64,000 nt of DNA from an uncultured Erythrobacter sp. (GTDB lineage: Bacteria > Pseudomonadota > Alphaproteobacteria > Sphingomonadales > Sphingomonadaceae). Where the stretch lies: positions 248,001 through 312,000 of the forward strand of contig CANLZP010000003.1 of assembly GCA_947495695.1 (NCBI GenBank), in the 5' to 3' direction. Both the position numbers and the translations under genes were made by a program. The notes below the pieces were generated by a model that searched no databases, had not been told where the DNA came from, and saw only the letters and a program-made list of their open reading frames with translations. Of this stretch, positions 1 through 64,000 are shown piece after piece (the stretch's first letter is position 1; every line of letters begins with the position of its first letter).

Positions 1-258
1 TATCGCAACCATCAGCGCGATTTTGACTGGCAGCAAAACTTTGCGGGCCAGGTTATCCAGCAGCCAGCCTTGTTCATTGGCGGGGACCGCGATCCGGCCA
101 CCTTCCTGTTCAAAGCGATCGAAGATCCGGTGGCTTTGATGAAAATGACCGCTCCGCGCAGCGAAGGGCACATTCTGCCCGGCGTAGGCCATTGGACGCA
201 GCAGGAACGGCCCAAAGAAGTGAATGAACTGCTGATTGACTGGCTAAGGCGGATTTAA
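1..258 (+). CDS. Epoxide-hydrolase-like alpha/beta hydrolase, C-terminal part
   Basis: The window opens inside this gene; 85 residues remain, in the frame that starts at base 1. The visible protein begins [10 protein letters not shown], resembling the YRN-x2-R-x-W segment of soluble epoxide hydrolases. It continues with FIGGDRD, which in alpha/beta hydrolases carries the acidic triad residue, and ends with [11 protein letters not shown], whose His would be the catalytic base. Epoxide or ester hydrolysis is therefore the likely reaction, but the nucleophile region lies outside the window. The stop is only 8 bases before the heme O synthase start, so the two are probably cotranscribed. An epoxide hydrolase has no known role in oxidase assembly, so the pairing may be incidental. 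Confidence 0.75.
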
Positions 259-266
259 CCGCCTAT

Positions 267-1196
267 ATGCAGCCCGATTCCATGGAACAGACAGCTCCCC
301 TTGCACTGCCCGCCGAATGGCGAGACTTTTTCGCGCTGACCAAGCCGCGCGTGATGACACTGGTGATCTTCACCGGGATATGCGGCCTGTTGGCAGCCCC
401 TGGTTCGATCCATCCGGTGATCGGATTTGCCACCATCTTGTGCATCGCGATGGGCGCTGGTGGTTCAGCCGCGCTCAACCAGTGGTGGGAAGCGGACATT
501 GATCGCGGGATGAAACGCACCGCCAATCGGCCTTTGCCATCAGATCGTATGCAGAAAAAAGACGCGCGCGATTTCGGGATATTGCTGTCTGCGTCTTCCG
601 TCGCAATCCTGGGGCTGGCCGTTGGCTGGCTGGCAGCGTCTATTCTTGCAGCGGCGATTGTCTATTACGCGGTGATCTACACTATCTGGCTGAAGCCGCG
701 CACGCCGCAAAACATTGTGATTGGTGGCGGGGCAGGGGCGTTTCCACCGATGATCGGTTGGGTTGCCGTGACAGGCGATATCACGCTGATGCCGATACTG
801 TTGTTCGCGATCATCTTTATGTGGACGCCGCCGCACTTCTGGGCGCTCGCGCTGTTTGTGAAGATGGATTACGCAAATGTCGGTATTCCGATGATGCCAG
901 TGGTGAAGGGCGAGAGATCTACCCGCCGCCAAATCCTGGTTTATACAATCCTGCTGGCACCTGTTGCGATCGCGCCTTGGGTGATTGGTGGGACAAGCTA
1001 CATTTATGGTGTTGCCGCGATAGCATTGTCGCTTGCATTCTTTGCGCTTTCGCTTCCGGTCGCCTTACGGCAATCTGTTGAACAAGATCTGATGCGGCCA
1101 GAAAAACGTCTGTTCGCCTTCAGCATTTTGTATCTGTTCGCGCTGTTTGCAGCCTTGGTGGTCGACCGGGTGGCAGCTGGCCAAGGATGGATTTGA
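267..1196 (+). CDS. ctaB: Protoheme IX farnesyltransferase (heme O synthase)
   Basis: Inner-membrane UbiA-superfamily enzyme that transfers a farnesyl group to protoheme, making heme O for cytochrome oxidase. The 309-residue length is typical. The prenyl-diphosphate/Mg2+ motif is visible as [15 protein letters not shown] near residue 70, followed by NRPLPS. Several hydrophobic spans alternate with short polar loops, and a second conserved stretch, [13 protein letters not shown], lies near residue 190. A second in-frame ATG at 282 ([10 protein letters not shown]) is an equally plausible start. It heads a tight run with the small membrane protein, ctaG and ctaE, which fits cytochrome c oxidase biogenesis. 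Confidence 0.95.
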
Positions 1197-1207
1197 GGAA
1201 TTTTGCA

Positions 1208-1333
1208 ATGACCCCCGAAGAAGAAACCGAATTCCGCAAGCGTCAACGCAGCCGCAATTGGGTGGTGGGCGGTGTCCTGCTGTTTTTTGCGGTTCTGTTT
1301 TACGCGATCACGATTGTTCGCATTGGAGAATGA
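1208..1333 (+). CDS. Small single-pass membrane protein of the cox cluster (CoxF-like)
   Basis: A 41-residue open frame fills the gap between ctaB and ctaG exactly: ATG at 1208, TGA at 1331-1333, 11 bases after ctaB and 3 before the GTG of ctaG. The protein is a charged head (MTPEEETEFRKRQRSRN) followed by one hydrophobic helix (VVGGVLLFFAVLFYAITIV) and a short tail. Alphaproteobacterial oxidase operons often carry such a tiny protein at this place, usually annotated CoxF or hypothetical. Its role in assembly is inferred only from position. It falls below the usual size cut-off for gene callers. Confidence 0.8.
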   Translation: MTPEEETEFRKRQRSRNWVVGGVLLFFAVLFYAITIVRIGE

Positions 1334-1336
1334 CAA

Positions 1337-1918
1337 GTGACTGACGTGTCTGCGGCCACGATCGAACAAAAGAATATCCGCACCGGCATATATGCGATGC
1401 TGGGCGCACTGGCGATGCTGGGCATGGGTTATGCGGCGGTCCCGCTGTATGATCTGTTTTGTCGGGTGACAGGCTTTGGCGGCACCACCCAGCGCGCGAG
1501 CGAGAGCGATGCTGATATCGCCGCTCGCTTGGCCAGCAGCGCCGGCGGCAAAACCATGTCCATCCGGTTCGATGCCAGTACTGCGCGCGATGTTCCATGG
1601 TCTTTCCGGCCGACCCAGCCAACCGACACTGTCCAGATCGGCATTCGCGACATGGCGACCTATGTTGCACGCAATAACAGCAATATTCCGATCACTGGTA
1701 CGGCGACTTTCAATGTGGAGCCGGAGCAAGCGGGCAAATATTTCAACAAGATTCAGTGCTTCTGCTTTACCGAGCAGACCTTGCAGCCCGGCGAAGAAGT
1801 CCACATGCCGGTGCTGTATTACGTCGACCCTGCTGCCTTGGAAGACGAAGGCATGGATGGGGTTGAACAGATCACTTTGAGTTACACTTTCCACCGGGCA
1901 ATTGAGCCTGACAGCTAG
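1337..1918 (+). CDS. ctaG: Cytochrome c oxidase assembly protein CtaG/Cox11
   Basis: Membrane-anchored, periplasm-facing copper chaperone needed to build the CuB centre of cytochrome c oxidase subunit I. The copper ligands are visible as KIQCFCFTEQ at about residues 139-148, the CFCF motif that defines Cox11. A membrane anchor lies at about residues 17-36, followed by PLYDLFCRVTGFGG, also typical. The length of 193 residues is normal. The start is a GTG at 1337, three bases after the small upstream gene; no ATG lies nearby in frame. It is part of the ctaB-ctaE operon. Confidence 0.95.
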   Translation: MTDVSAATIEQKNIRTGIYAMLGALAMLGMGYAAVPLYDLFCRVTGFGGTTQRASESDADIAARLASSAGGKTMSIRFDASTARDVPWSFRPTQPTDTVQIGIRDMATYVARNNSNIPITGTATFNVEPEQAGKYFNKIQCFCFTEQTLQPGEEVHMPVLYYVDPAALEDEGMDGVEQITLSYTFHRAIEPDS

Positions 1919-1993
1919 TTGATGCGCATAGCCACTGGACCCGGCGGGTCTGTGGCATTAAGGGCAAATGCAACAGACCACGGGATTGAATAC

Positions 1994-2863
1994 ATGGCCG
2001 GCACTAAAAATCACGATTATCACATTCTTGAACCGGACGTATGGCCGCTGATCGGTGCCTTTGCGGCGCTGACGTTCACCAGCGGCATGGTGCTGATGAT
2101 GCACGAAATGTCATCATGGCCGATTGTTCTGGGACTGGGCATTGCGGGTCTGATCGCAACCTTCTTCAGCTGGTTCGCCAACATTGTGCGCGAAGCACAA
2201 GGCGGCGATCACACGCCGGTGGTGCAATTGCACATGCGCTACGGCATGATCTTGTTCATCGCCTCGGAAGTGATGTTCTTTGTCGGTTGGTTCTGGGCAT
2301 TCTTCGATTTCGCTCTGTTCCCAACACCGCTTCAAGTGACCGATGCGGGTACAGCAGAACAATTCACACAGACCATGTTTGGACAGGCGGGCGCTCAGGC
2401 GACCTTGGTTCCAGAGGGCATGGAAGTGCTCGACGCTTTCTCTCTGCCTTTGCTCAACACGCTGATCCTGTTGTGTTCAGGTACGACAGTTACCTGGGCG
2501 CACCATTCATTGATCCACGGTGATCGTGACGGATTGAAGAAGGGTCTGTGGGCAACGATTGCGCTGGGTGCAGTCTTCACCGCCATCCAGGCGTACGAAT
2601 ATTCGATCGCACCCTTCGTGTTTGGTCAAAACACGTACAGCTCGGCATTCTACATGGCGACCGGCTTCCACGGTTTCCACGTTCTGATCGGCACGATCTT
2701 CCTGATCGTGTGTCTCGCCCGTGCGTATAAGGGCCACTTTACCCCGCGGCAGCACTTCGGTTTTGAAGCGGCCGCATGGTACTGGCACTTTGTTGATGTG
2801 GTGTGGTTGTTCCTGTTCATCGCCGTCTATATCTGGGGCGGTTGGGGTGCTGCGGTCCATTAA
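1994..2863 (+). CDS. ctaE: Cytochrome c oxidase subunit III
   Basis: Seven-helix core subunit of the aa3-type terminal oxidase in the inner membrane. The protein begins MAGTKNHDYHILEPDVWPLIG and contains the family stretches FWAFFD, TWAHHSLIHGDRDG and GFHGFHVLIGTIFL, ending with WYWHFVDVVWLFLFIAVYIWGGWG. The 289-residue length fits. The open frame extends upstream to 1919, but the ATG at 1994 matches the conserved N-terminus of homologues. It lies 75 bases after ctaG. A strong terminator-like hairpin follows 33 bases after the stop, inside the start of the next gene. Confidence 0.95.
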   Translation: MAGTKNHDYHILEPDVWPLIGAFAALTFTSGMVLMMHEMSSWPIVLGLGIAGLIATFFSWFANIVREAQGGDHTPVVQLHMRYGMILFIASEVMFFVGWFWAFFDFALFPTPLQVTDAGTAEQFTQTMFGQAGAQATLVPEGMEVLDAFSLPLLNTLILLCSGTTVTWAHHSLIHGDRDGLKKGLWATIALGAVFTAIQAYEYSIAPFVFGQNTYSSAFYMATGFHGFHVLIGTIFLIVCLARAYKGHFTPRQHFGFEAAAWYWHFVDVVWLFLFIAVYIWGGWGAAVH

Positions 2864-3270
2864 TGGACCAAGGGACAAGTCCCGCACACGATAATGGGCA
2901 GCCCGGGATCGCTCGGGCTGCCCTTTTCGGTTTGTGCCCACAGTGCGGACAGCGCACTCTGTTTGACGGGCTGATCAAGTTTTCGGCCAAGTGCCGTGGG
3001 TGCGGCTTGGGCCTCCAACGCTTCAACGTGGGCGATGGTCCAGCGGCCTTCGTCACTTTGATAATCGGCGCGCTAACGGTGGGCTTGGCTTTGTGGCTGG
3101 ATGCCGCGGTGCGGCCGCCGTTCTGGATTCACGCACTGGTCTGGATACCCTTTACCACCATCGCTGTTTTGTGGGGCCTGCGCGTGGCCAAGGCCGGACT
3201 GCTGGTTGGCGAATATCGCAATCATGCGGGCGAGGCTGGTTCCAAAGAATTGTCGGATGATCCCTCATGA
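2863..3270 (+). CDS. DUF983 family membrane protein
   Basis: A 135-residue protein with two CxxC pairs, CPQCG (Cys25, Cys28) and CRGCG (Cys44, Cys47), followed by two hydrophobic helices; this is the DUF983 layout. DUF983 genes sit between ctaE and SURF1 in many alphaproteobacteria, so a part in oxidase assembly is assumed, but no activity is known to me. The ATG overlaps the ctaE stop as TAATG. Codons 12-21 are also the arms of a perfect hairpin followed by four T (see terminator), so expression may depend on readthrough. No good start lies between the hairpin and the first CxxC. Confidence 0.85.
   Translation: MDQGTSPAHDNGQPGIARAALFGLCPQCGQRTLFDGLIKFSAKCRGCGLGLQRFNVGDGPAAFVTLIIGALTVGLALWLDAAVRPPFWIHALVWIPFTTIAVLWGLRVAKAGLLVGEYRNHAGEAGSKELSDDPS
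2896..2927 (+). terminator. Hairpin with T-tract inside the start of the DUF983 gene
   Basis: GGGCAGCCCG (2896-2905) pairs perfectly with CGGGCTGCCC (2914-2923) around an 8-base loop, followed by TTTT. It has the form of an intrinsic terminator for the ctaB-ctaE run, yet it lies within the first 22 codons of DUF983. It could act as partial terminator or attenuator separating subunit III from DUF983/SURF1. Confidence 0.6.
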
Positions 3271-3869
3271 ATTGGCGCACTGTTCCCATTGTCCCAACGA
3301 TTGTGGTGCTGGCATGCGTGGCAACAATGGTCATGCTCGGCTTCTGGCAATTGGGCCGGATGGACGAGAAAGAAGCGCAAATCGCGCAGTACACAGCCGC
3401 TCTGCAAAGCGGTGATCTGCGCGCCTTTCCTGGCGACGATGGTGGTGCCAATAAAGAGGCGGACCTGTTCCATCCGACAGCCTTTGAATGCACCGACGTT
3501 ATCGCGCGCGAGGCCATTTCCGGGCGCAGTGCGGCTGGCCAGTCTGGCTATGCCCAGATTGTCCGTTGCCAAACGGGGCGTGGTCCGGCTGATGTGAAAC
3601 TGGGTTGGTCGGCCAGCCCGGCCTTTCCTGACTGGAACGGCGGAGTGGTGGAAGGGTTGATCGCGCCTGGCGGACGCGATGGTGCGCGGGTCCAGCTGAC
3701 GCAGCCGGTTGTTGGCCTGCAACCGCTCGCAACTCCCGACCCCAACGATCTGCCCAACAATCATCTCGCCTATGCCGGGCAGTGGTTCTTCTTCGCTCTC
3801 ACCGCTTTGGTGATCTATTTTCTGGCCTTGCGCTCTCGTGCCAAGGGGCGCGTTGAAGGCAACAATTGA
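3267..3869 (+). CDS. SURF1 family cytochrome oxidase biogenesis protein
   Basis: A 200-residue member of the SURF1 family, inner-membrane proteins that help insert heme a into oxidase subunit I. The protein has an N-terminal helix (about residues 8-24) followed by GFWQLGRMDEKEA, a soluble periplasmic middle, and a second helix near the C-terminus (WFFFALTALVIYFLAL). This two-helix hairpin with an outside domain is the family layout. The ATG overlaps the DUF983 stop as ATGA, indicating translational coupling. The length is slightly short for the family but both ends are intact. Confidence 0.9.
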   Translation: MNWRTVPIVPTIVVLACVATMVMLGFWQLGRMDEKEAQIAQYTAALQSGDLRAFPGDDGGANKEADLFHPTAFECTDVIAREAISGRSAAGQSGYAQIVRCQTGRGPADVKLGWSASPAFPDWNGGVVEGLIAPGGRDGARVQLTQPVVGLQPLATPDPNDLPNNHLAYAGQWFFFALTALVIYFLALRSRAKGRVEGNN

Positions 3870-3928
3870 GGCGGCCCAAGATGGCCTTGCTTGCTCTCGG
3901 GCGCGGCTGAGGCTAACCGCGCATCGCA

Positions 3929-5359
3929 ATGGAATATATTTCAACCCGAGGCAGCGCAGCCGCGCTCGATTTTGAAGGCGCCACATTGGCTGGTCTTGCC
4001 AGCGATGGTGGGCTGTATTTGCCGCGTGAGTGGCCCCGTTTTACACAAGCGGAAATCGCCGACATGGCGGGGCTTCCCTATGCGCAGCTGGCGGCTCGGA
4101 TCATGCAGCCGTTTGTCGGCGACTGCCTGACACAGGATGAATTGATTGAACTGTGTGAGGCTGCCTATGGGCGGTTTTCTCACAAGGCGGTTGTACCCTT
4201 GGTGCAATTGGACGAGCGGCAGTGGCTGCTTGAACTGTTCCATGGCCCGACACTGGCGTTCAAGGATGTGGCCTTGCAATTGCTGGGTCAGCTGTTTGAG
4301 AAGTTTCTGGCCCGGCGTGGCAGCAATCTGACCATTGTCGGTGCGACCAGTGGCGATACCGGATCGGCCGCGATTGATGCGGTGGCCGGGCGCGAGGGCG
4401 TGGATATATTCATGCTCCACCCCAATGGCCGCATCAGCGATGTGCAGCGCCGCCAGATGACTACGGTGCGCGCGCCCAATGTTCACAATATCGCGATTGA
4501 TGGCAGCTTTGATGATGCCCAGGCGATGGTGAAGCGCATGTTCAATGACGCGCAGATGACCTCGCGCTTCAACATTGGCGCGGTCAACTCGATTAATTGG
4601 GCGCGATTGATGGCGCAGATTGTCTATTACTTTGCCGCTGCACTGCAATTGGGTGGCCCATCGCGCAAGGTCGCGTTCAGTGTTCCGACCGGCAATTTTG
4701 GTGATGTGTTTGCAGGCTATGTTGCCGCGCAGATGGGTCTGCCGATTGAGCAATTGCTGGTGGCGACCAACGTCAATGACATTTTGCATCGCGCGTTGAG
4801 CGATGGCGATTATTCCACCGGCAGCGTGACCGCAACCGCGGCCCCTTCGATGGACATTCAGGTCAGCTCCAATTTTGAACGCTTGCTGTTTGATTGCGGT
4901 GGACGCGATGGAGCAGCGATGGCGGCGCAGATGGCTGGCTTTGAATCGGACAAGGCGATGCGGCTGACCAATGCCCAGCGCGAAGGTGCCGCTGATCTGT
5001 TTACTAGCGCCCGGGCAGAGCCTGAAGATATGAACGCTGCGCTGCGCTGGGCGCGTGAACATGCTGGGCAGATTATCGATCCGCACACAGCGATTGGCCT
5101 GCATGCTGCCTTGACCAGCGATATTGATCCGGCTGTACCGATGGTCACCTTGGCCACCGCCCATCCGGCCAAATTCTCTGACGCGGTAGAACGCGCAACC
5201 GGAGTGCGGCCACAATTGCCAACCCGCATTGGCGATCTGATGTCGCGTGAAGAAGCCTACACCGAACTGCCAGGCGAATATGATGCGGTGCGCAGCTTTA
5301 TCGAGGAGCGGGCAAGCTTATCAAATGGCGGCCCTTCTGAAGCTGGCCCTGCCGCCTGA
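3929..5359 (+). CDS. thrC: Threonine synthase
   Basis: PLP-dependent enzyme converting O-phosphohomoserine to threonine, the last step of threonine synthesis. The protein starts MEYISTRGSAAALDFEGA and contains HGPTLAFKDVALQLLG, whose Lys112 is the expected PLP Schiff-base lysine, then GATSGDTGSAAIDAVAGR, the phosphate-binding loop, and VPTGNFGDVFAGY. The 476-residue length matches the long bacterial/fungal-type ThrC. It follows SURF1 after 59 bases, an arrangement common in Sphingomonadales. Its stop TGA overlaps the ATG of the methyltransferase. Confidence 0.95.
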   Translation: MEYISTRGSAAALDFEGATLAGLASDGGLYLPREWPRFTQAEIADMAGLPYAQLAARIMQPFVGDCLTQDELIELCEAAYGRFSHKAVVPLVQLDERQWLLELFHGPTLAFKDVALQLLGQLFEKFLARRGSNLTIVGATSGDTGSAAIDAVAGREGVDIFMLHPNGRISDVQRRQMTTVRAPNVHNIAIDGSFDDAQAMVKRMFNDAQMTSRFNIGAVNSINWARLMAQIVYYFAAALQLGGPSRKVAFSVPTGNFGDVFAGYVAAQMGLPIEQLLVATNVNDILHRALSDGDYSTGSVTATAAPSMDIQVSSNFERLLFDCGGRDGAAMAAQMAGFESDKAMRLTNAQREGAADLFTSARAEPEDMNAALRWAREHAGQIIDPHTAIGLHAALTSDIDPAVPMVTLATAHPAKFSDAVERATGVRPQLPTRIGDLMSREEAYTELPGEYDAVRSFIEERASLSNGGPSEAGPAA

Positions 5360-6249
5360 TGGCCACGCTTAAGCGCAATCCCCAATTGATCATTGGCACC
5401 GGGTGGGACGATTACCGCCTGCTCGACAGTGGGCATGGCCGCAAATGGGAAAGCTTTGGCAAGCATCGCTTTATCCGGCCAGAGCCTCAGGCGATGTGGG
5501 CACCGCGCCATGCCGAATGGTCTGCCGAAAGCGAATTCATTCCTGGTTCTGACGAGGATGGTGGTGGTCGGTGGACCACGTCTCCGCTGCTCGAGACAGA
5601 TGGGTGGCCGTTGGCGTGGGATGATGTGCGCTTTACCGCTCAGCCAACGCCCTTCCGTCATCTGCAATTCTTTGCCGATATGGCACCCGTGTGGGATTGG
5701 ATGCGCGATCAGCTGGGCGATGCCGCAGATGCTGAAACGCTCAATCTGTTCGGATATACCGGTGTCGGGTCGCTTGCGCTCAGCCGTCATGGCCGTGTGA
5801 CCCATGTCGATGCATCGAAGAAGTCGGTTGCCCAGGCACGCGAGAACGCTGCCCTATCGAAGATGGAAGATCGTCCGATCCGCTGGATGGTCGATGATGC
5901 TGCCAAATTTGTCGCTCGTGAGGTTCGAAGAGAGCGGCGCTATGACGGGATTATTCTGGATCCACCAAAATTTGGCCGCGGACCAAAGAACGAAACCTGG
6001 CGGTTGGAAAATGACTTGCCAGAATTGCTGGGCGATTGCCGCAAGCTGCTGGATGCCAACAGCCGTTTCTTGTTCCTGACGGTTTATGCTGTGCGCATGA
6101 GCAGCCTGGCGCTGGCCGGATTGGTCAACGAATTGTTTGCCGATTTGCCCGGCACGATCGAGCATGGCGATCTGGTGGTTCAAGAATCGGGCGAGGATGC
6201 GCGCATGCTCCCCACAGCTATCTTCGCGCGATGGAGCAATTCAGGCTAA
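5359..6249 (+). CDS. Class I SAM-dependent methyltransferase, RlmI-like
   Basis: A 296-residue Rossmann-fold methyltransferase. Motif I reads NLFGYTGVGSLALSRHG (about residue 131 on), motif II is THVDASKKSVAQARENA, and motif IV is DGIILDPPKFGRGPK. This DPPKF version is typical of RlmI/RlmK-type 23S rRNA cytosine or guanine methyltransferases. The PUA domain of full-length RlmI is absent, so the rRNA substrate is a guess. It is coupled to thrC by a one-base TGATG overlap and is followed 12 bases later by the FolB-like gene. Confidence 0.85.
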   Translation: MATLKRNPQLIIGTGWDDYRLLDSGHGRKWESFGKHRFIRPEPQAMWAPRHAEWSAESEFIPGSDEDGGGRWTTSPLLETDGWPLAWDDVRFTAQPTPFRHLQFFADMAPVWDWMRDQLGDAADAETLNLFGYTGVGSLALSRHGRVTHVDASKKSVAQARENAALSKMEDRPIRWMVDDAAKFVAREVRRERRYDGIILDPPKFGRGPKNETWRLENDLPELLGDCRKLLDANSRFLFLTVYAVRMSSLALAGLVNELFADLPGTIEHGDLVVQESGEDARMLPTAIFARWSNSG

Positions 6250-6261
6250 GCCGAGCAGACT

Positions 6262-6633
6262 ATGACCGATTCGTTGATCCTTGAAGTTGCCGATTTCGAA
6301 CACAATGTCCTGACCGGCATTTACTCGGAGGAAACGGGCAATCCGCAACCCTTGCGGATCACCATTTCTGTTCGTTTGACCGTGGCCGACCGGTACGAGC
6401 CGGATACGCCGCTGGAAGCCAGCAAGAACTATATGGATTTGAAATTCGCGGCGAGCGATGCCTTGCCCGAAGGGGTTCATTTCAAGCTGATCGAAGCAGT
6501 GGCGGATCACATTTGCGACACGCTGTTCGTGCAGGATGCCCGGGTAGAGGCCGTGACGGTCAAGATCGTCAAGCTGGCCATTGCCGAGGCGGATGAGAAG
6601 ATCGGCATGACCTTGCACAGAGAGCGCCGCTGA
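6262..6633 (+). CDS. folB: Dihydroneopterin aldolase family protein
   Basis: A 123-residue protein of the T-fold aldolase/epimerase type, which splits 7,8-dihydroneopterin to the hydroxymethyl-pterin in folate synthesis. The N-terminus ILEVADFEHNVLTGIYSEE is the family opening, and SKNYMDLKFAASDAL followed by HFKLIEAVADHICDTLF matches the substrate-binding middle. No other folate gene is adjacent; it sits in front of the moa genes, and both pathways handle pterins. It is separated by one base from the next gene. The symbol is given on family similarity; some paralogues have other pterin substrates. Confidence 0.75.
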   Translation: MTDSLILEVADFEHNVLTGIYSEETGNPQPLRITISVRLTVADRYEPDTPLEASKNYMDLKFAASDALPEGVHFKLIEAVADHICDTLFVQDARVEAVTVKIVKLAIAEADEKIGMTLHRERR

Positions 6634-6634
6634 T

Positions 6635-6952
6635 ATGTCTCAGGCGGTTCTTGCGATACAGAACTTGCCTGCCAATGCGGTTGAAGCCGCAGCGCAATTT
6701 CACGCCAATGATCTGCCCAAGGTTCAGGCTTTGCTGCAGGGCGGGCTGGCGGCCGTTGCGATTGTGATGCCAAGCGCGCCCCGCGATCACGATGATTGGC
6801 GCCGAGCCATTGCGCGCGATCTGGCCCGGGCTCACGCACCCCAAAGGATCAATCTGACGGCAGGCGCGGACGCTGACGCGGTCGACAGCATGCTGGCATA
6901 TTTGAGGGATGCGCAAGGCATCACTGGGCAGTATCTTCCGACCCATGAATAA
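6635..6952 (+). CDS. Small protein of unknown function in the moa run
   Basis: A 105-residue soluble protein that I do not recognise with confidence. It has an Ala-rich alpha/beta pattern: a short hydrophobic strand (VLAIQNLP), a helix, a second strand (GLAAVAIVMPSAP), then DHDDWRRAIARDLARAHAPQRINLTAG, suggesting a small Rossmann-like fold. Similar short frames annotated only as Rossmann-fold domain proteins occur in sphingomonads. It starts one base after the FolB-like stop and its end overlaps the moaA start by 8 bases, so it is clearly in the operon. No catalytic motif is visible. Confidence 0.7.
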   Translation: MSQAVLAIQNLPANAVEAAAQFHANDLPKVQALLQGGLAAVAIVMPSAPRDHDDWRRAIARDLARAHAPQRINLTAGADADAVDSMLAYLRDAQGITGQYLPTHE

Positions 6953-7991
6953 AGTTCGCGATATCATTATGCCGCAACAGGCCGTTACGCCCCTGGTGGA
7001 TAGCTTCCAACGGCGGATCAGTTATTTACGCCTGTCGGTTACTGACCGGTGCGATTTGCGCTGCACCTATTGCATGCCCGAACGCATGCAGTTTTTGCCG
7101 CGCAAAGAAGTGCTGAGCCTGGAAGAATTGTACAAGCTCTCACTGGGTTTCATCGCGCGCGGCGTGACCAAGATCCGCATTACCGGCGGAGAGCCTTTGG
7201 TCCGGCGCGACATTGGCGATCTATTTACCGCTTTGGGCCGCAAATTGGGGCCAAAGGGGCATGGCGGGCTGGAGGAAATGACCCTCACCACCAACGCCAC
7301 GCAATTGGCGGGTCATGCAGATGCCTTGGCGCGGGCTGGGGTAAAGCGGGTCAATATCTCGCTCGACACGCTGGATCGGGCTCGCTTTGAACGATTGTCC
7401 CGGCGCGACGCCTTGCCCAAAGTGCTCGAAGGCATTGCTGCGGCGAAAGAGGCGGGTCTTAAGGTCAAGATCAACACGGTCGCGCTGAAAGGCATCAATG
7501 AAGACGAATTGCCCGGCCTGATCGCTTGGGCTCATGGCGAAGGCTTTGATCTTACCCTGATTGAGGTCATGCCGCTGGGCGAGGTTGACGAGGACCGGGT
7601 CGATCACTTCCTGCCTTTGTCTCAGGTGCGCGAGCAATTGGAAAAGCGCTGGACATTGACACCTTCCAGCCATGCCAGCGGCGGGCCTGCACGTTATGAC
7701 CAGATCGAGGAAACCGGCGGCCGGCTGGGGATGATCACGCCGCTGACCAACAATTTTTGCGCAGGATGTAACCGCATTCGGGTGACTGCAACCGGTCAAT
7801 TGTATCCCTGCCTTGGCGGCGGGGAACGGGTCGATTTGCGCGCCGCACTGCGCTCGGACCAACCAGAGGCCAATCTCGAGGCGGCCTTGATTGAGGCTAT
7901 GACAATCAAGCCTGAACGCCATCATTTCGATATTTCAGAACGCGGTGCGGATCCGGCCCAGCCGCGCCATATGTCGATGACGGGCGGCTGA
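6945..7991 (+). CDS. moaA: GTP 3',8-cyclase
   Basis: Radical-SAM enzyme making the first intermediate of molybdenum cofactor from GTP. The SAM cluster motif is VTDRCDLRCTYCMPERM (C-x3-C-x2-C) near the N-terminus; the second cluster that binds GTP is FCAGCNRIRVTATGQLYPCLG near the C-terminus. GGEPLVRRD and the terminal Gly-Gly (SMTGG) are also family marks. I use ATG 6945, which overlaps the upstream gene; ATG 6969 (MPQQAVTPL) is an alternative that loses nothing conserved. moaD follows after one base. Confidence 0.95.
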   Translation: MNKVRDIIMPQQAVTPLVDSFQRRISYLRLSVTDRCDLRCTYCMPERMQFLPRKEVLSLEELYKLSLGFIARGVTKIRITGGEPLVRRDIGDLFTALGRKLGPKGHGGLEEMTLTTNATQLAGHADALARAGVKRVNISLDTLDRARFERLSRRDALPKVLEGIAAAKEAGLKVKINTVALKGINEDELPGLIAWAHGEGFDLTLIEVMPLGEVDEDRVDHFLPLSQVREQLEKRWTLTPSSHASGGPARYDQIEETGGRLGMITPLTNNFCAGCNRIRVTATGQLYPCLGGGERVDLRAALRSDQPEANLEAALIEAMTIKPERHHFDISERGADPAQPRHMSMTGG

Positions 7992-7992
7992 C

Positions 7993-8235
7993 ATGGCTGT
8001 GACCATCTTGTTTCTGGGGCCGTTACAAGATGTAGCCGGAACGGCATCTCGCGATGCCGCCGCGCCGCTCGATTGGGCCGGATTGCTTGCGATTGTCGGG
8101 CCTGAGGTTGCTGACCAATTGCGAGATGACCGTGTCAATGTCGCCTGCGCTGGGCGAGTCTTGTCGGACAAGCAGTCGCTGCGCGCAATGGACGGAGACG
8201 AAGTGGCGCTCTTGCCTCCCGTTAGTGGGGGCTAA
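7993..8235 (+). CDS. moaD: Molybdopterin synthase small subunit
   Basis: An 80-residue ubiquitin-fold sulfur carrier. It ends in VALLPPVSGG; the C-terminal Gly-Gly is thiocarboxylated and donates sulfur to make the dithiolene of molybdopterin. The N-terminus AVTILFLGPLQDVAG is the usual first beta strand. It works as a heterotetramer with MoaE, which is encoded 8 bases downstream. Confidence 0.93.
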   Translation: MAVTILFLGPLQDVAGTASRDAAAPLDWAGLLAIVGPEVADQLRDDRVNVACAGRVLSDKQSLRAMDGDEVALLPPVSGG

Positions 8236-8243
8236 GTTGGGCC

Positions 8244-8690
8244 ATGCGTGACATTCGCCTGTTGAATGCGCCGTTTGATCCTGGTGCTTTGATTGCATCC
8301 TTTAGCGCTGCCAATCCGGGATTGGGCGGGGTCTGCAGCTTCGTTGGTGAAGTGCGCGGCGAACAGGATGTCACTGCGCTGGAATTGTCGCATTACGAAC
8401 CAATTACCCTGGCCGGGATGGAGCAGTTGGCCGATTCCGCCTTTGACCGGTTCGATTTAATGGGGCTTTTGATGGTTCACCGAATCGGTGTGATCGGGCC
8501 GGGCGAACCTATTGTGTGCGTCTCAGCCGCTGCACTCCATCGCCGCGGAGCCATCGATGCGGTGGATTTCTGTATGGACCATCTGAAGAGCGCTGCCTGG
8601 TTCTGGAAGCGTGAGCAACGCAGCGATGGGTGGCATTGGATTGAGCCGCGCGCCGACGATTATGCAGATCGGTCGCGTTGGGAGAAATAA
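8244..8690 (+). CDS. moaE: Molybdopterin synthase catalytic subunit
   Basis: A 148-residue protein that inserts two sulfurs from MoaD into precursor Z. Recognisable stretches are GGVCSFVGEVRGEQ near the start, LELSHYEPITLAGMEQLAD, the VMVHRIG-like LLMVHRIGVIGPGEPIVCV segment, and MDHLKSAAWFWKREQ with the catalytic lysines. It is the last gene of the moaA-D-E run. No moaB/C or molybdoenzyme gene lies in the window. Confidence 0.94.
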   Translation: MRDIRLLNAPFDPGALIASFSAANPGLGGVCSFVGEVRGEQDVTALELSHYEPITLAGMEQLADSAFDRFDLMGLLMVHRIGVIGPGEPIVCVSAAALHRRGAIDAVDFCMDHLKSAAWFWKREQRSDGWHWIEPRADDYADRSRWEK

Positions 8691-8700
8691 TCTCCGCAGT

Positions 8701-8714
8701 TTGATCTAGAACAA
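8701..8714. promoter_or_regulatory. Candidate FNR/FnrL box
   Basis: TTGATCTAGAACAA matches nine of ten fixed positions of the FNR consensus TTGAT-N4-ATCAA. It lies 54 bases upstream of the ATG at 8769, and a gene for an FnrL-type regulator is encoded nearby. Binding is inferred from the sequence only. Confidence 0.5.
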
Positions 8715-8768
8715 TGTAGGCTTGGGCCAAAGACGCCAATTTGCTCTCATCATTCAGGAGCAAACATC

Positions 8769-9191
8769 ATGTCCAAACTCGCCACACAGGAATTTATCGC
8801 TGAGAAAGCCCGTATCGTCGAGGCTCCTCGTGCGCCTACCCAAGTGGATCGCAGCTTCGAAGTGCCGAGAGTAGTGTATGGTGCAACCGTTGCGCTCTAC
8901 CTTGGCTTTCTGGCGATCATGGCCGCTGGTTTCTCAAGCCCAGGATTGATTATCCCAATGGCTATCTTCACCGTCATCATCATCGGCGGTTTTGGAATTC
9001 CCATGGTGTGGACCAGGCTCGCGCCTGAAACCCGTCAGCGTGCGCTGGGTTGGGGCGAATTTGCCAATAAAGGTATCATGACCAACACAGGTCGGCTGAC
9101 ACCGCGCGATGCTGCCATTCAAATGCTGATCTTGCCTGTCTTGATCGTGTTTTGGGGACTTGCCGTGGTGACAATAGCCGCCCTGATCTAA
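8769..9191 (+). CDS. Small membrane protein of unknown function
   Basis: A 140-residue protein with a 35-residue polar head and about three hydrophobic spans (near residues 36-58, 59-80 and 117-138) joined by a basic loop (RLAPETRQRALGWGEF). I do not recognise the family. The start has a good AGGAG at 8756-8760. A near-consensus FNR box lies just upstream and the FnrL gene converges on it, its stop overlapping this one by 4 bases. This suggests, but does not show, a gene switched by oxygen supply, perhaps linked to the respiratory membrane. Confidence 0.75.
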   Translation: MSKLATQEFIAEKARIVEAPRAPTQVDRSFEVPRVVYGATVALYLGFLAIMAAGFSSPGLIIPMAIFTVIIIGGFGIPMVWTRLAPETRQRALGWGEFANKGIMTNTGRLTPRDAAIQMLILPVLIVFWGLAVVTIAALI

Positions 9192-9886
9192 AGCACTTCC
9201 CTGCCGGAGAGGGCCTGCAGGTGCGCGGGGTCGAGCATTTCGATCCCGCGTTTGCCTGTGCGCTTAATCGCGCCCAATTCTTCCAATTCGCCCAGCTTGC
9301 GGCTGACTGTTTCAATTGTAAGCCCGAGCATATTGGCCATCTCGCCGCGGGTTAGTGGCAATTCGAACCGATCCGCAGGATGGCAAGGCGAAGTGCTGGC
9401 AGCCTGCGCAAAATCATGCAGCAAAGCGGCAAGCCGCGTTTCCGCGCTGCCATGCGCCGTCATCTCAAGCATGCTGCGGGTGGCGTGCAAATCTTCTTGA
9501 GACCGGCGCAACAATGCGCGGGTAAGGGAGGGGTAGTCCTCCAGCGCTTGTTCGATGTCCTTGCGACCAAATGTGCACAAGGTGCTGTCGGTCAATGCAA
9601 CAACATCATGGCTGGCAAAGGGCGAAAACATCTCTCCGATAAAGCCTGCGGGATGCACCAGCGCCAAAATTTGCTCATTCCCGTCGATATCGTGGGCGCT
9701 GATCTTTAGCGCTCCGCTGACCAGCGTTGCGCAGGCGGTTTGCTGATCGCCCGCTGCAAACAACATCTCTCCACGTTTTAGGTAACGCGTACGGCCTGAT
9801 CTGGCCAAAGCTTCGCGTTCTTCAGGTTCCAGAACAGCACAGGCTGCACTGTCACGAACGGGGCAAGTGGCGCAGGCTAGGTTCAT
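9188..9886 (-). CDS. fnrL: FnrL-type Crp/Fnr oxygen-sensing regulator
   Basis: A 232-residue Crp/Fnr transcription factor. Its N-terminus has Cys5-x2-Cys8-x7-Cys16, with a fourth Cys104 in the cyclic-nucleotide-type barrel; the x2/x7 spacing and the 88-residue distance to the fourth Cys are those of alphaproteobacterial FnrL. These would hold an oxygen-labile [4Fe-4S] cluster. The C-terminal helix-turn-helix reads MANMLGLTIETVSRKLGELE, with the E-x2-SR recognition residues of FNR, so TTGAT-N4-ATCAA sites are expected. Its start overlaps the stop of the upstream lipoprotein gene by 4 bases. Confidence 0.92.
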   Translation of the reverse strand: MNLACATCPVRDSAACAVLEPEEREALARSGRTRYLKRGEMLFAAGDQQTACATLVSGALKISAHDIDGNEQILALVHPAGFIGEMFSPFASHDVVALTDSTLCTFGRKDIEQALEDYPSLTRALLRRSQEDLHATRSMLEMTAHGSAETRLAALLHDFAQAASTSPCHPADRFELPLTRGEMANMLGLTIETVSRKLGELEELGAIKRTGKRGIEMLDPAHLQALSGREVL

Positions 9887-10413
9887 GGTTTGAGCATGCG
9901 ATAGAATGAATCGAGCATCACGTTCTGCTGCATCATCAGGCTGTTGATTCGCGTTTGGGCTGCCGAGATTTTGTCTGTGGGTGCAAAACTTGTTGCCGCC
10001 TGTGCCTCGATCAAGTCGAGATCACCCAAAGCCTTAAGTGTGGCACTGCGATAAGCTGCCAGATCGGCCAACTGCACTTGAGCCGCCGCCCATTCATTGG
10101 ATTCTACACCCAGGCCCATCGCCTGCTCTACCGTCACAGCAACATTCGGGGCCATGGCAGTGAATGCAGCATGCGCATCGTCTGCTTCCTGGACAAGGCT
10201 GGCCAGCCTTTGGTCAAGGTCAGGATTGGGCTCATCGGGCGCTGTGGGCGTTGTTTCTGCGTCAGTAGATCCGGCCACACTCAAAGTGCCATAGACCCGC
10301 TCCGCATCTGTCTGAGCAAGAGAGGGGTAGCGGTCACCTGACGCGGTGCAGCCAACCAACAATAGACTGGTTACCAGAATCGCATGGATCGAGAAGTTAG
10401 GCTTCAGAGTCAT
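9883..10413 (-). CDS. Putative lipoprotein of unknown function
   Basis: A 176-residue protein starting MTLKPNFSIHAILVTSLLLVGCTASG; LLVGC is a lipobox, so Cys after the hydrophobic stretch is probably acylated and the protein membrane-tethered. The rest is helical and Ala/Gln/Asp-rich with no motif known to me. A GTG/ATG-type start 18 bases upstream is possible, but the ATG at 10413 gives a proper signal peptide. Its stop overlaps the fnrL start by 4 bases, so the two are cotranscribed. Confidence 0.75.
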   Translation of the reverse strand: MTLKPNFSIHAILVTSLLLVGCTASGDRYPSLAQTDAERVYGTLSVAGSTDAETTPTAPDEPNPDLDQRLASLVQEADDAHAAFTAMAPNVAVTVEQAMGLGVESNEWAAAQVQLADLAAYRSATLKALGDLDLIEAQAATSFAPTDKISAAQTRINSLMMQQNVMLDSFYRMLKP

Positions 10414-10509
10414 CGTGCAATCCCATAGCATGTAGCTTGGCCGGTGCCACCACTATGCGAAGCCACCACGCGTCACCACATATGTGATGCAAAAAGCATC
10501 GATCTAGCG

Positions 10510-10538
10510 TTGACTTGGCCGCGTCCATCCCTTAACGG
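10510..10538 (+). promoter_or_regulatory. Putative sigma-70 promoter of rplU-rpmA
   Basis: TTGACT (10510-10515) and TAACGG (10533-10538) are separated by 17 bases, giving a plausible housekeeping promoter about 95 bases upstream of the rplU start. The -35 is strong and the -10 weak. The remaining leader has a short CCGCC/GGCGG hairpin at 10558-10572. Confidence 0.45.
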
Positions 10539-10632
10539 CACCGTTCTTTCCGGCAGCCCGCCAATTAGGCGGAGCGTCGGGCGCGCCTCCTTCATGTGAA
10601 GGGGCACAGCTTTAGATTGAGAGTATACCACC

Positions 10633-11145
10633 ATGTTCGCAGTAGTGCGCACGGGCGGCAAACAATACCGGGTTGCCGCCGGAGACAAAATCGCTGTTGA
10701 GAAACTCGCTGGTGAAGCGGGTGATACGGTTACGCTGGGCGACGTCCTGCTGGCCGGTGAAGGCGATTCGATTGCCGACGCCGCCAAGGTTACTGTTTCG
10801 GCAGAAATCATCGCTCAGGCGAAGGGTGAAAAGGTTGTCGTTTTCAAAAAGCGTCGCCGTCACAACTATCGCCGTAAGGCGGGCCATCGTCAGCAGATGA
10901 CTTTGCTGCGCATCACCGATGTGGGCGAGGGCAAGAAGGCGCCTGCTAAGAAGGCGGCTCCTGCCAAGAAGGCCGAAACCGAAGCGAAAGCAGCTCCTGC
11001 TGAAAAAGCTCCGGCCAAAAAGGCTCCAGCCAAGAAGCCGGCAGCGGCCAAGACAACCGCTGCGGCCAAAAAGCCCGCTGCAAAGAAAGCACCAGCCAAG
11101 AAGGCTCCCGCTAAGAAAGCGGCGCCCAAGGCTGATAAGAAGTAA
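10633..11145 (+). CDS. rplU: 50S ribosomal protein L21 with lysine/alanine-rich tail
   Basis: Residues 1-100 are ordinary L21 ([20 protein letters not shown] at the start, [20 protein letters not shown] near residue 80), a 23S-rRNA-binding protein of the large subunit. Residues from about 100 to 170 form an extra tail of [13 protein letters not shown]-like repeats, similar to histone-H1-like or HU-type tails. Such extensions are known on L21 in some alphaproteobacteria. The tail is encoded by imperfect DNA repeats and may vary in length between strains. rpmA follows after 11 bases. Confidence 0.95.
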
Positions 11146-11156
11146 GGATCTGAACC

Positions 11157-11426
11157 ATGGCACATAAAAAAGCAGGCGGTTCATCGCGTAACGGTCGCGA
11201 TTCAGAAGGTCGGCGCTTAGGCGTTAAAAAATTCGGCAGCCAGCAAGTGATTGCGGGCAACATTATCGTGCGCCAGCGCGGCACCAAGTTCTATGCGGCG
11301 AATAATGTCGGCATGGGCAAGGACCACACGCTGTTTGCGCTAACCGATGGCGTGGTCCGATTCCACAAAGGCAAGCTAGGCCGCAAATATGTGTCGGTAG
11401 ACATGATGGCGGAAGCAGCCGAATAA
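11157..11426 (+). CDS. rpmA: 50S ribosomal protein L27
   Basis: An 89-residue L27 with the standard N-terminus [21 protein letters not shown], which reaches the peptidyl-transferase centre, and IVRQRGTKF and [14 protein letters not shown] in the body. It forms the usual rplU-rpmA pair. There is no N-terminal extension of the kind that is cleaved in Firmicutes. A long hairpin terminator follows. Confidence 0.97.
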
Positions 11427-11488
11427 CCGGACGGTTCGATAAAGGGATCGTCCACCAGGGACGGTCCTAGCCGGGCATACCGGCACCG

Positions 11489-11522
11489 AAGAGGGAGATA
11501 GGGCCAGACCTGTCTCCCTCTT
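11489..11522 (+). terminator. Hairpin terminator after rpmA
   Basis: AAGAGGGAGATAGG (11489-11502) pairs with CCTGTCTCCCTCTT (11509-11522) over 14 positions, including one T-G wobble, around a 6-base loop. The T-run after it is poor (GTCGTTTC), so it may be a weak terminator or an RNA-stabilising stem. Confidence 0.6.
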
Positions 11523-11625
11523 GTCGTTTCTCCCTCTCAAATCGCGTCGAATTCGGGTTCGGCGCAATCAAGTTGTCACGCGGCGCCTCTATCCGGCTCT
11601 TGCGGGGCGAGTAGGAGAGAGAATC

Positions 11626-12156
11626 GTGTTCCACCGCACACAAAGGCTATTGCTGCGGCCTATCTGGCCCGAAGATTGGAAGATCATATTGGGCGGCATT
11701 GCCGATGAAGGCGTCGTGCGCAACCTTGCGCGCGCTCCATGGCCTTACACCGCCGAGGATGCACAAGCCTTCGCCAATCTTCCTGTTTCTGATCCGCGCT
11801 GTCCGCGTTTTTTGATCACGCGCGCGCGTGATGGAGCTTTGCTGGGTTGTATCGGGCTGGACGAGAAAGACGGAATTGTAGAGCTGGGATATTGGATCGC
11901 TCGGCCATATTGGGGGCAAGGCATTGCGACAGAGGCAGGACAAGCGGTGATCGATGTGGCGCGCATGATCGGTCACACCCATCTTTGTGCCGGGCACTTT
12001 GTCGATAATCCGGCATCGGGCAAGGTGTTGAGAAAGCTGGGCTTTCAGCCGCAGGGCAAGACAAGCTACCGTCATAGCTGCGGGCGCGGCATGAAGGCTC
12101 CTGCGCATGAATACACCTTGGATCTGTCGACTGCCGAGGCCATGCGAGCGGCCTAG
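11626..12156 (+). CDS. GNAT family N-acetyltransferase (RimJ/RimL-like)
   Basis: A 176-residue acetyltransferase with the RimJ/RimL-type order: RTQRLLLRPIWPEDW at the N-terminus, GCIGLDEKDGIVELGYWIARPYWGQGIATEA in the middle (the G-Q-G-I-A-T acetyl-CoA loop), and NPASGKVLRKLGFQ near the end. Ribosomal or other protein N-termini are likely substrates by family, but this is not shown. I choose GTG 11626 because an AGGAGAGAG lies just upstream and homology begins there; the frame is open back to 11521 across the rpmA terminator. Confidence 0.85.
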   Translation: MFHRTQRLLLRPIWPEDWKIILGGIADEGVVRNLARAPWPYTAEDAQAFANLPVSDPRCPRFLITRARDGALLGCIGLDEKDGIVELGYWIARPYWGQGIATEAGQAVIDVARMIGHTHLCAGHFVDNPASGKVLRKLGFQPQGKTSYRHSCGRGMKAPAHEYTLDLSTAEAMRAA

Positions 12157-12193
12157 CCGCATCAACTTTGAAAAAGCTTTTTGGGCAAAGAAC

Positions 12194-12234
12194 TAAGAAA
12201 CCCCGGTGCCTGGTGGAGGGCTCCGGGGTTCTTT
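12194..12234. terminator. Terminator hairpin between convergent genes
   Basis: AACCCCGG (12199-12206) pairs with CCGGGGTT (12223-12230), and the stem can be extended by AAG/CTT with one bulged A. The plus strand continues CTTTATT. It lies between the acetyltransferase and the convergent PF10118 gene and can serve either. Confidence 0.6.
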
Positions 12235-12257
12235 ATTGGTCCAAATGTTTGGCTGTT

Positions 12258-13139
12258 TTACTCGGCCGGCATCAAGGCGTCTTCAAACTCGCCTTCATAT
12301 TTGCCAATCAGCTCGCGGTCATCGTGATCCCATGGGTGGAAGCCGGGTTTGAAATAGGCCAGCCATGCCGGGAAGATGCGCGTCACAACACCCGGGCTAA
12401 CGGTGAGATATTTGAACAGGCCCCAGCGTGCTTTCCAACCCGTGATGCCATCTTGCGCAAGCAGGTTAAGCGAATCGTTCCAACGATTGCGGAAGAAGCG
12501 TGAGGTGACGGACAGCATCACGATGCTGCGCACTTTCCACGCTTTCCAGCCTGACCAATCCTTGGTGGCGTGCAGCCAAGTGTCATAGGCGACACCCTTG
12601 TGCTCAACCTCTTCAACAGAGTGCCAGCGCCACATGTCGCGCACTTCTGGATCGGCGTTTTCAAAATGCTTGGGATTGGCGAGGAATTCATGCGCCATCA
12701 TCGCGGTGTAATGTTCCAACGCCATCGTCACGGCCAGATTGGCAATCGCTGGGCGATCCTTGGTCAGCAGGAGCATTTCCTCCACTCGCTTGTCGATCGC
12801 CTTGATGTCATATCCGGCATCTTCAGCCAGGCGGTTAAAGGCGATGTGTTCGCGAGTGTGGTTGATTTCCTGCTTCACGAAAGCGCGAATTTCTGCCGCC
12901 AACTTTGGTGGCGCGCCCTCGCGATGAGCCTTAACCGCTTCGATAAAGAAGGCCTCGCCACGCGGAAATGTGGCTGACAATGCGTTGTGCCAGGCGGTGC
13001 CAAAGGGTTCGCCTGCCCACCAGCGCGATGGCTTTGTGTCGCGATTGAAACGTTCATCCCGCACGGTGATCTCTAGATCGGTGGGAGTAGGGCCGGAAGT
13101 GTCGGTCGTTTCGACATCGATTTTGGTTTGCGCGTTCAT
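12258..13139 (-). CDS. PF10118-type predicted metal-dependent hydrolase
   Basis: A 293-residue protein of the family described as predicted metal-dependent hydrolase (PF10118). Metal-ligand-like clusters are FVKQEINHTREHIAFNRL (E-x2-H-x2-EH), ALEHYTAMMAHEFL and WRWHSVEEVEHKGVAYD; this E/H pattern on helices resembles ferritin-like di-iron proteins. The biochemical reaction is unknown to me. It diverges from a TetR regulator, and two near-identical 23-bp dyad sites lie 24-71 bases upstream of its start, so repression by that TetR protein is likely. Confidence 0.85.
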   Translation of the reverse strand: MNAQTKIDVETTDTSGPTPTDLEITVRDERFNRDTKPSRWWAGEPFGTAWHNALSATFPRGEAFFIEAVKAHREGAPPKLAAEIRAFVKQEINHTREHIAFNRLAEDAGYDIKAIDKRVEEMLLLTKDRPAIANLAVTMALEHYTAMMAHEFLANPKHFENADPEVRDMWRWHSVEEVEHKGVAYDTWLHATKDWSGWKAWKVRSIVMLSVTSRFFRNRWNDSLNLLAQDGITGWKARWGLFKYLTVSPGVVTRIFPAWLAYFKPGFHPWDHDDRELIGKYEGEFEDALMPAE

Positions 13140-13162
13140 CAGAAATCCTGAGGGTTGAAAAG

Positions 13163-13185
13163 CTTACTAACATCAATGTTAATAG
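13163..13185. promoter_or_regulatory. Operator 1 for the TetR regulator (predicted)
   Basis: The core TAACATCAATGTTA at 13168-13181 has arms TAACAT/ATGTTA, flanked by CTTAC and ATAG. A copy with four differences begins 25 bases further on. It sits 24 bases upstream of the PF10118 start, where RNA polymerase would bind. Confidence 0.65.
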
Positions 13186-13187
13186 CC

Positions 13188-13210
13188 CTTACTGACATTG
13201 ATGTCAATAG
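13188..13210. promoter_or_regulatory. Operator 2 for the TetR regulator (predicted)
   Basis: The core TGACATTGATGTCA at 13193-13206 has arms TGACAT/ATGTCA, with the same CTTAC and ATAG flanks as operator 1. Compared with operator 1, the change at arm position 2 (A to G) is matched by the change at its partner (T to C), so dyad symmetry is kept. Confidence 0.65.
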
Positions 13211-13362
13211 TGTAATATGGCTTCTATCCAATGGCTTGTCATCGGGTTGACCCAAATAGGGTCCGCGCGCGCTTGCTCTGCATGCTTGAGCTTTCGCGCG
13301 ATGGTCTCTAATCCGTACAGATCAGCCTTCTGTGGAAGGTCTGGAGGGATTCGGAACACAAT

Positions 13363-13962
13363 ATGACAGGTCGCAAACGTCTGACGCCTCAGGAATCGCG
13401 CCAATCCGCGCTGCAAGCGGCGCGCGCTTTGTTGATTGAAAGCGGGCCGCAATCTGTCACTTTAAAGGCGGTGGCCGGGCGCATAGGCCGCACGCATGCA
13501 AACTTGCTCCACCATTTTGGCTCTGCCTCAGGTTTACAGAAGGAGCTGGCCCGCCATCTGAGCGAGACCGTGTGCGAAACGATCAAGCACGCTGTCGAAG
13601 CGAGCCGGGCGGGGCTGGGCTCACCGCGCGAAGTGGTCGATCTGGCGTTTGATGCTTTTGACAAGGAAGGCGCGGGCGCGCTTGCCAGTTGGATGATCCT
13701 GACGGGCAATGAAGATGCTCTCAGCCCGATTGTCGAAACTATCCATCAATTGGTGGACGAGATCGCTCCCGACGAAGCGGCCAATCATGGCGGCGCAATG
13801 CGCTTGCACGAAGAGACCCTTGCACTGGTCTTGATGGCCATGGGTGATGCGTTGATCGGATCGGCGCTGGCCCGTTCGCTTGGGCTACCAGAAACCGCAG
13901 CCCGTGATCGGGCAGAGCGTATGCTCGAAGGTTCAATCGATCTGGTCAATCAGCAGGGGTAA
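13363..13962 (+). CDS. TetR/AcrR family transcriptional regulator
   Basis: A 199-residue regulator. The N-terminal helix-turn-helix is QSALQAARALLIESGPQS followed by VTLKAVAGRIGRTHANLLHHFG, the classic TetR pattern in which LLHHFG replaces the usual LYYHF. The C-terminal ligand-binding domain is not specific enough to name a ligand. It is transcribed away from the PF10118 gene, and the paired dyads in the 223-base gap are its likely operators, probably also affecting its own promoter. It converges on ygfZ with a 17-base overlap of the coding ends. Confidence 0.92.
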   Translation: MTGRKRLTPQESRQSALQAARALLIESGPQSVTLKAVAGRIGRTHANLLHHFGSASGLQKELARHLSETVCETIKHAVEASRAGLGSPREVVDLAFDAFDKEGAGALASWMILTGNEDALSPIVETIHQLVDEIAPDEAANHGGAMRLHEETLALVLMAMGDALIGSALARSLGLPETAARDRAERMLEGSIDLVNQQG

Positions 13963-14704
13963 GAGCGCTTGCCAGCCATGCGGGAGCGTCTGCAGGATCA
14001 ATATCGGCTAGCCGCAAATGATCCACCGCCAGTCCCAATTGCGGATAGGCATGCTTGCGCCGCTTTTCTTGTGACTGATCCAGCGGAACCACCACCAGCC
14101 GCCGGTTGACCTTTTGGCGCCAGTTCATCCGCGCGGTGTTTTCTTGGCCAATATAGCAACCTTTGTCGAAGCTGACGCCGTTCAGCTCGACCGCATTTGT
14201 CTCAAGCCACAGGATATCGCCCAGTTCTGCTCGACCTTCGGGCACGCCGAGCGATAGGCGGTGGCGAAGCCAATCTGCGTCAGCCGCATTGTCTGTTTCG
14301 CAGATCTTGGCAATCCGTCGCTGACCCAAGTCGGCATGGCGGGGATCAGGCGCACCTTCATCTCCCCCTGTTTGCAATTGCCAATAAACGCCCAATGTTT
14401 CGTCGCGCTCGATCGCGATTTTGCGCCGCAAACGGTAGAGCGACAGGCGTTTCACCAATTCATCTGCAACTTCGGCTTCGCAATCCAGCAACAAGCCGCC
14501 TTGGTCTGCTGGCCAGACCAGAAAATCGAACATGGTCTTGCCTTGCGCGCTCAGCAGCGCGGCATAGGCTGGCAGAGTGGCGGTAACGTCATTTGTCACC
14601 AAACCTTGCAGGAATTCGGCGACATTTTCGCTGTCATCGATCGGGCTGAGCCGAACTACGGCCCGTTCAAACAATCGCGCAAGTTGAGGGGAATTGTCGC
14701 TCAT
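13946..14704 (-). CDS. ygfZ: YgfZ/GcvT-fold protein (Fe-S cluster assembly)
   Basis: A 252-residue folate-binding protein of the YgfZ/IBA57 family, which assists assembly or repair of certain [4Fe-4S] proteins. The family signature K-G-C-Y-x-G-Q-E is present as SFDKGCYIGQENTARM, together with the GcvT-like N-terminus and VTNDVTATLPAYAALLSAQGKTMFD. The start ATG at 14704 overlaps the stop of the upstream ATP-grasp gene by 4 bases, so the two are coupled. Confidence 0.9.
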   Translation of the reverse strand: MSDNSPQLARLFERAVVRLSPIDDSENVAEFLQGLVTNDVTATLPAYAALLSAQGKTMFDFLVWPADQGGLLLDCEAEVADELVKRLSLYRLRRKIAIERDETLGVYWQLQTGGDEGAPDPRHADLGQRRIAKICETDNAADADWLRHRLSLGVPEGRAELGDILWLETNAVELNGVSFDKGCYIGQENTARMNWRQKVNRRLVVVPLDQSQEKRRKHAYPQLGLAVDHLRLADIDPADAPAWLASALTPAD

Positions 14705-15591
14705 GATGGGGTCAGTCTCCGATTGATGGCTGCGGTCAGGCGCGCACCCAATTCGGGGCCCTGCTTGGGATAGAGATAGGGTTCGATCATCTCCGCTTCC
14801 ATAAGCAGCAAGGAATTTTCCGGGCCACGCACCATATCGATCCGGGCATACAGAGGAGTTTCAAAGGGCACAGAGGCAATAATGGCCGCTGCCGCTGACC
14901 GATCTTCGGCAGACGGGGTGACCGCTTCCTCTGTGCCACCATAAAGCGATTGGATGCGGTAATCGCCCTCAGCGGCCCGCTTGATCAGGGCGTGGGAAAA
15001 CTCTCCATCTATGAAGATTAGCGAATATTCGCCCTCTTTCTGAATGGCGGGCATAAAAGGTTGCAGCATGGCCGGGCGATCCATCTGCCAATCTGCGGGA
15101 AAATTGCCGCGGTTGAAGATGCTTTGCCCCTCAGCACCGGCGCCCACTTGCCGCTTGACCACGATTGTGTCGCTTTCGAAGGCTGTAAAGGCTGCTTCAA
15201 CATCACTGGGATTGGCGCGGTCCAGCCATAAGGTGGGGATGGTGCTGGCTCCCTTGCTAGCCAGATCCTTGAGATAGGTTTTGCGCATATTCCATCGGAC
15301 AAGCTGGCTTGGATTGCAGACCGTTATCCCGGCCGCCTCCAAAGCCTCCAACCGAGATAGGAATTCGTGCTCGCGGTCCTGATAATTCCACGCCGTGCCC
15401 AGCATCACCAGATCCAGTCCGGCAAATTGATCGAGCGGTGCTGCCCAATCGATGACGGTAAAGTCATGTCCGGCCTGTTCGATGTGTGGCTGGATCGCTT
15501 TGACCGATAGATCATGTTCAAACGCGTCTTCCCTGCGGCCTTTTGCGCCAGGAAGGGTGGTTTCGCATGCGAGAAATCCGATTCGTGCCAT
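14701..15591 (-). CDS. ATP-grasp domain protein
   Basis: A 296-residue protein that begins MARIGFLACETTLPGAKGRRED. It has features of an ATP-grasp fold: NMRKTYLKDLASKGASTIPT, VVKRQVGAGAEGQSIF in the phosphate-binding region, YSLIFIDGEFSHALIKRAA, and ARIDMVRGPENSLLLMEAEMIEPYLY with acidic Mg2+ ligands. It resembles RimK-like or glutathione-synthetase-like ligases of unknown substrate. The open frame extends to 15741, but that would run far into pyrC; ATG 15591 is the sensible start. It diverges from pyrC with a 65-base gap and is coupled to ygfZ. Confidence 0.85.
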   Translation of the reverse strand: MARIGFLACETTLPGAKGRREDAFEHDLSVKAIQPHIEQAGHDFTVIDWAAPLDQFAGLDLVMLGTAWNYQDREHEFLSRLEALEAAGITVCNPSQLVRWNMRKTYLKDLASKGASTIPTLWLDRANPSDVEAAFTAFESDTIVVKRQVGAGAEGQSIFNRGNFPADWQMDRPAMLQPFMPAIQKEGEYSLIFIDGEFSHALIKRAAEGDYRIQSLYGGTEEAVTPSAEDRSAAAAIIASVPFETPLYARIDMVRGPENSLLLMEAEMIEPYLYPKQGPELGARLTAAINRRLTPS

Positions 15592-15656
15592 GAAAATTGC
15601 CCTACTGCGCGCCAGAGGGGCTGGAAAGACCGCGATTGCACGACTATCGCGCAGAC

Positions 15657-16694
15657 ATGGCACAAACGCTGACAATTCGCCGCCCCGATGATTGGCATGT
15701 TCACCTGCGCGATGGCGCGATGCTGCGCGATTGCGTGGCATACACTGCGCGCCAGTTTGCGCGGGCGATTGTTATGCCCAATCTGTCCCCGCCGGTGACC
15801 GACACGGCAAGCGCGCTGGCCTATCGCGAGCGGATTTTGGCGGCTGTGCCGGATGGCATGGACTTCACCCCGCTGATGACATGCTATTTGACCGACACGA
15901 CCGATCCCGACGATCTGGCAAAGGGTAAAGCGCAGGGCGTGTTCACGGCAGCCAAATTGTATCCTGCCAATGCCACGACCAATTCCGCCCATGGGGTCAG
16001 CGATATGGCCAAGCTGGATCCGGTCTTTGCCCGCATGGAATCAGAAGGCATCATCCTGTGCATTCATGGCGAAGTGACCGAGAGCGAGATCGACATCTTC
16101 GATCGCGAGGCTGAGTTTATCGAGCGACATTTGCGCCGGATCGTTGCGCAATTTCCTAAGCTGAAGGTGGTGTTCGAACACATCACCACCAGCGATGCGG
16201 TGGATTTTGTTCTCGCCTCATCCGACAATGTGGCGGCTACGATTACGCCGCAGCATCTCCACATCAACCGTAACGCTATGCTGGTGGGTGGGATGCAGCC
16301 GCATGCTTATTGCCTGCCGGTGGCCAAACGCGAGCAACACCGGTTGGCCCTGCGCAAGGCGGCAACATCCGGCTCGCCCAAATTCTTCCTGGGAACAGAC
16401 AGCGCCCCGCATACGCGAGAGGCCAAGGAATCGGCTTGCGGCTGTGCCGGTATTTTCAACGCACCCTATGCCTTGGAAAGCTATCTCACCGTGTTTGAGG
16501 AGGAAGGTGCCCTGGATCAATTCGAAGGCTTTGCCTCGTTATTTGGACCGGCCTTCTATGGCCTACTGGTCAACGAAACCTCTGTGCGTTTGAGCAAGAA
16601 TGATACCGTTGTGCCCGAAGTGCTGAGCGCTGATAATAGCGAAATTGTGCCCTTTCATGCGGGAAAAACGCTCGGTTGGCACTTTGAGGGTTAG
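15657..16694 (+). CDS. pyrC: Dihydroorotase (type II, PyrC)
   Basis: A 345-residue zinc amidohydrolase that closes carbamoyl-aspartate to dihydroorotate in pyrimidine synthesis. The start [20 protein letters not shown] carries the metal-binding H-x-H; other family stretches are [15 protein letters not shown] (carbamylated Lys), [18 protein letters not shown] and [16 protein letters not shown]. This is the E. coli-type, homodimeric enzyme. The frame is open from 15597, but conservation begins at ATG 15657. It converges on rarD with a 4-base overlap of the stop codons. Confidence 0.96.
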
Positions 16695-17662
16695 GCAGAG
16701 GCTTGCTGTTTAGCCCTTCGCTTTTGCTGCAACAGATCCCACACAAACAGAGCGATCGCCGACCAGATCAGCATAAAGCTGCCCAATTGGGCGGGTTTGA
16801 GTTCCTCGCCAAATACTGTCAGCCCAAGGATAAAGACCATGCTTGGGGCAAGGTACTGTATGAAACCCAGCGTTGAATAATCCATCCGGCGCGCTGCCAC
16901 TGCAAACAAAAGCAACGGAATGGCGGTGACGATTCCGCTGAATATGATCACGATGGTCAAGAATTGGTCATTACCAAAGACCGTACCCGCCGGGCTTTGC
17001 GCAAAGTATCCCACTATGGCCAGTGACGGCAGGATTAGAATCATCGTTTCAATCGTCAGTCCGGGTAACGATCCCACACCGATTTGCTTGCGCACCAGAC
17101 CATAGAGGCCAAAACTGCCCGCCAACGTCAGGCTGATCCACAAGCTGGTCACTGCACCCGCCAGCAGTGCCGCGACCGCTAGGCTGGCCAATGCCACGGC
17201 TGACCATTGCAATCGCGAAAGCCGCTCACCTAAGAACAGGGTCCCCAACAAAACATTGAGCAAGGGGTTCAAATAATAGCCCATGCTTGCGGCATAGATC
17301 TCTCCCTCGGCAATGGCCCAGATATAGACCAGCCAATTGGTCGCGATCAGCGCGGCGCTGAGCGTCAGCAATGCAAGGTTCTGCTTGTTGAATAACGCCT
17401 CTTTCAATGCGGGAAACTGACCACGAACGGCCACAATCACCAAGCAAAAGGGCAAGGTCCAGATGATTCTCCATCCGACAAACTCGAAGGCTGGAACTTC
17501 CTTGACCAGCATCAGGTAGAGCGGGAGCAGACCCCAGATCAGATAGGCACCCAATGCTTGGGGTAGGCCCGATTTTGCACCAGCGGGCTGCGCTGCTGGA
17601 TCGGCCCGATCACCGTCCGGCTGATGGGCGTGATCACCGCCGGCCTGATCATGGGTTCGCAT
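16691..17662 (-). CDS. rarD: EamA family transporter RarD
   Basis: A 323-residue ten-helix inner-membrane protein of the drug/metabolite transporter superfamily. RarD features are [35 protein letters not shown] at the start of the membrane domain, [30 protein letters not shown] in the middle, and [20 protein letters not shown] near the end. The substrate is unknown; the old chloramphenicol-resistance label is weak. I start at ATG 17662; 17668 or a start closer to the first helix is also possible, because the first 40 residues are polar and His/Asp/Pro-rich. Confidence 0.9.
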
Positions 17663-17767
17663 CACCATGGCCACTAGGGCTCGGGCATCGACAGGACAAG
17701 CAACCATTCGTCCTGCGAGCAACTTCGCTTCGTCGCATGAACGCAATTCTGCATATGCTGTTGCAGA

Positions 17768-17799
17768 TTGTTCAGGTTCAATACCCTATACATGAACAA
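17768..17799 (+). promoter_or_regulatory. Inverted repeat upstream of the glycine-zipper gene
   Basis: TTGTTCA (17768-17774) and TGAACAA (17793-17799) are a perfect 7-bp inverted repeat with an 18-base spacer, 46 bases upstream of the start codon. The pattern GTTCA-N15-ACATGAAC recurs in reverse orientation at 37582-37609. Confidence 0.4.
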
Positions 17800-17845
17800 A
17801 TCGAACGACGCGGGGCAATGTTCCGCCCCTCCAAGAGGTAAGACA

Positions 17846-18316
17846 ATGACCAATTCCATTGTGAAACGCGCAGCATTTGCAGCAGCAGCTTCAATATCGC
17901 TTGTGGCTGTTTCAACGCCAGCCAATGCTGCTGACATGACAACTTCTGCGCAAGTCGCAGCGCCAGTTGCCCATTCGGCGGCTGCTGGCTCTGCCTTGGG
18001 CGTGATGACCTTTGACCATCACAAGAAACACAAGAAGTATAAGCACCGCAAGAGAGCCAAGCATTACCATCACTATGCAAGCGGGCACGACCAGCGCGTT
18101 TATCGAAGCACGCGAATCTGGCGCGGGCGTGATGGCCGGGCCTATTGTCGCCGAGACGATGGGACCACCGGACTGCTGATTGGTGCCGGGGTTGGCGCAT
18201 TGATCGGCAATGAATTGGCAGGTTCTGGTGATCGCACCTTGGGCGCAATCCTGGGCGCTGCCGGCGGTGCTTTGCTGGGCCGCGAAATTGACCGCAGCAA
18301 TATGCGCTGTCGCTAA
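17846..18316 (+). CDS. Secreted glycine-zipper (17-kDa-antigen-like) protein
   Basis: A 156-residue protein with a clear signal peptide (MTNSIVKRAAFAAAASISL to about ANA/AD). The middle is His/Lys-rich (HHKKHKKYKHRKRAKHYHHY), followed by a short conserved WRGRDGRAYCRRDDGTTG and a C-terminal glycine zipper (GLLIGAGVGALIGNELAGSG, then LGAILGAAGGALLGREIDR), which forms a membrane-inserting hairpin in Rickettsia 17-kDa-antigen relatives. It is probably an outer-membrane or periplasmic protein. The start at 17846 follows an AGAGGTAAG ribosome site; the frame is open from 17768. The basic His-rich linker might bind metal or polyanions. Confidence 0.82.
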   Translation: MTNSIVKRAAFAAAASISLVAVSTPANAADMTTSAQVAAPVAHSAAAGSALGVMTFDHHKKHKKYKHRKRAKHYHHYASGHDQRVYRSTRIWRGRDGRAYCRRDDGTTGLLIGAGVGALIGNELAGSGDRTLGAILGAAGGALLGREIDRSNMRCR

Positions 18317-18384
18317 GCGCTAAACGAAATCAACAACTTGGGCCATTCCCACCAATGGCCTTGGCACAGTTCTAAGGGACTGTG

Positions 18385-18422
18385 GGGGACGTCTCTTGGC
18401 CTTCGGGCCGAGGGGCGTCCCC
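18385..18422. terminator. Long hairpin with UUCG loop
   Basis: A 17-pair stem runs from GGGGACG (18385-18391) to CGTCCCC (18416-18422), closing on C(TTCG)G at 18401-18406 and including three T-G wobbles. It sits between the glycine-zipper gene and convergent astD. There is no T-tract on either side, so it may stabilise mRNA ends rather than terminate on its own. Confidence 0.55.
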
Positions 18423-18476
18423 AAACTTTGCTACCAAAAAATGCTTGGTTCGGCCGAGTGATGGGCCGAGCGTTGC

Positions 18477-19892
18477 TTAATCGTCGCTAAGCCCAACGCC
18501 GATGGAGGCGCGCGGTTGCTCCATTTCGGTGCTGGCAACCGGATAGGCGCAATAGTCTGCCGCATAGAAGGCGGCTGGGCGATGATTGCCCGACAAGCCC
18601 ACTCCGCCAAATGGCGCGGCAGAGGATGCCCCATTGGTCGGACGGTTCCAATTTATGATCCCGGCCCGGACATTGGCCCAGAACCGATTGTAGTCGCTGG
18701 GGGTTCCGCCGATCAGTGATGCGGATAGGCCGAAGCGGGTGTTGTTGGCCTCCATGATCGCTGCATCAAAATCGGGAACCCGAATGACCTGCAAAATCGG
18801 TCCGAACAATTCCATATCGGGACGATCCTCAACATCGGTTGTGTCGATGATACCGGGCGTCAACAGCGGCAAATCCGCATTGGGCCGACGCATATGCTTC
18901 AGAACCTTGCCGCCATTGGCCAGTAAATGGATGAAGCTGTCGCTGAGCAAGTCTGCGGTCTCGTTATCGATAACCGAGCCCATGTAAGGCGCTGGATCAG
19001 CAAAAGGCTCATCGACAATCAGCTTGCCGGTGAGTTTGAGAACTTCTTCCATCAAAGGCTCGAACAAATGCTCGAGTACGATCAACCGACGCGCCGCGGT
19101 GCAGCGCTGCCCCGCTGTGGTGAAAGCAGATTGCACGATCAAAACGGCCGCATCGGCCAGCTTGGGCGTGTCGATCACAACAAGCGGGTTGTTTCCGCCC
19201 ATCTCCAAAGCGACAATTTTGCCCGGATTGCTGGCGAGGCTGCGATTGATCGCAACGCCGCCCTGTACCGATCCGGTGAACAGCACGCCATCGACGCCGG
19301 CATGGGTGACCAGAGCCTTGCCCGTATCAACCTCGCCAATCGCCAGCTGCACCGTGTCTTCGGGAAAGCCGGCCTTGTGAAAGCATTGCACCAGAAATTC
19401 GCCCACTGCAGGGGTCTTTTCGCTCGGCTTGAACACCACAACATTGCCTGCAATCAAGGCAGGAACGATGTGGCCATTGGGCAGATGCGCCGGGAAATTG
19501 TACGGGCCCAGCACCACCATCACACCATGCGGTTTGTGTCGTACAGCAGCCGTGCCTTGCAGGGCGCTATCGAGCCGTTTCTTACCCGTGCGCTCGGCAT
19601 AGGCATTGATCGAGATTTCGACCTTATTGATGACCGCCTCAACCTCGGTTTTGGCTTCCCATAAAGGCTTACCCGTCTCGCGCGCGATCAATTCGGCAAA
19701 AGGATCGGCAGCGGCACGCACTTCATTGGCAAATCTGCGGGCCAATTCCATGCGGTTGGTCAAGGGCTGGGCAGCCCATTCGGGCCATGCCTGCCGGGCG
19801 CGATCAATACACTCGTCCACATCGGCCACGTCACCGCGCCAAAGCTCTTCACCTGTCGCAGGCTCAAAGGAAACGATTGTTTTGTCGCTCAA
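18477..19892 (-). CDS. astD: N-succinylglutamate 5-semialdehyde dehydrogenase
   Basis: A 471-residue aldehyde dehydrogenase. It carries VLGPYNFPAHLPNGH (Asn132), ALEMGGNNPLVV (Glu230, the general base) and TTAGQRCTAARRL (Cys264, the nucleophile). The HLPNGHIVPALIAGN and GGNNPL variants are those of AstD, the fourth enzyme of the arginine succinyltransferase pathway, which oxidises succinylglutamate semialdehyde with NAD. No other ast gene is in the window, so its use in arginine catabolism is inferred from family. It lies 80 bases downstream of selO on the same strand. Confidence 0.88.
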   Translation of the reverse strand: MSDKTIVSFEPATGEELWRGDVADVDECIDRARQAWPEWAAQPLTNRMELARRFANEVRAAADPFAELIARETGKPLWEAKTEVEAVINKVEISINAYAERTGKKRLDSALQGTAAVRHKPHGVMVVLGPYNFPAHLPNGHIVPALIAGNVVVFKPSEKTPAVGEFLVQCFHKAGFPEDTVQLAIGEVDTGKALVTHAGVDGVLFTGSVQGGVAINRSLASNPGKIVALEMGGNNPLVVIDTPKLADAAVLIVQSAFTTAGQRCTAARRLIVLEHLFEPLMEEVLKLTGKLIVDEPFADPAPYMGSVIDNETADLLSDSFIHLLANGGKVLKHMRRPNADLPLLTPGIIDTTDVEDRPDMELFGPILQVIRVPDFDAAIMEANNTRFGLSASLIGGTPSDYNRFWANVRAGIINWNRPTNGASSAAPFGGVGLSGNHRPAAFYAADYCAYPVASTEMEQPRASIGVGLSDD

Positions 19893-19972
19893 GGTCTTAA
19901 CATCCTCTCTGTGCGGCTTGGATTAGTCTGGTTAGGCGCAATTGGGAAGGGGGTGTCCCATCCAAAATCCCA

Positions 19973-21439
19973 CTAAGTTTGAGCAATATTACCTGCAGGT
20001 GGCAAAGGCTCGCCATGCGCCCGCCCAATCTCGCGCAAAGCATCCACCTTTTCGAACAGTGGAGCCCAATCGTCGCGCTGTTCAATTGCGGACCACAGGG
20101 TCTCAACCTCATCAATCAGCATGGAATGTGGTGCCCCGCTGGACCAATATTCATGGCCTTCGCAAACAGAGCGATAGTTGGCCAATATTTCGCCCAACTC
20201 GCCATCAGCTTCGCCGCCTCCGCCACGATGCTTGAAGAAAAACACATCGGGTTGCGTGCCGTTTTCGCGCATGGCCGCTTCGGATGCGCCAACCAGCTTT
20301 GCGTCTTCCTCGGCTCCGCGTGGCTCAACGCCCATTCTCCAGCACCAGCGACGGCCAACTGCTTTCATATACAGCGGACCGAAGCGGTTGAGGGCAAAAA
20401 TCAGCGGTTCGGAATCGGCCAGCAGGCGCATGGTGGCCGCAAACTGAGCGCAATTCCAGTGCATCGCTTCAGGTTGCCTGCCGAAAGAATATAGGCCTGT
20501 TTGATCGAAGTAAGCGGCGGTGAAACCGGGGTCCCATTGGGGCAGGAAACGCCACGGACCATAGTCAAAGCTTTCCCCGCTGACATTCATATTGTCGGTG
20601 TTGAGCACGCCGTGAACAAATCCTGCCACCATATAACTTGCCGCCATATCGGCCATCCGCTCAACCAATTGGTGCATCAATATGACGGATGGCTCATCGC
20701 GCGCTGGTGCATCTGGCGGCGGAGCATTTCCTGGATATTGTTGCAGGCAATAGCTGACCAATTGTTCGAGATGATCCTTCTCGTCCAGAAACAACAGGCG
20801 TTGGAAAGTACCCATGCGGATGTGGCCATGACTGAGCCGGACAAGCACGGCAGATCGCGCTGGCGAAGGCTCATCGCCGCGTTCCAGCTCCTCGCCCGTT
20901 TCAATGATGGAAAACGTCTTGGATGTGTTGACACCCAAAGCCTCCAAAAATTCAGTGGCGAGCAATTCGCGCACCGCGCCTTTCAGCGTCAAACGGCCAT
21001 CGGCAGTGCGGCTGAACGGGGTGCGCCCTGATCCCTTGGTTCCCAGATCCATGATGCGATCGGCTGCATCGCGCATCTGGGCAAACACAAAACCGCGACC
21101 ATCGCCAATTTCCGGATTGTAGGTGCGGAATTGGTGGCCGTGATATTTAAGAGCCAGGGGTTGCGGCAAATTGTCGTCCAGCGGCTGAAACTGGCCAAAA
21201 TGGCGGCTCCACTGATCATTCGTAAGATTTCCCAGGCCGATGGTGGCGGCATGTCGATCATTACGAAAACGCACAATGGTTTGGGGAAAATCGGCTGGAC
21301 TGACTGCCTCGCCCAGCCATTGCGCCACATTACCATGCGCGGGACTGGCGATAACGGGATCGGGCCGGTATCCGGCGGCTTGCGGTTCGGCTCGCATATG
21401 GCAATAGTGGGGCTGCAACCTAGCAAGCGCAACCCGCAT
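19973..21439 (-). CDS. selO: Protein adenylyltransferase SelO (YdiU family)
   Basis: A 488-residue pseudokinase-fold enzyme; SelO transfers AMP to hydroxyl residues of proteins and is linked to redox stress. Visible family segments are QPLALKYHGHQFRTYNPEIGDGRG, RIMDLGTKGSGRTPFSRTADGRLTLKGAVRELL, VLVRLSHGHIRMGTFQ, and MVAGFVHGVLNTDNMNVSGESFDYGPWRF with the metal-binding N-D-N and D-Y-G. The C-terminal selenocysteine/Cys tail of eukaryotic SelO is not evident. ATG 21397 (MRAEPQ) is an alternative start. It diverges from the hydrolase gene. Confidence 0.93.
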   Translation of the reverse strand: MRVALARLQPHYCHMRAEPQAAGYRPDPVIASPAHGNVAQWLGEAVSPADFPQTIVRFRNDRHAATIGLGNLTNDQWSRHFGQFQPLDDNLPQPLALKYHGHQFRTYNPEIGDGRGFVFAQMRDAADRIMDLGTKGSGRTPFSRTADGRLTLKGAVRELLATEFLEALGVNTSKTFSIIETGEELERGDEPSPARSAVLVRLSHGHIRMGTFQRLLFLDEKDHLEQLVSYCLQQYPGNAPPPDAPARDEPSVILMHQLVERMADMAASYMVAGFVHGVLNTDNMNVSGESFDYGPWRFLPQWDPGFTAAYFDQTGLYSFGRQPEAMHWNCAQFAATMRLLADSEPLIFALNRFGPLYMKAVGRRWCWRMGVEPRGAEEDAKLVGASEAAMRENGTQPDVFFFKHRGGGGEADGELGEILANYRSVCEGHEYWSSGAPHSMLIDEVETLWSAIEQRDDWAPLFEKVDALREIGRAHGEPLPPAGNIAQT

Positions 21440-21489
21440 GTGCGGTAGATGTGCAAATCATTCAATTTCTTCGAAGGCCGCCACACATA

Positions 21490-22362
21490 ATGGAAACGCC
21501 CCATAAAGATCGGTTCTGGACCAGCCAGGACGGCCTAAAACTCTATTTTCGGGACTATGAAGGGCCAGCTGATCAGCCAAATGACGCATTGCCGATCATT
21601 TGCCTGCACGGGCTGACCCGCAATTCGCGCGATTTCGCTGAACTGGCGAGCCAATTGTCGACCCGTCACCGAGTATTGGTGCCGGACGTGCGCGGGCGCG
21701 GAATGAGCGAACATGCCAAGGATTGGCAAACCTATTCGCCGATTCACTATGTGGCCGACTTGCAAGCCTTGTTGGCGCAGGAAGGCATCGGACGCTTCAT
21801 CGCCATCGGGACCTCTATGGGCGGATTGATGACGATGATCTTGTCCGCCATGAAGCCTGGAATTATCGCAGGGGCGGTGCTGAACGATATCGGGCCAGAG
21901 ATTGATCCGGCCGGTATTGAACGGATCAAGACCTATGTCGGGCACCAACGCAGCTTTCCAACTTGGCTGGATGCAGCGCGTTTCTTGCAGGAAGGCGGCA
22001 GCGCAAGCTTTCCCGATTACGACATCAATGACTGGATAGTTATGGCAAAGCGCGCGATGGCGGTGGGTCAAAACGGGCGCATTGGTTTTGACTATGACAT
22101 GGCGATTGCCGAACCTTTCAAGCAGCCCGAGAATGCCGCGCCGCCAAATTTGTGGCCTATGTATGAATCGCTCAAAAGTGGGCCGGTTTTGGTGCTTAAG
22201 GGCGAATTGTCCGATCTGTTGACTGCGGAAACTCTGGCCAAAATGGCCGCTCGCCACCCCGATATGACCAGCGTGGTGGTGCCCAATGTGGGACACGCAC
22301 CAATGCTGACCGAAGCGGAGTCTTTGGCCGCAATCGATGATCTTGTGGCGCGGGCTGGATAG
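21490..22362 (+). CDS. Alpha/beta hydrolase
   Basis: A 290-residue hydrolase. ICLHGLTRNSRDF gives the oxyanion region, IGTSMGGLM the nucleophile elbow with Ser109, VLKGELSDLLT the probable acid and VVPNVGHAPML the catalytic His. The LHGLTRNSRDF variant is common in a proteobacterial group of uncertain substrate. The frame is open from 21451, but METPHKDRFWTSQDGLKLY fits homologues. It ends 5 bases before the glycosyltransferase start, so the two are probably cotranscribed. Confidence 0.9.
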   Translation: METPHKDRFWTSQDGLKLYFRDYEGPADQPNDALPIICLHGLTRNSRDFAELASQLSTRHRVLVPDVRGRGMSEHAKDWQTYSPIHYVADLQALLAQEGIGRFIAIGTSMGGLMTMILSAMKPGIIAGAVLNDIGPEIDPAGIERIKTYVGHQRSFPTWLDAARFLQEGGSASFPDYDINDWIVMAKRAMAVGQNGRIGFDYDMAIAEPFKQPENAAPPNLWPMYESLKSGPVLVLKGELSDLLTAETLAKMAARHPDMTSVVVPNVGHAPMLTEAESLAAIDDLVARAG

Positions 22363-22367
22363 GCCAG

Positions 22368-23546
22368 ATGCCGCGCGGTAATTCCTCCAGCAAGCCAGCA
22401 AATTCTGTGCCCAAGGTACTGCAGTGTCATTCCTCTTTCGGCACAAAAGGTGTTGCAGGAATGGCTGCGCTGCAGAGTGTGCAATTGATCAATGCCTTTG
22501 GCGCGCGCCTCAGCCATTCGATTGTGTCCGCAAAAGATGGGGTGCTTGACGCTCGAGCGGAGATTTTGTCGTCAATTCCGGTGAATTTTCCCAGCGATTT
22601 TCCCTCGCTCAACGGCTGGCCGACGCCGGGACGATTGCTGGGTTTGGCCAAAGCAATGCAGGACTATGACTTGATCCTGACCTATGGCTGGGAAGCGATG
22701 GATGCGGCGATGGCGCATACGGTTTTTGGCCAATCCATGGGTCTTCCTCCACTGATCCATCACGAAAACGGTTTCGGGGCCGAAGAAGCGGGTAAGTTGA
22801 AAGCCAGCCGCAATTGGTACCGCCGGATTGCGCTGGGCCGCGCTCATGGCTTGGTAGTTCCATCCGAGCGCTTGGAGGCGGTGGCCCTACAAACCTGGTA
22901 CCAGCCGATTGGCCGCGTCAAACATATCAATCATGGGATCAAGACTAGCAGCTTTACCGGCAAATGTCGTCCCGATGCCTTGCGCCGCGTGGTTAAACGC
23001 GATGGCGAGAAGTGGGTCGGGGCGAAAGTGGATGCCGTAAGCGATCCTGCTGCACTCAAGCTGTTGATCGCCAGCTTCGCTTCATTGCCGCAGGATTGGC
23101 ATTTGGTGATATTGGGTGAGGGAGCTGACGAAGGAGTGGCGCGCGAGGTGGCGGCCCGATTCGAGGTAAGTCACCGCGTCCATTTGCCCGGGGGATCGCC
23201 CGATCTTGCCAAAGTGATGGGATTGTTCGACATATTTGCCGAGCCATCTGCACAGGCCCAAATGCCGCTTGCTGTGCTGCAAGCGATGGCTGCAGGACTG
23301 CCTATTGCCAGCTTTGACGTGGGGGACATTGGCGCCAGCGCAGCGGCATCCAATGCGCCGTTTATTGTCGATCCGGCTCAGCCATCGCTGTTGGGAACGG
23401 CGTTGGAAGAATTGGTTGGCATTGGTGATGAGCGCAATGCCATCGGAGCTGATAACCGCCAGAAGGCACAAGCCCACTTCGACGAGAAACCGATGATCGA
23501 GAGCTATCGCAGGCTGTATGCCAGCGCGGTTGGGCGCGAAATTTGA
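22368..23546 (+). CDS. Glycosyltransferase family 4-like protein
   Basis: A 392-residue GT-B glycosyltransferase. The N-terminal domain has VLQCHSSFGTKGVAGMAALQ and LTYGWEAMDAAMAHTVFG; the C-terminal donor-binding domain has WHLVILGEGADEGVAREVAARF, HRVHLPGGSPDLAKVMGLFDIFAEPSAQAQMPLAVLQAMAAGLPIASFDVGDI. Both are GT4-like, although the usual E-x7-E is changed to AQAQMPLAVLQAMA. The acceptor is unknown; no polysaccharide cluster is adjacent. It shares an operon with the upstream hydrolase. Confidence 0.85.
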   Translation: MPRGNSSSKPANSVPKVLQCHSSFGTKGVAGMAALQSVQLINAFGARLSHSIVSAKDGVLDARAEILSSIPVNFPSDFPSLNGWPTPGRLLGLAKAMQDYDLILTYGWEAMDAAMAHTVFGQSMGLPPLIHHENGFGAEEAGKLKASRNWYRRIALGRAHGLVVPSERLEAVALQTWYQPIGRVKHINHGIKTSSFTGKCRPDALRRVVKRDGEKWVGAKVDAVSDPAALKLLIASFASLPQDWHLVILGEGADEGVAREVAARFEVSHRVHLPGGSPDLAKVMGLFDIFAEPSAQAQMPLAVLQAMAAGLPIASFDVGDIGASAAASNAPFIVDPAQPSLLGTALEELVGIGDERNAIGADNRQKAQAHFDEKPMIESYRRLYASAVGREI

Positions 23547-23684
23547 TGGCATTTGCTGCAATTGTGCTTAAGCGGCCATTCAACTGCCGGTGGACAGGTT
23601 GGTTGCGGCATTGCGGTTGCGGCGTTGCCTGCCTAAAAGCGGCGCCGAACAGTACCCAGTATTAATTGAAGAGAGAGCCCAAAC

Positions 23685-24473
23685 GTGGCCCTGATACCCG
23701 GCAGCGGAAAATCCCGCGAAGAAAAACAGGCAGAGCGCCAATCCGCCGAGGACAATGTCCTGCTGCGTGAAATTGACGATGCCGTTCGGCAAGATCAATA
23801 TTCCGATTTTGCTAAAACCTATGGCCGGCCCTTGCTGGCTTTGCTGATTATCGGTTTGCTTGGCTTTGGCGGTTATCTCTTCTGGGATTCGCGCGAAGAA
23901 GCAGCGATGGAAGCTCAGTCGGAACAATTGGTCGCTGCGCTGGATCAGGCGCAAGCAGGCAATTTCGACAGCGCCGATAAAGCTGCGGCAGCCTTGATTG
24001 CTGAAAGCGATGGCGGGGCCGCTGTCGCTGCGCAGATGTTGCAGGCCGGTGTTGCCTTGGAACAAGGCGATCCGGAAAAAGCGGCAGAATTGTTCGCCAT
24101 TGTTGCTGCCAATGAAGATGCTCCACCAGTTCTGCGTAATATGGCAAACATTCGCGGAATGACCGCCACGTTTGACACGCGCGATCCACAGGAAGTGATC
24201 GATGCCTTGCAGCCCTTGGCCATACCGGGTGAGCCATTCTTTGGCAGCGCCGGTGAATTGGTTGCGATGGCCTATCTGGAACAGGACAAGCGTGATGAAG
24301 CGGGCGCTCTGTTCGGAGAAATCGCCAAGTCAGAAGATGTCCCCGAAACTTTGCGCTCCCGCGCCCGTCAAATGGCCGGATTGCTGGGCGTGGATGCGAT
24401 CGAAGATGTCGACGAATTGCTAGAGCAACAAGGCGTACCGACAGCCGGTTCTGCCTCTGCTGCCAATCAATAG
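23685..24473 (+). CDS. YfgM-like TPR membrane protein
   Basis: A 262-residue protein with a 45-residue cytoplasmic head, one helix (PLLALLIIGLLGFGGYLFW) and a periplasmic region of TPR-like helices rich in Ala. This is the YfgM/TPR_21 layout; YfgM interacts with the Sec translocon and periplasmic chaperones and is usually encoded next to bamB, as here (21 bases upstream). The start is GTG at 23685 after a GAAGAGAGAG ribosome site. The last residues, QQGVPTAGSASAANQ, are unstructured. Confidence 0.85.
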   Translation: MALIPGSGKSREEKQAERQSAEDNVLLREIDDAVRQDQYSDFAKTYGRPLLALLIIGLLGFGGYLFWDSREEAAMEAQSEQLVAALDQAQAGNFDSADKAAAALIAESDGGAAVAAQMLQAGVALEQGDPEKAAELFAIVAANEDAPPVLRNMANIRGMTATFDTRDPQEVIDALQPLAIPGEPFFGSAGELVAMAYLEQDKRDEAGALFGEIAKSEDVPETLRSRARQMAGLLGVDAIEDVDELLEQQGVPTAGSASAANQ

Positions 24474-24494
24474 GTTCCTACAGGAAGCCCCATA

Positions 24495-25838
24495 ATGATG
24501 ACCAAGACCAAACGCACATTTCTGATCGCAGCAGCGGCTGCTGCAACCCTTACCGGATGTAGCGGTGGATTGTTCGGTGGAGGCGATGACAAGCGCACCA
24601 CCCCAACCGTCGGAGAACGCGTGCCAGTGCTGTCACGGATCGAAACCGGGGCCAAGGTCGATCCTGAGCTGGCCGGTGTATCGGTTGTATTGCCTGCTGC
24701 TGAAGTCAACGCGGAGTGGGCGCAGGTTGGCGGCACAGCCAGCAAATCATACGGCCATCTGGCTCTGTCCGAAAATCCTACGCGAGTGTGGACTGCCCAA
24801 ATCGCGGGATCAGACAATCGCCGCCGTCTTGCTGCTGCACCCGTGATTGGTGATGGTAAGCTGTATGCGGTTGCTTCTGACGGGATCGTGCATGCCTTTG
24901 ACGCGGCAACGGGCAGCCGCCTGTGGCAGGTTCGCGCTGGAGTGGAAGATAATCTGCGCGACGCTGTTTTTGGCGGCGGGGCCAGCTACGACAGTGGCAG
25001 GCTCTATGTAACTAATGGCACGGGCGAAGTTACCGCCTTGGATGGCAACACCGGGGCAGAGATATGGAAGGTCAAACCGTCTGGCCCGTTGCGCGGATCG
25101 CCAACCATTGCGTTTGGTCAGGTCTTTGTGATGACGCAGGACAATCAGGTGTTCTCGCTCGATATTAGAGATGGTTCGCTGCTGTGGCAGGAATCGGGAT
25201 CATCCACCCAGGCAGGCGTGTTTGGCGTTGCCGCCCCCGCGGCTGGCCAAGGTTCTGTGATCGCAGGATATTCTTCGGGAGAATTGAGCGCCTATCGTTA
25301 CGAGAATGGCCGCACCTTGTGGGCTGATGCTTTGGCGCGGACATCTATTTCCACCTCGGTTGGATCGCTGACCGATATCGATGCCGATCCAATCATTGAT
25401 TCAGGCCGGGTCTATGCCTTGGGCCAAGGTGGCCGCATGGCTGCCTATGAATTGGTCACCGGTCAGCGCGTCTGGGAATTGAATCTGGCGGGTATCTCAA
25501 CCCCAGCGATTGCGGGTGAGTGGATCTTCACTCTGACCGATGACGCGCGTTTGCTGGCGATTGCCCGGACAACCGGAAAAGTACGTTGGATCAACCAATT
25601 GCAACAATTCCGCGACGAAGAAGATCGTGAAGATCCGATTTTCTGGACTGGTCCTGTGCTCGCCGGAAACCAGCTGTGGGTCGCAAGCTCACGCGGGCTG
25701 CTGTATAAGGTGAGTGTTGGTGAAGGTTCGGCCAACCAATATGCTGACCTTGATCAGCCGGTTAGCCTGCCGCCGGTTGTGGCCAACAATATGCTCTATG
25801 TGATGGACGATAGCGGCCGGATTCACGCTTACCGCTGA
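24495..25838 (+). CDS. bamB: Outer-membrane assembly lipoprotein BamB
   Basis: A 447-residue PQQ-type beta-propeller lipoprotein of the BAM complex, which inserts outer-membrane proteins. The N-terminus ends in ATLTGCSGG, a lipobox giving an acylated Cys. Propeller blades repeat patterns such as GKLYAVASDGIVHAFDAATGSRLW, GEVTALDGNTGAEIW and GRMAAYELVTGQRVWE. A second ATG follows immediately at 24498. It forms a pair with the YfgM-like gene; der, which often follows in other bacteria, is absent. Confidence 0.92.
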   Translation: MMTKTKRTFLIAAAAAATLTGCSGGLFGGGDDKRTTPTVGERVPVLSRIETGAKVDPELAGVSVVLPAAEVNAEWAQVGGTASKSYGHLALSENPTRVWTAQIAGSDNRRRLAAAPVIGDGKLYAVASDGIVHAFDAATGSRLWQVRAGVEDNLRDAVFGGGASYDSGRLYVTNGTGEVTALDGNTGAEIWKVKPSGPLRGSPTIAFGQVFVMTQDNQVFSLDIRDGSLLWQESGSSTQAGVFGVAAPAAGQGSVIAGYSSGELSAYRYENGRTLWADALARTSISTSVGSLTDIDADPIIDSGRVYALGQGGRMAAYELVTGQRVWELNLAGISTPAIAGEWIFTLTDDARLLAIARTTGKVRWINQLQQFRDEEDREDPIFWTGPVLAGNQLWVASSRGLLYKVSVGEGSANQYADLDQPVSLPPVVANNMLYVMDDSGRIHAYR

Positions 25839-25866
25839 TCAATGCTAAAGGGATTAATCGTAGGGT

Positions 25867-26169
25867 TTAACCCAGCGGTTGGCCTTCATCAGCATTGTAT
25901 TTCATCGCTTCGATAATGGTGACATCCAGCTTGGCCAGTGCCTGCTGGAAGGCGGCCATATGCGGCATTTGAAAATGCGCAGCTAGGGCGGCCTCATCAA
26001 CCCACTTTTCAACGATATGCATGATGGAAGGGTCCAGCACATCGGTGGTGAACGAATAGGCGATGCAACCTGCTTCCTGGTTTGAGGCAGCCACCATAGT
26101 TGCAATCGCGTCGCGCGCTTGATCAACGGCGCCTTCACCGACTTTGGCCTTAGCTAGAACGATCAGCAT
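25867..26169 (-). CDS. ABM-domain protein (putative quinol monooxygenase)
   Basis: A 100-residue ferredoxin-like-fold protein of the antibiotic biosynthesis monooxygenase type. MLIVLAKAKVGEGAVDQARDA, GCIAYSFTTDVLDPSIMHIVEKWVDEAALAAHFQMPHMAAFQQAL match the YgiN-like group, which oxidises quinols or small electrophiles without a cofactor. The start at 26169 is preferred over 26184. It is the last gene of an rsmE-gshA-ABM run, 18 bases after gshA. Confidence 0.85.
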   Translation of the reverse strand: MLIVLAKAKVGEGAVDQARDAIATMVAASNQEAGCIAYSFTTDVLDPSIMHIVEKWVDEAALAAHFQMPHMAAFQQALAKLDVTIIEAMKYNADEGQPLG

Positions 26170-26187
26170 TGCTTTACCCCTCAAATT

Positions 26188-27558
26188 CTAAAAGCTGTAT
26201 TCATACGCTCGTGTGACATCGCCCGCCCATTCGCCATGATACATGTCCAACAGACGTTGCGCGGGCACTTTGCCTGACGCCACAATCTCGTCCAGCGTTT
26301 CAAGGAATCCAGTTTCATTGTCGCCGCTGGCATTAAGCTTGGCTCGGGCGGTCAGACCGCTGCGCGACACAGCCAAAACTTCCTTGGCCAGATCAATAAG
26401 TTTCCCGCCGCGGGGTAGGGGCGTGTCCAGCGCAGTCTTGGGCACGGCATTGCGCAGAGCCTCACGCTCTTCCATCGACCAATGCTTGACCAGATCCCAG
26501 GCGGCATCCAACGCGGTATCGTCATACAGCAGCCCAACCCAGAAGGCCGGTAAAGCGCAAATCCGGCTCCACGGACCGCCATCAGCGCCGCGCATTTCCA
26601 GAAAACTTTTCAGACGCACTTCGGGAAAGGCGGTGGAAAGGTGATCCCACCAATCGCTTTGGGTTGGTTTCTCGCCGGGCAGAGCGGGCAATTCTCCCTT
26701 CAGAAAATCGCGGAAGCTCATCCCAGCCGCATCGATATATTTGCCTTCCCGGAACACGAAATACATCGGAACATCCAGCATGTAATCGGTCCACCGTTCG
26801 TATCCGAAACCGTCTTCAAACACGAAGGGCAGCATGCCTGTGCGATGCGGATCAGTGTCCGACCAAATGTGCGAGCGGTAAGACAAATAGCCATTGGGTT
26901 TGCCTTCGGTGAAGGGAGAGTTTGCGAACAAAGCCGTGGCCAGCGGTTGCAGGGCCAGTCCGGTGCGGAATTTCTTGATCATGTCCGCTTCGGATGAATA
27001 ATCCAGATTGACCTGAATGGTGCAGGTCCGCAGCATCATGTCGAGGCCCAGATTACCCACCTTGGGCATGTGCCTCATCATAATTTCGTAGCGGCCTTTG
27101 GGCATGACGGGCAATTCTTCGCGGGTTTTGTCCGGCCACATGCCCAGACCCAGAAAACCCACGCCGCATTTCTCGCCAATCTCTTTGACTTGCTCAAGGT
27201 GTCGGCCCGTTTCGGCGCAGGTTTGATGCAAGTTCTCGAGCGGCGCGCCAGACAATTCCAATTGCCCGGCAGGTTCCAGGCTGACCGTACCATCGCTGCC
27301 GCTCATGGCGATAACTTTGCCGTTTTCTTCAATGGGCTTCCAGCCAAAAGGCTGCATATTCATAAGGATATCGCGGATGCCGCATGGCTCATCGTAAGAT
27401 GGAGCGTGAAAATCATCGCGATTGAAAACCAGCTTTTCATGCTCGGTACCAATGCGCCATTGCTCGCGCGGCTTTTCGCCCTGTGCCATCGGTGCGATCA
27501 ATTGATCGCGTGTCTCGATGACTGGATCCGCTGCTCCCGATACGTCTCTCGTGCTCAT
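26188..27558 (-). CDS. gshA: Glutamate-cysteine ligase
   Basis: A 456-residue ligase of the plant/alphaproteobacterial GCS2 type, making gamma-glutamylcysteine in glutathione synthesis. Marks are [11 protein letters not shown] near the N-terminus, [43 protein letters not shown], and [24 protein letters not shown]. The ATG at 27558 ([11 protein letters not shown]) is chosen over 27576. It lies 39 bases downstream of rsmE. Confidence 0.93.
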
Positions 27559-27597
27559 GTCAGTTGCTCTAGGCAACCGATTGCTCAGAGGAAAGCG

Positions 27598-28347
27598 CTA
27601 ATTCACCCAATCGCCTTGGGCAGCCATCCAAATGGCAATGCTGGCCATAGCAGCGGTCTCTGCGCGAAGGATGCGCGGTCCAAGGCAAATCGGGCGAACA
27701 TTGGGGTGGTCCAACAGCATGTCACGCTCCGCTTCGTCAAAGCCGCCCTCGGGTCCGATCAATATGGCCGCAGGGCCTTGCACTGCGGTAAATGCTTCAG
27801 CTGCTGGCTTTCCGCCCATTTCGTCAGCAAAGAATAATATGCGGCTTTCGGGCCAGTCGCGCATCATCTCTGCCAGTTTCACGGGTTGGATCAAATCGGG
27901 CAGGGCGGTCCGGGCGCATTGCTCGGCCGCTTCGGTGACCAGCATTGTGGCACGATCGATATTCAACTTGTCGGCAACGCAGCGCCGGGTGATGACCGGC
28001 TGGATCCGCGCAATGCCCAGCTCGGTCGCTTTTTCCAGCACTGTGTCAAAGCGGTCTTTCTTCAGCAGAGCAGGGCACAGCCACAGATCGGGCACATTTT
28101 CTTTCGGTCGCAGCTGTTGGGTAATCGTGGCTGTGATCTGTCGCTTGGAAACCTCGCCAATGCGCGCGGCCCATTCTCCGGTTGCATTGTCACACAGGAC
28201 AATTGTGTCGCCCTCGCGCACCCGCATGACCTTGCCCAGATAATGCGCTTGATTGCCATCAATGTTGATTTCGCGGCCTTCACCCAGCTCGTCTTCAACG
28301 AACAATCGCGGTGCGCTGCGGGGCGGCCAGGCGGGAGTAGCGGGCAT
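27598..28347 (-). CDS. rsmE: 16S rRNA (uracil-1498-N3)-methyltransferase
   Basis: A 249-residue SPOUT-class methyltransferase that modifies U1498 of 16S rRNA. The N-terminal PUA-like part contains GNQAHYLGKVMRVREGDTI; the C-terminal trefoil-knot domain has AILIGPEGGFDEAERDML and ICLGPRILRAETAAMASI, the RsmE signature. It diverges from ubiA with a 38-base gap. First gene of the rsmE-gshA-ABM run. Confidence 0.94.
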   Translation of the reverse strand: MPATPAWPPRSAPRLFVEDELGEGREINIDGNQAHYLGKVMRVREGDTIVLCDNATGEWAARIGEVSKRQITATITQQLRPKENVPDLWLCPALLKKDRFDTVLEKATELGIARIQPVITRRCVADKLNIDRATMLVTEAAEQCARTALPDLIQPVKLAEMMRDWPESRILFFADEMGGKPAAEAFTAVQGPAAILIGPEGGFDEAERDMLLDHPNVRPICLGPRILRAETAAMASIAIWMAAQGDWVN

Positions 28348-28385
28348 AACTTTGCACTAGGCGCGAGGGGCGCTAGGGAGCAAGT

Positions 28386-29288
28386 GTGAAAGAGCAAATT
28401 GTTCCCGATACAGAGCATCGCGGCCTGGTGGCGCGTTTGCCGCAGCTGCCACGCGATTTGGCGCAATTGGCGCGGTTTGACCGTCCGATTGGTTGGTGGC
28501 TGCTGTTTTGGCCATGCGCGTGGGGCGTGTGGCTGGCAGGAGCAGGGCCGCAATGGGCGCTGATCGGTTGGATGCTGTTGGGCAGCATTGCCATGCGCGG
28601 CGCGGGCTGTGTCTATAATGATATTGTCGATGCCGATCTGGACCGTCAGGTGGCGCGCACTTCTGTGCGTCCCGTGGCGAGCGGGCGGATCAGCAAGCTA
28701 GGCGCGTGGGCGTGGCTGCTTGTGCTGTGTCTGATCGGATTGCTGGTCTTGCTGCAATTGCGGTGGGAGGCCCAATGGGTTGCACTGGCCAGTTTGGCGC
28801 TGGTTGCAGCCTATCCTTTCATGAAGCGCATCACATGGTGGCCACAGGCGTGGCTGGGCATGGTGTTTACTTGGGGGCTGCTGGTTGGTTGGATCACGCT
28901 GAGGGCGGACAATTGGGATGTGCTGGCGTGCATGTATGCCGGAGCCGTCCTGTGGGTGATTGGCTTTGACACGATTTACGCCCTGCAAGACCGCGAAGAT
29001 GACGCACTGGTTGGCATCCGCTCATCGGCATTGAAATTGGGCGGTAAAGTAAGGGGCGGGGTGGCACTGTTCTACGTTGCCGCCATAGCGTTTTGGGTGG
29101 CCGGCATATGGCTATACCGGCCTGATCCCATCGCCGTGTCGGCGCTTGTCCCGCTGGCGCTGCATCTTATGTGGCAGGTCGTAACACTCGACCCAGAAGA
29201 CCCCGCCAACCCCCTTGATCGGTTCCGCTCGAACCGCTGGGCAGGCGCGCTGATGGCGGCGGCGTGCTATGTGGTGGGCAACGCCTAA
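28386..29288 (+). CDS. ubiA: 4-hydroxybenzoate polyprenyltransferase
   Basis: A 300-residue intramembrane prenyltransferase that adds the polyprenyl tail in ubiquinone synthesis. Two Asp-rich motifs that bind Mg-prenyl-diphosphate are visible: CVYNDIVDADLDRQVARTSVRP (N-D-x2-D-x3-D) and DTIYALQDREDDALVGIRS. RPIGWWLLFWPCAWG near residue 38 is also typical. Start at GTG 28386 or ATG nearby is uncertain by a few residues. Convergent with the VOC gene. Confidence 0.95.
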   Translation: MKEQIVPDTEHRGLVARLPQLPRDLAQLARFDRPIGWWLLFWPCAWGVWLAGAGPQWALIGWMLLGSIAMRGAGCVYNDIVDADLDRQVARTSVRPVASGRISKLGAWAWLLVLCLIGLLVLLQLRWEAQWVALASLALVAAYPFMKRITWWPQAWLGMVFTWGLLVGWITLRADNWDVLACMYAGAVLWVIGFDTIYALQDREDDALVGIRSSALKLGGKVRGGVALFYVAAIAFWVAGIWLYRPDPIAVSALVPLALHLMWQVVTLDPEDPANPLDRFRSNRWAGALMAAACYVVGNA

Positions 29289-29342
29289 CACGTGAAGCCT
29301 TGTCCGGCGGGCCAAACATGGGTTCGCGCAGGATGATCTCGT

Positions 29343-29738
29343 TCATGACAGATCACCGCTTTCGCCCTCGGCATAGTTGACCACTTCAAATTCGATCCCG
29401 TCCCAATCGTAGAAATAGAATCTCTTGCCGGGCTCGTAATCGTCATGACCAAATGGCTTTAGTCCAGCAGCGAGCACCACTTTTTCGGCCTCTTCCAGAT
29501 CGTCCACCAACAGGCCGACATGGTTCAAAGGCTGCCCCTTGGCATAGTCACCTTTCACATGATCGCCGGTATACAGCGCGAGATAGGTTGTCTCGTCACC
29601 GACATGGATGGTCCACCCGTGCAATTGGCTTGGACCTCTCCAACGTTCGTGCCAGCCGAGCAATTGTTTGAATAATTCCGCACTTCTTTCTGGCTGAGTG
29701 ACGGAGAGGTTGGCGTGTTCAATTTGACCTTTGGGCAT
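29343..29738 (-). CDS. VOC family protein (glyoxalase/dioxygenase fold)
   Basis: A 131-residue single-domain VOC protein. IEHANLSVTQPERSAELFKQLLGWHERW opens the fold, and PLNHVGLLVDDLEEAEKVVLAAGLKP and FYFYDWDGIEFEVVNYAE supply the second module; His in IEHANL and Glu in FEVV are candidate metal ligands. The substrate is unknown. A SoxR box lies upstream with a TTGACC -35 facing this gene, so it is probably induced by redox-active compounds and may help detoxify them. Confidence 0.85.
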   Translation of the reverse strand: MPKGQIEHANLSVTQPERSAELFKQLLGWHERWRGPSQLHGWTIHVGDETTYLALYTGDHVKGDYAKGQPLNHVGLLVDDLEEAEKVVLAAGLKPFGHDDYEPGKRFYFYDWDGIEFEVVNYAEGESGDLS

Positions 29739-29828
29739 TGTGTAATCCTTTCAAAACATTAGTAAAGCCGACTGATGGCGGGCTGCTTTTGTGCCTTTCA
29801 CAATCGGTTCGAATCACTCGATTTGCTT

Positions 29829-29859
29829 GTTTTGCAACCTCAAGCTAAGTTGAGGTCAA
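29829..29859 (-). promoter_or_regulatory. SoxR-type promoter of the VOC gene
   Basis: On the minus strand TTGACC (29854-29859) and CAAAAC (29829-29834) are separated by 19 bases, the over-long spacing typical of MerR-family targets. The spacer contains most of the dyad at 29838-29855, CCTCAAGCTAAGTTGAGG, which matches 16 of 18 bases of the enterobacterial soxS operator. soxR lies divergently next to it. Confidence 0.7.
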
Positions 29860-29912
29860 GGAATATTTCCGCAGCATGTGTTCAGCCACGAGATAAGTCG
29901 AGATAAAGCGAG

Positions 29913-30365
29913 ATGACCCCTAGACCACGCAAGACCGACCTGATTTCTATCGGAGAAATGGCCAGAAGAACCGGCCTGTCAGTTTCCGCCATTCGCTTTT
30001 ACGAAGAGAAGGGTTTGGTTGAACCGATCCGTACCGGCGGGAACCAACGCCGGTTCTTTCGATCCGACATTCGCCGCCTCAGTTTTATCCTGATAGCTCA
30101 GCAGTTGGGATTGGCCCTGGCTGATATTGAGCAGGAGATCGGCAGGCTGCCACAGGGCCGCACACCCAATGCGCGCGATTGGCAAAAGATCAGCCGGTCC
30201 ATTCGGGGGCAATTGGACAGCAAGATTGCTCAGCTGGAAAAAACCCGTGACCGTTTGGATGGCTGCATCGGATGTGGGTGCCTAAGCTTGGCGAAGTGCC
30301 AGCTGTATAATAAGGATGACCATCTGGGGCAGCGCGGGCCAGGGCCGCGCCAAGTGCTGGGCTGA
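29913..30365 (+). CDS. soxR: Redox-sensing MerR regulator SoxR
   Basis: A 150-residue MerR-family activator. The N-terminal DNA-binding domain has ISIGEMARRTGLSVSAIRFYEEKGLV, and the C-terminal [2Fe-2S] motif is Cys118-x2-Cys121-x-Cys123-x5-Cys129, exactly the SoxR spacing. It is activated when redox-cycling compounds oxidise the cluster. The only obvious target here is the divergent VOC gene through the box at 29838-29855; no soxS is present, as usual outside enterics. Confidence 0.94.
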   Translation: MTPRPRKTDLISIGEMARRTGLSVSAIRFYEEKGLVEPIRTGGNQRRFFRSDIRRLSFILIAQQLGLALADIEQEIGRLPQGRTPNARDWQKISRSIRGQLDSKIAQLEKTRDRLDGCIGCGCLSLAKCQLYNKDDHLGQRGPGPRQVLG

Positions 30366-30375
30366 GTTCAGCGCC

Positions 30376-30903
30376 CTAAAATTCGGGACCCAGCTCTGGG
30401 TCCAGATCGCGCGGGCGGGCAAAGTGGGTAAGCTTGCCGCCGCCATTGCTCAGCTTGCTCCAATCATCGACGTCGCATTCCAGCACTGCAAAGGCTGCGG
30501 TTGGAAATTTGGTCGAGGCCTCGTCAAACAGAGCGTTTTCATTGGACGGCGAAACCAAGTCCAACAGCACATCTTGCAGGCCGGGATTGTGGCCTACCAC
30601 CAATACCGCTTCGGCATCGCCAGCCTTATCGGCAACAGCTTCCAAAATAGTGTCCGAGCTGGCCAGATACAGGCGCGCATCATACACCACCTTTGTCTCG
30701 GGCATGGCCGATATCATCGTCTGTTTGACCCGCTCTGCCGGGCTGGCCAGCACGCAATCCCACTTGATCCCATGGTCGCGAATATGCTGGCCGATCAGCT
30801 CGGCGCCTTTGCGCCCTCGATCATTCAAACCGCGATCAAAATCACGCTTGGCCAGATCGTCCCAATCGGATTTGGCATGACGCAACAAGGCGAGAATTTT
30901 CAC
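30376..30903 (-). CDS. Histidine phosphatase family protein (SixA-like)
   Basis: A 175-residue phosphoglycerate-mutase-like phosphatase. MKILALLRHAKSDWDD contains the RHAK version (catalytic His9) typical of SixA-like proteins, DRGLNDRGRKGAELIG follows, and VLVVGHNPGLQDVL holds the second His. SixA removes phosphate from histidine phosphotransfer proteins in E. coli; the target here is not known. It lies 16 bases downstream of the helicase on the same strand. Confidence 0.87.
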   Translation of the reverse strand: MKILALLRHAKSDWDDLAKRDFDRGLNDRGRKGAELIGQHIRDHGIKWDCVLASPAERVKQTMISAMPETKVVYDARLYLASSDTILEAVADKAGDAEAVLVVGHNPGLQDVLLDLVSPSNENALFDEASTKFPTAAFAVLECDVDDWSKLSNGGGKLTHFARPRDLDPELGPEF

Positions 30904-30919
30904 TGGTCTGCGTCCCTTG

Positions 30920-33679
30920 TCATTGGCCGGCGTCCTGCTGCGAAATCACAGACTCGTTCGTTAAGGCTTCTTCGCCCGAAACACCAGCGGCAACCCGCTG
31001 CAATGCTTCGTCCAACGTCAGTCGGATCACCGGCGTCCCCGGCGGAAATGCGCTGAGCAATCGGCTCGGGAATGCGGGCGAGAGCACGATGAAATGGCCG
31101 CTATCTTCCTTGCTGCGGATCAACCGGCCAAAGGCCTGCGCCAGTCGCGCGCGAATGATCCTGTCATCATAGGTGCTGCCACCATTGGCGGCGCGCCGTG
31201 CCTTGTGCAGAATATCGGGCCGAGGCCAGGGCACTTGCTCCATCACCACACAGCGCAACGAATGGCCGGGCACATCCACGCCGTCGCGCAGGGCATCGGT
31301 GCCCAACAGAGACGCGCGCGGATCGTCGCGAAATATATCGACCAGCGTTCCGGTGTCGATCGGATCGACATGCTGGGCATAGAGCGGCAGACCTGCGCGG
31401 GCGAGCCGGTCTGCAATCCGGCCATAGACTGCGCGCATCCGTCGGATGGCGGTGAACAGTCCCAGCAGCCCTCCGTCCGATGCCTCGATCAATCGGGCAT
31501 AGGCTCCGGCCAAGCCGGGCAGGTCGCCCTTCTTGATGTCGGTTACGATCAACACTTCAGCGCGGCCAGCATAGTCAAATGGGCTCTCCGCCGCGCTCAC
31601 TTGCGCTGGGCCATCAAGATGGTTGGCGCCTGATCTGGCCCGAGCGCTGTCCCATTCTTCGCCATCATCTACCCGGTCGGTCAGGGTGGCGCTGGTCAAC
31701 ATCACGCCATGGGCGGGCTCAAGAACCACTTTGGCAAAGGGCTTCATCGGATCGAGCCAGCGACGATGCACGCCTACGTCGAACTCGCGCGCGTCGGACC
31801 TTTCCACCACTAACCAGTCGACAAATTCAGGGTCAGCCGGGCCGCCCAAGCGTTCCAGCAATGCATCCCAAGCCGCCAGCAAATCAATCCGCCAGCTGAG
31901 CGAATGGCGCGCGCCTTCGATGCGGGCCGTGCCTTGCCCGTCCAGCCAATCAGGTCCGTCTTGAATGATCGCTTCCAGCCGTGCTGCCAGCTTCATCAAG
32001 GGGGCACGAATGGAGCCCAATGCTGCTTGCGCCTCACCGGCTGCCTCAATCAATTCGCCGGGAAGGCCAGCGGCCTCTGTTTCGATGCCATAGCCCGCTT
32101 CCTGACCATGCTTGCCATTGACGCTTTCGTCGCGGGCATAGGTGGCCGTGCGGACCGCCGCCAAAAATCGTTCGATCGGCCCATAAGGATCGCCCTCGTT
32201 CAGCCGTTGCAACCAGCCTTCGGATGGCAGCGCGCCGGCCCCTTGCACCGCAGCTTCGACCGCTTCGCCGCCGCCCTCGTCATAGCTTGATACATCGGCC
32301 AGCCGCGCCGCCAGTCCGCGTCTGCGGCCACGCGAATTGCGTTCCGGGCCGATGATCCAACGGCGCAGCTCAATCGCTTCTTGCCCGCTTAATTCAGCGG
32401 CGAAGGTAGAATCTGCCGCCTCGAATACGTGGTGGCCTTCGTCAAAGATGATCCGCGTGGGGCGCTGTGCATGGTCACGGCCACGCGCCGCATTGACCAT
32501 GACCAAGGCATGGTTGGCGATCACCAGATCGGCTTGGGCAGAGGCGCGTGCGGCGTGTTCGATGAAGCATTTGCGATAATGCGGGCACCCGGCATAGACG
32601 CATTCGCCGCGTTGATCGGTCAGCGCCGCTATGCCGCGTTTGCGGAACAAGGTGCCCAGCCAGCCGGGCAAATCGCCGCCGATCATGTCTCCGTCTTGGC
32701 TAAAGGCAGCCCAGCGCGCGACCAATTGCGCAAGGATTGCTGGCCGCCCGGCAAAGCCACCTTGCAACGCGTCTTCCAGATTGAGCAGGCACAGGTAATT
32801 CTCGCGCCCCTTGCGCACCACCACCGGTCGGGTGCCGTCGCTGCGTTCGGCGGGCCATGCACGGCGGCTTTCCTGCCGCAATTGACGCTGCAAATTCTTG
32901 GTGAAGGTGGAAACCCATACGGTGCCTTGGGCGGTTGCAGCCCACAGCGAAGCTGGTGCCAGATAGCCCAGCGTCTTGCCAATCCCGGTACCGGCTTGGG
33001 CCAGCAACAAATGCGGTGCCGCCTGGCGTTCGCGTGGTGCAAAAACGCGCGAGGCATGCTTGGCATAGCTTTGTTGGCCGGGCCGCTTTTCAGCATGTTC
33101 GCCGGTCAGGTGATCGAGCTGTTCGATCACCGCATTTTCATCCAGCACCACTTGCGATGGTTGCGCTCTATCGGCTTGTTCTTCCCATTCGGGCAATTTG
33201 GAAAACAGCCATTTCTCGGCCCGTTCAGGCTTGCGGATATAAGGCGCGATCACCTGCGCCCATGGCCAGCGCAGTTTTACCAGCGATTGCAGTGCCGACC
33301 AGGCACCTTCGCGTTCTGCCCAATCCTCGCTCTCGCACACCGCCACCAAGGCACCCGCAGCCCGCTGGAGAAATTCGGGCACGGCATCGTCACCGCTGGG
33401 CTCATCGATTGATAATGCCTGAGCCAGACCACGAGGGGTTGGGACGCAAAAGCGAGCCGGATGGAGGAACGCAAACAGTTCGAGCAGATCGAGGCCCGAC
33501 AGATCGGGATAGCCCAGCCGCGATGCGACCAGCGGCGCGTTCAGCATCAACAGCGGGGTGTCGGCGGCAGCCATAATGGCATCGCCCTTGGAGCAGCCTC
33601 CGGTCTCCCCATTGGGCGATCTAAGCCACGTGCCGGCATGGCTGGCATGGATAGAGGGAAGGGGGAGTGCGGCGCTCAC
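30920..33679 (-). CDS. DinG/XPD-like ATP-dependent DNA helicase
   Basis: A 919-residue superfamily 2 helicase (COG1199). The Walker A is LAQAGTGIGKTLGYLAP, the Walker B IIFDEGHHVFEAAD (DEGH), and motif VI lies in RIIRARLAQAFGRLIRSKED. Four cysteines in the segment from CLLNLE to ECVYAGCPHYRKC would bind the [4Fe-4S] cluster of DinG/XPD enzymes. An N-terminal part of about 230 residues before Walker A is found in the sphingomonad form. A role in R-loop or replication repair is inferred from family. It diverges from lysK. Confidence 0.9.
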   Translation of the reverse strand: MSAALPLPSIHASHAGTWLRSPNGETGGCSKGDAIMAAADTPLLMLNAPLVASRLGYPDLSGLDLLELFAFLHPARFCVPTPRGLAQALSIDEPSGDDAVPEFLQRAAGALVAVCESEDWAEREGAWSALQSLVKLRWPWAQVIAPYIRKPERAEKWLFSKLPEWEEQADRAQPSQVVLDENAVIEQLDHLTGEHAEKRPGQQSYAKHASRVFAPRERQAAPHLLLAQAGTGIGKTLGYLAPASLWAATAQGTVWVSTFTKNLQRQLRQESRRAWPAERSDGTRPVVVRKGRENYLCLLNLEDALQGGFAGRPAILAQLVARWAAFSQDGDMIGGDLPGWLGTLFRKRGIAALTDQRGECVYAGCPHYRKCFIEHAARASAQADLVIANHALVMVNAARGRDHAQRPTRIIFDEGHHVFEAADSTFAAELSGQEAIELRRWIIGPERNSRGRRRGLAARLADVSSYDEGGGEAVEAAVQGAGALPSEGWLQRLNEGDPYGPIERFLAAVRTATYARDESVNGKHGQEAGYGIETEAAGLPGELIEAAGEAQAALGSIRAPLMKLAARLEAIIQDGPDWLDGQGTARIEGARHSLSWRIDLLAAWDALLERLGGPADPEFVDWLVVERSDAREFDVGVHRRWLDPMKPFAKVVLEPAHGVMLTSATLTDRVDDGEEWDSARARSGANHLDGPAQVSAAESPFDYAGRAEVLIVTDIKKGDLPGLAGAYARLIEASDGGLLGLFTAIRRMRAVYGRIADRLARAGLPLYAQHVDPIDTGTLVDIFRDDPRASLLGTDALRDGVDVPGHSLRCVVMEQVPWPRPDILHKARRAANGGSTYDDRIIRARLAQAFGRLIRSKEDSGHFIVLSPAFPSRLLSAFPPGTPVIRLTLDEALQRVAAGVSGEEALTNESVISQQDAGQ

Positions 33680-33879
33680 TCCACTTCAGATGCAAGAGGC
33701 TGAGCGCATTGTAAACGCCCCTCCTGCCAATTGTGCAATTTGTGCCGGATTAGGCGGTTTTGCAGCCGAGCATTGAAGTCTGCCGCAGCAATATCGTCAG
33801 GTGGCCAGCAAGGCCGCTGGCGAGCCATCCCTCAGTTCGCGCTTGCAACATTGTGCAAGCTGGGCGAAACGCGCTTCCC

Positions 33880-35490
33880 ATGACTGATACAGCTTTGATT
33901 GATGCCGCAAAGAATTCGAAAGCCTGGCCTTTTCAGGAGGCGCAGCGGCTGCTGAAACGCTATCCCGATGGGACCAAGCCGGATGGCTCGCCTGTGCTGT
34001 TTGAAACCGGTTACGGCCCCAGCGGCCTGCCGCATATCGGTACCTTTCAAGAAGTGCTGCGGACCACTTTTGTCCGCCGTGCCTTTGAAGCGCTGACAGG
34101 CGGTAAGCCTACGCGTCTTGTTGCCTTTAGCGACGATATGGACGGCCTGCGCAAAGTGCCGGACAATTTGCCCAATCAAGCCATGCTGACCGAGCATTTG
34201 CACAAGCCCTTGTCGCGCATTCCCGACCCGTTCGAGAAGTATGAAAGCTTTGCCCATCACAACAATGCGATGCTGCGCGAATTTCTCGACCGCTTTGGCT
34301 TTGACTATGAATTTGTCGCCGCGAGCGATCGGTACAATTCGGGCGCGTTTGATGATGCACTGAAGAATGTTCTGCGCAACAATCAGGCAATTTTGGACAT
34401 CATGTTGCCCACTTTGCGGGCCGAGCGGGCGGCGACCTACTCGCCGATCATGCCGATCAGCCCGACCAGCGGCAATGTGCTGCAAGTGCCGGTCGAGGTG
34501 CTTAATCCCGATGCCGGAACGATCCGCTTCACCGATGAAGATGGAAGCGTGATTGAACAAAGCGCATTGGGCGGCATGGCCAAGCTGCAATGGAAGGTCG
34601 ATTTTGCGATGCGCTGGGTCGCGCAGGGCGTCGATTATGAAATGTATGGCAAGGATCTGACCGACACCGGCGTGCAATCGGGCAAGATTGCCAAGGTGCT
34701 GGGTGGGCGCAAGCCAGATGGCCTGATTTACGAGCTGTTTCTGGATGAAAATGGCGAAAAAATCTCCAAGTCCAAGGGCAATGGCCTGACGATTGAGCAA
34801 TGGCTGGATTATGGCACGGAAGAGAGCCTCGGCTTCTATATCTTCCCCAATCCGAAAAGCGCCAAGCAGCTGCATGTCGGCGTGATCCCCCGTGCGGTGG
34901 ATGATTATTGGCAATTTCGCGAACGCTTGGCCGAGCAGCCACTGGACAAGCAATTGGGCAATCCGGCGTGGCATTTGCTGCGTGCGAATGAGACATTTGC
35001 AGGCCCTGATGCGCCCGGAGCAGGCGACACGGTGCCGGTGACATTTGGGCTGCTGCTCAATCTGGCGAGCGTTTTGGGCAGCGAGGCGACCACGGATAAT
35101 GTTGCCGAATATCTCGATAGCTATCTGGGTCAGACCGTGCGCTCGGCCGAGCTGGATGCGATGATCAAGGCCGCGGTAAATTACACCCGCGACTTTATCG
35201 TGCCGACGCTCAACAAGCGCGCACCTAGCGAAACCGAGGCGGCTGCCTTGCGCGCATTGGATGCGCGTCTGGCCAGCGTTTCCGCAGACGAGGCAGCGGA
35301 GGATCTGCAGACCATCGTCTATGAAATCGGCAAAGATGAACAGTTCGGGTTCGAGAATTTGCGCGACTGGTTCAAGGCGCTCTACCAAACCTTGCTGGGC
35401 AGCGATCAGGGGCCGCGCATGGGCAGCTTTATCGCGCTGTATGGAATTGCAAATTCTCGCAAGCTGATCGCAGAGGCGCTGGCGCGCTAA
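33880..35490 (+). CDS. lysK: Lysyl-tRNA synthetase, class I
   Basis: A 536-residue class I LysRS, the archaeal-type enzyme found in many alphaproteobacteria instead of class II LysS. The HIGH motif is LPHIGTF (His52) and the KMSKS motif is KISKS at residues 294-298. The frame is open from 33760, but conservation starts at ATG 33880 (MTDTALIDAAKNSKAWPFQEA). A C-terminal helical anticodon-binding domain ends near TLLGSDQGPRMGSFIALYG. It converges on the oxygenase gene with a 3-base gap. No class II lysS is visible in the window. Confidence 0.95.
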   Translation: MTDTALIDAAKNSKAWPFQEAQRLLKRYPDGTKPDGSPVLFETGYGPSGLPHIGTFQEVLRTTFVRRAFEALTGGKPTRLVAFSDDMDGLRKVPDNLPNQAMLTEHLHKPLSRIPDPFEKYESFAHHNNAMLREFLDRFGFDYEFVAASDRYNSGAFDDALKNVLRNNQAILDIMLPTLRAERAATYSPIMPISPTSGNVLQVPVEVLNPDAGTIRFTDEDGSVIEQSALGGMAKLQWKVDFAMRWVAQGVDYEMYGKDLTDTGVQSGKIAKVLGGRKPDGLIYELFLDENGEKISKSKGNGLTIEQWLDYGTEESLGFYIFPNPKSAKQLHVGVIPRAVDDYWQFRERLAEQPLDKQLGNPAWHLLRANETFAGPDAPGAGDTVPVTFGLLLNLASVLGSEATTDNVAEYLDSYLGQTVRSAELDAMIKAAVNYTRDFIVPTLNKRAPSETEAAALRALDARLASVSADEAAEDLQTIVYEIGKDEQFGFENLRDWFKALYQTLLGSDQGPRMGSFIALYGIANSRKLIAEALAR

Positions 35491-35493
35491 CAA

Positions 35494-36162
35494 TCAGGTC
35501 CACTTCCGCGTTCTGTACCATTTGGTGAAGATGTATTTGGTCCCCTGAATGACAGGGGTGCCGGCATGGATCGTGTCTTCATTCGGGCTGCCATCAGGCT
35601 TGGCATTGTTCCACACCAGCAAAACGCCGGGCTTGGGCGCGATTTTGATCCCGATTTCGGTGAAGTGGGTCTCGCCGCCTTTCTCAACGTCGTTCAGGAA
35701 AGCCATCGCGGTCCAGCTGCGTTGACCGCCGCGTTTGCGCTCGAACGGCCAATAACCTTCTGTGGCATAGAACCAGTCATTATGCGCTTTGAATTCTTGT
35801 CCGGGCAGATAACGTTGCCCCTGGATCGCCTCTCCGCACACGGGGTTGATCCCGAGCAAATCGTCAATCCGGCGGGATAGCCCCATGACAAAGCTGTCGA
35901 GCGGATCAAGATCACCAGAATAGGACGTGCGAAAGCCGCTGTCATAGCCTTCTTCGTGCAGGGTGCTGGGCTTGGCCACCAGATCGATCATGGTGCAAAG
36001 CCGCTTGCATTCTGCCGCCGAGACGAAGTCACCAATCGCAAACAGATCGGCCTTGTCGGTCTCTATCTGATAGGCATCTGGATCGGCCATCAGCTTCTCT
36101 CGAACGGAGGTACCGATGCGTTTCAGGGCATCCTGGTCTGGTATGATCGGAGCTTTCGCCAT
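35494..36162 (-). CDS. Prolyl-4-hydroxylase-like 2OG-Fe(II) oxygenase
   Basis: A 222-residue dioxygenase. The iron triad is His127-x-Asp129 (FKAHNDWFY) and His199 (EDTIHAGTPV), with Lys209 (TKYIFTKWYR) as the 2-oxoglutarate-binding residue; this is the P4Hc domain. The N-terminal 70 residues are helical. The substrate is not known; bacterial P4H-like enzymes modify proteins or small molecules. ATG 36162 (MAKAPIIPDQDAL) is selected; the frame is open upstream to 36303 through the terminator region. Confidence 0.9.
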   Translation of the reverse strand: MAKAPIIPDQDALKRIGTSVREKLMADPDAYQIETDKADLFAIGDFVSAAECKRLCTMIDLVAKPSTLHEEGYDSGFRTSYSGDLDPLDSFVMGLSRRIDDLLGINPVCGEAIQGQRYLPGQEFKAHNDWFYATEGYWPFERKRGGQRSWTAMAFLNDVEKGGETHFTEIGIKIAPKPGVLLVWNNAKPDGSPNEDTIHAGTPVIQGTKYIFTKWYRTRKWT

Positions 36163-36257
36163 AACGGCGCCCGTCCTAGCAATTGGCGGCCGAGAGGCAA
36201 GACAGTTGATCGCGCACGATGCCCCAATTGTCGAATGATGGGGAAGCGCAAAGCAAA

Positions 36258-36288
36258 ACCCCCGCCAACACATTGTGCTGGCGGGGGT
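36258..36288 (-). terminator. Intrinsic terminator of the RcnB-like gene
   Basis: ACCCCCGCCA (36258-36267) pairs perfectly with TGGCGGGGGT (36279-36288) around an 11-base loop. Read on the minus strand the stem is followed by TTTTGC, so it terminates transcription coming from the RcnB-like gene. Confidence 0.75.
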
Positions 36289-36293
36289 GTCAG

Positions 36294-36320
36294 GCTGATC
36301 CATCGGGGGGATGGATCAGC
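36294..36320. other. Second hairpin between the terminator and the RcnB-like gene
   Basis: GCTGATCCAT (36294-36303) pairs perfectly with ATGGATCAGC (36311-36320) around a 7-base CGGGGGG loop. It lies six bases from the terminator stem, so the transcript would end in two stacked hairpins. It may protect the mRNA 3' end. Confidence 0.5.
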
Positions 36321-36339
36321 TGGTGGGAGGAGGTAGGCC

Positions 36340-37437
36340 TTACCAGAAGAAGTCGTAGATCACGTCCACAGTCTCTCCGGTATACGTGTTCACCAGGATC
36401 ACATCGTCGTAATATCGGATCCAGCGATAGGGGCCGTAAACCTCTGGCAAACGATAACGCCATGGATCGTGGATATAGTACCGGCTGCTGAAGAACAGGC
36501 TGTCCAGGAAGAAGCCAATCCGGATCCGGCTGTAGCGATAATTGCGGTAGGGCGAATAATAGTGACCCAAGCGATAGACGTGGCGGTTTGCCCGGCGATA
36601 ATTATACCAATTGTACCGGTTGTTCTTGCGCCACCGCTTGCGATCCCAACGGCGGTGATCGCGGTGATAGCCCCGTCCGTCGCGATATTTACCGTCGCGA
36701 TAGCCATTGCGATAGGCGCTGCGGCGCTGATAGCGATCATTGTGGCGTTCGGCACGGCGGCCATCACGATAACCGTCCCTGCGTCCTTCGCGATAGGTTG
36801 AGCGCCGATCATAACGATCTGCGCGGCGTTCAGCCCGGCGATCTGTGCGCCGATCTTCGCGCCGCTCTGCACGACGTTCGCTTCTGCGGTCCTCGCGGCG
36901 ATCGGCCTGACGTTCTTGGCGACGTTCTGCGCGGCGACCATCACGAATGGTGCGGTTCGCATTTACCTGACGGTCACGCAATTGCTCGCCGCGGTTGGCA
37001 TATTGCCGATTGCCACGATCATCGCGATTGCGAACACCGCGTCTTTCAACCTGGTCCTGCGATCTGACCCGTCGCTGAGACGTTCCGCTTTGCTGATTGC
37101 TCCGGCGGTTTGCTCTCGTCTCGGTGCGATCAACTCTGCGCTCAGAACGTGCTTGCTGGCGATCACTTCTGCGTTCGGGACGGGCCTGCTGGCGCTCGCC
37201 CCGGCGTTCTTGGCGCGCTTGCTGGCGGTTGCCTCGACGTTCCGAGCGGGCCTGTTGGCGATTGTTGTTGCGCGTAGCCTTGCGGTTGGCGCGATTTTCG
37301 CTGCGGGCCTGCTGGCGTTCGGATCGGTTTTCCGCACCGCGTTCCTGCGCAGATACCTGTGCCGGCATCGCAGTGAATGCCAGTGCTGCTGCAATCGCGG
37401 AGAAGGCGCTGCCTTTCATAAACTTGCTGATTGTCAT
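36340..37437 (-). CDS. Secreted Arg-rich protein with C-terminal RcnB-like domain
   Basis: A 365-residue protein with a signal peptide (MTISKFMKGSAFSAIAAAL to VSAQE), then about 200 residues of Arg/Gln/Glu repeats of the kind RQQARSERRGN and DRRAERRADR, then a Tyr/Arg-rich region (NRYNWYNYRRANRHVYRLG) and a final GPYRWIRYYDDVILVNTYTGETVDVIYDFFW-type ending, the RcnB (PF11776) hallmark. RcnB in E. coli is a periplasmic nickel/cobalt-homeostasis protein of about 110 residues; this one is more than three times longer because of the repeats. ATG 37437 has GGAG upstream. The repeats are strongly basic and might bind anionic envelope polymers. Confidence 0.8.
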   Translation of the reverse strand: MTISKFMKGSAFSAIAAALAFTAMPAQVSAQERGAENRSERQQARSENRANRKATRNNNRQQARSERRGNRQQARQERRGERQQARPERRSDRQQARSERRVDRTETRANRRSNQQSGTSQRRVRSQDQVERRGVRNRDDRGNRQYANRGEQLRDRQVNANRTIRDGRRAERRQERQADRREDRRSERRAERREDRRTDRRAERRADRYDRRSTYREGRRDGYRDGRRAERHNDRYQRRSAYRNGYRDGKYRDGRGYHRDHRRWDRKRWRKNNRYNWYNYRRANRHVYRLGHYYSPYRNYRYSRIRIGFFLDSLFFSSRYYIHDPWRYRLPEVYGPYRWIRYYDDVILVNTYTGETVDVIYDFFW

Positions 37438-37581
37438 GGTTGGCTCCAAATTTGCCCGCTCCACCACCATGTGCGGTTCTCTTTCCTGTTTTACGGCCCG
37501 GAATATGTGAGTTCCCGCGCTGTAGATATGCTTCTATGCGAGTCGCCCTGACGGAAAACTGAATGGCTTGCGTAGGCTCCC

Positions 37582-37609
37582 GTTCATGTTCGCGGGTACT
37601 TTTATGAAC
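37582..37609 (-). promoter_or_regulatory. GTTCA-N18-TGAAC inverted repeat upstream of the RcnB-like gene
   Basis: GTTCAT (37582-37587) and ATGAAC (37604-37609) form an inverted repeat. Read on the minus strand it is GTTCA-N15-ACATGAAC, the same pattern and spacing as upstream of the glycine-zipper gene. It lies 145 bases upstream of the RcnB-like start and 59 bases before the flavin-oxidase-like gene on the other side. Confidence 0.4.
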
Positions 37610-37668
37610 CTAACTATGAAAGCTCTGTGCCATTGACTTCGCGCAGCTCGCCGTGGTCTTGCCCAGCC

Positions 37669-38268
37669 ATGTTTAAAACAATTGATGATGTTCGCGCCGA
37701 TGCAGAGGCCCGCTTGATAGAGGCGGGACGCAGCCGCCACACACCGATGCACACGCCCGTTGTGGGCACTCAGGATGGCAATATGCGGGTGATGGTGCTG
37801 CGCGATTATGATCCAACCACACGTTTGCTGCGTTTTCACACCGATGCACGGAGCCCAAAGGTGGCGGAAATTGGTGCGGGTGAGGGCGGCAATACCCCGA
37901 TAGGGGTGCTACTGTATGATCCGGAGCAGAAGATCCAGATCAGATGCAAAGGGCTTGGGCGGATCGAGAGCGAAGGTCCGCTCGCCGATGCGGCATGGGA
38001 CCAAAGCACCACCTTTGCCCGGCGATGCTATCTGGCCGAGGATGCCCCCGGAGCAGCATCAGATGGGCCCGTGTCAGGACTGCCCGAATGGGCCGAGGGC
38101 CTCAAACCCAGCGAAGCCCAAGTCGCCCCGGCACGCGAAAACTTCGCGGTGCTGTTGGTCGAGGTGGAACAGATCGATTGGCTGTTTTTGTCCAATGACG
38201 GCCACCGCCGCGCTGTGCTGACGGGAAGTGCAGAGGGTGGCTGGGATGGCCATTGGGTTGTTCCTTAG
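37669..38268 (+). CDS. Pyridoxamine 5'-phosphate oxidase family flavin-binding protein
   Basis: A 199-residue split-barrel protein. MFKTIDDVRADAEARLIEAGR opens a helix, then TPVVGTQDGNMRVMVLRDYDPTTRLLRFHTDARSPKVAEI and VGVLLYDPEQKIQIRCKGLGRIE form the FMN-binding barrel. This is the Alr4036/PNPOx-like arrangement. It is shorter in the C-terminal part than true PdxH, so PNP oxidase activity is uncertain. ATG 37669 is chosen over earlier in-frame codons. It diverges from the RcnB-like gene. Confidence 0.85.
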   Translation: MFKTIDDVRADAEARLIEAGRSRHTPMHTPVVGTQDGNMRVMVLRDYDPTTRLLRFHTDARSPKVAEIGAGEGGNTPIGVLLYDPEQKIQIRCKGLGRIESEGPLADAAWDQSTTFARRCYLAEDAPGAASDGPVSGLPEWAEGLKPSEAQVAPARENFAVLLVEVEQIDWLFLSNDGHRRAVLTGSAEGGWDGHWVVP

Positions 38269-38584
38269 TCAGACTTCGCGCGCCGTGTGCTTTCTCCTGC
38301 GAGTAGGAAATCGTCGGGTCAGCGCACTGGCTAGGCATTGGCGATGACGCATTTGTAAATGGCCGACATTGACGACTGCTTTCCGGCTTTATGGAGTTGA
38401 AGCCATGCGTCAGACTATAGGGTGGGGAGCGGCTACCGCTGCGCTAAGAATTAAGAGCGTTGCAGATTATGCAACGCACCCTTTCCATCACTGCGATTGA
38501 GTTCGTAACCTGGATCAGCGAACTACTGAGGGGTCAGGAGGATGTCCTTCTGATACCTCTCCCAAACTTTTTACGCTGGAGGCG
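38269..38584. other. Gene-free interval
   Basis: This 316-base AT-richer stretch lies between two convergent genes. I see no convincing coding frame. The only clear structure is the hairpin at 38457-38477. Confidence 0.6.
38457..38477. terminator. Hairpin downstream of the LysR gene
   Basis: GCGTTGCA (38457-38464) pairs perfectly with TGCAACGC (38470-38477) around GATTA. On the minus strand it is followed by TCTTAATTCTTAG, a moderately T-rich run, so it may end the LysR transcript. Confidence 0.45.
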
Positions 38585-39556
38585 CTACGACGTCTCCAGC
38601 AACTTTTCTGGTAGTATCATTCCGCTATCTTTGCGTGTCTCTTCTATGATCCACGTGCCGAAGCGCTTAGCAGCGCGAGGATTGCCGGACGCAGGCTTTG
38701 CGGTAATCGCATAACTGAAGGGAGTGCGAACATATTCGCCGAACGGCCTGACAAGGCCCGTGGCATTGCCATAAAAATTGATCATGTCCTCTAGCACGAG
38801 CGCTACTCCGAGGCCGCTTTTGGCGGCTGCGACGAGCAGTCGCCCGTCATCAAATCTATCAATCGTAAGATCGGAGTCCCCGGGTAATCCGACTGCCTCC
38901 ATCCAGCTATCAAGTATGTGCGGCAAATGCCTATGCACCAGCAAAGGTGTATTCCTTAGGGTGCTCCTCAATCCATCAAGAGGATCGACGACACCCTCTC
39001 GAGCAACGGTAAATGCCCCCTGCGGACGTAATGGCTGAAACGACACTTTCTCGGCGCCCTCGTCGGCAAAGAAAATGATCATATCGAGGCTGTCGCCCAG
39101 CTTCTCAATCGGGGAACCGGAAGTGTCTAACCGAAGTTCAATATCAGGATTGGCTTTCCTGAAGAGATCGAGCCTGGGGATCAGCCATGCGGTAGCAAAA
39201 GACATCGGAACGCCAACGACCAATTCCATCCTTCGAGGTTTCGCGCGACGTTCAAATGCCAAAATCATCTGATCGAAAGGCTGTTCGATCTCGGCAACTA
39301 ATCGCTTGCCCTCCTGATTGAGTCGATACTCGTTGCCAGTACGCGTGAACAGCATCCTGCCTACGTGATGCTCCAGCTTCTGCACGCGTCTGCTCAGCGC
39401 TGACACGGATAATTTTAGTTCATCAGAGGCCTTTCGCAGCGAACCAAAGCGCGCGGCGGCAAGAAAGGCCTCAAGGGAACCGGTGGGAGGCAGTCTGCGA
39501 ATCGTAAATCCCTCAAAATTCAAAACACTTATGTATAAATTTGCTGCATTGCACAA
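38585..39556 (-). CDS. LysR family transcriptional regulator (GcvA-like)
   Basis: A 323-residue LysR protein. The helix-turn-helix is RRLPPTGSLEAFLAAARFGSLRKASDELKLSVSALSRRVQKLE, with the RRLPP opening of the GcvA-like subgroup. The effector domain has RMELVVGVPMSFATAWLIPRLDLFRKANPDIELRL and LVHRHLPHILDSWMEA. Codon use and base composition look AT-richer than most neighbours, as in the adjacent UrcA gene, suggesting later arrival. It diverges from the UrcA gene across a 155-base gap containing an 11+11-bp inverted repeat. TTG or GTG starts nearer the helix-turn-helix are possible. Confidence 0.9.
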   Translation of the reverse strand: MCNAANLYISVLNFEGFTIRRLPPTGSLEAFLAAARFGSLRKASDELKLSVSALSRRVQKLEHHVGRMLFTRTGNEYRLNQEGKRLVAEIEQPFDQMILAFERRAKPRRMELVVGVPMSFATAWLIPRLDLFRKANPDIELRLDTSGSPIEKLGDSLDMIIFFADEGAEKVSFQPLRPQGAFTVAREGVVDPLDGLRSTLRNTPLLVHRHLPHILDSWMEAVGLPGDSDLTIDRFDDGRLLVAAAKSGLGVALVLEDMINFYGNATGLVRPFGEYVRTPFSYAITAKPASGNPRAAKRFGTWIIEETRKDSGMILPEKLLETS

Positions 39557-39591
39557 ATACCATTTTGCAATGCTGAATCATACCAAGAAGT

Positions 39592-39618
39592 TATTCAATT
39601 ATATCAGATAATTGAATA
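39592..39618. promoter_or_regulatory. Perfect 11-bp inverted repeat, candidate LysR operator
   Basis: TATTCAATTAT (39592-39602) and ATAATTGAATA (39608-39618) are exact reverse complements with a 5-base centre. The site lies 36 bases upstream of the LysR start and 94 bases upstream of the UrcA start. Its inner part gives the T-N11-A form expected for LysR regulators. Confidence 0.6.
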
Positions 39619-39711
39619 TGTTGCGATGATTGCAATGATGCATTGACGTCTTTGCGATGGAATGTGTGGACGCGCCGTCCATATTGCATTGCAGCAATAA
39701 AGGAGTCTAAC

Positions 39712-40032
39712 ATGCAACATTCAAAGTTATCTATCGTCCTCGTTCTTCTTGCATTCGCTGCGCCGCAAGTCGCTAGCGCTGGCGAGGTTGTTGAGTTCGC
39801 ACTAAAAGAGAGCGAGCTGTCCTCGCCAGAAAAGCGCGAAGTTTTGCTTAAACGCATGACAATGTTCGCTGCTAAGAGCTGTGATGACGGCTCTGTCTTT
39901 GCAACCAAGGATGCAATCGCCGCATGCACCAAAGACTTAACAACGCAATTCGTGAAAAAAGTTGATCACGATGCTCTCAGTAAACTTGCGAAAACACGCG
40001 CGAGCGAACCTTATCGTTCTGCAAGCCGATAG
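39712..40032 (+). CDS. UrcA family secreted protein
   Basis: A 106-residue small protein with a signal peptide ending near VASAGE. It has two cysteines (AAKSCDDGS and IAACTKDL) spaced as in UrcA-family proteins, which are common in sphingomonads and have no settled function. The ribosome site AAGGAG is 8 bases upstream of ATG 39712. It is divergent from a LysR gene across a long perfect palindrome, so it is probably controlled by that regulator. Confidence 0.75.
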   Translation: MQHSKLSIVLVLLAFAAPQVASAGEVVEFALKESELSSPEKREVLLKRMTMFAAKSCDDGSVFATKDAIAACTKDLTTQFVKKVDHDALSKLAKTRASEPYRSASR

Positions 40033-40165
40033 GCGCATTTCAGAACAATTGTGCCCGCTCCGGCGTGGTTAGCCATGTCGGAGCTGACGCACCTCAAATC
40101 ACATTGGCAGCTGGGTCCGCAATTGGGTCGTTAGCGGACAGTCGGCATTTGGGCCGATTTCTGCA

Positions 40166-41845
40166 TCACCGCGTCAGTTTCTTATACGCCAATCGTGTTG
40201 GTCGATCCGCAGCATCGCCCAAGCGGCGGCGTTTGTCTTCCTCGTAAGCTTCGAAGTTTCCTTCGAACCATTCGACGTGAGAATTGCCTTCGAACGCCAG
40301 GATATGCGTTGCCAGACGATCCAGGAAGAAGCGGTCGTGCGAGATTACCACGGCACAGCCAGCAAAATTCTCAATCGCCTCTTCCAGCGCGCCGAGCGTT
40401 TCCACGTCCAGATCGTTGGTTGGTTCGTCCAACAGCAATACGTTGCCGCCCTGCTTCAACATCTTGGCCATGTGCACGCGGTTGCGCTCACCACCCGACA
40501 GCTTGCCAACATTCTTTTGCTGGTCGCTGCCTTTAAAGTTGAACGCACCGACATAGGCGCGCGTGCTGGTGTCGTGCCCATTGACCTGCATGTAATCGAG
40601 CCCGTCGGAGATTTCCTCCCACACGTTCTTGCTCGGATCCAGATCGTCACGGCTTTGGTCGACATAGCCCAGATGCACGGTCTCGCCAATTTCGATCGTA
40701 CCGCTGTCTGGCGTTTCCTGACCGGTGATCATGCGGAACAGCGTGGATTTACCGGCACCGTTCGGGCCGATCACGCCAACAATACCGCCCGGTGGCAACA
40801 TGAAGGACAAATCTTCGAACAACAGCTTATCACCATAGGCCTTGGAGATGTTCTTGGCTTCGATCACCTTGCCGCCCAAGCGCTCTGGCACTTGGATAAC
40901 GATCTGAGCCTTGCCCGGCTTGCGGTCGCCCTGGGCGTCCTGCAGCTGTTCAAATTTGCGGATACGCGCCTTTGACTTGGTCTGGCGTGCAGAAGGCGTC
41001 TGCCGGATCCATTCGAGCTCGCGATTGAGCGATTTCTGACGGCCGGATTCCTCACGGGATTCCTGCGCCATCCGCTTGGCCTTCTTCTCCAGATAGGTCG
41101 AGTAATTGCCCTCGTAAGGATAATAGGTGCCGCGATCGAGCTCCAGAATCCACTCCACGACATTGTCCAGGAAGTAGCGATCGTGGGTGATCATCAGAAC
41201 GGCGCCGGCATATTCCTTAAGGTGGTTTTCCAGCCATTCGACGCTCTCGGCATCGAGGTGGTTGGTTGGCTCGTCCAGCAGCAAGATGGACGGCTTTTGG
41301 ATCAGCAAGCGGGTGAGTGCGACGCGGCGCTTCTCACCACCTGACAGATTGTTGACCGGACTGTCAGAGGGAGGGCAGCGCAATGCCTCCATCGCGATCT
41401 CGAGCTGGTTGTCTAGCGTCCAGCCATCAACTGCGTCGATCTTTTCTTGCAGAACGCCCATCTCTTCCATCAGAGCGTCAAAATCGGTGTCGTCCTGTGG
41501 ATCACCCATTTCGGCAGAGATGGCGTTGAAACGCTCAACCATGACGGCGGTCTCGCCTGCGCCTTCACGCACGTTTTCCAGAACCGTCTTGCTCTCGTCC
41601 AGCTGCGGTTCCTGTGGCAGATAGCCGACGGTGATGTTCTCGCCAGCCCATGCTTCGCCGGTAATGTCGTTGTCGATGCCCGCCATGATCTTCATCAGCG
41701 TGGATTTACCCGCGCCGTTCGGTCCAACGATGCCAATCTTGGCACCTTGATAGAACTGAAGATTGATGTTGGAGAGCACCGGTTTCTGGGCACCGGGGAA
41801 AGTCTTGGTCATGCCTTTCATGACATAGGCGTATTGCGCGGCCAT
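40166..41845 (-). CDS. ettA: Energy-dependent translational throttle protein EttA
   Basis: A 559-residue ABC-F ATPase with two nucleotide-binding domains. Walker A sites are GIVGPNGAGKSTLMKI and GVIGPNGAGKSTLFRM; signatures are NNLSGGEKRRVALTRLL and LSGGERNRVHMAKML; both Walker B segments read LLLDEPTNHLD/LLLDEPTNDLD. The long linker and length fit EttA, which gates the first peptide bond at the ribosomal E site according to ADP/ATP levels. A strongly basic arm lies between domains. It is a single gene here. Confidence 0.96.
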   Translation of the reverse strand: MAAQYAYVMKGMTKTFPGAQKPVLSNINLQFYQGAKIGIVGPNGAGKSTLMKIMAGIDNDITGEAWAGENITVGYLPQEPQLDESKTVLENVREGAGETAVMVERFNAISAEMGDPQDDTDFDALMEEMGVLQEKIDAVDGWTLDNQLEIAMEALRCPPSDSPVNNLSGGEKRRVALTRLLIQKPSILLLDEPTNHLDAESVEWLENHLKEYAGAVLMITHDRYFLDNVVEWILELDRGTYYPYEGNYSTYLEKKAKRMAQESREESGRQKSLNRELEWIRQTPSARQTKSKARIRKFEQLQDAQGDRKPGKAQIVIQVPERLGGKVIEAKNISKAYGDKLLFEDLSFMLPPGGIVGVIGPNGAGKSTLFRMITGQETPDSGTIEIGETVHLGYVDQSRDDLDPSKNVWEEISDGLDYMQVNGHDTSTRAYVGAFNFKGSDQQKNVGKLSGGERNRVHMAKMLKQGGNVLLLDEPTNDLDVETLGALEEAIENFAGCAVVISHDRFFLDRLATHILAFEGNSHVEWFEGNFEAYEEDKRRRLGDAADRPTRLAYKKLTR

Positions 41846-42165
41846 TGGGGACGTCCTTTGGATCGTAATTCAGTGAATGTAGAATGTCGCTCGCGCAGAT
41901 AGGGGGAGATGTGCGCTGGGGCAAGGTGAAGCTGCAGTTTGACCCTTTTTGATCAACCAATCAGCCGCGCGCGCGATCTGATCCGCCATTGGACCATCGT
42001 TGCATTGCAGCAACGCCCTGGCGCTAAGGCTCTGTCCGATGTGGCTGTGAATTGACGCGCATGGTTTGGCAGGCAAGGAAGAGGCGTTCGAAGCGTTTTT
42101 TCGTCCAACCGACTGTCATGCAGGGCACAATGGCCGCTGTGGGCAGGGAAAACAGGATACAATTC
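41846..42165. other. Gene-free interval before the TonB receptor
   Basis: This 320-base stretch lies between divergent ettA and the TonB receptor gene and should hold both promoters. I see no coding frame that I would trust and no clear operator. A small GTTGC/GCAAC stem occurs near 42000-42015. Confidence 0.5.
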
Positions 42166-44529
42166 ATGGCCTTTACCTCCAAATATCTCACCTCTGCCGC
42201 TGGTCTGGCAATGTCCGCGGCAATGCTGGTGGCGGCACCGGCTGCTGCTCAGGATCAAGCCGACGATGCTGGTGACAACGCGGCTTCTCAAGACGAGGGC
42301 GGTCTCGGAACGATCATCGTCACCGCTCAGCGCCGCGAGCAAAACATTCAGGATGTGCCGATTTCGGTGACCGCGATCAGCGATGACCAGTTGAACGCCA
42401 TCGGCAGCGGCGGACAAGATATCCGCGCTTTGTCGGGGCGGGTGCCCAGCCTGGTGGTTGAGTCATCGTTTGGCCGGACCTTCCCGCGTTTTTACATTCG
42501 CGGTTTGGGCAACACCGATTTTGACTTCAACGCGTCTCAACCAGTCAGCCTTGTTTATGATGATGTGGTTCTGGAAAACCCCATCCTGAAGGGCTTTCCT
42601 GTGTTTGATATGCAGCAGGTCGAGGTTCTACGCGGCCCGCAAGGAACACTGTTCGGACGCAACACGCCAGCAGGCATTGTGAAGTTTGATTCGGTCACAC
42701 CGCAAGACATCACCGAAGGCTATGTTCGTGCATCCTACGGCCGGTTCAACAACATAAATGCCGAAGGGGCGATCAATTTGCCGCTGGGCGATCAATTCTC
42801 GATCCGCGCGTCCGCACTGTATCAGCGCCAGTCCAATTTCGTGGACAATGTGACGCCGGCCGGTACCGTTGAAGATGCGTTTGGCGGTTATGAGGATATC
42901 GCATTGCGGATCCAGGCTTTGGCCAATCCGACCGATAATCTGGAAATCTTGCTAACCGGTCAGATGCGCGACCTTGACGGGACAGCGCGACTGTTCCGCG
43001 CCAACAATTTTACCCGCGGCGAAGAAGGTTTGAACGAGAACTTTGATCGCTTCACGGTCAACACCGATGGTCAAAACGATCAATCGCTGGAAACTTATAA
43101 TGCGACCGGCAAGATAACTTGGGATCTGGGCCCTGTTTCGTTGATCTCTGTCACCAGCTTTTGGGAAGGTGAATCCACCTCGGTGGGTGATGTTGATGGC
43201 GGGTTTGGGGCAAACTTCTTGCCCGCTGGTCTGTTTGGTCCGGGCCAAATTCCCTTCACCGCAGAGACGCGGGACACGGTTCCAGAGCTGGATCAAGTTA
43301 CCCAAGAGCTGCGTCTGGCCAGCAATGGGGATGGTCCGCTCAGCTATCAGCTCGGCTTCTTCTATTTCGAGGAAGATCTGATCATCCGCAGTGACAATTA
43401 CTCGACGCTGGGCGATCCGCTGAACGCGCCGGGCGGGGTCAATATTGTGGTGACACAGTTCCAAACCAGTGAGGCCTATGGCCTGTTTGGATCGGCGACA
43501 TACGATCTGACCGACCAGCTCAGCATCACTGGCGGCATCCGCTACAATGATGATAAGCGCACTTTCGAGGTGATCCGCAGTCAGGACACACAGTTCCCGA
43601 CTTTCCTGCAAAACCCGCTTGGCACCGTCACCCGCGAGGTCAAGGATGATACGATCACCTGGGATGGCAGCATCACCTACGAAGCAAGCGATGATGTGAA
43701 CCTGTATGCCCGCGTGGCGCGCGGCTATCGTGCACCCAGCATCCAGGGCCGGATCCTGTTTCCTCCAGCGACCGCCACTCCATTGGAGGATGGCGTATCG
43801 GTGGCCGATTCAGAGACCATCACGTCTTATGAAGCGGGTCTGAAATCCACTCTGCTGGATGGCCGGGCGCGCTTCAACCTGTCGGCCTATTACTATGACC
43901 TCAACGATGCGCAGCTGACCGCTGTGGGCGGCGATGTGAACGCAAACCGCGTGATCAATGCCGACAACGTACGTGGTTATGGGTTCGAAATGGACGCCGA
44001 ATTTGCTCCAACGGATCAGCTGCTGCTGACGGCCAGCCTCAGCTATAATGACACGGAAATTCAAGACGACGATTTGACAACCGCAGCGTGCGGCGGCGTT
44101 CGCGTTGATACTTTCCCTGATGTGTCGCTGTGTACTGTTCTCGATCCGATTGTAACGGCTGCTGCGCCATTTTCTGCTGCGATTGTCAGCATCGATGGCA
44201 ATAGCCTGCCACAATCACCCAAATGGATTGCCAATTGGACAGCGCGCTATGACTTCCCGGTTGGCGATGGCGAAATCTATCTGTTCACCGATTGGGCCTA
44301 TCGGTCCAAAATCAACTTCTTCCTGTATGAATCGGTAGAGTTTAATGACGACCGTCAGTTGGAAGGCGGTGTGCGGATTGGCTATCAGAAGGACGATTAC
44401 GAGATTGCCGGATTTGTCCGCAATATCACCAATGACACCTCTGCGGTTAGCGGGATCGATTTCAACAATCTGACTGCTATGGTCAACGAACCACGCATCT
44501 GGGGCATTGAAGCCTCTGTGCGGTTTTAG
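42166..44529 (+). CDS. TonB-dependent outer-membrane receptor
   Basis: A 787-residue receptor with signal peptide (MAFTSKYLTSAAGLAMSAAM to AAAQ), a TonB-box-like segment GTIIVTAQRREQNIQDVPIS, a plug domain with IRGLGNTDFDFNASQPVSL and VEVLRGPQGTLFGRNTPAGIV, and a long beta barrel ending in GIEASVRF with C-terminal Phe. The sequence is in the sphingomonad group whose substrates are mostly unknown (not classical siderophore type). ATG 42166 is chosen as the signal peptide starts there; the frame is open from 42052. A strong terminator follows. Confidence 0.93.
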   Translation: MAFTSKYLTSAAGLAMSAAMLVAAPAAAQDQADDAGDNAASQDEGGLGTIIVTAQRREQNIQDVPISVTAISDDQLNAIGSGGQDIRALSGRVPSLVVESSFGRTFPRFYIRGLGNTDFDFNASQPVSLVYDDVVLENPILKGFPVFDMQQVEVLRGPQGTLFGRNTPAGIVKFDSVTPQDITEGYVRASYGRFNNINAEGAINLPLGDQFSIRASALYQRQSNFVDNVTPAGTVEDAFGGYEDIALRIQALANPTDNLEILLTGQMRDLDGTARLFRANNFTRGEEGLNENFDRFTVNTDGQNDQSLETYNATGKITWDLGPVSLISVTSFWEGESTSVGDVDGGFGANFLPAGLFGPGQIPFTAETRDTVPELDQVTQELRLASNGDGPLSYQLGFFYFEEDLIIRSDNYSTLGDPLNAPGGVNIVVTQFQTSEAYGLFGSATYDLTDQLSITGGIRYNDDKRTFEVIRSQDTQFPTFLQNPLGTVTREVKDDTITWDGSITYEASDDVNLYARVARGYRAPSIQGRILFPPATATPLEDGVSVADSETITSYEAGLKSTLLDGRARFNLSAYYYDLNDAQLTAVGGDVNANRVINADNVRGYGFEMDAEFAPTDQLLLTASLSYNDTEIQDDDLTTAACGGVRVDTFPDVSLCTVLDPIVTAAAPFSAAIVSIDGNSLPQSPKWIANWTARYDFPVGDGEIYLFTDWAYRSKINFFLYESVEFNDDRQLEGGVRIGYQKDDYEIAGFVRNITNDTSAVSGIDFNNLTAMVNEPRIWGIEASVRF

Positions 44530-44583
44530 GCTCTGACATGACGCCTATCGGTTTTTGCTGATCATATTGGTGCAAACAAAAGG

Positions 44584-44613
44584 CCGCTGGAGTTCGCGCT
44601 CCGGCGGTTTTTT
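44584..44613 (+). terminator. Intrinsic terminator after the TonB receptor
   Basis: CCGCTGGAG (44584-44592) pairs with CTCCGGCGG (44599-44607), with one T-G wobble, around TTCGCG, followed by six T (44608-44613). It lies 55 bases after the stop. Confidence 0.85.
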
Positions 44614-44710
44614 GTATGCTGGCCCTAGGGACAACACAGGGCAAGCCCCTGAGACACGCTCAATCCGGATTGTTGTGTTGTTCTAAGTCGGGCCAAAGGC
44701 CTTGCAAAAC

Positions 44711-44787
44711 TGGTCGGGGAGAGAGGATTCGAACCTCCGACCCCCTGTACCCAAAACAGGTGCGCTACCTGGCTGCGCCACTCCCCG
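44711..44787 (-). tRNA. tRNA-Pro (anticodon TGG)
   Basis: Read on the minus strand, 77 bases begin CGGGGAG and end CTCCCCGACCA, with encoded CCA. The acceptor stem pairs fully, the T arm has GGTTCGAATCC, and the anticodon loop TTTGGGT reads TGG. A second tRNA lies 28 bases away on the same strand. Confidence 0.96.
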
Positions 44788-44815
44788 ACCGATTTGCAGC
44801 ATCTTTAGTTCGCTT

Positions 44816-44892
44816 TGGTGGGCCCGGCAGGATTCGAACCCGCGACCTAGCCGTTATGAGCGGCCGGCTCTAACCAACTGAGCTACAGGCCC
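44816..44892 (-). tRNA. tRNA with anticodon CAT, probably tRNA-Ile2
   Basis: Read on the minus strand, 77 bases begin GGGCCTG and end CGGGCCCACCA. The anticodon loop is CTCATAA. It lacks initiator-tRNA features (1-72 is a G-C pair and no three G-C pairs flank the loop). The C4-G69 and C5-G68 pairs and the variable region AGGTCG resemble E. coli tRNA-Ile2, the lysidine-modified type, rather than elongator Met. The CAT anticodon is certain; the amino acid is inferred. Confidence 0.85.
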
Positions 44893-44961
44893 GCCTTCGC
44901 GACGCAGATGCGGCGTGCCCCCTACAATGGGAATGCGCGCGATACAAGCGTACTTTCCAGC

Positions 44962-46872
44962 TTATTTGATGTCTGTCCGCTTGTTTTCTTGTTTTGCTTG
45001 GGTTGGCAACCGTGCCAATTCGATCAAAAGTGGCAGTTTCAACCGAATTTCACCGTCTTGGCACACTAAATCGCCGCCAGCCGAGCGGGCCTCTGCGCGC
45101 GCCAGCCGCAAGCTAAAACCGGCCCCGAAAAGTCCTGCGCTGACACTTGCACCCGATGCTTTGACCTGGGCCGTAAAAACGTCGTCTTCCCGCTTCAACT
45201 GCGCGGGTAGATCGCAAGACAGATGCACTTGGTTGTTCTTGGATGACAAAGCGATGGCTAAGGTTTCCCCGGAATTGCTGGCCCCCGCCATGGTGGCCAA
45301 GACGCGCCACAGAAGCGCTTCGGCGTCTTCCTCTCCCACAGTGGCAAGGATATCGGAGCTGTCTGGTGCGGTATATTGAAAGCCCGCCATCCGCGGTGCC
45401 ATCACTTGCTGCAATTGGCTGACCATACGTTGGGTCAAGTCGCCCAGATCGGACGTGCCTTCGTCCAGCGTCATGGTGCCGCTTTCCAGACGGGCCAAGC
45501 GCTCCAGCTCGTCAAATCCGGCCAATATGCGCGCAGCGTCCCCGGCAATGGTTGCTGCAAGGGCGCGATATTCATTGGGGGCAGGGCCGAACAATTGCTG
45601 TTGGATCACCTCGGCAAAGCCCTGCAGTGCGTTCACCGGAGTGCGCAATTCATGCAGCAATTGCCGGATCCGATCAGCCTCGCTCGATTGCGCAGCGCCG
45701 GCGCGATCTGCCGGAGCAGGTCGACGGAAGCGTCCAACATAACCAAAGAACCGTCCACCTGCCGGGGCAAAGCGTGGATGGGCATCGACCACCCATTCGC
45801 CCGAAATGACCTCAGCACCGGTCAAAGTCAGCGCGGCGCGTTCAATCGGCTGCTGGGACAAAAATGCCCGAGAAATTGGGTCTAGCTGTGCTTGTTCGCC
45901 CAAACTTTGCCTAGGCATCAATCGTTTGCCGACCACTGAAGGGGCGATTGCATCGTCGGCCCATTCGATTCGCCCGGCCGCATCGGTGCTGAAAGCAAAG
46001 GCGCTCAGTTCGCGCGAAGCATTGCCCGAGCTTTCTTCCAGGGGAAGCTGGGGGGCAAGATCGGACGATAGCTCGGGATTCTCGCGTTCCCTGCGGAATT
46101 GAGCGATCCGCTCTACCAGAGCGGAAATTTCCGATTTTTCTTCCTGCCTTGCAGAGGGCGGCGACGGAGCAATCTCTGCCAGCTCGATTGCATCAGATTC
46201 GACTGCGTCACTGTCTTGTTGAACAGCATCTTCTTGAACCGGCTCTGCCTGATCCGACTCAGACTGCTCTGCGTCTTCAAATTGCGGATCGATGGTGGGC
46301 TCGGAATGTTCAATCAGTGGTTCAAGCGTATCAGGCAGATCAGCCGTATCTGATGGCGTATCGACGGTCCCATCGACATCCATCGCAATCGCATCACTAT
46401 CGTCCAGAACCAGCGCATCATCTGCGGTTTGCGGCATCGGCAGCCCGCGGTCGGTGATACCCAGCCGCTCCAGAATCATCTCAGCACCTTCGGGCAAATC
46501 GCGGCGCAACCGCAAAAATCCGCGGGCACGAATAGGGAGACGTGGGATCAGACCCTGCCAGTCCTCGTCGCTCAGATCAGCACGGGTCAGCGCAGCAGCG
46601 ACAACCTCAGGTTCATCCTCGGCCAAATGGGCCGCCAGCTCTGCGCTACGAAATCGCCAGCCTGTCTCACGGATCATCGCGGCCCGTTCTGGCGCTGGAA
46701 TTTGCTCCCCCAGAGCACCCAACCGCAGCCAAGCTGCTGCCACCAAGCTTTCATCGCGGCCGTATTTTCGGCTGCCAAGCAGATCGAGCAATTGCCTGAA
46801 TTGCGTGCGCGCCGCATGCTCGCCAGCAGCGCGGTGGCGCAGCACAGTAGCAAGGCGGTCGTCAAAAAACAT
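44962..46872 (-). CDS. Sensor histidine-kinase-like protein with degenerate ATPase domain
   Basis: A 636-residue protein. Residues 1-150 are helical repeats without signal or membrane segments; about 151-246 form a very acidic, Ser/Asp/Glu-rich linker; a PAS-like part follows (FAFSTDAAGRIEWADDAI); then a clear HisKA dimerisation helix, LLHELRTPVNALQGFAEVI, with phospho-acceptor His407. The ATPase part keeps a G2-like GLFGAGFSLRLARAEARSAGG but the usual N box and D-x-G-x-G are not recognisable. It appears cytoplasmic. No response regulator is adjacent. ATG 46872 follows a GGAG. It diverges from an Lrp gene. Confidence 0.82.
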   Translation of the reverse strand: MFFDDRLATVLRHRAAGEHAARTQFRQLLDLLGSRKYGRDESLVAAAWLRLGALGEQIPAPERAAMIRETGWRFRSAELAAHLAEDEPEVVAAALTRADLSDEDWQGLIPRLPIRARGFLRLRRDLPEGAEMILERLGITDRGLPMPQTADDALVLDDSDAIAMDVDGTVDTPSDTADLPDTLEPLIEHSEPTIDPQFEDAEQSESDQAEPVQEDAVQQDSDAVESDAIELAEIAPSPPSARQEEKSEISALVERIAQFRRERENPELSSDLAPQLPLEESSGNASRELSAFAFSTDAAGRIEWADDAIAPSVVGKRLMPRQSLGEQAQLDPISRAFLSQQPIERAALTLTGAEVISGEWVVDAHPRFAPAGGRFFGYVGRFRRPAPADRAGAAQSSEADRIRQLLHELRTPVNALQGFAEVIQQQLFGPAPNEYRALAATIAGDAARILAGFDELERLARLESGTMTLDEGTSDLGDLTQRMVSQLQQVMAPRMAGFQYTAPDSSDILATVGEEDAEALLWRVLATMAGASNSGETLAIALSSKNNQVHLSCDLPAQLKREDDVFTAQVKASGASVSAGLFGAGFSLRLARAEARSAGGDLVCQDGEIRLKLPLLIELARLPTQAKQENKRTDIK

Positions 46873-47087
46873 CGAATCTCCGGCGGGAATCACTTCGCTG
46901 CGCACACTATGCACGCAATGATGCTCTTACAGTTACCAAACCGACAAGGTGAGCGTCTTTCTCGATGCGTTGCAAAGCGGGACAATTGCTGGCAGGAACA
47001 ATAAAATTAGTTTTTGAGAGGTTGATGGGCCTCTTTCGTTTCACCGCTGTGTTCTTACAGCATAAATATCGTTGCAGGGGCGTGAAT

Positions 47088-47555
47088 ATGGCCAATCTTG
47101 ACGAAATCGATCAGCGCTTGCTTGCCGAGCTGCAGGCAGAGGGTCGTGTCACCAATGTGGAACTTGCGCAACGGGTCGGCCTAACCGCTCCTCCATGTCT
47201 GCGCCGGGTGCGTGGATTGGAAGAAGAAGGCGTGATCAAAGGGTATCACGCTGATCTGGACGCATCGAAATTGGGCTTTGCCATTACGGTGTTTGCGATG
47301 GTTAGCTTGAAAAGCCAGGCGGAAAGCGCTCTGCGTGAATTTGAAGACCATATGGCGGGTCTGGATGAAGTGCGCGAATGCCACATGTTGAATGGTGAAA
47401 TTGACTTTATTCTCAAAGTGGTAAGCCGCGATTTGCAGAGCTTTCAGGAATTCTTGACTAGCAAGCTGACACCGGCCCCAAATGTGGAAAGTGTCAAGAC
47501 GTCGCTGACCATCCGCACTGCCAAGCATATGCCCGGAGTGCCTTTGGGCCAGTAA
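47088..47555 (+). CDS. Lrp/AsnC family transcriptional regulator
   Basis: A 155-residue feast/famine regulator. The N-terminal helix-turn-helix is MANLDEIDQRLLAELQAEG followed by VTNVELAQRVGLTAPPCLRRVRGLEEEGVIKGY; the C-terminal RAM domain (VFAMVSLKSQAESALREFEDHM, EVRECHMLNGEIDFILKVV) binds an amino acid. The LTAPPCLRRVR variant is typical of alphaproteobacterial Lrp-like regulators. Targets are unknown. ATG 47088 is the fitting start although the frame is open from 46965. Its last codons form the first of three tandem 20-bp units. Confidence 0.93.
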   Translation: MANLDEIDQRLLAELQAEGRVTNVELAQRVGLTAPPCLRRVRGLEEEGVIKGYHADLDASKLGFAITVFAMVSLKSQAESALREFEDHMAGLDEVRECHMLNGEIDFILKVVSRDLQSFQEFLTSKLTPAPNVESVKTSLTIRTAKHMPGVPLGQ

Positions 47556-47597
47556 GCGTGCCGTTGGGCCAGTGAGCGTGCCGTTGGGCCGATAGGC
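47538..47597. repeat. Three tandem 20-bp units across the Lrp stop codon
   Basis: Units at 47538-47557, 47558-47577 and 47578-47597 share GTGCC-TTGGGCC with few substitutions (GTGCCTTTGGGCCAGTAAGC, GTGCCGTTGGGCCAGTGAGC, GTGCCGTTGGGCCGATAGGC). The first encodes VPLGQ and the stop codon; the others would read the same peptide if not preceded by the stop. Confidence 0.85.
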
Positions 47598-47691
47598 CTG
47601 CAACCGCTCAGGCTGCCCTCTCGTAGTTTGCCATATCTCCTGCAGTGGTGCATCCTCGGGTCACGATCTGAGACCTTGGGGGGACGAATCG

Positions 47692-48159
47692 ATGCGCAAA
47701 TCTATCATCATTGCGATCAGCACGGTTGGATTGGCATGCCTATCCGGACAGGCCAGCGCGCAGGATGCGGCCGAAAGCGCTGCGGTAATGGGGGCAACAG
47801 GGCCTTCAACCGGCAAAGCGCAGCGTTCCTTGGGCGGTGCCATATCGGGCAGCCTGAACAGCGCAGCCAGCACTATTCGATCAAGCGGGCGTGGCGGAGC
47901 CCGGCCTGCTCGTCGTGGCGGCAGCGTGCGTGTCTCTCGGCAAGGCTTGCCGGCTGGCGTCGATGCCTTGGAAGGCACCGATGCGTCGGCCTATCGGCTG
48001 GATAATGGGGTAACGATCAAGATAAGTGGGCGGATGAACCCTTCAGCCCAGGCGCGCTGCGTGAAAGAATGTGGTGCTGTCAAAGTGCAGCAAAGACCCG
48101 CTGCTGAAGCGCCCGATGCAAAGCCGGCTGCTGCAAAGCCTGACCTACCAAAGGACTGA
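47692..48159 (+). CDS. Small secreted protein of unknown function
   Basis: A 155-residue protein with a signal peptide (MRKSIIIAISTVGLACLSG to ASA/QD). The mature part has a Gly/Arg-rich stretch (SSGRGGARPARRGGSVRVS), a short conserved-looking module (YRLDNGVTIKISGRMNP) and two nearby cysteines (ARCVKECGAVK), ending in an Ala/Pro/Lys tail. I do not recognise it. It ends three bases before the Nramp-like transporter gene, so the pair is cotranscribed, and it might be a periplasmic partner of the transporter. Confidence 0.7.
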   Translation: MRKSIIIAISTVGLACLSGQASAQDAAESAAVMGATGPSTGKAQRSLGGAISGSLNSAASTIRSSGRGGARPARRGGSVRVSRQGLPAGVDALEGTDASAYRLDNGVTIKISGRMNPSAQARCVKECGAVKVQQRPAAEAPDAKPAAAKPDLPKD

Positions 48160-48162
48160 TTT

Positions 48163-49401
48163 ATGTGGCGAATAATGGGCCCGGCTCTGCTGTTTTCCGG
48201 GTCAGCCATCGGCACCTCGCATCTGGTGCAATCGACACGGGCTGGCGCTTTATACGGCCTGGCGATGCTGTCAGTCATCTTGCTGGCAGGCATATTGAAA
48301 TATCCTGCGTTTCGATTTGCGGTTGATTACGGCCATTCCACCCGGCGTTCGATCATGGTCGGATATAGGGAGCTTGGGTTGTGGGCACCGCTGCTGTTCG
48401 CTGCAGCTGGATTGACCATTATGCCGATCATTATTGCGGCATTGTCGATGGCGACATCGGGCATCAGCGTGGTCGTGTTTGGGGTGGATTTGCCAGTCCA
48501 ACTGACTGCAGTCTCGCTGATTGCGTTGTGTGCGTTTGTTCTTCTGTTCGGTGGGTACAGCTGGCTCGATTGGATCAATCGGGTGCTGGTATTGTTTCTG
48601 GTTCTCGCGACCTTGGTTACCACGGTGCTGGTTTTGCCGCAGGTGAACTGGTCCACCTTTGCCAACGTAGGCTGGGTGTTTGATCCCAAAGCGATATTGT
48701 TTGTAGTCGCATTGGCAGGCTTCATGCCCACTGCGTTGGAAGCCTCTGTGACGCAGTCAATATGGACTGCAAAGGCCGAACAACGCTTAGGAGACGACCA
48801 AGAGGCCACCACGCGCGATGCCCGCGGAGCTTTCTTTATCGGCTATGCGCTGACCATGGTGTTGGCGGTGTGTTTTTGCATCATGGGGGCCGGAGTGATG
48901 CATGCCGGTGGAATTGCCCCGGAATCGAGCGCAACCGGCTTCGCTCAACAGATTATCGATCTCTATAGCTCTACATTGGGGCAGGGTGCCGCAGCTTTGG
49001 CTGCCGTTGCGGCTTTGTCGGCAATGCTGACCACCTTGCTGGTTGCGCTGGATATTGGCGCGCGCAACACCGCCACCACGTGGCGCGAAACATTTGGCCA
49101 TTCAGAACGCCTGCAAACAGAGGCTGAGGCCTCTTCCCTACCTTACGGCATTTCAGTTGTGCTGTTGCTGGTTGCAGGCAGCACCATTGTGCTCACCTTG
49201 CTCGGCAGCTTCACCGATCTGCTGGACTTGGCGACCAGCGCCGCCTTTGTGATCGCTCCGATCATAGCTGGCCTGAACTATCTGGTGGTGACCCGCTGCA
49301 CCATGCCTGACGATGCGAGGCCTGGCGCGGCGATGCGCGCGCTCAACCTGCTCGCGATTGTTGTTATGACATCGCTTGCCGTTGCGTATTTCATCATCTG
49401 A
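48163..49401 (+). CDS. Nramp-related membrane transporter without canonical metal motifs
   Basis: A 412-residue protein with about eleven hydrophobic spans and Nramp-like order, beginning MWRIMGPALLFSGSAIGTSHLVQSTRAG. In Nramp transporters the first helix has D-P-G-N and the sixth M-P-H; here the matching places read GTSH (residues 17-20) and MPT (188-190). Substrate binding must therefore differ from manganese/iron Nramp proteins, and magnesium or another solute is possible. It is close behind the small secreted protein and converges on a TonB receptor gene. Annotation pipelines would probably call it a divalent metal transporter. Confidence 0.75.
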   Translation: MWRIMGPALLFSGSAIGTSHLVQSTRAGALYGLAMLSVILLAGILKYPAFRFAVDYGHSTRRSIMVGYRELGLWAPLLFAAAGLTIMPIIIAALSMATSGISVVVFGVDLPVQLTAVSLIALCAFVLLFGGYSWLDWINRVLVLFLVLATLVTTVLVLPQVNWSTFANVGWVFDPKAILFVVALAGFMPTALEASVTQSIWTAKAEQRLGDDQEATTRDARGAFFIGYALTMVLAVCFCIMGAGVMHAGGIAPESSATGFAQQIIDLYSSTLGQGAAALAAVAALSAMLTTLLVALDIGARNTATTWRETFGHSERLQTEAEASSLPYGISVVLLLVAGSTIVLTLLGSFTDLLDLATSAAFVIAPIIAGLNYLVVTRCTMPDDARPGAAMRALNLLAIVVMTSLAVAYFII

Positions 49402-49408
49402 CCAAACA

Positions 49409-49440
49409 GAAAGGGCGAACCTTTGCAGGTCCGCCCTTCC
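49409..49440. terminator. Hairpin between convergent transporter and TonB receptor genes
   Basis: AAGGGCG-A-ACCT (49411-49422) pairs with AGGT-C-CGCCCTT (49427-49438) with one A-C mismatch around TTGC. The plus strand continues CCATTTATTTT. It can serve both converging genes. Confidence 0.65.
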
Positions 49441-49484
49441 ATTTATTTTGGCCGCGCATTGTAACGCGGATGTATTGTCTGGCT

Positions 49485-51866
49485 TTAGAAGCTCTTACGA
49501 ACGGTCACACCAAAGGTTTGGGGTGAGTTGGTCCGGTAGGCCAAACGAGCCCGACCACCGCGTTCACGGTCAAAGCTGAGCAGTGCATTCTCGTCAAAGA
49601 TGTTGTTTGCATAGACAACGAAGGTCAGCCCGTTTTCGAAGTCGATTCCTGCGGACAGGTTCACAATATCGTATGAGGGCAGCAGTAGATCAACCGTTGT
49701 TGCCGCATTCGCAGGAGCACCATTGAATGGCAGGCCATGGTTGAATGTGCGTGGGTTGCCCTCTTGGTCGGCTGGCTGCGTAAAGCGGCTGCCAACATGA
49801 GAGTAACTTGCAGTCAGGTAAGCATCTGCTGTGTCCGAGATTGGCCATTCATAACTGCCAGAAATGGACATCTGGAAGTTAGGCACAGATGGCAAACGGT
49901 TGCCATCACGAATACCGGTTGCCGATGCCAAAGGCTCGGGCAGGGTGGTATCAAACTCGGCTTCGATCACGCTGCCTGACAGGATAAAGTCCAGTCCTGT
50001 CATCGGTGAAAAGCCAACCTCGGCCTCAAAGCCTAGCGTGTGAGCATCTTCCACGTTGAACACGATCCGCGACGAGCACGTGCCGGCGTCCAAGGTTACC
50101 TGAAGATCGCTGATGTCGTTGTAGAAACCGGCGACATTGGCGTAGAAACCATTGCCTTGTGCTTTGGCGCCGATTTCATAGTTCCACAGCGTTTCATCGT
50201 CATAATCCTGGAAGCCACCAAACAACGCCAGATCCTCTGCGTTACACAGCGGAACGTTGAGCGGATCGTTGACGCCGCCCAAGCGGAAACCTTGTGATGC
50301 CTGCGCGTTCAGCGTTACCGCATCCGACACATCGTAGCTGAGCAAGAAGCGCGGAGTGATACCGTTTGAACTTGTTTCGTCGACTTGTCCGGTATCGCCA
50401 TTGGCGAACAGACCGCCGGTGGTGATGGTGCGGGTTTCTTCAAAGTCATAATAACGCGCGCCCACCGTGAAATCGAGACGATCGGTGAATGCATAGGTTG
50501 CTTCACCAAATATCGCGATTTGTTCGATGTTGTAGGGCAAGTCCGAGTTAAACGGCGAGTCGAGATTGGTGAACCCGTTCGCAACAGCGGCGGATGTACC
50601 GGCACCCAATGTCGCGTCCGTCGCCGCAGCATAACCCGGAGTGGGCAAGCGCTGGCGATAGAAGCGATCAGTGTCCGAATAGAACGCACCAAGCACCCAC
50701 TGCAATGCGCTGTCATTGTTCGACGAGAGCCGCAGTTCTTGGGTCCATGATTCAAGGTCAGTGGTGTCACGAAGGTTCGATGGCAGATTTACACCTGCAT
50801 CATCATAACCCAGATCAACAGAGACCGAACCTGACAAAGCGCTTGCATCACGGCTAACCAAAATATCGCGGTTGGTGTATGACGATACAGAAGTGATGGT
50901 CACTCCATCTAGTTCTACGTCTGCCACCAGATCTGCAATCAGCGTTTCGTCTTCGAAACCCTCTCGCAGCAGCAGGTATTGTTCGCGCTCGTCAAACTCC
51001 AAAGCAGGTGTCGTGAATTCATTCGCGTAAAGGTTGAAGATTTCTTGGCGATTGAACCCATCGGCGTTGATCTTTTGGTAGATGATCCGGGGCGTCAAAG
51101 TGAAGCCACCGCCTGAATCGTATTTCAACGCGATCCGGCCGCCATATCGATCGCCGCCATTCACATCTTCGCCGCCTGCAGGGCCAAGCGCATCGATAAA
51201 ACCAGCATATTCGGTGTAATACCCGACCGCTCTGATAGCGATATTCTCGCTCACAGGAACATTGATCGCTCCTTTGAGGTGGTAGCCAATGTCATCACCG
51301 TCGACCAAATTGATATTGGCCTCGACCAAACCTTCAGTGACCCCAATTTCGGGTTGATTTGTGATGTAACGGATTGTGCCGCCAACGGAGCCCGAGCCAA
51401 ATAAGGTGCCTTGCGGTCCGCGCAGTGTTTCCACACGATTGAGATCAAACAGGTCGAGGTCAGGAGTAAAGAGGGACAGCGAGATGACTGATTCATCCAG
51501 ATACACGCCTACTTGCTCTTTCACGCCGGGTTGGTCGCGTACAACCTGACCAGCTGAAACGCCGCGGACCGACACCTGGCTTTGGCCCGGGCCTAAGTTT
51601 TGGATCGAAAGACCAGCGACATTGCGCGACAGATCTTCAAGCGTAACCGCTCCTGAGCGCTGAATGTCTTCTTGTGTTTGAGCATTGATCGAAAACGGAA
51701 TATCTTGGATCGTTGAATCGCGCTTGGTAGCAGTAACGATAATCACATTACCGGTTGCCGCCTCTTCGCTGTCAGCTGCATCTTGTGCGATCGCTGGGCT
51801 CGCGAACAAAGCCGTTGCACAGCTTGCGCAAAGCGCAGCTCGGAAGTTCTTTAGATTATAAGACAT
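49485..51866 (-). CDS. TonB-dependent outer-membrane receptor
   Basis: A 793-residue receptor. The signal peptide (MSYNLKNFRAALCASCATALF to AIAQD) is followed by GNVIIVTATKRDSTIQDIPF, a TonB-box-like entry, a plug with SVRGVSAGQVVRDQPGVKEQVGVYLDESV and VETLRGPQGTLFGSGSVGGTIRYITNQPE, and a barrel ending in FGVTVRKSF. Like the first receptor it belongs to the sphingomonad expansion with unknown ligands. ATG 51866, 9 bases after GGAG, is preferred over the GTG/ATG three codons upstream. It lies 212 bases downstream of accC on the same strand, apparently a separate unit. Confidence 0.93.
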   Translation of the reverse strand: MSYNLKNFRAALCASCATALFASPAIAQDAADSEEAATGNVIIVTATKRDSTIQDIPFSINAQTQEDIQRSGAVTLEDLSRNVAGLSIQNLGPGQSQVSVRGVSAGQVVRDQPGVKEQVGVYLDESVISLSLFTPDLDLFDLNRVETLRGPQGTLFGSGSVGGTIRYITNQPEIGVTEGLVEANINLVDGDDIGYHLKGAINVPVSENIAIRAVGYYTEYAGFIDALGPAGGEDVNGGDRYGGRIALKYDSGGGFTLTPRIIYQKINADGFNRQEIFNLYANEFTTPALEFDEREQYLLLREGFEDETLIADLVADVELDGVTITSVSSYTNRDILVSRDASALSGSVSVDLGYDDAGVNLPSNLRDTTDLESWTQELRLSSNNDSALQWVLGAFYSDTDRFYRQRLPTPGYAAATDATLGAGTSAAVANGFTNLDSPFNSDLPYNIEQIAIFGEATYAFTDRLDFTVGARYYDFEETRTITTGGLFANGDTGQVDETSSNGITPRFLLSYDVSDAVTLNAQASQGFRLGGVNDPLNVPLCNAEDLALFGGFQDYDDETLWNYEIGAKAQGNGFYANVAGFYNDISDLQVTLDAGTCSSRIVFNVEDAHTLGFEAEVGFSPMTGLDFILSGSVIEAEFDTTLPEPLASATGIRDGNRLPSVPNFQMSISGSYEWPISDTADAYLTASYSHVGSRFTQPADQEGNPRTFNHGLPFNGAPANAATTVDLLLPSYDIVNLSAGIDFENGLTFVVYANNIFDENALLSFDRERGGRARLAYRTNSPQTFGVTVRKSF

Positions 51867-52078
51867 TTCCACCATCTCCGTTTTCTGCCCGTCTCTTGCT
51901 GTTCAGCCGGCGGACCATTGCGGTGGCGTATGGCAAGGTTATTTGCTGAGCAAGCGGGCGTAAGATCACGACCAAATTTTATACAAATGCTGTGACTCGT
52001 TTGCCGCACTTAAGGCGAATGAGTAGCTCTTTGTATTAAAATAACAAACCTGTTGTGTGGGCGCGGATATCGGCCAAC

Positions 52079-53428
52079 TTAGCCAGCGCGCTCAGCCAGC
52101 CATTCTTCCAACCATTTGATCGAATAATCGCCGTTCAGGATATCATCCTGCCGGATCAATTCTTGATGCAATGGGATGTTGGTTTTGACACCTTCCACCA
52201 CCATCTCTTCCAACGCACGGCGAAGGCGCATGATGCATTTTTCGCGGTTGCGGCCGTAAACGATCAGCTTTGCAATCATGGAATCATAATAGGGCGGGAT
52301 GGAGTATCCTGCATACAGACCTGAATCGACACGGACGTGCATGCCGCCAGCCGCATGGTAATAGCTGACCTTGCCGGGCGAGGGGGCAAAGGTGAACGGA
52401 TCTTCTGCATTGATCCGACATTCAATGGCATGGCCCTGAAATTCGACCTCGTCCTGCGTTACCGACAATGGCTTGCCCGCAGCTACGCGGATTTGTTCAC
52501 GCACCAGATCGATGCCGGTGATCATTTCCGTAACAGGGTGTTCGACCTGCAGGCGGGTGTTCATCTCGATGAAGAAGAACTCGCCATTTTCCCACAAGAA
52601 TTCGATTGTGCCAGCGCCGCGATAGCCCATGTCGCGCATTGCCTTTGAGCAAACCTCGCCCATGCGCATCCGTTCTTCTTCGGAGATAACTGGAGAGGGC
52701 GCTTCTTCCAGCACCTTTTGGTGGCGGCGCTGCAAGGAACAATCGCGCTCGCCCAAATGGATGGCATTGCCTTTGCCATCGCCAAATACCTGAAATTCGA
52801 TGTGGCGCGGATTGCCCAGATATTTTTCAAGATAAACGGTGGCATCGCCAAAGGCTGCTTTGGCTTCGCTGCCTGCCTGTTGCATCAGCGTTTCGAGTTG
52901 GTCTTCGCTCTCGCACACCTTCATACCGCGACCGCCGCCGCCAGAGGCAGCCTTGATGATCACGGGATAGCCAATTTCCGCAGCAATCTTTTTGGCTTCA
53001 CCAGCATCGCTGATCGCGCCGTCAGAGCCAGGCACCAATGGCAATCCCAATGCGCCAGCGGTCTGCTTGGCAGCGACCTTGTCACCCATTGTCCGGATAT
53101 GTTCAGGCTTGGGCCCGATCCAGGCGATGTCATGTGCCTCGACGATCTCGGCAAACTGCTCGTTCTCTGACAAGAAGCCATAGCCCGGGTGAATAGCATC
53201 GCAATGCGCCACTTCAGCCGCTGAAATAATCGCTGCCACATTCAAATAGCTGTCGGTTGCCGCAGGCGGTCCAATGCAAACCGCATGGTCTGCCAGCCGG
53301 ACATGCATGGCATCGGAATCAGCGGTGGAGTGTACAGCCACCGTTTCGATGCCCATTTCGTGGGCCGCGCGATGGATGCGCAATGCGATCTCGCCGCGGT
53401 TGGCAATCAGGATGCGGGTAATGGCCAT
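52079..53428 (-). CDS. accC: Acetyl-CoA carboxylase, biotin carboxylase subunit
   Basis: A 449-residue ATP-grasp enzyme that carboxylates the biotin of AccB in the first step of fatty acid synthesis. [21 protein letters not shown] is the N-terminal signature; [16 protein letters not shown] is the glycine-rich ATP loop; [28 protein letters not shown] is the catalytic and Mg-binding region. Length is standard. It lies 7 bases downstream of accB in an aroQ-accB-accC operon. Confidence 0.97.
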
Positions 53429-53435
53429 TGCTGGA

Positions 53436-53942
53436 TTACCCGATGACGATCAGAGGTTGGTCAAATTCGATCGGCTGGGCGTTTTCCACCAGGATCGCTT
53501 TAACCGTGCCGGATTTTTCCGCCTTGATCGGGTTCATCACCTTCATCGCTTCAACGATCAAAATGGTGTCGCCTTCCTTCACGCTATCGCCAACGTTGAT
53601 GAACGGATCGGCGCCCGGTTCTGACGACAGATAGGCTGTGCCGACCATGGGGGACTTTTGCGCATCAGCATTGTCGGCAGCTGGAGCGGCCTCTTCTGCT
53701 GGAGCCGGAGCCGCGGCCGCAGGCGCAGCAACGGGTGCCGGAGCTGCCGCCATCACCGGCGCCGCAGCAGCAACGCCGCCTCTGGCCACGCGGATACGGC
53801 GATCATCATCCTCTACTTCGATTTCGGTTAGTCCAGTCTCGTTCAGCATCTCTGCGAGTTCGCGAACAAGTTTGGTATCGACATTCATGCCAGGCCCCTT
53901 TGATGATTTGCGACGCCCGCCATTTGTCTTGCTTTCAGCCAT
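53436..53942 (-). CDS. accB: Acetyl-CoA carboxylase biotin carboxyl carrier protein
   Basis: A 168-residue carrier. The C-terminal biotinyl domain contains [15 protein letters not shown], the Lys of A-M-K being biotinylated, and a thumb-like loop before it ([13 protein letters not shown]). The middle is an Ala/Pro-rich flexible linker ([20 protein letters not shown]). The N-terminal extension [18 protein letters not shown] precedes the conserved [23 protein letters not shown] 53942 has AAGGGG upstream, and 53888 is the alternative start. Confidence 0.96.
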
Positions 53943-54036
53943 TTTTACCCCTTGGCAGATGTGTTGAGGCTGTGACTATGCGGGGGAATTGCGGCTGGCA
54001 AGAGGCGGCGTTGCAATTTTAGCAATTCTGCCCTGG

Positions 54037-54486
54037 TCAGACTTCGCCATTTCCAATCGCTTCCAATGCGATAACATAGCTTTGCGCTCCGTGCCCCTGG
54101 ACCGTTTTGGCCGCTGCCTTGGCAATATAGGACAGGTGGCGAAATTCCTCGCGCGAGGACGGATCGGACAAATGCACTTCGATAACGGGCGTCGAAATTG
54201 CCTTTATTGCGTCCAAGAGCGCGATCGAAGTGTGGGTATAGGCAGCCGCGTTTAGCAGCACAGCACGCGCGCCTTCGGCTTGCGCATCGTGCAACCAATC
54301 GACCAGCATGCCCTCATGATTGGTTTGGCGCATGTCGATGGTCAAACCCATCTCTTGCGCGCGATCTTCTAGCATCCCGGCAATATCGTCGAGCGTATCG
54401 GAGCCGTAAATTTCGGGCTCGCGTAAGCCGAGCAGGTTTAGATTGGGCCCATTGAGGACGTAGATGACAGGCTTTGTATCGCTCAT
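54037..54486 (-). CDS. aroQ: 3-dehydroquinate dehydratase, type II
   Basis: A 149-residue shikimate-pathway enzyme. The N-terminus GPNLNLLGLREPEIYGSDTLDD has the active-site loop with Arg and Tyr; NHEGMLVDWLHDA, LNAAAYTHTSIALLDAI and VIEVHLSDPSSREEFRHLSYIAKAA, the last with the catalytic His, are all present. It dehydrates 3-dehydroquinate to 3-dehydroshikimate. It is the first gene of aroQ-accB-accC, with a 94-base gap before accB, an order common in alphaproteobacteria. Confidence 0.96.
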   Translation of the reverse strand: MSDTKPVIYVLNGPNLNLLGLREPEIYGSDTLDDIAGMLEDRAQEMGLTIDMRQTNHEGMLVDWLHDAQAEGARAVLLNAAAYTHTSIALLDAIKAISTPVIEVHLSDPSSREEFRHLSYIAKAAAKTVQGHGAQSYVIALEAIGNGEV

Positions 54487-54661
54487 CGCGATGGCCTAGC
54501 GCCAAGCGGCTGGTTTAGAAAGAGCCAGCAGGCATCCTGAAGGCATAAGCGCGCTGTCGGGCGAGAATGTAATTGGCACAATCGCAGCATTCGTGCGTTC
54601 GGCACAGTAACATCGACCCATCAAGCCAGTCACGGGCTGGAGCAAACGGACACCAAACCGC

Positions 54662-55339
54662 ATGAAAAAACTTATCTGGATTTTGTTGGCCATTGCCGGC
54701 GTCATATTTTTCGCCGCACTGGCTTGGAGTCTGTATTCAAGCAACAGTGTAGAGACGCCGGAATACGAAGTTGTCAGCCAGTCTGGCGATATAGAAATAC
54801 GCCAGTACGCGCCCATGATTGCGGCTGAAGCCACTGTGACCGGAGAGCAGGATCAGTCGATCAATAAGGGCTTCCGCATCATCGCCGACTATATTTTTGG
54901 CAACAACCAGTCGGCTGACGGTATTGCAATGACGGCTCCTGTCACGCAGCAATCTGGCAAGGATATTGCGATGACCGCACCGGTTACCCAGCAACCGAGC
55001 GAGAGCATCGCCATGACCGCGCCTGTCACTCAGCAGTCAGACGGAAATTCATGGAATGTGCGTTTCATTATGCCGTCAAAATACACGATGGAGACGATCC
55101 CGCTTCCGGTGAACCCCGATGTAAAGTTGGTTGAAGTGCCATCGAAACGCTTTGCCGCGATCCGGTTCTCTGGCCTTGCGGGTGAAAGCAAGCTTGACCG
55201 CTATACCCAAGAATTGTTGGAATATATGGACGCTCAACAACTGACGCCGGACGCAGCGCCGCAATATGCATTCTACAACGATCCCTGGACGCTGCCCTTC
55301 TTGCGCCGCAACGAAGTCATGATCGAAATCGCCGAGTAA
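54662..55339 (+). CDS. SOUL family heme-binding protein with triplicated motif
   Basis: A 225-residue protein with one N-terminal helix (LIWILLAIAGVIFFAALAW, signal anchor) and a SOUL/HEBP domain: EYEVVSQSGDIEIRQYAPMIAAEATVTG, KGFRIIADYIFG and RFIMPSKYTMETIPLPVN. The IAMTAPVTQQ signature, normally present once, occurs three times at residues 88-97, 102-111 and 116-125, exactly 14 residues apart. SOUL proteins bind heme or tetrapyrroles in eukaryotes; bacterial roles are unclear. It is a single gene; the aroQ gene diverges upstream. Confidence 0.88.
   Translation: MKKLIWILLAIAGVIFFAALAWSLYSSNSVETPEYEVVSQSGDIEIRQYAPMIAAEATVTGEQDQSINKGFRIIADYIFGNNQSADGIAMTAPVTQQSGKDIAMTAPVTQQPSESIAMTAPVTQQSDGNSWNVRFIMPSKYTMETIPLPVNPDVKLVEVPSKRFAAIRFSGLAGESKLDRYTQELLEYMDAQQLTPDAAPQYAFYNDPWTLPFLRRNEVMIEIAE
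54923..55048 (+). repeat. 42-base repeat array within the SOUL gene
   Basis: Three 42-base units begin at 54923, 54965 and 55007. Each encodes IAMTAPVTQQ followed by four variable residues. Codons differ between units although the peptide is identical, so the duplication is not recent or selection preserved the peptide. Confidence 0.85.
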
Positions 55340-55544
55340 GGCGCTGGTCAGCGTTACGCGCATCACTGCATCGAGTTTTCGCAAAGGTGTGCTGCGAATT
55401 GGCCATAAATGGCGCGTTCAGCCGGTTCTCATGATATTCTGTTTCTGCGATTTGCCGATTCTGGTTAGAGCTGCCTGAGAGCAGGCCGGGATATACCCAC
55501 TAAGAGGTGCCAGGATTATACACACTCCTTCAAATTCCCAACTT

Positions 55545-56783
55545 ATGGTCAAGCTTCGCTTTTCAGCGTTGGCGGGGTTATCTTTGCTCACGGCTGTACC
55601 GATGCATGCGTCCGCCCCCATTCCACGGCAAAAGATCTCGGCCGATAACGGTGCTGCAGGGGACTTTTTCGGATTCAGCGTGGCGATGTCCAATGGGACT
55701 GCAATAGTGGGCGCTTTTCGAGCGGATGATAAGGTCAAAGGCACTGATGTGGGAGCCGCTTACATTTTCGTGCGGTCAAAAAACACTTGGCACCAGCAAG
55801 CCATTCTCTCTGCAGGCGATGGCGTGGCAAATGATTCGCTTGGAGGTAATGTGGCATTGTCTGGCGATACGGCCGTGGCAGGTGCCATTGGCCATGACGA
55901 GAAGGGCGACAATGCCGGGGCAGCCTATGTGTTCGGTCGATCTGGAAACGTCTGGACGCATGAGGTCAAATTGACCGCGGCTGACGGATATGAAGGGGAC
56001 GCATTCGGCCAGAGCATTGCCATAGACGGTGATACGATGGTGATCGGCGCGCCCCACGATGATGACAATGGAGATGGGTCGGGCTCTGCCTACGTTTTTC
56101 TGCGCAAAGGCGGCATCTGGAAACAGCAGGCAAAGCTGGTTTCATCTGACGGTGCGGCTGGCGACCTGTTTGGGATCAGCGTCGCGCTGGACCATGATAC
56201 GATCGTTATCGGTGCCGACTTGAACGATGAAATAGCCCAGGATGCAGGCGCTGCTTATGTGTTTGTCCGCCTGGCTGATGGCTGGGTTCAGCAGGCCAAG
56301 CTCACCGCTTTGGATGGCGCAGACACGGACATCTTTGGTGTCCGGGTCGCTCTGTCTGGGGATACAGCCCTGATCTCTGCTCGAAGAGATGACGACAGCA
56401 CCATCGGTGTGGATGCGGGTTCGGCATATGTTTTCAGCCGCTCGGGAGCGGTCTGGCAACAAGAAGCCAAGCTCACTTCTCCAGACCCTGGTGCGGACGA
56501 CCGATTTGGTCGCGATGTCGCGCTGGTTGGTGACACTGCTTTGATCAGCGCCATGCATGAGGATGACCATGGGGAAAATTCCGGAGCCGCTCATGTTTAC
56601 GTGCGCTCTGGTTCCTCTTGGAAGCACCAAATCAAACTGACAGCCGCTGATGGTGCGAGCGGCGATTTGTTTGGATGGAGCGTGGCGATGTCTGATGGCG
56701 ATGCACTCGTTGCTGCAAGCCGGAATGATAACACGGGCGAGAATTCGGGATCAGCTTATGTCTTTGCCATCGATGAGAGCTAA
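55545..56783 (+). CDS. Secreted FG-GAP repeat protein
   Basis: A 412-residue protein with a signal peptide (MVKLRFSALAGLSLLTAVP to MHASA). The rest is about seven repeats of some 50 residues of the kind GDLFGISVALDHDTIVIGAD, each followed by GAAYVFVR and a Trp-ending strand. This is the integrin-alpha-like beta-propeller found in secreted bacterial proteins; a seven-bladed propeller is expected. Asp-rich loops (DDDNGDGSG, DEKGDNAG) could bind calcium. No catalytic domain is attached. Function unknown; it is probably cell-surface or extracellular. Confidence 0.85.
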   Translation: MVKLRFSALAGLSLLTAVPMHASAPIPRQKISADNGAAGDFFGFSVAMSNGTAIVGAFRADDKVKGTDVGAAYIFVRSKNTWHQQAILSAGDGVANDSLGGNVALSGDTAVAGAIGHDEKGDNAGAAYVFGRSGNVWTHEVKLTAADGYEGDAFGQSIAIDGDTMVIGAPHDDDNGDGSGSAYVFLRKGGIWKQQAKLVSSDGAAGDLFGISVALDHDTIVIGADLNDEIAQDAGAAYVFVRLADGWVQQAKLTALDGADTDIFGVRVALSGDTALISARRDDDSTIGVDAGSAYVFSRSGAVWQQEAKLTSPDPGADDRFGRDVALVGDTALISAMHEDDHGENSGAAHVYVRSGSSWKHQIKLTAADGASGDLFGWSVAMSDGDALVAASRNDNTGENSGSAYVFAIDES

Positions 56784-56883
56784 TTCAACAAAGCCTTTGT
56801 CGCCTTTGCGAAGCTTTCGAGCCGATACGCGCAGTCAGGGTTGCTGGGTCTAGGCCTAAAGCAAACGACGATCTATCGGCCCT

Positions 56884-57297
56884 TCAGCGCTCCACCCCCT
56901 TGACCTTGCCCCATTGGCGGGCCGCTGTGTAACCGAGGTAACCTGTGCCAAACAAGGCATAGAGAGGTTCGGGTAATCCCGACAAATAGGCATTTATACC
57001 GGTGGCGATATCGCTTGCCGCAGCTGGATTGAACGCCGCCAGGATTCCCATCGGAAGCGCCCATAGGATCAGGGCGTAGATGACATAAAGGAAGCTGGGT
57101 CGGGCGCGGCTGGTCCAAGGGTCTTTGGAATTTGCCTCGGCTACAATAGCAGACAGACGGGCCTCAATATGTTTGAGTTCCTGCGAGCCTTCCAATTGGA
57201 TCAATTCCAATTTGGCCTTTGCAGCCGCTTGTTTGTCGGGAATGATCTTGTCGATGATTGAGGCGATGGGTCCGATCAAAGTCTCAAGAATGGCCAT
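56884..57297 (-). CDS. GTA-type three-TM holin
   Basis: A 137-residue protein: an N-terminal amphipathic part (GPIASIIDKIIPDKQAAAKA), a coiled-coil-like stretch, then hydrophobic segments (FLYVIYALILWALPMGILAA and PEPLYALFGTGYLGYTA) and a basic C-terminus. This is the GTA_holin_3TM (PF11351-like) pattern, which makes holes for release of gene transfer agent particles in Rhodobacter relatives. No endolysin, capsid or tail gene is next to it. It lies downstream of the CoA-ester lyase with a 78-base gap containing an AT-rich inverted repeat at 57350-57369. Confidence 0.8.
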   Translation of the reverse strand: MAILETLIGPIASIIDKIIPDKQAAAKAKLELIQLEGSQELKHIEARLSAIVAEANSKDPWTSRARPSFLYVIYALILWALPMGILAAFNPAAASDIATGINAYLSGLPEPLYALFGTGYLGYTAARQWGKVKGVER

Positions 57298-57349
57298 TGG
57301 CTAAGCTCCATACTGCGAATCGCAATACGAGTAACCAAATGGGTTCAAG

Positions 57350-57369
57350 TAGGAAAATAATATTTCCTA
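57350..57369. repeat. AT-rich inverted repeat upstream of the holin gene
   Basis: TAGGAAA (57350-57356) and TTTCCTA (57363-57369) are exact reverse complements around ATAATA. It could be an operator for the holin or a weak end structure for the lyase transcript. Confidence 0.4.
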
Positions 57370-57375
57370 AATGGA

Positions 57376-58266
57376 CTATTCTGCGGATTCAGCCAATATC
57401 CGCTCCGCCAAGGCCAGATGCGGCCGGTCCAGCATATTGCCGTTTAACGCCACAGCGCCGGCACCCGGATTGTCGGCAAAGGCCTGCACAATGGCTTTGG
57501 CGTGCGCGATTTCGTCAGCCGATGGTGTGAAGGCGGTGTTGATGGGATCAACTTGGGCTGGGTGGATAGCCAACATACCGCGAAAGCCCTGTCGGCGAAC
57601 GCGAAGTGCGCGCTCGGCCAGTTTTTCCAGATCGCGAAATTCTGGCTGCACCGTTTCAATCGGGGCGACGCCTGCTTTGGCGGCTCCCAGCAGGCACAGG
57701 CTGCGTGCCAGTTCGAAGGTGTGACTATATTCGCCATCCGGGCCGCGTTGTTCCTGAGCCCCGATAGCGGCAGACAAATCCTCTGCCCCCCAGGTCATCG
57801 CGGCCAAGCGCGGCGTGCCAGCATAGGTGCCAGTCGTAAACATGGCAGCGGCGGTTTCCGTCACCAAGGGAATCACTTTGATGGATCCGCGGGTTACGCC
57901 AAAGCCTGCCTCCCGCTCGTTCAATAGGGCGTGGAGCGCCTCTACATCGTGTCCGCCTTCAGCCTTGGGCAGCATGATGCCGCCGGGTGCCGCCTCGATG
58001 ATGGCGTCCAGATCGTGCTCGGCCAGACCCGACGAAAGCGGATTGATTCGGACCCAGATACGGTGCTTGTCCTCGCGCTCTGCCAGAAAGTCGCGCACCA
58101 TTTGGCGGGCCAATGGCTTGTTGTCGGGCATCACAGCGTCTTCGAGGTCGAGCAATGCAATATCGGCTGCGCTCTCGCTCGCCTTGGTCATCTTCTTCAG
58201 GCTGTCGCCCGGGGCGAAAAGCCATGACCGCATTTTTGCTTGAGGTGTCGTTTTGCTCATCGCCAT
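57376..58266 (-). CDS. HpcH/HpaI family CoA ester lyase
   Basis: A 296-residue TIM-barrel lyase of the citrate lyase beta/malyl-CoA lyase type. MRSWLFAPGDSLKKMTKA is the family opening; DIALLDLEDAVMPDNKPLAR holds the Asp/Glu metal ligands; RINPLSSGLAEHDLDAI, MLPKAEGGHDV and MTWGAEDLSAAIGA supply further active-site residues. Malyl-CoA or similar beta-hydroxyacyl-CoA is the probable substrate. ATG 58266 is preceded closely by GGAG; ATG 58260 and GTG 58278 are alternatives. tRNA-Pro lies just upstream on the same strand. Confidence 0.88.
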   Translation of the reverse strand: MAMSKTTPQAKMRSWLFAPGDSLKKMTKASESAADIALLDLEDAVMPDNKPLARQMVRDFLAEREDKHRIWVRINPLSSGLAEHDLDAIIEAAPGGIMLPKAEGGHDVEALHALLNEREAGFGVTRGSIKVIPLVTETAAAMFTTGTYAGTPRLAAMTWGAEDLSAAIGAQEQRGPDGEYSHTFELARSLCLLGAAKAGVAPIETVQPEFRDLEKLAERALRVRRQGFRGMLAIHPAQVDPINTAFTPSADEIAHAKAIVQAFADNPGAGAVALNGNMLDRPHLALAERILAESAE

Positions 58267-58334
58267 AGTCTCCTGCACCAGCGGTTAGGCTGAGCGGAGG
58301 CGCTTCGCAACATGACAATTGTGAGGAAATCCAC

Positions 58335-58411
58335 TGGTCGGGACGACTGGATTCGAACCAGCGACCCCTACACCCCCAGTATAGTGCGCTACCAGACTGC
58401 GCCACGTCCCG
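58335..58411 (-). tRNA. tRNA-Pro (anticodon GGG)
   Basis: Read on the minus strand, 77 bases begin CGGGACG and end CGTCCCGACCA, with CCA encoded. The anticodon stem CTATA/TGTAG closes a loop CTGGGGG that reads GGG. D and T arms (GCGC/GCGC and GGTTCGAATCC) are normal. With the TGG tRNA it covers most proline codons. Confidence 0.96.
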
Positions 58412-58622
58412 ATCAGTGGAAGGCGCGCCTATACGGCGGTGTTTGGTGAGAGGCAAGCGTGCAAAAGAGCTTTACCGGGTGGCAGTCGCAATTGCGGGGG
58501 ACTTGCAATGCTGCTAACCGCGCCCACTTAGCGCAAAAGGCATGTTTTCGGTCGCGGCCTAATGGTTGCAACCAGTCATCCCTTTTCAGACAGACAGAAC
58601 GATAAAGGCAGGTCTTAAACAG

Positions 58623-58943
58623 ATGCTCGAAATTCTAGCCGCCGCAGCCGGTGCAGATGCACCACCAGCTTGGATGCAATGGGCGCCGATTGTCGGCATG
58701 ATCCTGATTTTCTGGTTCCTGATCATTCGTCCGCAGATGAAGCGTCAAAAAGAACATCAGCAAAAGGTCGCTGGCATCAAGAAGGGCGATCAAGTGATCA
58801 CCGCAGGTGGTCTGGTTGGCAAGGTCCACAAAGTGGATGATGACTATGCCGAGATTGATCTGGCCCAAGGCGTTCGTGTGAAAGCCGTCAAAACGACCAT
58901 TGGTGATATTATCCCACCAGGTGGCAAAGCCGCTAATGACTGA
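58623..58943 (+). CDS. yajC: Preprotein translocase subunit YajC
   Basis: A 106-residue inner-membrane protein. After MLEILAAAAGADAPPAW comes one helix (APIVGMILIFWFLIIRPQMKRQKEH), with the diagnostic FWFLIIRPQ-x-KRQKEH, then a cytoplasmic domain with KKGDQVITAGGLVGKV. It forms a complex with SecD and SecF, which follow at 27 bases. ATG 58623 is chosen over an earlier in-frame codon because the protein then starts in the usual place. Confidence 0.95.
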   Translation: MLEILAAAAGADAPPAWMQWAPIVGMILIFWFLIIRPQMKRQKEHQQKVAGIKKGDQVITAGGLVGKVHKVDDDYAEIDLAQGVRVKAVKTTIGDIIPPGGKAAND

Positions 58944-58969
58944 TGGTTGATTGGACGGGACGCTAAATT

Positions 58970-60568
58970 ATGCTTGATTTTCCAACGTGGAAGAAGGCTT
59001 GGCTATGGGCGATTACCCTTATCGCTGCGCTGGCTGCTCTCCCGTCCATTTTTGCGGCCAGCGGCTATGACTGGCCCCAAACGCTGCCCGATCCAGAGGT
59101 CAATCTTGGGCTCGATTTGGCTGGCGGTAGCCACATTCTCCTTGAGGCCGAGCCAGAGCAGGTTGCGGCGCAGCGGCTTGAGAATATGGAGGAATCCGTA
59201 CGCTCATTGATGGCCAATGCAGAGCCACGCATTCGCATTGGCGATGTTGCGACCAACAATGGCAATCTCAGCTTTCTACTGGATGACAGCAGCGACCTTG
59301 ATCGTGCGCGCGAAGATTTGATGCCTTTGGTGAACGGCACCGGGTTGATCCGCGAGTGGGATCTGACTGTGGTTGATGGCCAAAGGGTGGTGCTGACACC
59401 GACCCAAGACGGTTTGGAGACAGCGGTTAGCCAAGCGATGGAAAGCGCCACCGAAGTGGTCCGCAAGCGGATCGATGCTTTGGGAACGCGCGAGCCGACG
59501 ATCATTCGTCAGGGCGATACGCGGATTGTGGTGCAGGTGCCGGGTTTGCAGGATCCTGACCAGCTGAAAGATTTGTTGGGACAAACGGCCAAACTTGAAT
59601 TCAAGCTGGTTGATCAAAACGCTCTACCCAGCAATGTGGCGGCAGGTATTGCGCCTCCGGGTAGCCAGATTTTCCCTTATGTCGAAGATTCGCCTTTTGC
59701 TGGCACGTCCTTGGCGGTGCGCCGGCTGGGCGGCATCCGCGGTGACAATTTGACCGGCGCGAGCGCTGGAGTCAGCCCGCAGAACAACGAAAATGTGGTC
59801 AACATCCAATTCGACACGCAGGGCGGTGCAAAATTCGCCAAGCTGACGACCGAGAACGTCAACCGGCCATTTGCCATTATCCTTGATGGTGAGATTTTGT
59901 CTGCGCCCAATATCAACGAGCCAATCTTGGGTGGTGGGGCACAAATTTCGGGTAGCTTTACCGCAGAATCTGCCAACCAACTTGCGATCTCTCTAAGGTC
60001 CGGCGCGCTGCCGGTTGACCTGACGGTTATCGAAGAGCGCACAGTCGGACCCGATTTGGGGGCCGATTCCATCCGCAAGGGTTTGCTGGCGCTGATGATC
60101 GGTTCGATTGCGGTGATCGTGCTGATGATTGCAAGCTATGGCCGCTTCGGTGTCTATTCGACCATCGCCTTGTTCTTCAACGTGCTGATGATCCTGGGCA
60201 TTATGGCGGTGCTGAACACCACTTTGACCTTGCCGGGCATTGCCGGCTTCGTTCTTACCATTGGTGCAGCGGTTGATGCCAATGTGCTGATCAATGAACG
60301 CATACGCGAGGAACGCAAGCGAGGGCGCCGCGTCATCGCTGCAGTTGAAAACGGTTATAAGGAAGCCAGCCGCGCAATTTACGATGCGAACATCACCAAC
60401 TTTATTGCCGGTGTTTTGTTGTTCCTGTTCGGCTCTGGCCCAATTCGCGGCTTTGCCGTTGTTCTGGTTGTCGGCCTGTTCACCTCGGTCTTTACGGCCG
60501 TAATTCTGACCCGAATGTGGGTTGCCGGATGGCTTCGCAAGTCGCGGCCAAACGATCTGAATATCTAA
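58970..60568 (+). CDS. secD: Protein translocase subunit SecD
   Basis: A 532-residue RND-type membrane protein that uses the proton gradient to assist late stages of Sec export. The first helix is followed by NLGLDLAGGSHILLEAE; the large periplasmic P1 region covers about residues 40-370; the six-helix part contains LPGIAGFVLTIGAAVDANVLINERIREE, the conserved RND motif with Asp. It forms the usual yajC-secD-secF run with secF 14 bases downstream. Confidence 0.97.
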   Translation: MLDFPTWKKAWLWAITLIAALAALPSIFAASGYDWPQTLPDPEVNLGLDLAGGSHILLEAEPEQVAAQRLENMEESVRSLMANAEPRIRIGDVATNNGNLSFLLDDSSDLDRAREDLMPLVNGTGLIREWDLTVVDGQRVVLTPTQDGLETAVSQAMESATEVVRKRIDALGTREPTIIRQGDTRIVVQVPGLQDPDQLKDLLGQTAKLEFKLVDQNALPSNVAAGIAPPGSQIFPYVEDSPFAGTSLAVRRLGGIRGDNLTGASAGVSPQNNENVVNIQFDTQGGAKFAKLTTENVNRPFAIILDGEILSAPNINEPILGGGAQISGSFTAESANQLAISLRSGALPVDLTVIEERTVGPDLGADSIRKGLLALMIGSIAVIVLMIASYGRFGVYSTIALFFNVLMILGIMAVLNTTLTLPGIAGFVLTIGAAVDANVLINERIREERKRGRRVIAAVENGYKEASRAIYDANITNFIAGVLLFLFGSGPIRGFAVVLVVGLFTSVFTAVILTRMWVAGWLRKSRPNDLNI

Positions 60569-60582
60569 GGGAGGAAAGTGCG

Positions 60583-61563
60583 ATGAAACTGCTCAAACTC
60601 GTCCCGGACGATACAAATATCAAATTCCTGAAGGTCCGCTGGCCGCTATTCATTCTCAGCGTTTTGTTGATGATTGGCAGCTGGGCCTTGGTGCTGACGC
60701 AAGGCCTAAACTACGGCGTAGACTTCGCCGGTGGTCAGGAAATCCGCGCCACATTCACCCAGACCGAGGAAGCACCGATCCCCGAATTGAGGGAAACGGT
60801 GAGTGCGCTGCCCAATGTTGGCGATCCGGTTATCCAACGCTTTGGCGCCGCGAACGAGGTCTCCATCCGCGTAAAGCTGCCGCCAGAGGCGGAAAGCGAT
60901 CCGGAATACGCGGCAGAGATGACACGCCAGATCACGGATGCGCTGCGTGATGGGCATCCTGATGTGAGGATTGACGGTGTGGATTCGGTTTCAGGCAAGG
61001 TATCGGGAGAATTCCGCGAGGATGCTGTCCTGGCTTTGCTGGCAGCGATGCTGGCCGTGGCAATTTACATCTGGATCCGGTTCGAATGGCAATTTGGCGC
61101 TGGCGCCTTGTTCGCTTTGTTCCACGATGTCTCGATCACATTGGGCCTGTTCTCGCTGTTCCAATGGGAATTCAGCCTGCAGATTATCGCGGCAATTCTG
61201 GCGATCATCGGCTATTCATTGAACGATACGATCGTCGTCTATGACCGCATCCGCGAAAACCTGAAGAAGTATCGCAAGATGCATCTGCCCGACTTGCTGA
61301 ACCTGTCGATCAATGAAACTTTGGCGCGAACCGTGATGACCAGCTTAACCTTGCTGGTGGCCTTGCTACCCCTTCTGTTTATCGGACCGGAAAGTCTGTT
61401 CGGATTAGTGATCGCGATCACCATGGGCCTGTTTATCGGTACATACAGCTCTATTTACACGGCTGCACCGATCCTGATCTGGCTGGGTGTTACATCGAAC
61501 AGCTTTGTACCGGAAGAAACCGAGGCGGATAAGCAGGAACGCAAAGCTCGCGGACAAGCCTGA
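60583..61563 (+). CDS. secF: Protein translocase subunit SecF
   Basis: A 326-residue partner of SecD. The motif GLNYGVDFAGGQEIRATF is present near residue 40, and the C-terminal half has AILAIIGYSLNDTIVVYDRIRENLKKYR, the SecF version of the RND motif. ATG 60583 has AAGGGAGGAAAG upstream; the frame is open from 60517 within secD. A short TTAGCC/GGCTAA stem follows at 61574-61591, between it and the convergent Xre gene. Confidence 0.97.
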   Translation: MKLLKLVPDDTNIKFLKVRWPLFILSVLLMIGSWALVLTQGLNYGVDFAGGQEIRATFTQTEEAPIPELRETVSALPNVGDPVIQRFGAANEVSIRVKLPPEAESDPEYAAEMTRQITDALRDGHPDVRIDGVDSVSGKVSGEFREDAVLALLAAMLAVAIYIWIRFEWQFGAGALFALFHDVSITLGLFSLFQWEFSLQIIAAILAIIGYSLNDTIVVYDRIRENLKKYRKMHLPDLLNLSINETLARTVMTSLTLLVALLPLLFIGPESLFGLVIAITMGLFIGTYSSIYTAAPILIWLGVTSNSFVPEETEADKQERKARGQA

Positions 61564-61587
61564 GCGCAGACTGTTAGCCTATCCTGG

Positions 61588-62160
61588 CTAAAGTTTGCGC
61601 ACCAGCATTTCGGCAACACCGATCCATGGCGGGCTATCGACGACCTGCTGTTTCTGTCCGCTGCCCGGAGGCAGAATACCGATCAGCGTGCCTTGGCGGT
61701 CAATCAACCGACCAAAACAAAAGCGTCCGCCAGGGCGGGGCACCAGAACATCGCGATTGATCGCGCGAGCTGCGTCTTCGGGTTGAACCTGACGCAGCCA
61801 TAGAAAGTCGCCTGGTCGGAACTCGCCAACGCTTTCCTCCACCGCCAACACCACAATTGGTCCGTCACCACCCAGATCCGTTGGCAGCAGGGCCTCGCGC
61901 GGTTTGGACAAGGCTTCGGGACCAGCGCTGCGCAATTCCGCAACGATCGAGACGGTATCTGCCTGATCGGATCGGACGAGCATCTCTGCATCAATCTCGA
62001 GCGCTTGGGCAATGCGCTCCATCCACTTGAGAGAAAGGTTGCGCATCCCCGTTTCCAGCCGACCGATGGTCTGTGCGGTGGTTGGTGGATCGCAAGCCTC
62101 TGCCAATTGGGCCAGCGTCAGCCCTTTGGACTTGCGGATATCTCTAATGCGATTGATCAT
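61588..62160 (-). CDS. Xre-type regulator with S24-like C-terminal domain
   Basis: A 190-residue protein. The N-terminal helix-turn-helix is INRIRDIRKSKGLTLAQLAEA followed by TTAQTIGRLETGMRNLSLKWMERIAQAL. The C-terminal part (GEFRPGDFLWLRQVQPEDAA, NRDVLVPRPGGRFCFGRLID) resembles the LexA/CI S24 peptidase fold, but I see no G-D-S-M serine, so it is probably not self-cleaving. It diverges from a DUF6456 gene. Two AACCTAAA direct repeats 11 bases apart lie just upstream and may be its own operator. Confidence 0.85.
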   Translation of the reverse strand: MINRIRDIRKSKGLTLAQLAEACDPPTTAQTIGRLETGMRNLSLKWMERIAQALEIDAEMLVRSDQADTVSIVAELRSAGPEALSKPREALLPTDLGGDGPIVVLAVEESVGEFRPGDFLWLRQVQPEDAARAINRDVLVPRPGGRFCFGRLIDRQGTLIGILPPGSGQKQQVVDSPPWIGVAEMLVRKL

Positions 62161-62164
62161 GGCG

Positions 62165-62183
62165 AACCTAAAAATAACCTAAA
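62165..62183. promoter_or_regulatory. Direct repeat at the Xre start, candidate operator
   Basis: AACCTAAA occurs at 62165-62172 and again at 62176-62183, one helical turn apart. It begins 4 bases from the Xre start codon on the opposite strand, consistent with autorepression or a leader element. Confidence 0.4.
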
Positions 62184-62274
62184 TGGTGATTTTTACTTTC
62201 CTACACTAACCGGAAAATTGCAAGCCCCCTCAGACAGAACCGGCCCAATCGGCCCATTATCGAGGAGGAACAGT

Positions 62275-62748
62275 ATGCAAAAACACCTTACCGAGCGCGA
62301 GTTGACGCAAGAAGGCCCGCGCAAATCTGGCGGTGCGGTTGGCAAAAGGCGCAGCGTGACAGTCAATCTGGCGGAATCGCCGCTCAGCTGGTTGCATTCT
62401 CGCGGTCATTTGAGCGCACGTTTGTTTGACGCCGGCGAACGATTGCGGGCCGATTACGAGCGCGCGCAATTGGGCGCGAACCTGACCATGCGGTGGGACC
62501 CGGTCCGGATAAAGTCGACCGGTGACACCGGACTGAACGCCAGCGAAAGGCAGATTGCCGCCAAACAACGCTTTGATGCGGCATTGGATCAGGCAGGCAG
62601 CGGGCTGAAAGACATTTTGTGGCGGGTTGTTTGTGCGGGCGAGGGTTTGCCCGAAGCCGAGCGCGAGCTGTCATGGCCCGCGCGCAGCGGCAAGCTTGTA
62701 CTGAAACTGGCATTGGAGCGTGTGGCCGACTTCTATCGGATTGTGTGA
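62275..62748 (+). CDS. DUF6456 domain protein
   Basis: A 157-residue protein starting MQKHLTERELTQEGPRKSGG with a strong GAGGAGGAA ribosome site. The core ESPLSWLHSRGHLSARLFDAGERLRADYERAQLGANLTMRWDPVRI and the C-terminal LKLALERVADFYRIV are typical of DUF6456, often fused to or encoded near helix-turn-helix proteins in alphaproteobacteria. A DNA-related role is assumed from that, not shown. It faces an Xre-type gene across 114 bases and converges on the glycosylase-family gene. The frame is open from 62005. Confidence 0.8.
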   Translation: MQKHLTERELTQEGPRKSGGAVGKRRSVTVNLAESPLSWLHSRGHLSARLFDAGERLRADYERAQLGANLTMRWDPVRIKSTGDTGLNASERQIAAKQRFDAALDQAGSGLKDILWRVVCAGEGLPEAERELSWPARSGKLVLKLALERVADFYRIV

Positions 62749-62756
62749 GCCTTGCC

Positions 62757-63356
62757 CTAGAATGCTTGGGTGATCTTTTCCCTCAAGAAAGGCAGTAATT
62801 CTTCCGCAAACCAAGGGTTCTTGCCCATCCACATGCGAACGCGCCATGCGGGATGAGGCAAAGGGATGATGGGGTCATATTCGGCAAAGTGCTGCACAGT
62901 CTCGGTCATTGTGCGCTTCTTGGACTTAGCCAGATAATGCGATTGGGCGTAGGATCCGACCAGCAAAGTAAGGCGATCTTTTGGCAGAGTTGCCAGCACC
63001 TGTTCGTGCCATTGCGGCGCGCATTCGGGGCGGGGCGGCATGTCCCCTGATGTGCCTTTGCCGGGATAGCAAAACCCCATTGGCACAAGCGCGATTTTGT
63101 CGGGATCATAAAAGTCAGGCTTTTCCAGCCCCAGCCAATCGCGCAATCGATCGCCGCTATCGTCATCCCATGGGACGCCGCTGGCATGCACTTTTGATCC
63201 CGGCGCCTGGCCGATGATCAGAATTCTTGAGCGTGCAGAGAACTGGACAATTGGACGCGGCCCTTGCGGCAGATGCTTTGCGCAAAGCTGACAAGCGCTG
63301 ATCTCTTGGTGCAGCGCCTCGCTCAACCTTCCACCCGTTCGGCCAATTCCAGCCAA
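62757..63356 (-). CDS. Uracil-DNA glycosylase family protein
   Basis: A 199-residue UDG-superfamily protein. Active-site-like segments are ILIIGQAPGSKVHASGVPWDDDSGDRLRDWLG (motif 1 region) and IIPLPHPAWRVRMWMGKNPW (motif 2 with His). The N-terminus CQLCAKHLPQG carries two Cys, but the four-Cys iron-sulfur set of family 4 is not clear. The usual uracil-discriminating residues are not obvious, so glycosylase activity is uncertain. ATG 63356 overlaps the ABC-F gene by 34 bases; a TTG at 63326 would overlap by only 4. Confidence 0.8.
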   Translation of the reverse strand: MAGIGRTGGRLSEALHQEISACQLCAKHLPQGPRPIVQFSARSRILIIGQAPGSKVHASGVPWDDDSGDRLRDWLGLEKPDFYDPDKIALVPMGFCYPGKGTSGDMPPRPECAPQWHEQVLATLPKDRLTLLVGSYAQSHYLAKSKKRTMTETVQHFAEYDPIIPLPHPAWRVRMWMGKNPWFAEELLPFLREKITQAF

Positions 63357-64000
63357 CGCTCTTCGGCGGCGTCCTTTTCCGCCTGCGCGTTCTCTATACC
63401 CTTGGAGATATTGGCGAATTTCTGAGGGTCTGACGTATAAAGGTCGGGATCGGACAGGATCGCTTGGCCTTTGGCGATAGCGGTCTCCAGCTCTTCGATC
63501 CGTTCGGGCAACAGCTCGTAATCACGCTGATCTTTGTACGACAGCTTGTCTGATTTTGCAGGTGGTGCGTTGGCTTCCGCTGTGGCCCCAGCCTTGGATG
63601 CGTCGCTCTGTGGTTTGGTCTGCTTGGCTTTGGAAGCGATGGGCTTGCGCCGCTTGGCCTCCCAATCCTCATAACCACCAGCAACCACATCGACCTTACC
63701 TGTGCCATCCAGCCCCAAGGTGATGGTGACGGTGCGATCCAGAAAGTCGCGATCGTGGCTGACGATCAGCACAGTGCCGTCAAAGTCGGCGATCACTTCC
63801 TGCAACAGATCGAGTGTTTCTAGGTCGAGGTCATTGGTCGGCTCATCCAACACCAGCAGATTGGCTGTGCGGGCAAATTCGCGGGCCAACAACAGTCGAG
63901 AGCGCTCTCCACCTGACAGAGCATCTACTGGACTATCAACGATTTTGGGATCGAACAGGAATTCCTTGAGATACCCCTGAATGTGTTTGCGCGCGCCGCG
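63323..64000 (-). CDS. uup: ABC-F family ATPase, Uup-like, C-terminal part
   Basis: The gene enters from the right edge; 225 C-terminal residues are visible. HIQGYLKEFLFDPKIVDSPV leads to DALSGGERSRLLLAREFA (ABC signature), LLVLDEPTNDLDLETLDLLQEVI (Walker B) and VLIVSHDRDFLDRTVT (switch His). The C-terminus has a Lys/Ala-rich linker and a coiled coil ending in EKDAAEERWLELAERVEG, as in Uup, which acts in ribosome or DNA-transposition-linked processes. It is a second ABC-F protein besides EttA. It is followed by, and overlaps, the glycosylase-family gene. Confidence 0.9.
   Translation of the reverse strand, partial: RGARKHIQGYLKEFLFDPKIVDSPVDALSGGERSRLLLAREFARTANLLVLDEPTNDLDLETLDLLQEVIADFDGTVLIVSHDRDFLDRTVTITLGLDGTGKVDVVAGGYEDWEAKRRKPIASKAKQTKPQSDASKAGATAEANAPPAKSDKLSYKDQRDYELLPERIEELETAIAKGQAILSDPDLYTSDPQKFANISKGIENAQAEKDAAEERWLELAERVEG

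Follow-up and report, generated by a model that had tools for sequence, protein, structure and literature searches.

The TetR-family regulator encoded at positions 13363–13962 (plus strand) of the window analysed here, 64,000 nucleotides from the genome of an uncultured Erythrobacter sp., probably represses the adjacent PF10118 gene through tandem operators, in many relatives its own gene as well, and a set of fatty-acid and alkane oxidation genes elsewhere in the genome, with an acyl ligand releasing it. We infer repression rather than activation. Without ligand, TetR dimers would sit on the tandem operators and cover the divergent PF10118 promoter, whose putative -35 element, TTGACA, lies in operator 2; in many relatives they would also cover the TetR start, so that both genes are repressed. 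At each unlinked target the same protein would bind a single site at the promoter or the start codon; these genes code for FadD, an acyl-CoA thioesterase, an SDR, a Coq4-like protein, CYP153 and other P450s, a flavin monooxygenase, and a GMC oxidase. Incoming lipids or alkanes would give rise to a fatty acyl ligand (most likely an acyl-CoA or a free fatty acid) that releases TetR and thereby induces the pathway.

Tandem sites beside the TetR gene and their distribution

The PF10118 gene (12258–13139, minus strand, 293 aa) scores 259.1 bits against a Pfam cut-off of 33.2, and the TetR protein (199 aa) scores 28.5 bits with PF00440 TetR_N, for which the cut-off is 24. The intergenic region between them (13140–13362) holds two 23-bp repeats, the PF10118-proximal candidate operator 1 at 13163–13185 and the TetR-proximal candidate operator 2 at 13188–13210. 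They differ at four of 23 positions (7 A/G, 12 C/T, 13 A/G, and 18 T/C), and both contain TRACAT-N2-ATGTYA. The 20-mer of operator 1, TACTAACATCAATGTTAATA at 13165–13184, has two mismatches to the consensus TACTKACATNNATGTCAATA, and that of operator 2, TACTGACATTGATGTCAATA at 13190–13209, matches it exactly. These two sites, with their four differences, starts 25 bp apart, and common dyad, had been described in the initial annotation and were confirmed; when the intergenic sequence was simulated 3000 times with a Markov model, no repeat of at least 19/23 with starts 23–59 apart arose. The exact dyad is found twice in the window, both times in this intergenic region, and five times in the 2.74-Mb genome, versus none for the reversed control.

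Two neighbours frame the pair. A GNAT acetyltransferase gene (11521–12156, plus strand), which in relatives is often found upstream of the pair as well, appears to be no more than a neighbour. On the other side, a 252-aa ORF (13946–14704, minus strand), which we take to be YgfZ-like, is convergent with the TetR gene and overlaps its end by 17 bases; it has no Pfam match, and a counterpart lies beside TetR in 41 of 57 loci.

A TetR match was found in 60 of the 61 genomes of the genus. Among 199 family genomes of good completeness, 174 gave a match at a threshold of E 1e-3; 15 of these matches were weak, none better than E 1e-8, and were left uncounted. The relatives concerned belong to Erythrobacter, Altererythrobacter, Qipengyuania, Pelagerythrobacter, Pontixanthobacter, and other genera. 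On sequence grounds the divergent PF10118/TetR arrangement is old, since it occurs in other genera with PF10118 proteins at 38–84% identity. We divided the PF10118 proteins into two types according to whether BLAST scored them higher against the window protein (type A) or against the B protein of locus L018 (type B). A site with at most three mismatches to TACTKACATNNATGTCAATA stands within 230 bp upstream of all 71 PF10118-A genes (49 from named loci and 22 from further loci; a few genomes may be counted twice in the collection, e.g., L080/L211, both without PF10118), so that the search upstream of orthologous pairs suggested by the initial annotation gave a match for every gene of this type. 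When up to four mismatches are allowed, 46 of these promoters have two sites, 25 bp apart in 41 and 24 bp apart in 5, and the other 25 show a single site. None of the 25 remaining PF10118 genes is preceded by a site; these are 24 PF10118-B genes and that of the distant PF10118/TetR pair L091, which is 38–40% identical to both types and falls to B.

PF10118-B, a paralogue with about 47–54% identity, adjoins TetR in 24 of the 80 named loci. PF10118-A lies behind it in 12 of the 16 B-adjacent loci that were read, and the sites remain at PF10118-A there. The TetR gene itself has a site within 400 bp in all 32 A-adjacent loci, in none of the 24 B-adjacent loci, and in none of the 24 loci where neither type is adjacent, a class that includes L206, in which PF10118-A and its sites lie about 1 kb from TetR. 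Autoregulation is therefore not general: the window has a palindromic site near its TetR gene, and 48 of the 80 named loci keep TetR without one within 400 bp. In genome G212, TetR is on contig 2, and a PF10118 gene on contig 6 still has a site at its start.

Several of these loci have further peculiarities. PF10118-B, without an operator, sits between PF10118-A and TetR in L173, L175, L177, L179, L180, L200, L205, and similar loci, and in PF10118-B loci a different common stretch (CTATTAGG or similar) directly precedes the TetR ATG. Locus L153 (G098:C6:473707) is a second divergent pair, with TetR at 40% and PF10118 at 45% identity and with its own related dyad, TATTTACATTGATGTAAATT; judged by these identities, it is a paralogous copy of the PF10118/TetR module. 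The genome studied here also has a second PF10118 gene, 27% identical (L015, G000:C2:420073-420795), near an ORF that looks by eye like an ETF-quinone oxidoreductase.

The site also co-occurs with the regulator. It is present in 21 of 33 TetR-bearing family genomes versus 2 of 33 TetR-less ones (Fisher p 5.6e-7), a p value that overstates independence because both groups cluster by genus, and the TetR-bearing genomes were hand-picked rather than random. Without the sites close to the TetR gene, 13 of the 33 TetR-bearing genomes still have one (p 1.2e-3), and 12 of the 33 have no site at two mismatches. The TetR-less and weak-match genomes (25 + 15) supplied the 33 of the main comparison; five were left out, and two, G112 and G163, were used elsewhere and have no site at three mismatches, although G112 has six control matches. 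In a second set, 9 of 12 TetR-bearing genomes have the site and the other three have none at two mismatches. Among genomes of other families without TetR, the site was found in 3 of 15, none of them at a target.

It is conceivable that the motif is owned by some other lipid-oxidation regulator, whether a FadR-like protein or a TetR other than this one, and that the adjacent TetR is a passenger or controls something else. Many genomes have TetR without a nearby site while the fadD and thioesterase sites persist, and the presence of a TetR gene next to one site says little about the distal ones. We nevertheless find this unlikely: within the family the motif tends to occur together with this TetR, the site overlaps the start codon of TetR in many distant genera, and the TetR-like proteins that BLAST with this TetR detected beside sites were its orthologues or, in one case (L153), the 40% paralogue that adjoins a PF10118 gene of its own.

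Sites at unlinked genes

The initial annotation had proposed a genome scan for more targets, and the exact dyad was indeed found at three further places: it spans the start of fadD (C1:647546), lies at the start of a 4HBT thioesterase gene beside a CrtZ-like gene, identified as CrtZ by eye (C1:1283648), and precedes an SDR gene (C3:68313). With one mismatch, the short dyad occurs at ten places in the same genome, nine inside coding-looking ORFs and the tenth at L011. These places appear chance-like, because they are mostly intragenic and the reversed control gives five. Across the 61 genomes of the genus, CTGACATNNATGTCAG with at most one mismatch occurs 123 times, a total summed by hand, versus once for the reversed control, which was not dinucleotide-matched. 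Reading the 30 genus loci among the matches listed by eye placed 11 at fadD, 5 in the thioesterase/leuC region, 4 with Coq4-like/nitroreductase genes, and 1 with PF10118, the other 9 lying elsewhere.

A longer pattern, with at most two mismatches, was then used for 67 TetR-bearing genomes (22 + 12 + 33), in which all distal sites were read. Recurrent targets account for 62 of the 68 distal sites: Coq4-like genes (18), fadD (15), P450 genes including CYP153 (13), 4HBT (7), a small protein (4), GMC oxidoreductase (3), SDR (1), and an unlinked PF10118 gene (1). These counts are partly circular, because the pattern derives from sites linked to PF10118 and TetR, which also first revealed some of the classes, and the GMC, P450c, and small-protein classes were defined from loci found with the same pattern. 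Of the 25 distal sites read after the target list was fixed, 21 fit it. L118, L163, L303, L305, L315, and L316 are the six that fit no target. Among the assignments, L106 and L115 were placed with the thioesterase, and L146, L147, and L270 are over-long ORFs whose true starts were placed by length. In the TetR-less genomes, none of six distal sites falls at a recurrent target. The P450 target of L140 matches CYP153D17 (5h1z) at E 4e-165. Sites with three mismatches add a flavin monooxygenase with a TonB receptor, a penicillin-amidase-like acylase, and a fatty acid hydroxylase, and this level also yields several intragenic, chance-like matches. The sites at the Coq4-like, FMO/TonB, and small-protein genes of the genome studied here all belong to this chance-prone three-mismatch level.

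Coq4-like genes are the commonest distal target, and their tie to lipid oxidation is puzzling. The only Coq4-family gene found in the genome studied here (L133, G000:C2:654791-655315) has a site with three mismatches. A protein of 101–113 aa also recurs as a target (L134, L138, L171, L278, L306, L311, and L314), and the copy from L134 had no Pfam or NCBIfam match. The operator core, ACATnnATGT, holds an ATG in each direction, which is likely the start codon of the gene in several targets, namely fadD (L126, L144, L273, and L280), 4HBT (L002 and L277), and TetR (L107, L108, and L260).

The genome and genus scans led us to set aside a purely local operator. The earlier reading of the locus was local; it was right about the operator-like sites and missed both the regulon in trans and the di-iron-oxidase look of PF10118. 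One could still imagine a local switch, in which TetR controls only PF10118 and itself by cooperative binding to the pair and the distal matches belong to a separate regulon or arose by chance. The 24–25 bp spacing of all 46 double promoters would suit such a switch, as would the distal targets, at which no second site was found at offsets of 20–40 bp with up to five mismatches (0 of 57). This lack of a second site speaks against cooperativity at the distal targets. However, the distal sites share the extended motif and precede the same lipid genes in different genera, and there are 123 sites in the genus against one for the reversed control, which makes a local switch an improbable account. 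A regulon in trans under the control of this TetR remains our preferred reading.

Dyad letters, promoter geometry, and spacing

The initial annotation had treated the A/T and G/C pairs at the same arm positions of the two sites as compensating changes that support the dyad. We examined 91 distinct sites, picked at up to four mismatches to a pattern favouring K at position 5 and C at position 16 of the 20-mer and hence somewhat biased. Eight letters are invariant among them (T4, A6, C7, A8, T13, G14, A17, and T19). Positions 5 and 16 vary on both sides, being T/C in 40, G/C in 24, and G/A in 16 of the 91 sites, and the A/T of the first site of the window is the sole such case. The two positions are complementary in 29 of the 91 sites, fewer than the shuffle mean of 41.2. 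The compensation is thus true in the letters yet coincidental as evidence, and we reject compensating change as proof of the dyad. What stands of the claim that these are TetR operators of the PF10118 promoter is the link to TetR and to the promoter, given the 71 of 71 genes and the few TetR-less genomes with the motif. The motif of PsrA, GAAAC-N4-GTTTC, appears unlike the site described here.

The candidate -35 element of the PF10118 promoter, TTGACA (13202–13207, minus strand), falls within operator 2, and a candidate -10 element, TATTAA (13179–13184, minus strand), lies 17 bp downstream within operator 1. The TGTCAA that reads TTGACA towards PF10118 is present in 45 of 46 TetR-proximal copies of the double promoters and in 5 of 46 of the other copies. 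The -10 assignment is weak, because the hexamer is not kept in relatives, 26 of 46 having TACTTA. A sigma-70 consensus scan predicted a single weak minus-strand promoter, ATGACA-17-CATATT at 13242–13214, unlike the TTGACA/TATTAA reading. The 24–25 bp spacing may mean that a single promoter is blocked twice, that the dimers cooperate, or both, and its constancy may fit the covering of the -35 and -10 of one promoter as well as it fits cooperativity. The 25 of 71 promoters with a single site and the 57 distal targets without a second one do not favour cooperative binding. That the repeat merely survives from a promoter or a duplication and does not act as an operator is barely credible, even with TTGACA embedded in operator 2, as the palindrome is kept on both arms across genera (91 sites, up to four mismatches), also where it overlaps start codons.

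The two proteins and comparison with known systems

The AF2 model of TetR (pLDDT 84.4) consists of helices only, as in the TetR fold, and the helix-turn-helix segment RTHANLLHHF is nearly invariant in its relatives. The best PDB matches to the model are TetR-type regulators (E 1.6e-4), and it resembles EthR2 and FasR. No NCBIfam equivalog scored above its cut-off, the best being BetI at 28.2 versus 201.3.

PF10118 proteins are annotated as "predicted metal-dependent hydrolase". The window protein is a clear member of this Pfam family, but its model and its ligand-like residues point to a di-metal oxidase. As a sequence search of the PDB gave no useful match, the fold result rests on the AF2 model, which is all-helical (pLDDT 86.6). 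In Foldseek the top rows, none better than E 0.02, belong to aldehyde-deformylating oxygenase, CmlI, acyl-ACP desaturase, and R2 proteins. With VIA, CmlI (Z 14.4, rmsd 4.3 over 238 residues) and AurF (Z 14.2, rmsd 3.9 over 237) were tied on top with R2 chains, at a level just above what helical bundles may reach by common arrangement alone. Seven residues are invariant in 22/22 and 36/36 rows and form the pattern E62, E91xxH94, E142, H173, E177xxH180, with one set on each long helix of the model. This repeats the order found in AurF, namely E, ExxH, E, H-x3-E-x2-H. The Pfam AurF family was matched by 1 of 22 PF10118 relatives (E 9.9e-4). From the model, the seven invariant residues, and the AurF match, PF10118 is likely a ferritin-like di-metal oxidase of a lipid substrate rather than a hydrolase.

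We also put forward, tentatively, a wider proposal: throughout the Erythrobacter/Qipengyuania family, TetR could be the master regulator, as yet without a name, of the oxidation of fatty acids and alkanes. Its oldest partner, PF10118, would be an uncharacterised family of di-iron oxygenases of the AurF/ADO kind, misnamed hydrolases, whose substrate is a fatty acyl, alcohol, or aldehyde intermediate. In several target families the operator and start codon would form one element serving both repression and initiation. Bacteria that use lipids and oil are widespread among the sphingomonads and the relatives of Erythrobacter. With a defined operator, the regulon can be predicted from family genomes, and PF10118 becomes tied to lipid oxidation with an activity open to testing, namely oxygenation by a di-iron centre in place of hydrolysis. 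If the proposed circuit is true, a ligand-responsive TetR with a known operator could be used as a part for fatty-acid or alkane biosensors.

The available portions of the open-licence literature gave no description of this regulator, its operator, its regulon, or PF10118 as an oxygenase, and no published regulator of sphingomonad or Erythrobacter fatty-acid or CYP153 genes; the match to PF10118 in those portions concerned lanthipeptide proteases. For FadQ, no paper linking it with Caulobacter was found in the open-licence literature.

Among known systems, FasR and EthR2 of Mycobacterium have the folds nearest to TetR, at 16–20% identity in their rows, and AcnR and Rv3249c are the nearest by sequence. 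The title of PDB entry 6o6n gives FasR with C20-CoA; NCBIfam labels FasR an activator, and TetR scores 20.5 in that family versus a cut-off of 330. For PF10118, the relevant systems are CmlI/AurF and the cyanobacterial aldehyde-deformylating oxygenase, which are all-helical like its model but differ from it in sequence, with about 10–16% identity, and ribonucleotide reductase R2 chains tie with them in VIA. The CYP153 alkane hydroxylase systems are represented among the targets by a close relative of CYP153D17. In the partial sources available, the regulators described belong to hosts other than those considered here, for instance CrgA (LysR) and AlkR (GntR/VanR) of alkB2 in Pseudomonas. In the available part of PMC5343134, which describes FadR, PsrA, and FadP, FadP and LiuQ are, of the factors studied, named as found in betaproteobacteria only; Sphingomonadales appear once, for a histidine transporter, with no fatty-acid regulator named for them. 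PsrA and FadP are similar to the present regulator in being TetR proteins with a fatty-acid oxidation regulon, but they belong to another lineage and are set apart by the description in that part of the source (PMC5343134). TetR regulons of lipid catabolism are of a kind already known, and the probably mis-annotated PF10118 enzyme is the more surprising part of the system.
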